Assembly: GCA_025355955.1 (NCBI GenBank)
Contig: JANXYP010000038.1
Location: 1-32,615, forward strand
Source of the DNA: Chloroflexota bacterium
GTDB lineage: Bacteria > Chloroflexota > Chloroflexia > QHBQ01
Length of the DNA stretch: 32,615 bases
Direction of reading: 5' to 3'
Part shown: piece by piece, positions 1-32,615 of the stretch
How positions within the stretch are numbered: the first letter of the stretch is position 1
Layout of the letters: each line of letters starts with the position of its first letter
The notes under the pieces: model-generated
Database searches by the model: none
What the model was told of the DNA's origin: nothing
Seen by the model: only the letters and a program-made list of their open reading frames with translations
Program-made: the position numbers and the translations under genes

Positions 1-440
1 TTCTGCCCGAAGTAGGCGCGGGTGGGCTGCACGATATTGAACAGCTTGGCAACGATGGTGGCAACCCCACGAAAGTGACCGGGCCGAGCTGCGCCTTCCA
101 GCGGCCTGGTAATATCGCCGATGTCAATATAGGTCTGGAAACCGGCGGGGTAAAGCTCGGATGGAGGTGGGGCAAACACCGCACCGACGCTACAACAGCG
201 CAGCAGGCCGAGGTCGCGGGCGAGGTCGCGGGGGTAAGTCTTGAAGTCCTCGTTGGGGCCGAACTGGGTGGGGTTGACGAAGATACTAACCACATGAAGG
301 TCGTTCTCCTCAAGCGCCCGATCCACCAAGCTGAGGTGGCCTCCGTGCAAGTAACCCATTGTCGGCACGAAGCCAATCTCGAACTCGCCATACTCCTTAC
401 GCCATGCGCGCATCTCCGCAACGGTTTCTATAAGGTGCAT
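1..440 (-). CDS. panC: pantothenate synthetase (PanC), N-terminal part, runs off the window start
   Basis: Minus-strand translation [42 protein letters not shown]...[23 protein letters not shown]...[47 protein letters not shown] shows the PanC PTMGxLHxGH, IFVNPxQF and RPGHFRGV motifs; ATG (CAT) at 438-440. Confidence 0.93.
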
Positions 441-458
441 CTATTCCTCCGGTCTTGG

Positions 459-562
459 GATTGCAGATTCGAGATTGCAGATTGCAGATTAGGTCATTTA
501 GCTGCGACAGACTAGAGATACTTTCTGATTTTAATCTGCAATCTCGAATCTGCAATCTGCAA
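459..562. repeat. heptamer (GATTGCA) repeat tract with perfect 25-bp inverted repeat between panB and panC
   Basis: GATTGCAGATTCGAGATTGCAGATT (459-483) is the exact reverse complement of AATCTGCAATCTCGAATCTGCAATC (533-557). Confidence 0.9.
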
Positions 563-1399
563 TTATTCGAGTCCTTCCAACACACTATCATCCATCTTGA
601 ACGACTGCGCCTCGGTGGGGAAAGCGCCGGAACGCACATCGGCCAGATAATCGCGGGCAGCGGCGGCGATCAGGCTGCCCACCTGCGCGTACTGCCTGGC
701 GTGACGCGGCACGTAGTCGACGGTTAGGCCGATCACATCGTGGATAACCTGTACCTGGCCGTCGCAGCCCACGCCTGCGCCGATGCCAATAGTCGGGATG
801 GTCAGTTTGCGGCTAATCAGGGCAGCAAGCGGGCTGGGTACTGTCTCCAACACCAGGGCGAATGCGCCCGCCTGCTCCAACGCCAGCGCCTCGTCGAGCA
901 TCCGCTGGGCGGCGTTGTGGCTACGCCCCTGCACCTTGTAGCCGCCCAACTGATTGACCGATTGAGGGGTCAGCCCCAGATGGCCCATCACCGGGATGCC
1001 TGCAGCAGTCATACGTGCCACCGTCTCCACGATTTGGGGGCTACCGCCCTCTAGCTTGACCGCCTGGGCGTTGGCTTCGGTGAGGAAGCGGGCGGCATTA
1101 CGCATCGCCTCCTCCGCGTTCAACTGGTAGGTCATAAATGGCATATCGCCTACCAGCAGGGCGTGCTTTACCCCACGGGCAACGGCGGCAGTGTGGCGCA
1201 GCATATCGTCGAGGCTGACGTGCAGGGTGTCGGGATAGCCAAGCATCACCATCCCCAGCGAATCGCCCACCAGAATTATCGGCAGCCCCGCCTCATCCAC
1301 CAGCTTTGCAGTGGCATAATCATAGGCGGTGAGCATGGCGATCTTCTCGCCCTGCGCCTTCATCTCGCGCACATCGCTGATCGTAATTCGTTTATCCAT
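563..1399 (-). CDS. panB: 3-methyl-2-oxobutanoate hydroxymethyltransferase (PanB)
   Basis: Translation with MLTAYDYATAKLVDEAG, VGDSLGMVMLGYPDTLHVSLDDMLRHTAAVARG, GHLGLTPQSVNQLGGYKVQGR, IGIGAGVGCDGQVQVIHDVIGL typical of PanB. Confidence 0.96.
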   Translation of the reverse strand: MDKRITISDVREMKAQGEKIAMLTAYDYATAKLVDEAGLPIILVGDSLGMVMLGYPDTLHVSLDDMLRHTAAVARGVKHALLVGDMPFMTYQLNAEEAMRNAARFLTEANAQAVKLEGGSPQIVETVARMTAAGIPVMGHLGLTPQSVNQLGGYKVQGRSHNAAQRMLDEALALEQAGAFALVLETVPSPLAALISRKLTIPTIGIGAGVGCDGQVQVIHDVIGLTVDYVPRHARQYAQVGSLIAAAARDYLADVRSGAFPTEAQSFKMDDSVLEGLE

Positions 1400-1518
1400 G
1401 TGCCTAAAGTCCTCCTCCGGCCCTTTTCAATTTTGAATTATGAATGTTGAATGTTGAATTGGCGGCGGGGCAGGCCTTGACACCCACCGTACCTAACTCA
1501 AGATTCATAATTCAAGAT

Positions 1519-2493
1519 TCAAAATTGTAACATCGCGGAGGCAATCGCCGCCTCATCGTACAGTTCGTCGCTGGTAGATGCGGGCGGCGCAGCGAACAGG
1601 GCGTGCAGCGCGTTCAACTTATCGGCATCCAGGCCCTTACCCTGGGCCAGCGGCAGGGTAAGCAGGCCGAGTTCGCGGTAGAGGCGAGCAACTGCTGGAT
1701 AAACCTGATCGAGCGCTTGCAGGTGGCGAGCGACCGTGCTGCTGTCGCCTCGGGCAATTGGGCCAGTCAAGGCGGTGGGCAGACCAAGACGTTCCAGGTT
1801 TTCGATGTTGCCGCGCAGCAACGGCAGCAGGGCAGCGAGGCCCGCTTCAGGGTCGATGCCGATCGCGGCGAGTAGTTGCGCGCCGATCGCGGCGAGGGTG
1901 ACGGAGTAGTTGGCGGCCAACACCGCAGCAGCGTGGTAAAGCGTCTTGTCCTGGGGGCGGAGCAGCATCGGTGTGCCGCCAATGTCCGCCGCAATGCGAG
2001 TGAGCGCGGGAACCAGGATGGCATCGCCTTCGATGGCAAAGCTACTGCCTGGCAGTCGCGCCAGCGCCAGTTCGATGCTGGCGAACGCCTGCAAGGGATG
2101 CAAACTGCCCACTAGCGCGCCGTGTTCGCGCACCCCGCTCAGTGCGGCGCTACTCAGCGCCCCGCTGGTATGCGCCACTGCCTTACCCAGCCCCAGCCCG
2201 GTCCGCCCGATGCTGCCCGCAAGCGGGGCGATCACGTCGTCGGGCGTGGTAATGAAGGTCAGGTCGGCGGCGGCAAACACCTCGGTCGGGCTGCCGCACA
2301 GCAGGTTCGGCTTGCCCAACGCTGCCGCCAGCGCGTCATAATGCTGACGGTGGCGACTGGCAATTGCCACAATGTTGTAGCCCGCCCGCTGCATCAGTAT
2401 CGCCAGGGCGCTGCCCACTCGCCCTGCACCGATGAAGCCAATCCGCCACTCGGCAACTGGTCGGTCCAGCCAGCCACAAGCCTCATTGTCCAT
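1519..2493 (-). CDS. Rossmann-fold/DUF2520 protein (F420/NADP oxidoreductase-like)
   Basis: N-terminal RIGFIGAGRVGSALA Rossmann motif; GSLHPLQAF and HAAAVLAANYSVTLAAIG typical of DUF2520 proteins; upstream of panB/panC on the same strand. Confidence 0.85.
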   Translation of the reverse strand: MDNEACGWLDRPVAEWRIGFIGAGRVGSALAILMQRAGYNIVAIASRHRQHYDALAAALGKPNLLCGSPTEVFAAADLTFITTPDDVIAPLAGSIGRTGLGLGKAVAHTSGALSSAALSGVREHGALVGSLHPLQAFASIELALARLPGSSFAIEGDAILVPALTRIAADIGGTPMLLRPQDKTLYHAAAVLAANYSVTLAAIGAQLLAAIGIDPEAGLAALLPLLRGNIENLERLGLPTALTGPIARGDSSTVARHLQALDQVYPAVARLYRELGLLTLPLAQGKGLDADKLNALHALFAAPPASTSDELYDEAAIASAMLQF

Positions 2494-2808
2494 ACGCTGC
2501 TCCTCCTTGCCACTGGCGCAAGCGGCATGAGAGCTAGAGCATGGGACACGGCAGCTAACTGCGTCGTCGGCCTGGCTATAGCCATCTCAGGCGCAGCGCG
2601 CTCCAAGTGGATACCAAATCATACCAAATAGCAAGAAGCACCTGCAAGATTGTGATTTAGTACACTTATTCGCCAGCCGCCGCTTGCATAAAGCAGCTTG
2701 TTTGTGATACAATCCCCTTGAACCAGAAGTTCCTAAAGATGGGAATAGATAGCGGTTCCGATTTGAGTAACGTTCGTTTCCACCTAACAGATAAGGAGAG
2801 TTCTTCAA

Positions 2809-4638
2809 GTGAAGCAAAGAAACAGATTTATAGCCATCGGGTCAGTCTTGGTCCTCAGCGTGATCCTCGCAGCCTGTGGCGGGGATAACCCTACTGCTGT
2901 ACCCGCACCCACCAACACCACAGTCGCGCAGGTGGCTGCGTCCACCGATACGACTGCTGCAGTCACTCCGGGTGCTAGCGGAGCGAACGCGACCATGGTG
3001 ATAACCACAACCGCCGCTCCGGCCATGGCTATGACGGTGACAACCACCGAGGGTGGCACGGCTAAGGTGCTGGGCGATACCGGCTTCCGTGCCGCCGCCA
3101 ATGGCTTCAGCTTCAGAAACTTCGGCAATCAGTATCCCAACACCCCTGGCACCTTTACTGTGGATGCCGCCCGTAAGCTGCTCGGTGATGCCGCCATCTG
3201 CGCCAACGTCAGTGGCGACACTTGCACTCCCTCGCCCGCCGCCACGCAGTGGATTGACCAGATGAACAAAGGTATCAATGGCGGCCACTGCGAAGGATTT
3301 GCCGTCGCCAGCATGGAGATATATAAGGGGATCTCTAAGTCTAGCGATTTCGGTGCAGCCAGCGTTGCCGACCTGAAGTTGGATCCCACCGACCCGAACA
3401 GCAACCCCAAGTTGCTGGCGCTAATCGCCAACGGCTGGACGCTGCAAACCCTTCAGCCGGTGCAACCCACCCGCATCGGCAGCATGAACCAGACTCCGAA
3501 CCAGATCCTCGACCAGATTATCGCCTCGATGCAGAACGGCGCGCCCGACCCGCTCATTATCGCCTTCTGGAAGCCTGGCTACAAAGAGGGTCATGCCGTG
3601 ACCCCGATTTGGGCTGAGGATAAGGGTAATGGCGTTGTCTGGCTGCATATCTACGACAACAACTACCCTGCGGAGGACAAGTACATCATATTCGACCGCA
3701 ACACCCAAACCTGGACTTACTCCACTGCTGCCGACCCAACCAAGGATGCCAGCGCCTATATCGGTGATGCCACCACCTTCACGCTGGGGGTTGCGCCACT
3801 TTCCTCCCGCACCAAGCCGCCGGTCTGCCCATTCTGCAAGAATGGCAGCGGCAGCGGCCTCTTCAGCCCCCTCGCCGACGGGCAGCAACAGGAGCAGGTG
3901 ATGGTTGACGGCAGCGCCCAGATGCTCTTCACCGACAAGGCTGGTCACAAGTTCGGCTACGACAATGGCAAGATGGTCAGCGACATCTCCGGCGCTAGCA
4001 TGACCTACCTCCCTGGCGGCCTGGGTCACGATCATGGCCCTATTTATGACCTTCCAGAAGGCGCGGACTACCAGGCTACGCTCGAAGGCAGCGTCGTCAC
4101 CGGCACCAATAGCGTCATCACCGGCACCGGCAGCGTAACCGGCACCGGCAGCGATGAGGTTGCTATGTTCGGCCAGGGCGAGGCGGTAGACATCGCGGGT
4201 ATCAAGCTGGGCGCAGGCGCGAACGACAGCCTCAGCATCAGCGGCGACGGCCAGAAGATCAGCTATAAGCCCGGTGAGGCGGAGACCCCCGAAGTGAAGA
4301 TTGCCAACAACGATGGCAGCAAGGACTACGGCTTCGACCTGACCGGCATCAACTTCACCCCTGGCGAAGAGGTTGACTTCTCCGTAGACGACGCTACCGG
4401 CAAGCTGGCGATCAAGGATATCAGCGGCAGCCCCGATATGTACACTCTCAGCTTCACCGAGACCGATGCCAGTGGCACACACAAGTACAAGCACGCTGAC
4501 ATTCCGTTGAACCCCGGCGACACCGAGTTCGTAGACTTCGGCACCTGGAAGGATGGTGACGCGGTCAACATCGGGGTCGACCAGGGCAGCAACGGCACCA
4601 TTGACCAGACCCTGAGCGAGAGCGACCAGCAGCCATAA
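2809..4638 (+). CDS. lipoprotein with papain-like/C39-like Cys-His region and C-terminal beta-repeat domain
   Basis: GTG start with AAGGAG upstream; lipobox signal MKQRNRFIAIGSVLVLSVILAACGG; GGHCEGFAVAS ... EGHAVTPIWA ... IYDNNYP. Confidence 0.85.
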   Translation: MKQRNRFIAIGSVLVLSVILAACGGDNPTAVPAPTNTTVAQVAASTDTTAAVTPGASGANATMVITTTAAPAMAMTVTTTEGGTAKVLGDTGFRAAANGFSFRNFGNQYPNTPGTFTVDAARKLLGDAAICANVSGDTCTPSPAATQWIDQMNKGINGGHCEGFAVASMEIYKGISKSSDFGAASVADLKLDPTDPNSNPKLLALIANGWTLQTLQPVQPTRIGSMNQTPNQILDQIIASMQNGAPDPLIIAFWKPGYKEGHAVTPIWAEDKGNGVVWLHIYDNNYPAEDKYIIFDRNTQTWTYSTAADPTKDASAYIGDATTFTLGVAPLSSRTKPPVCPFCKNGSGSGLFSPLADGQQQEQVMVDGSAQMLFTDKAGHKFGYDNGKMVSDISGASMTYLPGGLGHDHGPIYDLPEGADYQATLEGSVVTGTNSVITGTGSVTGTGSDEVAMFGQGEAVDIAGIKLGAGANDSLSISGDGQKISYKPGEAETPEVKIANNDGSKDYGFDLTGINFTPGEEVDFSVDDATGKLAIKDISGSPDMYTLSFTETDASGTHKYKHADIPLNPGDTEFVDFGTWKDGDAVNIGVDQGSNGTIDQTLSESDQQP

Positions 4639-4679
4639 AGCAGCCGAAGTCGCAAGGGCAAGTTGCAGGGTACAAGTGT

Positions 4680-4708
4680 GGGGCGCACGGTTGTGCGCCC
4701 CATCTCTT
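4680..4708 (+). terminator. hairpin terminator after the lipoprotein gene
   Basis: GGGGCGCAC-GGTT-GTGCGCCCC followed by ATCTCTTT. Confidence 0.7.
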
Positions 4709-4854
4709 TGCCACAATACATCTCTGGTAGGAGGTGTACTCAACCCTGATCCAACCTTACCAGAACCTTACCAAACATTGCTGAGGCGGTGAAACTGGGT
4801 GAAACTTTAAGGATGATCACACGTATTTGTATTGCTTGCGGCTAGCTAGCTATG

Positions 4855-4953
4855 TTATACCAATTAGCCGTGGTGCCGATATAATTTCTGTAGTGGCGAA
4901 CCGTTGTTCGCCCTGGCCCAATTTATACTATCTGCTCGGCTAATTGGTATTAC
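4855..4953. mobile_element. MITE-like element, TIR TACCAATTAGCCG
   Basis: TTA-TACCAATTAGCCG ... CGGCTAATTGGTA-TTA; internal hairpin GGCGAACCGTTGTTCGCC; a related element is at 27937-28106. Confidence 0.75.
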
Positions 4954-5035
4954 AATCGCGCTGTGAGCATCCAGCTCCTAGCTCTATGCTTAATATTCAG
5001 AGCTTCTCAGACTAAACCAAAGGAGAACAAGTAAA

Positions 5036-5393
5036 GTGAAGAAGGAACGCAGATTTCTGTCAGTGTGTGCGGTACTTATATTGGTGACGCGCTGGTTGCC
5101 AACCATGAGCCAATCTACTATCTACCCTCCAGTGGCGATTACAGCATTGACATCACCAGCAGCAACCTGAATGGGCAGGACACTGAAGAACTGGCGCTGT
5201 TCGGCCAGGGCATGGCTGCCGATGTGTCCAACATCAAGCTCGACAGGGGCATGGACGACCAACTCAGCCTGTCTGGTGGTCAGAAACTGGGCTTCAAGGC
5301 GGGCGAGGCGGAATCTCCTGACATCAAGCTGGCGGTAGAGGCGGGCGGCAAGGACTACCAGGTGGACATCATTGCTGGCGATTTAGTCGCTTC
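5036..5393 (+). pseudogene. truncated, frameshifted paralog of the 2809-4638 lipoprotein
   Basis: GTG at 5036 gives a signal-like MKKERRFLSVCAVLILV in one frame; the downstream frame encodes PIYYLPSSGDY...ELALFGQGMAADVSNIKLDRGMDDQLSLSGGQKLGFKAGEAESPDIKLA, similar to the C-terminal part of the upstream lipoprotein (DEVAMFGQGEAVDIAGIKLGAGANDSLSISGDGQKISYKPGEAETPEVKIA). Confidence 0.7.
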
Positions 5394-5486
5394 GAGACTG
5401 TCTGATAACTCAGTTTACTGTGCTTGGCAGCAGGGCGAACGTCAATGCGCCCCTACGGGTATATCCACTAGTTTTCAGACAGCTTC
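5394..5486. mobile_element. MITE-like element, TIR near CTGTCTGAnAACT
   Basis: GAGACTGTCTGATAACT (5394-5410) versus AGTTTTCAGACAGCTTC (5470-5486) inverted; internal GGGCGAACGTCAATGCGCCCC hairpin. Confidence 0.6.
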
Positions 5487-5501
5487 TTCAAGGGGGTTGG
5501 T

Positions 5502-6908
5502 CTACTCTGCTATCAAGGTAGAACGGTCAGGTGCATCTACGCCCACCGCCGCAAGCCTTACCACGCGATTACGTAGTGCTTCAGCAGTTAGCAGTCGTCG
5601 TGGTAGTTCGAGCTGGCGATAGATATCGATTGCCTTTTCCAAAGCCTCTCTGGCTGCGGCATAACTCTGCGGATCAGCGGCATCCCGGGCTCGGTTCAGC
5701 AGCATTGTAGCGTAATCCTCCAGCGTGGCCGCCAGTTCATAAGGAGTGAGGTTGACGTAGCTATTAATCAAAAGTTGGAAGTGAACAGCAGCCTCATCCC
5801 ATTCGCCCAGCGCGGTGTACAACAATGCCAACGCCTGGCTGATCAAGGTATCCTCCTCGCCCGCTTCGCCCAAGCGCCGCCAGATATCTTTCAGCCATTG
5901 CAGGTGACGAAGGATCGAGGTTCGCTCCTTGCGGGTGATGTAATATACTGCCATTTGCAAGGCAAACTCGCTCTTCCACATGGGGTCGCTGAGGTAGGAG
6001 TTGAGGCTACGCAGTGCCTGGATATACCAGGCATCAGGGTCGTTCGCGTTACGCACCAGGTCAATCAGATTGCTTGCAACTGCGCCTTCGGCGACGCGAT
6101 CACCAGTGCGCTGCACCAACTCGTACGCCTCGCGCAGGTAGATCTCCGCCCTGGCGAAGTCGCCATATGTGGCATAAGCCCCCGCCGCCTCGGCGGTTAC
6201 TCTGCAGCGAACCTCCAGGTTTGTAACCTGCTCACGTATAGCCAGTGCTTTATCAGCATAGTCCAGCGCCAGGCTATAAGGGCCGTAGTAGCGGTGCAGC
6301 CAGATCAGCGGGCGATAAGCCGCCGCCAGGTCGTTAGGATCGCCACTCTTCTTGGCATCAGTCAACCCACGGCTGTAGAAATCGGTGGCGGTCTCGATAT
6401 CGTTGCGTAGCACGTAGATGTTGCCAATATTGCCGAGCGCCTTGGTGGTCACGTTGTATGCTCCAATCGCTAGCGCCACTTCGATGCTGCGCTGGTAGTA
6501 GGCAATCGCTTCATCCAATTGTGCCTCATAATAGACGATGTTGCCCAGCTTGTTCAGCACATCGGCGAACAATGCCCGCCCGCCCAGGTGTTGCTCCAGG
6601 CTATTTTGCGCCAGCAGCAACTCCGCTTTCGCCTCCTTAATCATTCCCTTGTTATAGTAGATACAGCCCTGCAACCAGAAGGCCCGAGCATTAAACAGAT
6701 ACTTTTCGCGCTCTTCATTGGTTAGCGCCAGTATCTCATTGTCGGCTTGGGTCACGTTCGCACTGGCGTGTTCATAGTTGGAGCGATTGACATTTGCTTC
6801 GGCACGATCGAGATATAGCTTTGCCCGTGGCGCACGCAGTGACGCACCGCAGCTTACACAGACAAGCGCGATCTCACGGTTTCGCGTGTTACAATTGAAG
6901 CATTTCAT
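5502..6908 (-). CDS. zinc-ribbon + tetratricopeptide repeat protein
   Basis: N-terminal MKCFNCNTRNREIALVCVSCGASL (CxxC...CxxC) then TPR units (LGNIVYYEAQLDEAIAYYQRSIEVA, LGNIGNIYVLRNDIETATDFYSRGL). Confidence 0.8.
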   Translation of the reverse strand: MKCFNCNTRNREIALVCVSCGASLRAPRAKLYLDRAEANVNRSNYEHASANVTQADNEILALTNEEREKYLFNARAFWLQGCIYYNKGMIKEAKAELLLAQNSLEQHLGGRALFADVLNKLGNIVYYEAQLDEAIAYYQRSIEVALAIGAYNVTTKALGNIGNIYVLRNDIETATDFYSRGLTDAKKSGDPNDLAAAYRPLIWLHRYYGPYSLALDYADKALAIREQVTNLEVRCRVTAEAAGAYATYGDFARAEIYLREAYELVQRTGDRVAEGAVASNLIDLVRNANDPDAWYIQALRSLNSYLSDPMWKSEFALQMAVYYITRKERTSILRHLQWLKDIWRRLGEAGEEDTLISQALALLYTALGEWDEAAVHFQLLINSYVNLTPYELAATLEDYATMLLNRARDAADPQSYAAAREALEKAIDIYRQLELPRRLLTAEALRNRVVRLAAVGVDAPDRSTLIAE

Positions 6909-7079
6909 TGAAGTTCAATCCGTAAGGGTCAAGGGGATTACAGCAAAGGGCGCTGGGCGTGGGCAGTGAGGAGGGGCTGATGATGATAGGCTTTGCTGAA
7001 CCCTGGGTATAAACTATCCCACTAATATTATAACACATTGTACCCAAACCAGTTAGGCTTATAGCTGACAATTTATGAT

Positions 7080-7330
7080 GCAACATCGCGCCATATTCCT
7101 GCTGTATAATCGCTTCATCATAAGGATAGAGCTTGCCGCTCTGGAGCGCCAACCTGAAGTGGTCAGTTGCTGCCTCATCTTCGCCGAGCGCCTTGTACAG
7201 CAAAGCATAGGTGTGTTCAATCTCCGCTGCGTCTTCTGTGTCCGAAGCGCCGAGCAGATTCTCTCTAACCCATAGGAACGGTGGTACCGTGGTCAGGTGA
7301 GCGAAGAAGTAGGCAGTAGACCAGCTACTC
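7080..7330 (-). pseudogene. remnant of a TPR paralog of the 5502-6908 gene
   Basis: Minus frame DTEDAAEIEHTYALLYKALGEDEAATDHFRLALQSGKLYPYDEAIIQQEYGAMLHHKL resembles EEDTLISQALALLYTALGEWDEAAVHFQLLINSYVNLTPYELAATLEDYATMLLNRA of the neighbour; no intact N- or C-terminus. Confidence 0.6.
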
Positions 7331-7334
7331 ATGC

Positions 7335-7466
7335 TTAGTATTACAGCCTCAGTTGGCATATTTGCGCCAGATTGGTGTAGGGGCGAATCGCATACGCCCT
7401 GCCGCCCAGTGTCCAAGCCAATCGTAACTACCGCATCTTGACTAGGAACTGAGGCTGTAATATTAG
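7335..7466. mobile_element. MITE-like element with perfect 16-bp TIRs and TTAG flanks
   Basis: TATTACAGCCTCAGTT (7339-7354) ... AACTGAGGCTGTAATA (7447-7462), TTAG on both sides (7335-7338, 7463-7466); internal GGGGCGAATCGCATACGCCC. Confidence 0.8.
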
Positions 7467-7675
7467 GGCGCAGCTCATAGCATTGCGATCGCGCATCCGG
7501 GTGAGTGCCACCCACCCCTACGACAGTTGTGCATGGCAATTTGATGAACTGCACCCACATTCTTGCCTAATATGCTAATATGCTGGTATAATAACATCGC
7601 TAACAACCTCGCCAATGATAATCCAAATATCCATATCGTCTAGTATGATCTTTCCGAAGGAAAGGAATAAACTTT

Positions 7676-8068
7676 ATGTTTGATTTCGATGACAACCCGC
7701 GCCCACGCCGCCAGGTAGAGGATGATATTGCCGATGATCGCGCTATGCGTGGCGCAGAGCGACTCAAGCAGGTGGCAGTCTACTACTATCCCCATCAGCT
7801 GATCCCTCTTGATGAGCAACTATCAAAGATCAACAGCAAGACCCGCGCATACGATGGGCTGAAGATCAATCGTAGCACCTACCTGCGCGTCTGCGGTGAG
7901 GTGATGATGGAGTTGATGAACGACCCTGATTTCGCCAAACCGCTGCTCGAACGTCTCTACGAGGAGAAGGAGCTGGCCCAACGCTTGAGGGATAAGTTGC
8001 ATGACCTGCTCGACTTGCAGAAAGCCTACAAGGATGGTCAGCTTGTGCCAAAGCTGGGCGAACTTTGA
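7676..8068 (+). CDS. hypothetical protein, 130 aa
   Basis: ATG with GAAGGAAAGGA upstream; followed by a strong terminator. Confidence 0.8.
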   Translation: MFDFDDNPRPRRQVEDDIADDRAMRGAERLKQVAVYYYPHQLIPLDEQLSKINSKTRAYDGLKINRSTYLRVCGEVMMELMNDPDFAKPLLERLYEEKELAQRLRDKLHDLLDLQKAYKDGQLVPKLGEL

Positions 8069-8093
8069 TGCCACCTGGTCGTGAGTGGATTAT

Positions 8094-8135
8094 CGGATGG
8101 GCGCGAATATATCACGCCCATCCGTTTTGTTTTTT
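8094..8135 (+). terminator. rho-independent terminator
   Basis: GGATGGGCG cgaatatatca CGCCCATCC followed by GTTTTGTTTTTT. Confidence 0.85.
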
Positions 8136-8320
8136 AGCATCCCGCTAGCGGTTTGGTATAAGCTCCACGAAGCACACTTGTGTGTCACTTACAGTTTATT
8201 AGTGTATTAGTACATGGGCATAACATTAAGCCAGCATTGAATGGGGGATGCTCCAGCAGCGTGTTACGTTCGCGCTTGTGGAAGATTAACCGCGTCAATG
8301 TTCGATGCGCTATCATGCTC

Positions 8321-8350
8321 TTGACAAAGAATGGAGGCAGATTGTACAAT
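8321..8350 (+). promoter_or_regulatory. sigma70-like promoter upstream of the 8422 CDS
   Basis: TTGACA (8321-8326), 18-nt spacer, TACAAT (8345-8350). Confidence 0.5.
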
Positions 8351-8421
8351 CTAGCTGCTTGATTGAGGCATCAAGTTGCAGCGCATCGCGCTAAAACTAT
8401 ATTTTTACAGGAGGCAGTACC

Positions 8422-8952
8422 ATGGCAGCACAAATCGTTGAAGAGGCGGGGCGGCTAAAACTGGTCAAGGATCGCGCATCGGGTATTCGCAACTATGGTA
8501 TAGTAACCGGCATGGGCGTGATCGCCATATTCCTGGGCATTTTCGCTTTCTTCATCACTGGTGTCTTCGGCCTGGTCTTTATTCTGGTTGGGCTATTCTT
8601 CGTGGTGTTTGGTGGACAGCAACTTTTGCGCTTCCTCACCATCGGGGAGTATTCTACCTTCGACAAGCAAGCCGATAGCTTTAGCCAGAACGACAAACTT
8701 CTCGCCAAGATAAGCGAACTCAAGGGCATCCAGCTTCAGCACTACACGCGACTCAATCCCAAGGGTCAGTCTTACTTCCACCGCTACTTCATCTATCTGC
8801 TCATGCCCGACGGCAAGCAGATCGAGCTAGACAGCTATCCCGACCCCGCACTGGCCGAGCAATTTGCCACTCATATTGCCGCCTATATCGGCCTCACCGT
8901 CGAGCATACCGAGGAAATCAGGCGCGAGGGAGCAGCGCAGCCAACTTCGTAA
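8422..8952 (+). CDS. membrane protein, 176 aa, two predicted TM segments
   Basis: AGGAGG upstream of ATG; IVTGMGVIAIFLGIFAFFITGVFGLVFILVGLFFVVFGG hydrophobic stretch. Confidence 0.8.
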   Translation: MAAQIVEEAGRLKLVKDRASGIRNYGIVTGMGVIAIFLGIFAFFITGVFGLVFILVGLFFVVFGGQQLLRFLTIGEYSTFDKQADSFSQNDKLLAKISELKGIQLQHYTRLNPKGQSYFHRYFIYLLMPDGKQIELDSYPDPALAEQFATHIAAYIGLTVEHTEEIRREGAAQPTS

Positions 8953-8978
8953 ACCATCCAGCCACTCAAGCAAGTCAA

Positions 8979-9014
8979 ATCGCGCCTCCACCCATGAACA
9001 GGTGGAGGCGCGAT
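8979..9014. terminator. strong hairpin downstream of the 8422-8952 gene
   Basis: ATCGCGCCTCCACC-catgaaca-GGTGGAGGCGCGAT, no clear T tract. Confidence 0.5.
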
Positions 9015-9118
9015 TACGTTGCACTGCCGTGCTTGTCACGGCCTACAATCAGCATCAAATCCCATGCGCTGGCTACTGCCAGGCAAAGCTAGGGTAAACT
9101 CTTCTAGCTCGGCGCTAC

Positions 9119-9791
9119 TCATGGGCTGTGTTCCTGGGCTGCTGATATAACTGGCCTGGGTTCAGCTTTCTCCTGCTCACTCACCGTTGGCATCACCAGC
9201 GCGGCGATCTTGTTGTCACCCTTGTTCTGCCCCACACCGATCAGCCAATCCCACGCATAGGAGGTCGCCGTTCCCAGCAGCACTACAAACACCACGGCCA
9301 GCTCATACAATGGGCTTGAATAGCTGTCGGTTAGCCGCTGGCTCATGTATATGATATAGACATAGGCTAGCGAGGGTAGAACAAAGCGGCGTAGCATAGT
9401 TAGCAGGTTGAGGCGACGACCATTGCTACGCCAGGCTATATAAGCCTGATGCAATACATGAATAATCCCCATCATCGAAATGCCCAGCAGCGCGTTTTTA
9501 ACCGAATCCGCGCTGGTGCCAGGGAAGAGCAGAAACAGCGAGTAGACCAATACCAGCACAAAGCTGATGAAGGTATTGCTAGCGGTTGCCCGCAGTGGCG
9601 CTTGCGCTCGGTTGGTGATCAGGTTCGGCGTTGAGCGAGATGGCGATGAATAGTAAGCCCACCAGCGTGGCCGACGCGCCACCCAGCACGATGTAGAAAT
9701 CGTGCCAGCTTTCAAGCTGCTGCGAGAAAGTGCTTGTAGCTGTCAATGTGTTCGTCGCTGTCGGGACTGCCTGGGCAAGTATGGAACTCAT
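9119..9791 (-). pseudogene. multi-TM membrane protein gene with an apparent frameshift near 9625
   Basis: MSSILAQ...WHDFYIVLGGASATLVGLLFIAISLNAE (frame of 9579-9791) continues as PNLITNRAQAPLRATASNTFISFVLVLVYSLFLLFPGTSADSV... in the frame of 9119-9715. Confidence 0.65.
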
Positions 9792-9833
9792 CGCCGCTCC
9801 TTACTTAAGGGCTGGTTGGTCTTCGACATAGTC

Positions 9834-12710
9834 TTACTGCTCGAACGAACCAGCTATGCTCAACACGTAGTTCTCGGTGCTGAGATTGCGCTGCAATGCC
9901 GCCTGGATGTCCTCGATCGTGAGGTTGCTTACCTGCTCGATATAGCGGCGCACATAGTCATCGCCCAGTTCGTACAGTTCGATATCTAGCAGCAGGCGGC
10001 CAATGCCTGCGCCGGTTTCCAGTTGCAGCGGTAGGCTGCCGGTGATGTAGCTCTTGGTATTGCCCAGTTCCTCGTCGCTTACCGGCCGGGTGGTGATGAT
10101 ATTGTTCATCTCCTCCAGGATACCTGCGACCGCCTTTTCCACATTGACAGGGTTGACTCCCGCCCTCACTGCGAACGCACCCTGACCAAAGCCGCCCTCC
10201 AGGCTGCTGACGCAGTAGTAGGCTAGCCCCTGGCGGTCACGCACATTCTCACCCAGCCGACCGAATAGCCCCAGCCGCCCCAGAATGTAGTTGCCCAAGG
10301 ATAGGGGGATGTAGTCGGGGTGCTTGCGGGGGATGCTGGGAAAGCCCAGCAGAATATCGGCCTGGGTTTTGCCCGCCACTTCACTGACCACCTTCTGTGC
10401 GCCCCTCAGGGGTTCTACATCGGGTACAGTATTCTGTGGCCTTTCTACGGTCGAATTGGCAGCGTTCCAGCCTCCCAGCGCCTTCTGCAGTTCGCTGAGG
10501 ACATCACCTGGCTCGATGTCGCCCACCACAACGATTGTGGTGGTGTCTGGCCGATAATAGTCATGGTAGAAGGCCAGCATATCGTCGCGGCTGATCTGGC
10601 TGACGGTCTCGATGTAGCCTGCGCTGCTGTAGTGGTATGGGTGGCTAGCCGGGTAAGCCAACTCGTTGAACTTGCGGCCTGCCACGCTGCCCGTATCGTT
10701 CTCTCGCTCCTTCAAGCCGGTAATCAGATTGCCGCGCACCTTCTCGATCTCCTCCTCTGGGAAAGTTGCGCTGGTAAGCATCTCGGCGATCAGCCCAACC
10801 AGCGTGGAAAAGTCCTCGCGCAGCGACTTGCCGCCCACCTCGGCCATGTGCCGTCCACTGCCCGCACCCACACTGAAGGCCAGATTATCGGTAAGCTCGT
10901 TGATCTCGGTGAAGCTATGCGATTTGGTGCCGCGTCGCAGCATAGTGGCGACAAAGCTGGCAAGCCCAGCCTGCTCCTTCTGCTCGTAAATAGAGCCAGC
11001 GCGGAAGTTGGCAATTACGCTTACGCTGGGTACATCGTGTTTAGGATACACGATCACCACGATGCCATTAGGCAGCACGCGGCGGGTGATATTCTCAGCA
11101 TTGAGCCGCGCCAACGCCTGCTCCTTTGAGGAGGTTTGAGTTTTGGGGTTTGAGTTTTGAGTTACGGGTGTCGGTTCAGCCAACGGGTCAGAAGGGGCAG
11201 GTGACTGCCCGCTCTGGTGAGGGACATCATCGCCGGGCTGCTGGTAGAAGGCGTAGCCGCGATGTGCGTCGTGATGGCTGGTGAGGTCGGTGTCAGGGTT
11301 GCTGCTGAAGTGACGATGCCCGCCAGCGGCGGCTGCCTCAGCCTGGGCCATGCGTATCCGATCTTCAGCGGTCATTGGCCGGGGGCGGAACTCACCTACG
11401 GTGCGATTACTAATGCGTAGGTACTTCTGCGCCACTCGCTGCACATCGGCAACCGTAACCGCCTCCAGGTCGCTGAGATAGTGGTCCAGCGCCTCGAAGC
11501 TAGAGACGATGCCGAAGATGCCCAACCAGTAGCCCCCGTTTGTGACGCTCTCGGCGCTATAGACAAATTGCGCCTTGGTCTGCTTAATCGCCCGCTTTAG
11601 CTCGTCCTCGCTGACTGGATTGTTCACTACCTCGGCAATCACCGCATCCATCGCTTGCTCGATCTGGGTAAGGCTGACCCCATCGCGGGCCATCGCACTG
11701 AAGCTGAACAGGCCGGGGTCGAGATTGAAGCTGAAGCCGCCGCCCGCCGAAACCGCGATCTGGGTATCCACCAGCGCCTTATAGATTCGTGCCGAGCGGC
11801 CAAACGATGCCCCACCACCCATGCCCACCGCTGATGCGCCACTGAGTACCGATTCGAGGATGGTGAGCGCAGCGGCATCGGAGTCGCTGGCCGCACAGGC
11901 ATGGTAGGCAGCCATCCAGTAGGCCGCCTGTCCGGGCCGCTCCACGATAACGCGACGTTCGCCCTCCTGCTCCGGCTCGATGCCGCGTACCAGGGGTGGC
12001 TCCGGCCCACGCGGGATGCTGCCAAAGTATTCGTTAACCTGCTGCTGCAACGTAGCGGTGTCGAAGTCGCCAACCACCACGATGAAGGCATTGTTGGGAG
12101 CATAATAGGTGCGATAATAGTTGTAGAGATCATCACGGTTGATCGCTCGCAGGTCGCTCTTCCAGCCGATAGTATCGTGGTGGTAGGGATGTACCTTGTA
12201 AGCCGCCGCCCTAACCTCCTCATCAAGCCACGACATCGGGCTATTTTCGCCGCCCTCGCGCTCACTGATAATCACGCTGCGCTCACTGGCAACATCGTCG
12301 GGGTCGACGCGGGCGTTAACCATCCGATCGCTCTCAATCTGCAAGGAATACTCATAGCGATCCGATGGTAGAGTCTCGAAGTAGGTAGTGAAATCAAGCC
12401 AGGTGAAGCCGTTGAGGGTACCACCATTCTGACTAACGATGCGATGCACATCGCCGGTATGCAGCTTCTCGGTACCCTTGAATAGCATATGCTCCACCCA
12501 ATGGGAGATGCCGGTGATGCCGCCCACCTCGTTGCGGCTGCCCACGCGATACCAGATCCAAAATGTTACCACTGGCGCGGCGTGGCTCTCTTTAGTGACA
12601 AGCGTGAGGCCATTGTCGAACGTGGTGACATTCACCCCTGCCATCAAGCCATCGTGTGAGGGTGCTGAGTGCTGAGTGCTGAGTGCTGAGTTATTATTTG
12701 CTTCTGACAT
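9834..12710 (-). CDS. M16 (pitrilysin/insulinase-like) zinc peptidase, two M16 halves
   Basis: First half has HWVEHMLFKGTEK (HxxEH); second half ANFRAGSIYEQKEQAGLASFVATMLRRGT lacks HxxEH; start at ATG 12710 (MSEANNNS) with AGAGGA upstream preferred over the track start. Confidence 0.9.
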   Translation of the reverse strand: MSEANNNSALSTQHSAPSHDGLMAGVNVTTFDNGLTLVTKESHAAPVVTFWIWYRVGSRNEVGGITGISHWVEHMLFKGTEKLHTGDVHRIVSQNGGTLNGFTWLDFTTYFETLPSDRYEYSLQIESDRMVNARVDPDDVASERSVIISEREGGENSPMSWLDEEVRAAAYKVHPYHHDTIGWKSDLRAINRDDLYNYYRTYYAPNNAFIVVVGDFDTATLQQQVNEYFGSIPRGPEPPLVRGIEPEQEGERRVIVERPGQAAYWMAAYHACAASDSDAAALTILESVLSGASAVGMGGGASFGRSARIYKALVDTQIAVSAGGGFSFNLDPGLFSFSAMARDGVSLTQIEQAMDAVIAEVVNNPVSEDELKRAIKQTKAQFVYSAESVTNGGYWLGIFGIVSSFEALDHYLSDLEAVTVADVQRVAQKYLRISNRTVGEFRPRPMTAEDRIRMAQAEAAAAGGHRHFSSNPDTDLTSHHDAHRGYAFYQQPGDDVPHQSGQSPAPSDPLAEPTPVTQNSNPKTQTSSKEQALARLNAENITRRVLPNGIVVIVYPKHDVPSVSVIANFRAGSIYEQKEQAGLASFVATMLRRGTKSHSFTEINELTDNLAFSVGAGSGRHMAEVGGKSLREDFSTLVGLIAEMLTSATFPEEEIEKVRGNLITGLKERENDTGSVAGRKFNELAYPASHPYHYSSAGYIETVSQISRDDMLAFYHDYYRPDTTTIVVVGDIEPGDVLSELQKALGGWNAANSTVERPQNTVPDVEPLRGAQKVVSEVAGKTQADILLGFPSIPRKHPDYIPLSLGNYILGRLGLFGRLGENVRDRQGLAYYCVSSLEGGFGQGAFAVRAGVNPVNVEKAVAGILEEMNNIITTRPVSDEELGNTKSYITGSLPLQLETGAGIGRLLLDIELYELGDDYVRRYIEQVSNLTIEDIQAALQRNLSTENYVLSIAGSFEQ

Positions 12711-12896
12711 TATCGGTATATCCTCTCTGCCATGCTGGGGAGTAGTATTGCGCTGGGCAATCATAACACATCGATGGGTTTGGGGCAAGGGTGCGTATCA
12801 CTTGCTTGCATACTCAACCAGGGCGAACCGTTGTTCGCCTATAATGCACGCTTGCTCGGCAAGCATGAGATGCGAAAACTGTATAAAGGAACAACC

Positions 12897-12979
12897 AGGA
12901 ACACGTGTTCCTAACACCTGTGTTACCGACTTTTAACCTTCAACGTTTCACTTTCAACTTCTCAGGAACACGTGTTCCT
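12897..12979. repeat. two copies of the perfect 16-bp palindrome AGGAACACGTGTTCCT
   Basis: 12897-12912 and 12964-12979, both followed by AAC; the second lies in the 3' end of the hydrolase CDS. Confidence 0.9.
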
Positions 12980-13899
12980 AACGGTTGCTCCCCATCGCGC
13001 ACAAAGCGATCCAGCCACGCTTTGACTTGGGCTTCAGCTTCAGGTAGGTGCTGGCGGATACCGTGATCGTCGTTCTCGAATATAACCAGGCGGTAGGGGT
13101 GGTGGCATTGCTGCAAGGAGGAGGCGAGTATTAGGGATTGCTCCGCTGCTATCTGCTGGTCGGCTGCGCCGTGCATGATCAGGATAGGGGCATCATGTGG
13201 AAAGCGGTCAACATAATTGACTGAGCTGAGGGTGTGCTGCTGGTCGAGGCTAGGTTCGCTACCGCCACGCAGGAAGCGGCTGTAGGGAGCACCAGGGGCG
13301 GCCATCGCTGCGTAGTGGGCGGGGATGTCGGCAATGGTGCCAGCCACGACTGCGGCGCGGATACGGTGGGTGCGGGCCAGGGCCAACAGGGCGTTGATGC
13401 TACCGCGACTCCAACCGTAGATGCCGATACGGGTCGCGTCGGCGGCGGGCCATTCATCGAGGATAGGGATAAGGTTTAGCACATCGTCGACATCGCCCTC
13501 ACCCCACTGTTCGTGGCCTTCGCTGCCGCGGTTGCCTCGATACTGCGAGGCGACCACCGCATAACCCCATGCGGCGTAGCGGGCTAGATAGAGGTAAAGA
13601 TAGGCGTTGGTAAGAGCGCCTGTTTCGCCACTGCCGCCGCGACAGAAGATTAGACTGGGGAAGGGGCCAGGGCCGGGCGGCTTGAGCAGAAAGCCGTTTA
13701 CTCGCAGCCCATCGCTGAGGTAGGTAATTGCCTCCACCTCCACGCCCTGTACCGCACGCATCGCCGCCGCGCCGCGTGCTTCACCCCAGGTGTGGGTGGC
13801 GACACGCGGCACGGCGGCTTGCATCGTGATTGATTGGCGGGAGAGTAGCATAATTTTGAGTTTTGAGTTTCGGATGTTCATGCCTAATTCAACATTCAC
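12940..13899 (-). CDS. alpha/beta hydrolase, S9/prolyl-oligopeptidase-like
   Basis: GFLLKPPGPGPFPSLIFCRGG, nucleophile elbow GWSRGS, PILIMHGAADQQIAAEQS, ENDDHGI. Confidence 0.88.
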   Translation of the reverse strand: MNVELGMNIRNSKLKIMLLSRQSITMQAAVPRVATHTWGEARGAAAMRAVQGVEVEAITYLSDGLRVNGFLLKPPGPGPFPSLIFCRGGSGETGALTNAYLYLYLARYAAWGYAVVASQYRGNRGSEGHEQWGEGDVDDVLNLIPILDEWPAADATRIGIYGWSRGSINALLALARTHRIRAAVVAGTIADIPAHYAAMAAPGAPYSRFLRGGSEPSLDQQHTLSSVNYVDRFPHDAPILIMHGAADQQIAAEQSLILASSLQQCHHPYRLVIFENDDHGIRQHLPEAEAQVKAWLDRFVRDGEQPLGTRVPEKLKVKR

Positions 13900-13918
13900 G
13901 ATTCACAGTTCAAAATTG

Positions 13919-14812
13919 CTAGAGTTCGTTGCTCCATTGATCGGGGCCGCTGGTGGAGGTGATGCTGCCGTCGGGGTTTACGCGGGAGTATGTTTCGTAG
14001 GGCAGTGCCTGGCGGATAATCTCGGCGGTGAGATAGCGGAACGGCATTTCCTTAGCTAGCTGGCTGCGGTGGCAGTGGATGGCGTTGTATTTCTGCTCTG
14101 CATAGGCGCTGATGTCAATCGCGGTGGTGACTAGCTCATCGGGCGTGCCGAACTCTGCACCTTCGGGGGCGGCATCACCGCCAGGCCGAGTGTTCGCCCC
14201 CTCCTCGCTGAGGAATCCGACGCGGGGCAGGCCGTATTCTACTGCCTTCATCATATTCTCGCGCCAAAGCGTGCGCGGTATGGCGCTATAGTACAGGCGG
14301 TCTACGTGATGAGGTTGAATGTCTACGCTCAGGTGTTCAGGGTAGGGTTCAGGATCGGCGGCAACGCTCCACGCCTGGGTAGTCGCCTTGTGGATAGTCA
14401 CATGGTCGGGGTGGCCGTATGCGCCCTCCGGCCCAAAGGTGAGAATAACATCGGGCTTATACTGGCGGATTGCCAGCACCACCTTACCTACCAATTCGTC
14501 GAAGTCGGCGTTGGCAACCTGGCCGTCAATGTAGTCGAGGAAGACTACATCCGCCGCGCCGATCGCCGCCGCCGCACAACGCAACTCGCCTTCACGGGCC
14601 TGGCCGAGCGTCTCTGGCGTGGCATCGCTGAGGTCGCTGATTTCGCCAACCTCGCCGCGAGTGGCCGAGACGAGAATTACCTTCGTACCCTGAGCGGCAT
14701 ACTTTGCCATCGTGCCAGCGCAGCCGAAGGTTTCGTCGTCGGGGTGGGCAAAGACGGCCATTAGAGTGCTGAGGTTTGAGGTTTGAGGTTTGAGTTGGGT
14801 ACTATCAGTCAT
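13919..14812 (-). CDS. LmbE/PIG-L family N-acetylglucosaminyl deacetylase-like protein
   Basis: MAVFAHPDDETFGCAGTMAKYAAQG, FGPEGAYGHPDHVTIH, IHCHRSQ. Confidence 0.92.
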   Translation of the reverse strand: MTDSTQLKPQTSNLSTLMAVFAHPDDETFGCAGTMAKYAAQGTKVILVSATRGEVGEISDLSDATPETLGQAREGELRCAAAAIGAADVVFLDYIDGQVANADFDELVGKVVLAIRQYKPDVILTFGPEGAYGHPDHVTIHKATTQAWSVAADPEPYPEHLSVDIQPHHVDRLYYSAIPRTLWRENMMKAVEYGLPRVGFLSEEGANTRPGGDAAPEGAEFGTPDELVTTAIDISAYAEQKYNAIHCHRSQLAKEMPFRYLTAEIIRQALPYETYSRVNPDGSITSTSGPDQWSNEL

Positions 14813-14875
14813 GATTGTTATCCTTTGCGGTTATGATTATACGATCATTTGCTTGTTGCTGAAACAGTGGGTGAA

Positions 14876-15826
14876 TTATAACATATTCTTGACCATATTG
14901 ACCCAGCCACGCTGTTGGCGGAAGCCAACGCTTTCGTAGAGGGCCAACGCCTTTTCGTTCCTGCCCTCCACGCCCAGCTCGACGGTTGGTACGAACTGGC
15001 GCAGGAAGTTTACGCCCATCAGCAAGAGGACACGCCCAAGACCATGGCGGCGATATGCGGGCATCGTACCGAGCGAGTGGATGTTACCGACTATCTCACC
15101 CTCGACTGGCTCTGAGCCAATGGAGGCAACGCATATAGCGGCAAGGTTATCACCGTCGAAGGCAAGCAGCACGCCTTCGGGTTTGAAGCCGGGGCGATCA
15201 TTCCAGCCGCGTACCCGCTCGATGGTGGTCGGCTCGTAGTCATAGTGCTCGGCGAACGAGCCGTTGATTGCATCACACACTAGCTGCTCATCCTGGCCGG
15301 GCTGGTAGCTACGCACAGTGAAGCCGGGCGGCAATTGGGGCTGCTCCACTGGTTGAGCGGCGGGTAGACGCATCCCCCAGAAGTATCGCTCCTGAGCGAA
15401 GCCACGACGGGTGAGGAAGTCTATCAGTAGGGTGGAACTGAGGTGAGGATTGAGGCGGATGGTGGATGCGCCGCTATCTGTTGCCCGCTGCATAATCGTG
15501 GCGTAGAGGGCGCGGCCCACGCCTTGGTTGCGATAATCGGGGTGGACGTTCAGCTCGGCCCAGGCAGTGCCATCGTCGTCGCGCTTGCTGAAGTCGGCGT
15601 TGCCAATTACCAACCCCGCGCTTCTATGGGGGTTGGCAAGGTGGGCGATATACCAGGTGGTGTACTGCATCTGAGGCTGATGAAATAGGCGAGTCAGTTC
15701 TGCGACGCTGGAGCCGTGATAACGTGGCTCCCGTGCCTCCAGATCGTTGATGAAATCAGCCAGCGCAGGCAAGTCGGCCTCGGTCACTGGCTTGATGATG
15801 TAATCGAAGTGCGGGCTGGGTTGCAT
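14876..15826 (-). CDS. tandem GNAT-domain N-acetyltransferase
   Basis: Two acetyl-CoA loop motifs: VHPDYRNQGVGRALYATIMQRA and TMPAYRRHGLGRVLLLMGVNFL. Confidence 0.88.
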   Translation of the reverse strand: MQPSPHFDYIIKPVTEADLPALADFINDLEAREPRYHGSSVAELTRLFHQPQMQYTTWYIAHLANPHRSAGLVIGNADFSKRDDDGTAWAELNVHPDYRNQGVGRALYATIMQRATDSGASTIRLNPHLSSTLLIDFLTRRGFAQERYFWGMRLPAAQPVEQPQLPPGFTVRSYQPGQDEQLVCDAINGSFAEHYDYEPTTIERVRGWNDRPGFKPEGVLLAFDGDNLAAICVASIGSEPVEGEIVGNIHSLGTMPAYRRHGLGRVLLLMGVNFLRQFVPTVELGVEGRNEKALALYESVGFRQQRGWVNMVKNML

Positions 15827-15926
15827 ATATGTCCCTCCTCGTGGTGGTCTAGTTGATGAAACCGCATCATTCTAGCCCATGGGGCGGGATAGTGCATCGG
15901 TCTGGATGTGTAGATCGGAACTGGAG

Positions 15927-16883
15927 CTATAGTTCGGTGGCCCATTCGGCAGGGTCGCTGGTGTGGTGGGTTGTGCCGTCGGGGTTGACGCGGGCGAATG
16001 TTTCGAGATGATAGGCATTATCGAACCAAGCAGGGATGAAGTAGCGCTGTGGCTCATGGGTGTGCAACTGGGTGCGATGGCACATTATCGCGGCGTGCTT
16101 CTTGTCACCGTACCCACGAATGTCAATCGCGGTGTTGATGTGGTCATCGGTAGAGCCAAGCATCGCGCCGGGCTGGGCAACGCTGGCCCAGTTGGTGTTC
16201 TCCGCTGCCAGATCCACCTCGTTTATCAGATCGGCGGCCCAGCCTACGGGAGTCCAGCCCAATTCGGCGACTTGCTGCATCTGTCGCGCAAGCGTCTGGC
16301 GGCCAAAGACGAAATAGTAAAGGCGGTCGGCCTGATGTGGGGAAAGAGAGCCATCGGCGAGTTGTTCTGGGTAGGCAGCGGGGTCGGCAGCAGCGTGCCA
16401 TGCAGCGAACGCGGCCTTGCTCATCGTGATATGGTCGAGGTGGCCGTAGACCCCTTCGGGGCCAAAGCTGATCAACACATCGGGGCGATATTGGCGGATT
16501 AGTCGCACCGCCTTGCCCACCAGCTCATCGAAATCAACAGTATGCAGAGTGCCGTCAATGTAGTCGAGGAAAATGACCTCCGCCGCGCCTATAACAGCGG
16601 CTGCAGCACGAAGTTCCGCCTCGCGCACCTGGCCGAGCGTCTCTTTGGTGGCATCGCTAAGGTCGCTGATATCGCCGCCCTCGCCACGAGTGGCACAGAC
16701 ACAGATGATGCGTGCGCCCTGCGCGGCATACTTCGCCAGCGTGCCGGAGAAGGCGAAGGTCTCATCGTCGGGGTGGGCGAGGATGGTCATTATAGTGATG
16801 AGTTTTGAGTTTTGAGTTTTGAGTTGAAGATCAGAGGGGTCAGGGATGAAGGTTGAGGATTGTCGGACGTTTGATGAGGTCAT
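15927..16883 (-). CDS. LmbE/PIG-L family deacetylase-like protein (paralog of 13919-14812)
   Basis: TILAHPDDETFAFSGTLAKYAAQG, FGPEGVYGHLDHITMS; start at ATG 16883 preceded by AAAGGAG. Confidence 0.9.
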   Translation of the reverse strand: MTSSNVRQSSTFIPDPSDLQLKTQNSKLITIMTILAHPDDETFAFSGTLAKYAAQGARIICVCATRGEGGDISDLSDATKETLGQVREAELRAAAAVIGAAEVIFLDYIDGTLHTVDFDELVGKAVRLIRQYRPDVLISFGPEGVYGHLDHITMSKAAFAAWHAAADPAAYPEQLADGSLSPHQADRLYYFVFGRQTLARQMQQVAELGWTPVGWAADLINEVDLAAENTNWASVAQPGAMLGSTDDHINTAIDIRGYGDKKHAAIMCHRTQLHTHEPQRYFIPAWFDNAYHLETFARVNPDGTTHHTSDPAEWATEL

Positions 16884-16915
16884 TATATTGTCTCCTTTCA
16901 TAAATGTGATGATCG

Positions 16916-17293
16916 CTATAATCGCACAGTAAAGAAGAGGAAGAGGAAAACCATTGAGGTGCTCATTGCCAGTCCGATACCAGCGAGCCACGTGGTCAGG
17001 GGAGGGTTAGGTGAGCGGGTATATAGAAACAGGGCTGTAATACTTTCCGACACACCAAAAATGACAGCAGGCGTGCCAATTAGCAAGGCATAAAGGACGA
17101 CTAGGCCAGACGCATCGCCCAGTCTTGCCCCATTAGCCTGATAATATGCGCCATATATCCCAACAAGGAAGGCGACTGTCGAGCTGATCAGAGCGGCAAC
17201 TGCCCACATTAGCGGAACATTATCGCTTGGCACAGAGGGTGGCATCTGGTCAATGGAGGGCTGTGGATGGTCAGACATTAGCGCACCTTTCAC
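16916..17293 (-). CDS. small membrane protein
   Basis: Three hydrophobic segments; overlaps the upstream ATPase gene end by 4 bp (ATGA-type). Confidence 0.7.
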   Translation of the reverse strand: MKGALMSDHPQPSIDQMPPSVPSDNVPLMWAVAALISSTVAFLVGIYGAYYQANGARLGDASGLVVLYALLIGTPAVIFGVSESITALFLYTRSPNPPLTTWLAGIGLAMSTSMVFLFLFFTVRL

Positions 17294-18162
17294 GCCTGAT
17301 TTAGCTCACGATACTGCTGGGTGAGGTTGTTGACCACGTAGTTTACCACCTCGGCATCAATGCGGCGGCGGTCGAGACGGGGGGCGACATCGAAGCAGAG
17401 CGAACAGATGTTGACGATGCTGCGGGGAACGCCGCCAGAGTGACGGGTGATTAGCTCGATGGCCTCATCGGTGAACAGTTCGACGCTGTTGGTTAGCCCA
17501 GCGGTATGCAGTCGATGGTTGATTAGCTCCTTGACCTCGGCAGTGGTTTGCAGAGGCTCCAGGTTCCAGGTAAGGCGCACTCGACTACCCAGATTGCGCT
17601 TCTTTGCAACCTTCTCCTGCAACTCAAGCTGGCCGAAGACCACTATCTGGAGGATGCGATGGTCATCTAGCGAGTAATTCAAGAAGATGCGGAGACGTTC
17701 GAGCGCGTCATAAGAGAGGCACTGGCCCTCGTCAACCAGCAGCAACGGCACCTTGCCCTCGCGGGCAGCCTTCTGCAAGAACAGGATGAACTCATTGGAT
17801 AGTTCGCTGCGGGTGCTGCCCAGTGGCTTCTGGCCGAAGGCGCGTAGCATTTCGCGGGTGAACTCGGCATCGGTTGGCTGAGTGGGGTCGAGTACCTCGG
17901 CGACGACTAGATTGCTGAAAAGGTCGTTGCCCATTACCCGGCGGCGCAACACGCTCAAGAGGCTACTTTTGCCCAAGCCGATGTCGCCATAGACGATGGT
18001 GAGACCGCGCCCCCAGAGGATATGCTGGGTGAGTAGGTTCAGCACTTCCTTGTACTGGTGGCCCTGGAAGAAGAAGCGGGCAGAGTCTTCGGGGTTGAAT
18101 GGGTCTTCCTTGAGCGAGGGGTGGAAGTAGGCCATTGCCAGCTTCTGATATTGACTTACCAT
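17290..18162 (-). CDS. ExeA/TniB-like AAA ATPase
   Basis: Walker A GDIGLGKSS, Walker B LLLVDEGQ, sensor GQLELQEKV, HSGGVPRSIVNIC. Confidence 0.85.
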   Translation of the reverse strand: MVSQYQKLAMAYFHPSLKEDPFNPEDSARFFFQGHQYKEVLNLLTQHILWGRGLTIVYGDIGLGKSSLLSVLRRRVMGNDLFSNLVVAEVLDPTQPTDAEFTREMLRAFGQKPLGSTRSELSNEFILFLQKAAREGKVPLLLVDEGQCLSYDALERLRIFLNYSLDDHRILQIVVFGQLELQEKVAKKRNLGSRVRLTWNLEPLQTTAEVKELINHRLHTAGLTNSVELFTDEAIELITRHSGGVPRSIVNICSLCFDVAPRLDRRRIDAEVVNYVVNNLTQQYRELNQA

Positions 18163-18342
18163 GCGATTTGCTCCTCAGATTGCTAATTGCAGATTAGGTT
18201 GCAGTTTGAAGCACCGCTGACGGTTGAAATTGGCGGTGCAAGCACGATATAATAACTGCGCTTACATTGATGTCAATATTACAACAAAACAGTGATGCTG
18301 TCAATAGGGTTGACAACGATGTTGGCGCTAATGGCAGGCGAG

Positions 18343-18362
18343 TATGTTAGTACGCTAACATA
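18343..18362. promoter_or_regulatory. palindrome between divergent ATPase and MerR-like genes (operator candidate)
   Basis: TATGTTAG-TACG-CTAACATA. Confidence 0.6.
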
Positions 18363-18381
18363 CAATCAGAGTAGCAGCGAT

Positions 18382-18409
18382 TTGACAACATCGCGGTTTG
18401 GGTTATAAT
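18382..18409 (+). promoter_or_regulatory. sigma70-like promoter of the MerR-par operon
   Basis: TTGACA (18382-18387), 16-nt spacer, TATAAT (18404-18409); the 18398 ATG in the ORF track lies inside the promoter. Confidence 0.7.
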
Positions 18410-18508
18410 ATGTTCTACAACAGCACGCTGGGTGCTGGCGCGGTTTATGCACCCCGCCAAACGGGGTTGCCAAACCCCTTAGCCCCTCTTGGGGAGGGGA
18501 GTCTACGG

Positions 18509-18850
18509 ATGAGGACCATGGCGATCGGAAACGGCAGAGTAACAAACTATACAAGTGGTGAGGCGCTGGCGATGCTGGCGGATTTGGGCTACATTACCAC
18601 GCCACGGGTGATCCGAAACATCGAGCAGGAGCTAGGGCTGCCGATAAGCCGCGACCCTCAACATCAGCGGGTGTATACGCCGAGCGATGTAGAGCAGTTG
18701 GCGGCTATCCTGGCGCTGCAAGAGGCGGGGCTGCGACTGACTACCATCCACCGCATCCTGATTGAGCGTGACGTGGATGTGATCAGCTTCCACCGCGACC
18801 GGCTTCGGCACGCGCTCAGTATCCTGGAAGAGTTGAAAGTTACAAGTTGA
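18509..18850 (+). CDS. MerR-like HTH regulator
   Basis: TSGEALAMLADLGYITTPRVIRNIEQELGLPISRDPQHQRVYTPSDVEQLAAILALQEAGLRLTTIHRIL; GGGGAGGGGAG 8 nt before ATG 18509. Confidence 0.75.
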   Translation: MRTMAIGNGRVTNYTSGEALAMLADLGYITTPRVIRNIEQELGLPISRDPQHQRVYTPSDVEQLAAILALQEAGLRLTTIHRILIERDVDVISFHRDRLRHALSILEELKVTS

Positions 18851-18966
18851 AAGTTGAAAGTGAAAGCATAAAGTACGCGGTGGGGTATGGCTGGAGCCAG
18901 CTATCTGCCTGGCAAGCCCTTCCAACCACTTGCAACTTTCAACTTTCAACTCCCCGGAGGGGAACC

Positions 18967-19896
18967 GTGATTAACTGGCTACAGGAGAAGGTGACGCAAA
19001 CGCGGCCAGCGCCGATGGTGATGGCCGCGGGCGAATCCAAGCAGGCGAAAGGGGTAAACAAGGGTGCGGCTGCCGACGCTGCGCCGACCCCTGCGCCGAA
19101 GCTGACCAAGCAGAAGCGGGCCGCCGATGGTGGCCCGCGGATCATCGCGATCGCCAATCAGAAGGGTGGCGTGGGCAAGACGACCACCACCGTCAATCTC
19201 GGCGCGGAACTGGCGACCATGGGGCGGCGAGTGCTGATTATTGACCTCGATCCACAGGCGGCAGCCACCTACTCGCTGGGCCACGACCCGGAGGGCATTA
19301 CCAAAACCATCTACAACGCCTTCGTCAAGAAGGACGCGACCATGCGCGAGGTAATCCTGCCAACCAGCGTGGAGAACCTGTCCATTGCCCCAGCCAACCT
19401 GGATCTGGCGGGCGCGGAACTCGACCTAATCCACAATTATACCCGTGAGCGGGTGCTGAAGGAAGCGGTGGCTACGGTAGCCGCAGATTACGATTATATC
19501 CTGATTGACTGTCCTCCCAGCCTGACCCTGCTGACGGTCAACGCCTTCGTTGCCAGCACCGAGGTGCTAATCCCGCTGCAAACCCATTTGCTTAGTCTGC
19601 GCGGGGTGACACGGCTGCTGGAGACGATCAAAGAGATCAGCGCGCTGAACCCCACTCTGAAGGTGACTGGCATCCTGCCCACGATGTACGATGGGCGTAG
19701 CAACTTGAACCGCGAGATCCTGGCAACGATTAGCCAGGTGTACAGCGGGCGGGTGTTCAGGAGCGTGATTCGCTATGGAGTGGCCGCCGCCGAAGCGCCG
19801 GGGCAGGGCGTGCCGGTGCGCCTGTATGCGCGAAGCAGCCCGGTGGCGAAGTGCTACGAGGCGCTGGCGAAGGAGATTATTGCCGATGAACGCTGA
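18967..19896 (+). CDS. parA: ParA/Soj-family partition ATPase
   Basis: IIAIANQKGGVGKTTTTVNLGAELATMGRRVLIIDLDPQAAATYSLG, DYILIDCPPSLTLLTVNAFVASTEVLIPLQ; GTG start 18967 with GGAGG at 18956-18960. Confidence 0.93.
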   Translation: MINWLQEKVTQTRPAPMVMAAGESKQAKGVNKGAAADAAPTPAPKLTKQKRAADGGPRIIAIANQKGGVGKTTTTVNLGAELATMGRRVLIIDLDPQAAATYSLGHDPEGITKTIYNAFVKKDATMREVILPTSVENLSIAPANLDLAGAELDLIHNYTRERVLKEAVATVAADYDYILIDCPPSLTLLTVNAFVASTEVLIPLQTHLLSLRGVTRLLETIKEISALNPTLKVTGILPTMYDGRSNLNREILATISQVYSGRVFRSVIRYGVAAAEAPGQGVPVRLYARSSPVAKCYEALAKEIIADER

Positions 19897-19963
19897 CGCA
19901 AACGCCCACCCCAACCCCTCCCGGCGGGCGGGGAGCTATAGTCAAGGAGCTAATTGCCGATGA
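19886..19963 (+). CDS. candidate 25-aa coupled mini-ORF 1 (MNADANAHPNPSRRAGSYSQGANCR)
   Basis: AAGGAG 10 nt upstream of ATG inside the parA 3' end; TGA 19961-19963 overlaps the next ATG 19960-19962. Confidence 0.35.
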   Translation: MNADANAHPNPSRRAGSYSQGANCR

Positions 19964-20033
19964 GCGCTGACGTATACGCCCACTCCAACCCCTCCCGGCG
20001 GGCGGGGAGTTACAGTCGAGGAGTCAATCGCCG
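19886..20033 (+). repeat. two tandem 74-bp units at the parA-parB junction
   Basis: 19886-19959 and 19960-20033 align over full length with about ten substitutions; each carries CAACCCCTCCCGGCGGGCGGGGAG. Confidence 0.9.
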
Positions 20034-20037
20034 ATGA
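19960..20037 (+). CDS. candidate 25-aa coupled mini-ORF 2 (MSADVYAHSNPSRRAGSYSRGVNRR)
   Basis: AAGGAG upstream; TGA 20035-20037 overlaps the parB ATG 20034-20036. Confidence 0.35.
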   Translation: MSADVYAHSNPSRRAGSYSRGVNRR

Positions 20038-21014
20038 GCGTTGAACGAGGCAGCAAGCCGCGCAAGAGTCTGGTGCCGCAGAGTACCTGGCAGCGGTTGG
20101 CCGAGGCCAGCCCCGACGAGGGTACTCGTCCATTGGCGGGGGCCAAGCTGATCGAGACAGGTCGGGTGGTGGCGGATCCTAGCCAGCCGCGCAAATACTT
20201 CGAGGCGGGCGGGATGGCCGAGCTGATCGCCAGCGTGCGCGAGCGGGGCATTTTGCAGCCGATCACAGTGCAGCGGCAGGAGGATGGCAACTTCCGCATC
20301 ATCACCGGCGAACGACGCTGGCGGGCGGCCAGCGCATTGGAGATGCCCTACGTGCCAGCATTGGTGGTAGAGTTGACCGACAACGAGGCGCGGCTGGACC
20401 GCGTGGTGGAGAACCGCCAGCGGCGCGGGCTGCGCGATTACGAGATGGCAGTGGCGCTGCGCGAGATCAAGCGCGACCTGGCTCACGACAATCCAGGGAT
20501 GAGCAGCAACGAGCTTGACGAACTAACCGGCAAGCAACTGGGGATGAGCGGGCGCAGTGTGCGGAACTTCCTGGCAATGATGAATGTGCCGCAGGAGATA
20601 CGTGACGAACTAGGTGAGGACTTCAGCGAACTGGCGACCCGCGGCATATCGCTGCTGCGTGATCACCCTGAGAAGCGCGATGCGCTGGTTAAGGCGATCA
20701 AGAAGCATGACCTGAGCGGGCGGCAGACGGTGGAATTGGCGCGGCTGTTGAACGACAAACCGGGGATGAGCATGAACGACATGATCGCGCTAGTGCAGAA
20801 CGAGCCATCGCGCCGCGCCGCCTTCGGTGGGCGCAAATCATACATCGAACTGACGACCCGCATCAGCCAGGCGAATCGGCTGGTGGAGAACGGCGCGCTG
20901 GCGGCGGCATCAGACCAGGAGCGCGACGACCTGCTGCGCCTGCTGCAACCGCTGCTCGATTTGCAGCAGCAGATTGTGGCGGGCGATGCGCGGCTCGGAC
21001 GGCGGAAGAAGTGA
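20034..21014 (+). CDS. parB: ParB-family partition/DNA-binding protein
   Basis: QPRKYFEAGGMAELIASVRERGILQPITVQRQEDGNFRIITGERRWRAASALEMPYVPALVVE, HTH LTGKQLGMSGRSVRNFLAMMNVPQEI. Confidence 0.9.
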   Translation: MSVERGSKPRKSLVPQSTWQRLAEASPDEGTRPLAGAKLIETGRVVADPSQPRKYFEAGGMAELIASVRERGILQPITVQRQEDGNFRIITGERRWRAASALEMPYVPALVVELTDNEARLDRVVENRQRRGLRDYEMAVALREIKRDLAHDNPGMSSNELDELTGKQLGMSGRSVRNFLAMMNVPQEIRDELGEDFSELATRGISLLRDHPEKRDALVKAIKKHDLSGRQTVELARLLNDKPGMSMNDMIALVQNEPSRRAAFGGRKSYIELTTRISQANRLVENGALAAASDQERDDLLRLLQPLLDLQQQIVAGDARLGRRKK

Positions 21015-21037
21015 TGAATGGTGAATGGTGCATGAAA

Positions 21038-21211
21038 CAACCGGGGTCATGATGACCCTGGTTGGAGCAGCGTATTCATGATGAATGCTGAGGGTAAGCA
21101 ACCGTACTCGTAACAAGTACGGTTCAATCGCAAATCAGGTAAGGTTAGCAACGGGTGTCATGACGACACTGGTTGAATGGGGAGCAACCGGTGTCATGAC
21201 GACACTGGTTG
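21038..21211. repeat. array of five short palindromes with covarying stems
   Basis: 21038-21064 CAACCGGGGTC-ATGAT-GACCCTGGTTG; 21068-21090 CAGCgtATTC-ATGAT-GAATGCTG; 21100-21124 AACCGTACT-CGTAACA-AGTACGGTT; 21149-21175 CAACGGGTGTC-ATGAC-GACACTGGTTG; 21185-21211 CAACCGGTGTC-ATGAC-GACACTGGTTG. Confidence 0.85.
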
Positions 21212-21241
21212 GATGAGAAACGATGAAACGGGGTACGCTAC

Positions 21242-22120
21242 ATGGACGGCGACGCGGGCAAGCTAGAGGTGATTACCCCACTGACCGAGAAGGTGGTTGA
21301 CTTCTATGGCGATCAGATACCTGTGGCTCAAGCAAATGGTGATGAGCTGTATGTGCCGTTGCGCCCATTGGTGGAGGCGATTGGGCTTGATCGGGGTAGC
21401 CAGCAGAAGCGCATCCAGCGTGATAAGGTGATGGCGAAGCGTTCACGGTTGGTGGCAATGCGCGGGGTAGATGGTCGGGTGCGCGATCAGCTTTGTCTGC
21501 CACTGGATCTGCTGCCTGGCTGGCTGTTCGGCATAGATACCAGCAGGGTGCGGCCTGAGATTCAGGATAAACTCGACCTCTATCGAGAGCAGGCTTTTCG
21601 CGTGCTGTGGGGTGCGTTCAAGGGCGAGATTATGCCCTATGCTGCCGCCCCAGCGACCAGCGGGTTGACGACGGCGCAGCAGACGTTGGAGATGATCACC
21701 GCAATGCAGCATCTCGCCCAGCAGCAGGTGGAGATGGAGCGGCGGGTGACGAACGTGGAGGGCCGCCAGGAGACGATGGCGAACTATATGCGCGGCTTCA
21801 TCGAGGATACGCGCAAGCGGCTGCAAGATTCGGATCAGCGCGTAAGCGGGCTGGAACTGCGTCTGGATGCGGGCGCGACTATCAGCGAGGCGCAGGCAGC
21901 GGAGATTGCCCTGGCGGTGAAGAACGTGGGCAACGCGCTGGAGCAGCACGGCAGCAGCGGCGGCTACGCCAAGGTTTATTCAGAGATGTACCGCCGCTAC
22001 CGGGTTAGCTCATATAAGAACCTGTCGCGGGCGAAGTATGATGAGGTACTGGCCTGGTTGAGCCGTTGGTATGATGAGATTAGCGGCGCGAAGGCAGAGC
22101 CAAACGAGGCAACCCAATGA
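21242..22120 (+). CDS. phage antirepressor-like protein (P22_AR_N-type N-terminus)
   Basis: VDFYGDQIPVAQANGDELYVPLRPLVEAIGLDRGSQQKRIQRDKV...LPLDLLPGWLFGIDTSRVRPEIQDKLDLYREQAFRVLWGAF. Confidence 0.8.
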   Translation: MDGDAGKLEVITPLTEKVVDFYGDQIPVAQANGDELYVPLRPLVEAIGLDRGSQQKRIQRDKVMAKRSRLVAMRGVDGRVRDQLCLPLDLLPGWLFGIDTSRVRPEIQDKLDLYREQAFRVLWGAFKGEIMPYAAAPATSGLTTAQQTLEMITAMQHLAQQQVEMERRVTNVEGRQETMANYMRGFIEDTRKRLQDSDQRVSGLELRLDAGATISEAQAAEIALAVKNVGNALEQHGSSGGYAKVYSEMYRRYRVSSYKNLSRAKYDEVLAWLSRWYDEISGAKAEPNEATQ

Positions 22121-22977
22121 CAACGCGGCGCGAACAGCCAGAGCCAACCAGCCCAAGCGCGATAGTCGACGTGGGGCGGATGGGCGAACAGTTCGAGCGG
22201 GCGGGCGAGACCGCGCTGGCCGCGGTATGGTATGAGCGGGCGGGACGACAGTCCCAGGCGGCCTGGCAGGCGGATGCGGCGATTGACTATTACCAGCGGG
22301 CGCTAGCTTTGCTACCGTCGGGCGATGAATATGCGGCGCGGCGGATGGATATGCAGGAGGGTTTGGCCGAGATGCTGTTCTCCCAGTCGCGGCAGGATGA
22401 AGCGATTGCTGCCTATGATGCGATGCTGAAGGCGGCAGAGGTGGCGGGCGATCGCCAGGATCGCGCCCACGCACTGAATGGATTGGCAATGGCGAAGTGC
22501 GAAGTGGGACAGCATCAGACGGCGTTGGCGCACGCAACCCAGGCGGAGGAGTTGGCCCGGGCAGCGGGGGCGCAGTACGAGGTAGCCGCCGCAATGCAGC
22601 GTCAGGGCCTGGCGCAGCTAGGGATGGGTGATAAGGAAGTGGCGCAGCAAAGGGCGGAGCAGGCGTTGTTGTTCAATAGCGCGTTGTCGGCTTGGGATGA
22701 GGCAGGCCATTGCTTCAACCTGCTGGCGCGGGCGGCAGACAATGATGACGAGGCGCAGCAGCTTGCCAACAATGCGCTGACCGCTTATCGCAAGGCGGGC
22801 AACCGCTGGGGGATAATGACGATGCTATGTTACCTGGGTGACAAGCAGCGGGCGGCTGGGTACAGCCAACCGGACAGTTACAGTGAGGCCTTGATAATCG
22901 CCCACGAGATAGGCAACCTGAAGGTAGCGCAGATGATTAGCGGAGAGCAGATCATGGGGATGAAAGAGATGACATAG
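22117..22977 (+). CDS. TPR-repeat protein
   Basis: ATGA overlap with upstream gene; repeats such as ERAGETALAAVWYERAGRQSQAAWQADAAIDYYQRALAL. Confidence 0.75.
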   Translation: MTTRREQPEPTSPSAIVDVGRMGEQFERAGETALAAVWYERAGRQSQAAWQADAAIDYYQRALALLPSGDEYAARRMDMQEGLAEMLFSQSRQDEAIAAYDAMLKAAEVAGDRQDRAHALNGLAMAKCEVGQHQTALAHATQAEELARAAGAQYEVAAAMQRQGLAQLGMGDKEVAQQRAEQALLFNSALSAWDEAGHCFNLLARAADNDDEAQQLANNALTAYRKAGNRWGIMTMLCYLGDKQRAAGYSQPDSYSEALIIAHEIGNLKVAQMISGEQIMGMKEMT

Positions 22978-22997
22978 CTACTTGCGATGGGCAGAAA

Positions 22998-23033
22998 AAA
23001 GCGAGGAACGGGGGCCATCCATTCCTCGCCTTA
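22998..23033 (+). terminator. hairpin downstream of the TPR gene
   Basis: GCGAGGAA cgggggccatcca TTCCTCGC; T tract poor. Confidence 0.45.
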
Positions 23034-23362
23034 CTGACAATTTAGCCTGAGCAGAAGAACGAACTTCCGGGCTGTGAGAGGGCATGAAAGTTCGAGCTTC
23101 GTCCGCTTCCTGAAAGCCATTGCTGGCGGTCGGGCTGGAGTCCTGTTTGCCGCAGGTCTCTCTTATGTCTATATGATACTCTAAGTCTGGCGACTTGTCA
23201 AGAGGTTGCGGGCATCACTTTCCATAATAACGCCAGTAAAAAGTTGAAAGTTGAAAGTTGAAAGTTAAAACCAAAAAGTTAGCATGGTTGTAGGGTTTGC
23301 GGCCTAACTCAAAACTCAAAACTCAGCACTCAAAACTTCAGGACGAAGGGAGGTGATGCAGG

Positions 23363-25045
23363 TTGGCAACCAGGATAGCAGTAGATACGGCGATGGAGCA
23401 GGCGGAGCAGGCGGAGCAAGCGGAGCAGGGGGAGCAAGCGGCGGCGCAGCGCAGCACGGTGGTACATGGGCTGGGCGAGTTGTCGCTGGCGCTGGTGCGC
23501 GATTGGGCCCCGCTGCTGAAGTCCTCCGGGGTCGGCCTGCTCGCCACCATTCATGCGTGGGAGGAGCAGAATCCGCGCAGCCCCTTCTATGGTTGGATGC
23601 ACCTGGCGCAGGAGACGCTGGCAGCCTATCTGGATATGGGCCGCACCAGCATCATCCGCTATCGCAACCTGCTAGACACTTGCGGGCTGATTGAGCAGCG
23701 CGAGGTTAGTTACCACCGACCGGGGATGAAGTTGCACCAGACAGTGCTGCGGGTAAGCCGCGCTGAGGTACAGCCCTCGCTGCGGCTGCTGGAATATCTG
23801 ATCTTCGAGGCCGAGGATTGGACGCGCAAGCATACTGCCTGGCTGCTGACCGACTTCCAGCCACCGAGGGACGACAGCGAACTGGGTCGGCTAGTGGCAA
23901 CCATGCGCCGTGCTTACCAGGTGAGCGTCGGCAGCAGCGGCATCGCGGTGATTACCGAGGGTGAGCGGCTGACAGTAGCAGGCAGCTTTGCGGCGCGATT
24001 GCTGCAACGCGAACTGGGCAGCCAGCCTCTACTACTGGAAGTTGAACGTTACAAGTTGAAAGTTGAAAGTGGCGTAGGTAGCGAGAGCGATGTTTCACCG
24101 ATGAACAATGGTGGGTTGGCCACGGCTGTTGAACCCTCGCATCGACTCTCCATTGATGAAAGCGATGTTTCACCAGTGAACAATGCTGGGTTGGCAAAGA
24201 GGAGGCAGCGGTGGCAATCTAGGTCCACTAATGGCAGAGATGTTTCATCAGTGAACAATGCTACGCCGAGCGGTGTTTCAGCAGGAGTCGGCGGTGAGCG
24301 CAGCATTGTTTCACCAGGAGTCGCAAATAACGCTAACGTTTCTTTGTCTCTTAACGTAAAGAATAATAACAACGTTAACGCTGATGGGGAGAGCGACTTT
24401 GCGATTGCGGCTCTAGGGGCAAAGCGGATCACCGACGAAGGCAGCGTACAGTGGCATATCCTCTGCCTGCAGCAGATGGGGCGTTCGCTGTACGAGCAGG
24501 CGATTGCCACCACCGAGCGGGTGGTTGCCAGTGGCAAACTGCGCGGCAAGAGCGGAGGCTACTTCACCAAGACGGCGATCGCCCTGGCGCAACAGCAAGG
24601 CATCGTGCTAAAACGAGGGGGCGGGGTGGAACGTTACAAGTTGAAAGTGGAAAGAGGCGCTAGCAATAGCAGTGTTTCAGCAGTGAACAACGGTGCAAGT
24701 GCATCTTCAGCAGCCTATCAGCCGAGCGATGTTTCACTAGTGAACAATGGTGAACCAATAGCCAGCGATTCACCAACCCGAACCTATACCGTGCCGGGGA
24801 TGGCGGCGCGGCAGGCGTGGCAGGCGGCGCTAGCCGAGCTTGAGGCGCGGTTGAACGGGCCAGCCTGGTTCGGCTGGCTGCGCCATGCTCACCTGCTGGC
24901 GCTTGAGGATGACACTGCAGTAGTCGGCACGCCCAGCGGTGGGTTGGCCGAGGTGATGACCCGCCGCCACGCCGCCGAGGTAGTCGAGGTGATGAGCGCG
25001 GTGCTGGGCCGGCCAGTGAACGTGGAGTTTGTGACGCGATGGTGA
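23363..25045 (+). CDS. putative replication initiator: wHTH N-terminus, repeat-rich linker, DnaA_N-like C-terminus
   Basis: wHTH-like LAQETLAAYLDMGRTSIIRYRNLLDTCGLIEQREV; C-terminal AWQAALAELEARLNGPAWFGWLRHAHLLALEDDTAVVGTPSGGLAEVMTRRHAAEVVEVMSAVLGRPVNVEFV resembles DnaA domain I-type modules; TTG start with GGGAGGTG upstream. Confidence 0.7.
   Translation: MATRIAVDTAMEQAEQAEQAEQGEQAAAQRSTVVHGLGELSLALVRDWAPLLKSSGVGLLATIHAWEEQNPRSPFYGWMHLAQETLAAYLDMGRTSIIRYRNLLDTCGLIEQREVSYHRPGMKLHQTVLRVSRAEVQPSLRLLEYLIFEAEDWTRKHTAWLLTDFQPPRDDSELGRLVATMRRAYQVSVGSSGIAVITEGERLTVAGSFAARLLQRELGSQPLLLEVERYKLKVESGVGSESDVSPMNNGGLATAVEPSHRLSIDESDVSPVNNAGLAKRRQRWQSRSTNGRDVSSVNNATPSGVSAGVGGERSIVSPGVANNANVSLSLNVKNNNNVNADGESDFAIAALGAKRITDEGSVQWHILCLQQMGRSLYEQAIATTERVVASGKLRGKSGGYFTKTAIALAQQQGIVLKRGGGVERYKLKVERGASNSSVSAVNNGASASSAAYQPSDVSLVNNGEPIASDSPTRTYTVPGMAARQAWQAALAELEARLNGPAWFGWLRHAHLLALEDDTAVVGTPSGGLAEVMTRRHAAEVVEVMSAVLGRPVNVEFVTRW
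23395..23440 (+). repeat. 9-bp (GAGCAGGCG)n microsatellite encoding (EQA)n
   Basis: MEQAEQAEQAEQGEQAAA. Confidence 0.8.
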
Positions 25046-25183
25046 GGGTAGTTCTGAGTTTTGAGTTTTGGGTTATGAATTAGAAAGCAATGTTTCAGCA
25101 GTGAACACTGGTGGGACGATCAGTCGAAGGCAGTTTTGAGTTTTGAGTTTTGAATTGGAAAGCGGTGTTTCAGCAGTGAACAG
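24091..25183 (+). repeat. iteron/parS-like repeats TGTTTCANCAGTGAACANTG, at least seven copies plus two divergent
   Basis: 24091, 24166, 24241, 24673, 24730 (in CDS), 25091, 25164 (after stop); divergent TGTTTCASCAGGAGTCG at 24274 and 24307; all same orientation. Confidence 0.85.
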
Positions 25184-25322
25184 TGGCAGGAATCTAGTTT
25201 TATGTTTGTAGGGACGAACCATTGCCCCCTTGCGGGTGGCAAATAGTAGGAAATTGGTCATGATACATATAGCATTATGGGAAAAGTTGTGATACAATAG
25301 CAGGGCGAATAACAGTTCGCCC

Positions 25323-25616
25323 CTACGAAACTTGCTCGCCACCGCGCAGCAATTTGGCAGCAAGCCAGGCGAGGAGCATGACGACCAGCAGCGCGACAAG
25401 GGCGGCATAATCAATGCCAGCGAAGCCGAGCGGCGGCAGCGGCTTGAACAGGAAGCGAAATGGTAGGGTCAGCGGGTTGCTGGCAGCAAGCAGCAGGCCG
25501 ACTATGGGTGAGGATGGATCCACGCCGATGGCGAGGAAGATGAGGCGGGCGACCAGCAGCAGGATTAGGATGGCGAAGATAGCCCTTACTAGTTGGGCAG
25601 CGAGCAGCTTATTCAT
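25323..25616 (-). CDS. YggT family membrane protein
   Basis: MNKLLAAQLVRAIFAILILLLVARLIFLAIGVDPSSPIVGLLLAASNPLTLPFRFLFKPLPPLGFAGIDYAALVALLVVMLL. Confidence 0.85.
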   Translation of the reverse strand: MNKLLAAQLVRAIFAILILLLVARLIFLAIGVDPSSPIVGLLLAASNPLTLPFRFLFKPLPPLGFAGIDYAALVALLVVMLLAWLAAKLLRGGEQVS

Positions 25617-25779
25617 GCTGCGATTATAACATACCCTATCGGATAAGGAGGTTTTATCGAGAAGCAACGAGCGCAATACGAGGAACACCACAACGGAATA
25701 TTAACCTTTATCTGGCGTAAAAAGGCGCGTCCTTCGACGAAAGTCGGGGCCAGGGGACGCAGCTAGGAGCGCAGCAGGA

Positions 25780-25974
25780 ATGACCCTGGAAGTGAGAGTC
25801 TGGGTGTCAAGTATCCGCGACGGTTGGCAGGTAGACCGGGCGCGGCGGCCTCGCCAAACGATGGCGGGTGAGCAATTGCTGGAACAGCGTGAAGGGCAAT
25901 GGTTGCTATTCTACATCCTAGCCCAGCAGATGAACCAGCGACAGGCGAACGACAAGATTAAAGCCCAAAGATAG
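25780..25974 (+). CDS. small hypothetical protein, 64 aa
   Basis: Open frame ending just upstream of a strong terminator. Confidence 0.35.
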   Translation: MTLEVRVWVSSIRDGWQVDRARRPRQTMAGEQLLEQREGQWLLFYILAQQMNQRQANDKIKAQR

Positions 25975-25984
25975 CTGGTGATAG

Positions 25985-26034
25985 AACAAACCGACCCGGT
26001 GCATTTGAATGTGCATCGGGTCGGTTTGTTTTTA
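25985..26034 (+). terminator. rho-independent terminator
   Basis: AACAAACCGACCCGGTGCA tttgaa TGTGCATCGGGTCGGTTTGTTTTT. Confidence 0.85.
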
Positions 26035-26051
26035 TGGGATTTGGCCCGTCG

Positions 26052-26149
26052 TTATACCAATTCGCAGAGGAGAGACTGGATTTATCTGTAGGGGCGCGGA
26101 TTTAGCGTGACCATCCGTTTTACACTGGCACTATAGCGATTTGGCATTA
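26052..26149. mobile_element. degenerate MITE-like element of the TACCAATT family
   Basis: TTATACCAATTCGC ... GCGATTTGGCATTA, imperfect TIRs; internal TGTAGGGGCG. Confidence 0.5.
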
Positions 26150-26827
26150 AAGCGCGCTAGATGCCTTCAGCTCGGCCAGTTCCTGGCGGGTACGAATGCC
26201 GAGCGCGGGAACGGCAAGCAACTCTAGTGCGGGTGCCGGATTGGCGTGGCGCTTGCGGACTGCCTGCGTAGCAGCGGTAATTGTCCAGCGCGGGTTGGCG
26301 CGTTCGAGCAACGTAACTGGCTGGCCTGCCTCGACGTAGCCCTCTTGCAGCACGCGCAGATACCAGCCGGTGCGCCCGCTCTTCTCTACCAGTTTGGTCA
26401 ATTGGGGTATACCCCAGCGGTGGCCGATTTTGCTGCACGGCCCGCGCGGTTGGGTTATCTGGATGCGCGCATCACCGATGGTGTAGATGTCGCCAATACA
26501 GACGGTGGTTTCGCTCTGGCCGCTGATGGTGAAGTTCTCACCAAATGCGCCATATGGTAGGGTGATGCCAAGCTCATTCGCCCACGCAGCATAGTGGTCG
26601 GCAGAGTAGGCCAGCAGTGCCTGGTCGGGGCCGCCGTGATACCGCTTGTCAGCCTGCCCATCGCCCACCAGATTATCGAGAGCAAGCCAGATGGGGCCAG
26701 CGACGGGGGTCTTGATGTAGCCCGTCCGCCAGATGCGTGCGCCCTTCTCGTCCTCTTCCTCGATTTGCTGCGGCATACCCACCTGGATTGAACGCAATAT
26801 GGAGTCGGGGGTCGGTGGTGCGCCCAT
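26147..26827 (-). CDS. MOSC domain protein (YiiM-like)
   Basis: GDGQADKRYHGGPDQALLAYSADHYAAWANELG, YGAFGENFTISG, IGDARIQITQPRGPCSKI. Confidence 0.9.
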   Translation of the reverse strand: MGAPPTPDSILRSIQVGMPQQIEEEDEKGARIWRTGYIKTPVAGPIWLALDNLVGDGQADKRYHGGPDQALLAYSADHYAAWANELGITLPYGAFGENFTISGQSETTVCIGDIYTIGDARIQITQPRGPCSKIGHRWGIPQLTKLVEKSGRTGWYLRVLQEGYVEAGQPVTLLERANPRWTITAATQAVRKRHANPAPALELLAVPALGIRTRQELAELKASSAL

Positions 26828-27079
26828 CTAGTATCTCCTCGGCACCATATAGGCGCGGATGATGCTGCCGATGACCATGCCGACGATGAAAGCTACCACC
26901 ATGAACAGCAGGGTGGGAGCGTTGCCAATCAGCAGCAGGGCAATGATGCCCAGCACGGCCAGCGCGCCAAGCACCATCTGGCTGTTGACGAACCTGCCGC
27001 GCATCGCCGCCACGCCCAGCAGCATATAACCAGCGTAGATGCCGATGGCGGTGGCGACGATATTGAGGAGCCAATCCAT
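26828..27079 (-). CDS. small membrane protein, 83 aa
   Basis: Hydrophobic; directly abuts the MOSC gene. Confidence 0.75.
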   Translation of the reverse strand: MDWLLNIVATAIGIYAGYMLLGVAAMRGRFVNSQMVLGALAVLGIIALLLIGNAPTLLFMVVAFIVGMVIGSIIRAYMVPRRY

Positions 27080-27081
27080 GT

Positions 27082-27567
27082 TTATGTCCTTTCAGGCTGT
27101 GCCTGCAACTCCTTGATTATGCGTAGCGCCTCGCTAACGTGCAGGTCGAACTTCATCTGCGAGTTGAAGATGTGACGAACGATGCCGTTGCGGTCAATCA
27201 CGTAGGTGACCCGCCCGCTAATGAAGCCGAGCGTGGTTGGCACGCCATAGAGCTTGCGTACCTTGCCACCCGTATCACTGAGCAGAGTGTAGGGCAGGCG
27301 ATTTTTTGCGGCAAACCCCTCGTGCGACTGCACCGAGTCGCTACTGATGCCGATCACTTCAGCGCCAGCTTCCTTGAACACTTCGTAATTGTCACGGAAG
27401 CTGCAGGCTTCGGCGGTGCAACCCGCCGAGTTGTCCTTCGGGTAGAAGAATAGCACAACCGCCTTGTCGCCAAGCAAATCCTTGAACCTGAGCATTGCTC
27501 CCTGCTGTGATGGTAGGGTGAAATCGGGGGCGGGGTCGCCAACTTTCAGGGTGTTTGATGCTGCCAT
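27082..27567 (-). CDS. bcp: thioredoxin-dependent thiol peroxidase (Bcp/PrxQ)
   Basis: GDPAPDFTLPSQQGAMLRFKDLLGDKAVVLFFYPKDNSAGCTAEACSFRDNYEVF. Confidence 0.95.
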   Translation of the reverse strand: MAASNTLKVGDPAPDFTLPSQQGAMLRFKDLLGDKAVVLFFYPKDNSAGCTAEACSFRDNYEVFKEAGAEVIGISSDSVQSHEGFAAKNRLPYTLLSDTGGKVRKLYGVPTTLGFISGRVTYVIDRNGIVRHIFNSQMKFDLHVSEALRIIKELQAQPERT

Positions 27568-27648
27568 GGATGGCCTCCTTAAGGATTAAACAAACTTTAC
27601 TGCTTTATTGTACCAAATAGTGGAGCGGGATACCAATGCGACGGGTGG

Positions 27649-27831
27649 CTACATCCACTTGTCATCGCGGCCAGCGACGATGGGTTTGGTAAAGGTAGGG
27701 CTGCTGGCGACTGCCCAACCGAGCGCATGGTAAGGAGCGCAGCGGGGATTGTGGCGCAGCAGGTGGCGCTGGTGCTTGAGGTGAGATTTGCGGTTGGCGC
27801 GGCTGGCTTGCCGCTTCTGACTCCTGTGCAT
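27649..27831 (-). CDS. small basic protein, 60 aa
   Basis: ATG with GGAGG upstream; basic N-terminus MHRSQKRQASRANRKSHLKHQRH. Confidence 0.4.
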   Translation of the reverse strand: MHRSQKRQASRANRKSHLKHQRHLLRHNPRCAPYHALGWAVASSPTFTKPIVAGRDDKWM

Positions 27832-27936
27832 ATCTATCGTTCGCCTCCGTGTAGGTTATTGACGCTAATACCCTATTATATTTGGGCTGAGTGGGAGCGT
27901 CAAGGGACGGGAGGTGTATTCTGTTGACAGTGGGGG

Positions 27937-28106
27937 TTATACCAATTAGCCAAGGAGATGCTATAGCTCTGTAGGGGCGAACCGTTGTTCGCCCTGCCTC
28001 AATCTATAGCGGCTTCAGCGTGCGGTACAGGTTGGGGTCGAACACTCTGGCGAACCGTTGTTCGCCCTGCCTCAATCTATAGCGGCACCATCGCTAATTG
28101 GTATTA
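27937..28106. mobile_element. MITE-like element, TIR TACCAATTAGC, with internal 38-bp direct duplication
   Basis: TTA-TACCAATTAGC ... GCTAATTGGTA-TTA; GGCGAACCGTTGTTCGCCCTGCCTCAATCTATAGCGGC at 27976-28013 and 28049-28086. Confidence 0.8.
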
Positions 28107-28141
28107 GACCGCCTTCCAGCCTCCCCCGATGAGGAAGGGGT

Positions 28142-28663
28142 TTACGTACTGAGCGCCGAATAGATCTCGCTGAGGAAGCGGCTGGGGATGGTTGCCAGTA
28201 GGCGGGTGGTGGTGAAGCCCTGCGCCCACGCTAGCTTCTCCCAGGTAGGGTAGGAGAGCGGGTACGGCACCCATAGGTTGCCGTGATCGGCATTGTATTC
28301 GACCAGCACGAAGCGCCCGCCGGGGCGGAGGTAGCGACGCAGCAGTTGCAGCAATGGCGCTTTGTCGCGCTGGAAGTGCAGCGAATTAGCCATCACGATG
28401 CCATCGAGGGGCGGCAGGTCGAGCGGACGGGTGAAGTCAGCGGCAAGGTAGTGAACGATGGTAGCGGGGAAGAGTTCTTGCATCGCCCGCTCCTGTTCGC
28501 GCAAGGCGGCACGGTTGCTATCCACCGAGTAGATCTCTCCACCCTCACCCAGCAAGTCGGCGAGGGCCAGGGTAAACGCGCCGCTGCCAGAGCCGAAATC
28601 AGCCCAGCGCTTGCCGCCTTCGATGCCGTCGCGGAGTAGATTTACGTGGTCGTTATGGTTCAT
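28142..28663 (-). CDS. class I SAM-dependent methyltransferase
   Basis: WADFGSGSGAFTLALADLLGEGGEIYSVDSN, GIVMANSLHF, LRPGGRFVLVEY. Confidence 0.85.
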   Translation of the reverse strand: MNHNDHVNLLRDGIEGGKRWADFGSGSGAFTLALADLLGEGGEIYSVDSNRAALREQERAMQELFPATIVHYLAADFTRPLDLPPLDGIVMANSLHFQRDKAPLLQLLRRYLRPGGRFVLVEYNADHGNLWVPYPLSYPTWEKLAWAQGFTTTRLLATIPSRFLSEIYSALST

Positions 28664-28792
28664 ATGGCAAAAAGCAAGCGAGGCACAACCACAATGGCTG
28701 GACCCCGCTTGCTGGAGAGAAAGGAAAGGGTGAAGACTTCATCTTCCCTTATTATACGAGAGGGCGGGGGCGGCGGATTTATCCACCTATAA

Positions 28793-29668
28793 CTAATTCT
28801 CACTAAAAGCCGCTCCCGGCGCGTTCAGCGCATCGCGGAAGGGGGCGACCACCGGCTCCAGGCTGGGGTCGAGTTCGAGCGCATGGGTCAGCAGCGGGGT
28901 GGCTTCGGGGTAGCGACCCAGCATACAGAGGATGACCCCGGCACCGGCGATCGCCTGAGCGTTAGTGGGGTCGAGTTGGGCGGCGCGGGTGAAGTCGGCG
29001 AGGGCGGCATCGTAGTTGCCGAGTTGCCCGTGAAGGCGGGCGCGGTTGGTGTAGGTGTAGGCGTGGTCGGGGTCGAGGGTCAGCGCATAGTTGTAGTCGG
29101 CCAGCGCCTTGTCGTTGTCGCCGAGCAGGGCATAGCAGGAAGCGCGGTTGTTGTAGGTATCGGCATCGGCCATGCCGTGGTTGATGGCGAGGGTGAAGTC
29201 AGCGGCGGCCTTGTCGTAGTGACCGGCCTCGGTCTGGGCCAGGGCGCGGGCGTAGTAAGGGGTGGGGTCATTGGGGGCAAGCGCGAGGTAGGCATCGAAG
29301 TCGGCAAGGGCGAGGTCGTACTTGCCGCTCTGCATATAGGCGACCCCGCGATTGTTGTAGGCTTTGATGAAGGTGGGATCGAGGATGAGCGCCTGATTGT
29401 AATCCACGATTGCCATGCTCAATTGGCCCTTGTCGGCGCGGATTATCCCGCGATAGACGTAGGCATCGGGCGAGTTGGGCTGTAGCTCGATGATGCGGTT
29501 GAAGTCGGCCATCGCCTTGTCTAGCTCGCCAAGCTCATAGTAGGCATCGCCGCGCTCGGCCAGCGCCTCGATGCTGCTGGGCGAACCGTCCAGCCGATCA
29601 TTGGCCTCGGCAAGCTGCTGCTCGTACAACTGGCGCTCGTCTATGGGGTTCTCGGTTTCGTCGCTCAT
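28793..29668 (-). CDS. TPR-repeat protein
   Basis: Many TPR units, e.g. AYNNRGVAYMQSGKYDLALADFDAYLALAPND. Confidence 0.9.
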   Translation of the reverse strand: MSDETENPIDERQLYEQQLAEANDRLDGSPSSIEALAERGDAYYELGELDKAMADFNRIIELQPNSPDAYVYRGIIRADKGQLSMAIVDYNQALILDPTFIKAYNNRGVAYMQSGKYDLALADFDAYLALAPNDPTPYYARALAQTEAGHYDKAAADFTLAINHGMADADTYNNRASCYALLGDNDKALADYNYALTLDPDHAYTYTNRARLHGQLGNYDAALADFTRAAQLDPTNAQAIAGAGVILCMLGRYPEATPLLTHALELDPSLEPVVAPFRDALNAPGAAFSEN

Positions 29669-29778
29669 TGGGCAATTATACCAAATCAGACTGCAGATTG
29701 TAGATTACAGATTGCAGATTATAACCGGCACTGAGGCGCTTCAGCAGGGCGGGCAGCCGCCCGCCCCTACGCTATGGC

Positions 29779-31545
29779 TCACGGCTGCGTGGGGCAGGGA
29801 TGCTGGGCGAAGTAGTCGTTGCCTAGCAGGCTGAGTTCCACCTTGTAGGGGTCGGGGTTGTCGGGGTGGTACTCGAAGCGTTCGCGCTCGAAGTATTGCA
29901 CCAGATATGGCTTGCCGTCGCTGGCCTGCTCGATGTGCGGTTCGCTGATCGGGTAGCCAAAGACGAAGATACCCTGGTGTTCGTTCCAGAACTGGTAGAA
30001 CGGCCCGCTGAGGGTATGCTGCGTTTCGCTGAAGTAGTGCAGGGTGGCATCGGCGGCGAGAGCGACCGCGCTCGGCGCAGGTGCGGTGGGGAAGTTGCGT
30101 CCGCTAGCAGCCAGGCTGCCGAGCGGGGTTAGCTTGACGGTGTAGAGCAACCGTTCACCCTTGCCCAGGCTGTTCCAGTTCGCCACCTGGTTCTGGGCCT
30201 CGCCGTGAAACTCTAGCCTTGCCCGCTCGAAGTATTGCACGATGTGCTGCTGCCCATCCGCCAGCGTCTCCAGTCTTGCCGGAGAGATGGGGTAGCCAAA
30301 CACATCCACCCGCCCAAAGCGCCGCCAGTAGTCGCGGAAGGCCAGCCAGATGTACTGATCGGTCTGGGGGAAGTATAGCGGCTGGTCGAAGGGGTAGCCG
30401 CTGCTGGCGACCGGACGGAAGTCGAGCGAGGTGGTGGTGAGCGCCAGGTTGGTGTTGGTGCTGCTGGGCAGCGGCGGGGCGGCAATTTGCTGGAATACTG
30501 CCAGTGCGGGCTTGGCCGAGCGATCGCGGCGCAACAAGCCGTAGTGATCGTCGCGGGTCTCCACCCCGGCGTACTTCGACTGCCCTGGGATGTAATCCCA
30601 CATCGTCCAGGCAACCACGCCCGCCACATCGGTGCCAAGCACTGCGTCGGCGGCGGCCTGGTAGACGCGGGTCTGCGCCCCCTCGTTGTAGTCGAGGCTG
30701 GTTGTATCGCAAGTAGGGCCGGTGGGCCAGCCGGTTTCTTGCAGCAGTATCGGCTTGCCGCTCTGCTGGCGCACCGCCCGAATTTGCGGAGCCATGTTGA
30801 CCGCGTCGTAGCTGTGCAGGCTGAGGAAATCCGCGAAGTCGGCAACGCGGCTGCCGTCACTAGCGGGTACAAACAGGTCGGCGTAGTTTGCCATGCCTAC
30901 GGTGACGGGGTGGTGAGGGTCAATCTGATGCACGTAGTTCGCCATGCGGTGCAGCCAGTCAACCGCATCGGCCTGCTTGCCCCCCTTCCAGGTGGCATAG
31001 TTATCCGGCTCGTTGTGGATGTCCCAGGCGAAGATGCGGTCATCGTTGACGAACGGGGTGATCAGGGTACGCAGGTAGGTGAAGTCGTGAGCCTCCTCGA
31101 CCGAGCCAGCGGCAGCGTTGCCGTCGTAGAAGTCGAACAGGGTGAGGTTGAGCTTGATGTTGTGCTTGCCCGCCACCTGCACCATTTGTTGCAAGTTGGC
31201 GAGGCGGGTGGGGTCAACCGTGCCGTCCGCCGCGCTCCAGTCGTAGCCGGGGCCGTAGGGGATGAGGACACGAATAACGTTCACGCCCCAGCCTTGCAGT
31301 GTCGCCATGTCCTTGTCGGCATCCGGTCCCTGCCACAGGTCAAACATCCGCGACCAGGGGTTGAGCTGCGGGTAATAGTTAATCCCCTTGAGCAGCACGT
31401 TCTGCCCATTGTAGGTGAAGCGCGTGCCGCTGATGCTGATGAAGCCGCCTGCGTCACTTGCCTGCGTGCTGTCGGAGCGCAACAGGGTGAGGACAAGCAG
31501 TAGGGCAACGAAATACTGCGCCCGACGCAATCTGGTGACTGACAT
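29779..31545 (-). CDS. secreted GH5-like glycoside hydrolase with two C-terminal FGYPIS/VQYFER repeats
   Basis: Signal peptide MSVTRLRRAQYFVALLLVLTLL; GINYYPQ, FAWDIHNEPD, LLQETGWP; two repeats VFGYPISPARLE...VQYFERARLEFH and VFGYPISEPHIE...VQYFERERFEYH; GGAGG before ATG 31545. Confidence 0.88.
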   Translation of the reverse strand: MSVTRLRRAQYFVALLLVLTLLRSDSTQASDAGGFISISGTRFTYNGQNVLLKGINYYPQLNPWSRMFDLWQGPDADKDMATLQGWGVNVIRVLIPYGPGYDWSAADGTVDPTRLANLQQMVQVAGKHNIKLNLTLFDFYDGNAAAGSVEEAHDFTYLRTLITPFVNDDRIFAWDIHNEPDNYATWKGGKQADAVDWLHRMANYVHQIDPHHPVTVGMANYADLFVPASDGSRVADFADFLSLHSYDAVNMAPQIRAVRQQSGKPILLQETGWPTGPTCDTTSLDYNEGAQTRVYQAAADAVLGTDVAGVVAWTMWDYIPGQSKYAGVETRDDHYGLLRRDRSAKPALAVFQQIAAPPLPSSTNTNLALTTTSLDFRPVASSGYPFDQPLYFPQTDQYIWLAFRDYWRRFGRVDVFGYPISPARLETLADGQQHIVQYFERARLEFHGEAQNQVANWNSLGKGERLLYTVKLTPLGSLAASGRNFPTAPAPSAVALAADATLHYFSETQHTLSGPFYQFWNEHQGIFVFGYPISEPHIEQASDGKPYLVQYFERERFEYHPDNPDPYKVELSLLGNDYFAQHPCPTQP

Positions 31546-31591
31546 TGTATTAGCCTCCAATTAGGTTCCCAATTTTGGTACGGATGCTAAA

Positions 31592-32371
31592 TCATCCCTG
31601 TGATTTAACGTTTGGTGGGGCGGGAGGGTTGCGCCGCTGTCGGCGTGTACCGCCTGGCCAGATGAAGTTGAAAAATATCAGAACGAGACTCCAAATACTT
31701 AGCCACTGCCCTATAGTGTACAAGCTCCTAACCATTTCATCATACGCATTGGCGTATGGCAACATATACTGTATCTTCGACAGCAACCCACCCACTACCG
31801 ACGTAATCATAGCTAGAAGGCCAATTGTTGCCCGCCATGCTTTCAGTGATCGCAGCATAGCAAAACTAGCAAGGAGAATGAATCCTACAGCAATGATGAG
31901 TGAGACAATGTCTTGCGCTATATAGGAGAATGCAAGGGAAACCCCGTCGTGTGATGTCCAATATAGCATCTCAATAAATTGCAAGCCATTTAGTAGCGCT
32001 CCGAGTCCCAGCCCTGCAGATACTACCGCGATGAACCCGTATTCGGCATAGCAACTGCGCTCTCGGGCTACGCCCATTCCTACCAGCCACAGGATGATGG
32101 GAACAATGTTTCCCCATATGCTGGGAAAGTAATGGTTGAGGATGAAATTAGAGTAGAAGAGCCAAACCAGGTATACAGCGACAAGGGTGATATGCACCCG
32201 CTTGGTCCATCTCAATGCATGGTCAGTCGATCGGTTGGCAGGTTGCGCGATAGGAGCAGGAGTAGCACTGGCAAGCGGCGCGATCGCTGCTGGGCCAACG
32301 TAGTCAACGATGGGCGTGCCGCTGTCGGGAGGGTCGTGCAGGGCTGGTTGGGGGTGCGGGTTGGTTGACAA
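31592..32371 (-). CDS. multi-TM membrane protein, 259 aa
   Basis: Several TM segments; TTG start preceded by AAGGAG. Confidence 0.75.
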   Translation of the reverse strand: MSTNPHPQPALHDPPDSGTPIVDYVGPAAIAPLASATPAPIAQPANRSTDHALRWTKRVHITLVAVYLVWLFYSNFILNHYFPSIWGNIVPIILWLVGMGVARERSCYAEYGFIAVVSAGLGLGALLNGLQFIEMLYWTSHDGVSLAFSYIAQDIVSLIIAVGFILLASFAMLRSLKAWRATIGLLAMITSVVGGLLSKIQYMLPYANAYDEMVRSLYTIGQWLSIWSLVLIFFNFIWPGGTRRQRRNPPAPPNVKSQG

Positions 32372-32375
32372 TGGT

Positions 32376-32615
32376 TGCGCTCCTTGCTTACGATGGGCAT
32401 TGATGTAGGGCGAGATTCACCCTCACCAAACCTCTCCCGTGAAGGGAGAGGCTTTTTGCCGCGCATCGCCACGATTGGTAGTTGCGATGGGCGTTGATGC
32501 GCTTCACCAGGGCGGGCCACCGCCCGCCCCTACGCCAAGAATCGCTGCTTACAATGGGCATAGATGTAGGGCGAGATTCACCCTTACCAAACTTCTCCCG
32601 TGAAGGGAGAGGCTT
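32376..32615. repeat. dispersed ~68-bp repeat, two copies, running off the window edge
   Basis: GCTTACRATGGGCATWGATGTAGGGCGAGATTCACCCTYACCAAACYTCTCCCGTGAAGGGAGAGGCTT at about 32376 and 32548; GGGCGGGCcaccGCCCGCCC between them. Confidence 0.85.

Follow-up and report, generated by a model that had tools for sequence, protein, structure and literature searches.

Palindromes upstream of P22_AR_N-family genes in Chloroflexota: candidate operators of the regulators encoded downstream

Antirepressor-like proteins of the P22_AR_N/Bro-N type are common in phages and bacteria. Among paralogous autoregulators whose operators have diversified, such as antitoxins and phage CI/Cro, each protein reads its own palindrome, with less cross-talk; these paralog-specific palindromes are similar to those reported here, but the proteins differ in fold and in genomic setting. 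For P22_AR_N proteins, neither such operators nor a defined DNA target were found described in the open-access literature that was searched. P22 Ant and phi11 Gp07 are antirepressors of the P22_AR_N/Bro-N type, and P22-type Ant shares the N-terminal domain family (PF10547; PHROG 524) of the protein studied here. For phage antirepressors, the literature searched yielded no account of a gene-specific palindromic operator belonging to them, whereas the Chloroflexota genes are multi-copy and often lie beside parAB. DNA binding has been proposed for Bro proteins (PMC5944126).

The nearest functional analogue appears to be KfrA/KorA of broad-host-range plasmids. Regulators of this type in RA3, RK2 and R751 display strong autoregulation via operators at their own promoter, with KfrA of RK2 binding a 24-nt imperfect palindrome and KfrA of RA3 having a five-repeat operator (PMC7783346). 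The likeness resides in a DNA-binding N-domain (putative in our case) associated with an alpha-helical tail, and in a gene located near parA/parB homologues (PMC7783346). KfrA, however, carries its own type of helix-turn-helix N-domain in place of P22_AR_N, and the RA3 operators are short repeats, whereas the Chloroflexota system involves many paralogs per genome.

The locus described here lies in a window (the whole stretch of DNA that was analysed) of 32,615 nucleotides belonging to a 5.15 Mb draft genome of the class Chloroflexia, in 420 contigs, which was itself searched. An array of palindromes occupies the gap between a parB-like gene and a P22_AR_N gene; the corresponding features are as follows.

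18847..19896, + strand: parA-like gene, upstream (Pfam PF13614, E=4e-59)
20034..21014, + strand: parB-like gene, upstream, not the proposed binder (Pfam PF02195, E=4e-23)
21038-21064: palindrome 1, CAACCGGGGTCATGATGACCCTGGTTG, core CATGATG, centre 21051
21068-21090: palindrome 2, weak; core ATTCATGATGAAT perfect over 21074-21086, centre 21080
21100-21124: palindrome 3, AACCGTACTCGTAACAAGTACGGTT, TGT-N-ACA-like core, centre 21112
21149-21175: palindrome 4, CAACGGGTGTCATGACGACACTGGTTG, centre 21162
21185-21211: palindrome 5, CAACCGGTGTCATGACGACACTGGTTG, closest to the gene start, centre 21198
21242..22120, + strand: P22_AR_N-family regulator of 292 aa, proposed binder (Pfam PF10547, E=1.8e-27; PHROG anti-repressor Ant, E=5e-33)
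21392..21421, + strand: codons 51-60, putative recognition helix (predicted helix; residues 51, 55 and 56 track palindrome similarity)
21464..21493, + strand: codons 75-84, putative wing (predicted beta-hairpin; residues 76, 79 and 81 track palindrome similarity)

The five features reported by the first-pass annotation are all present at 21038-21211, with the spacings of 29, 32, 50 and 36 nt that it gave between centres, and their inner arms do vary while staying complementary. Its common layout of CAACC..GGTTG arms, mostly around ATGAT or ATGAC centres, needs correction for palindrome 3, which ends in GGTTC and has the centre CGTAACA instead of ATGAY, and for palindrome 4, which has CAACG on the left. 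Palindromes 1, 3, 4 and 5 are strong dyads of 25-27 bp. Palindrome 2 is perfect over 13 bp only; its outer CAGC/GCTG arms exist as reported, but 2 nt out of register. Outer arms are common to palindromes 1, 4 and 5, while the inner arms of palindromes 2 and 3 are different. When the window was searched with a degenerate pattern derived from the array, 6 matches were obtained (3 sites on both strands) versus 0 in 100 shuffles.

The product of the downstream gene belongs to the P22_AR_N family, the PF10547 profile matching it with 96 bits for a cut-off of 30.7. This N-terminal domain is accompanied by a predicted long helix (residues 144-208) and, in the C-terminal part, by an ORF6C match that is sub-threshold (20.3 bits, cut-off 22); a KfrA-type N-terminal domain is absent from the Pfam scan, which gave only P22_AR_N and the weak ORF6C. 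In AlphaFold2 models with mean pLDDT of 80 and 88, residues 51-60 form one helix and residues 75-84 one beta-hairpin, a modelled arrangement resembling that of winged-helix DNA readers. Foldseek searches with the N-domain returned weak matches to DNA-binding folds, the best of which (E=0.05) is too weak for fold assignment; Dachshund, DdrC and an APSES-DNA complex (E 0.14-0.25) are among these matches and represent a hint only. A sequence search of the PDB found nothing.

When compared to its own genome, the window protein gave 14 matches; 9 of these cover most of the P22_AR_N domain with a score above its cut-off, to which one broken copy is added. The genome contains about a dozen further copies or pieces of the gene. 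In all 11 cases where the 5' side of a copy could be read, a near-perfect palindrome of its own lies upstream (for instance AAGGGTGTGCCATTATGGCACACCCTT for copy C31, GGGGCAGTATGGTCATAATGACCATACTGCCCC for C113, TAGCATCGTGGGTATAATACCCACGATGCTA for C412 and GCTTTCCGTTGGTGTTACACCAACGGAAAGC for C227) and, at most of these loci, the palindrome closest to the gene stops 11-17 nt short of the start codon. The dyad centre is common to the copies (CAT-N-ATG, CATATG or TGT-N-ACA); the arms differ, many being unrelated in sequence. Pattern searches of the whole genome detected CAACC-N17-GGTTG palindromes with the core at P22_AR_N genes only, and AAGGG-type palindromes at three P22_AR_N genes and as one orphan, AAGGGTGCTGCATTATACAGCACCCTT (C102:4532-4558, L222), with no P22_AR_N gene behind it. 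In the 686 kb that were scanned, core-type palindromes are nearly confined to genes of the P22_AR_N family, with one orphan by pattern, instead of being scattered in many copies between unrelated genes, which speaks against a REP or dispersed palindrome family.

Three of the copies have particular configurations. In the first, at C337:238-718 (L060), the whole P22_AR_N domain is lost and a palindrome still occurs directly upstream. The second (C384, L059) is frameshifted and flanked on each side by apparent helicase gene fragments that have similar motifs. The third (C390:2946-3801, L056) is a solitary palindrome and P22_AR_N gene, with a guaA-like gene on one side and a purD-like gene on the other; it has a fair promoter (TTGATT-17-CATAAT), in which the palindrome centre serves as the -10.

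Relatives were then pooled from class and phylum genome searches and from GTDB and IMG/VR contigs, giving 108 distinct genes with upstream DNA, and the test was made on the 48 closest genes for which sufficient sequence was available upstream. A symmetric palindrome scoring at least 8 occurs within 200 nt upstream of 23 of these 48 genes versus 14 of 334 control ORFs, all taken from one genome (Fisher p=1.5e-14); for a score of at least 10, the counts are 17/48 and 1/334. In 12 of the 23 genes, the palindrome centre is located 25-34 nt before the start. A genome of the phylum that lies outside the class has a palindrome type centred on GTGTTACAC, and the complete 375 kb plasmid of Ca. Chlorohelix allophototropha presents the order palindrome, P22_AR_N gene, parA, parB. 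Among the more distant relatives, roughly half showed no clear palindrome, and it is absent from a tandem-duplicated clade of the EERWVEFYDD type. In genome G053, genes of this last type occur without palindromes as tandem arrays of 2-3 (C30, C51 and C165; L064, L065 and L067), with near-identical C-terminal parts and diverse N-domains, which looks like N-domain diversification as far as sequence comparison can tell.

The position of the array next to parB raises the question of a partition site, as had initially been proposed. Plasmid centromeres are often repeat arrays adjoining parB, and a ParB-like gene is located directly upstream in the window as well as in C227, C113 and C412, which would fit palindromes that serve this neighbouring ParB as its centromere (parS). 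Searches with ParA/ParB profiles, however, placed parAB upstream, divergent, downstream or nowhere depending on the copy, while the palindrome stays with the P22_AR_N gene: it is there in C390 and C413, which have no parAB within 3-4 kb upstream, and it remains at the antirepressor-like gene where parAB is divergent (L104, L134) or downstream (L136; plasmid L024). That the palindrome stays with this gene whatever the position of parAB indicates that it is not a ParB site; moreover, most loci have a single palindrome rather than an array, and palindrome similarity tracks the N-domain of the antirepressor. The centromere was therefore rejected on the basis of solitary copies and changed gene order, and we regard it as very unlikely; a role of the P22_AR_N regulator in partition is nonetheless possible.

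Complementary changes in the arms had been taken as a sign of selection for either a hairpin or a dyad, and a repeat RNA had been suggested. In a hand-picked, purely descriptive list of 37 core-type palindromes from 29 loci, 441 of 468 pairs (94%) are complementary, including 69 of the 74 innermost ones, and an A adjoins the axis in all 37. These palindromes could represent 5' leader RNA hairpins, with a conserved AUNAU loop and a covarying stem, that control translation or bind the protein as RNA: a loop that is conserved while its stem covaries is typical of RNA, many of the palindromes end just before the ribosome-binding site, and a stable fold is predicted for the array of the window (z=-5.7), although this z-score only restates the palindromes. 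An RNA loop, on the other hand, has no need for complementary innermost pairs, yet, with no hand-picking, 23 of 40 palindromes at P22_AR_N genes have both central pairs complementary, versus 44 of 393 in the genome background (p=8e-11). Mismatches in the 37 palindromes include 7 G:T and 13 A:C, hence no wobble excess, the stem sequence tracks the N-domain of the protein, and no Rfam family reached its gathering score, the only matches being sub-threshold ones to snoRNA. Symmetry through the centre and the lack of G-U excess thus favour, at the sequence level, a DNA dyad over an RNA hairpin, and an RNA role gains no support. A structured cis-regulatory RNA was set aside on these grounds and is in our view unlikely; of the two possibilities initially raised, it is the dyad that stands.

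The third proposal of the first-pass annotation, an operator array for the antirepressor, is well supported by the finding that the palindromes follow the gene family across genome and phylum and by the way in which their sequence tracks the N-terminal domain. Over 23 genes, similarity of the outer half-sites correlates with identity of the P22_AR_N domain (Spearman rho 0.34, permutation p=4e-4), whereas palindrome similarity shows no such relation to identity of the C-domain (rho 0.01, p=0.40). The N-domain correlation amounts to 0.37 given the C-domain (p=2e-4), and when close pairs were left out the values were 0.24 for the N-domain and -0.10 for the C-domain; the sample is one of 23-24 related, phylogenetically non-independent genes. 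Column by column, the association averages z=3.3 over residues 51-60 and z=3.5 over residues 75-84, versus 0.5-1.9 elsewhere, with residues 81, 51, 79, 76, 55, 67 and 56 as the top columns. Since the N-domain adjoins the palindrome, physical co-inheritance could account for part of the N-domain correlation.

Such co-inheritance would account for the entire link if the sites were used by another DNA-binding protein, either an Arc/Mnt-like ribbon-helix-helix repressor or a global host regulator. Arc and Mnt play this part for ant in phage P22; an Arc-family gene adjoins a relative on an Enterobacter plasmid, and in two Chloroflexia loci parA and the P22_AR_N gene are separated by a small gene of a different type. 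No extra regulator is common to the loci, however, and the C390 copy is solitary among purine-biosynthesis genes; a global regulator would require the same site everywhere, yet the arms differ at every gene, and the association is strongest in two short elements instead of extending over the whole N-domain. Another binder seems extremely unlikely to us. A reading of palindrome plus gene as a mobile cassette was also considered.

As for an autoregulatory operator, what is found is a dyad at the gene start, rare elsewhere, that co-varies with the N-terminal domain of the product. From the observed placement, symmetry, gene family, recurrence and correlation with the N-domain, we infer that the palindromes are quite probably operators of the P22_AR_N-family autoregulator encoded downstream, which would bind them as a dimer, repress its gene and be linked to partition. 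Each half-site would combine an inner element common to the sites (A-T-G or A-C-A, reading away from the axis) with 8-10 gene-specific outer bases, the latter being read by the helix 51-60 and the beta-hairpin 75-84 of the N-domain, while the long predicted helix is taken as the coiled coil of the dimer. Occupancy near the start codon would result in repression of the gene and of any co-transcribed parAB, so that the protein would act as an autoregulator, often of a plasmid-type partition cassette. In silico analyses of promoters indicate that a CATAAT-like centre makes a passable -10, with a -35 at 17 nt in some loci (C113, C390); a convincing -35 exists at some loci only, and the promoter-like excess is largely owed to the palindrome centre itself. 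In the window, neither a consensus promoter nor a convincing -35 was found upstream of the 21242-22120 gene.

The five-fold array of the window may provide graded or cooperative control, possibly by sister paralogs too. Besides the genes with no clear palindrome and the loci with no convincing -35, a counter-point to the operator model is that arms vary within this one array (palindromes 2 and 3 versus 1, 4 and 5), which implies that one protein must tolerate them or that there are other binders. The core ATTCATGATGAAT of palindrome 2 resembles the site GTATTCATAATGAATAC of C413, whose array includes GTGCCATTATGGCAC, similar to the sites of C31 and C390; these resemblances suggest that arrays may combine sites for several paralogs.

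Overall, the genome seems, from its sequence, to hold a set of regulator-and-site pairs that often adjoin plasmid-type partition genes. More speculatively, and with rather less than even confidence, P22_AR_N may be a diversifiable DNA-reading module whose paralogs, ca. a dozen per genome in Chloroflexota, form near-orthogonal regulator-operator pairs under a specificity code involving approximately residues 51, 55, 56, 76, 79 and 81, with mixed arrays such as that of the window connecting several paralogs, and through them several partition cassettes, in a single network of cross-regulation or incompatibility. Gene-adjacent palindromes would provide dozens of proteins with candidate sites in one step, together with a testable specificity code, and would link phage-type regulators to plasmid-type partition cassettes, for which the complete plasmid of the enriched phototroph offers a test case. 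The P22_AR_N family might also be a supply of orthogonal repressors for engineering.

Finally, two other features were detected in the window. An AAA protein resembling a phage DNA-transposition protein (PHROG 296, E=3e-17) is encoded at 17290-18162 on the - strand and adjoins the parA cassette. Inverted repeats of the form GGGCGAAC-N4-GTTCGCCC, found at 4894-4913, 12821-12840, 25303-25322, 27975-27994 and 28048-28067, have 7 window matches versus 0.28 expected and also occur in many other contigs of the genome; judging from this dispersal, they may constitute a REP-like family.
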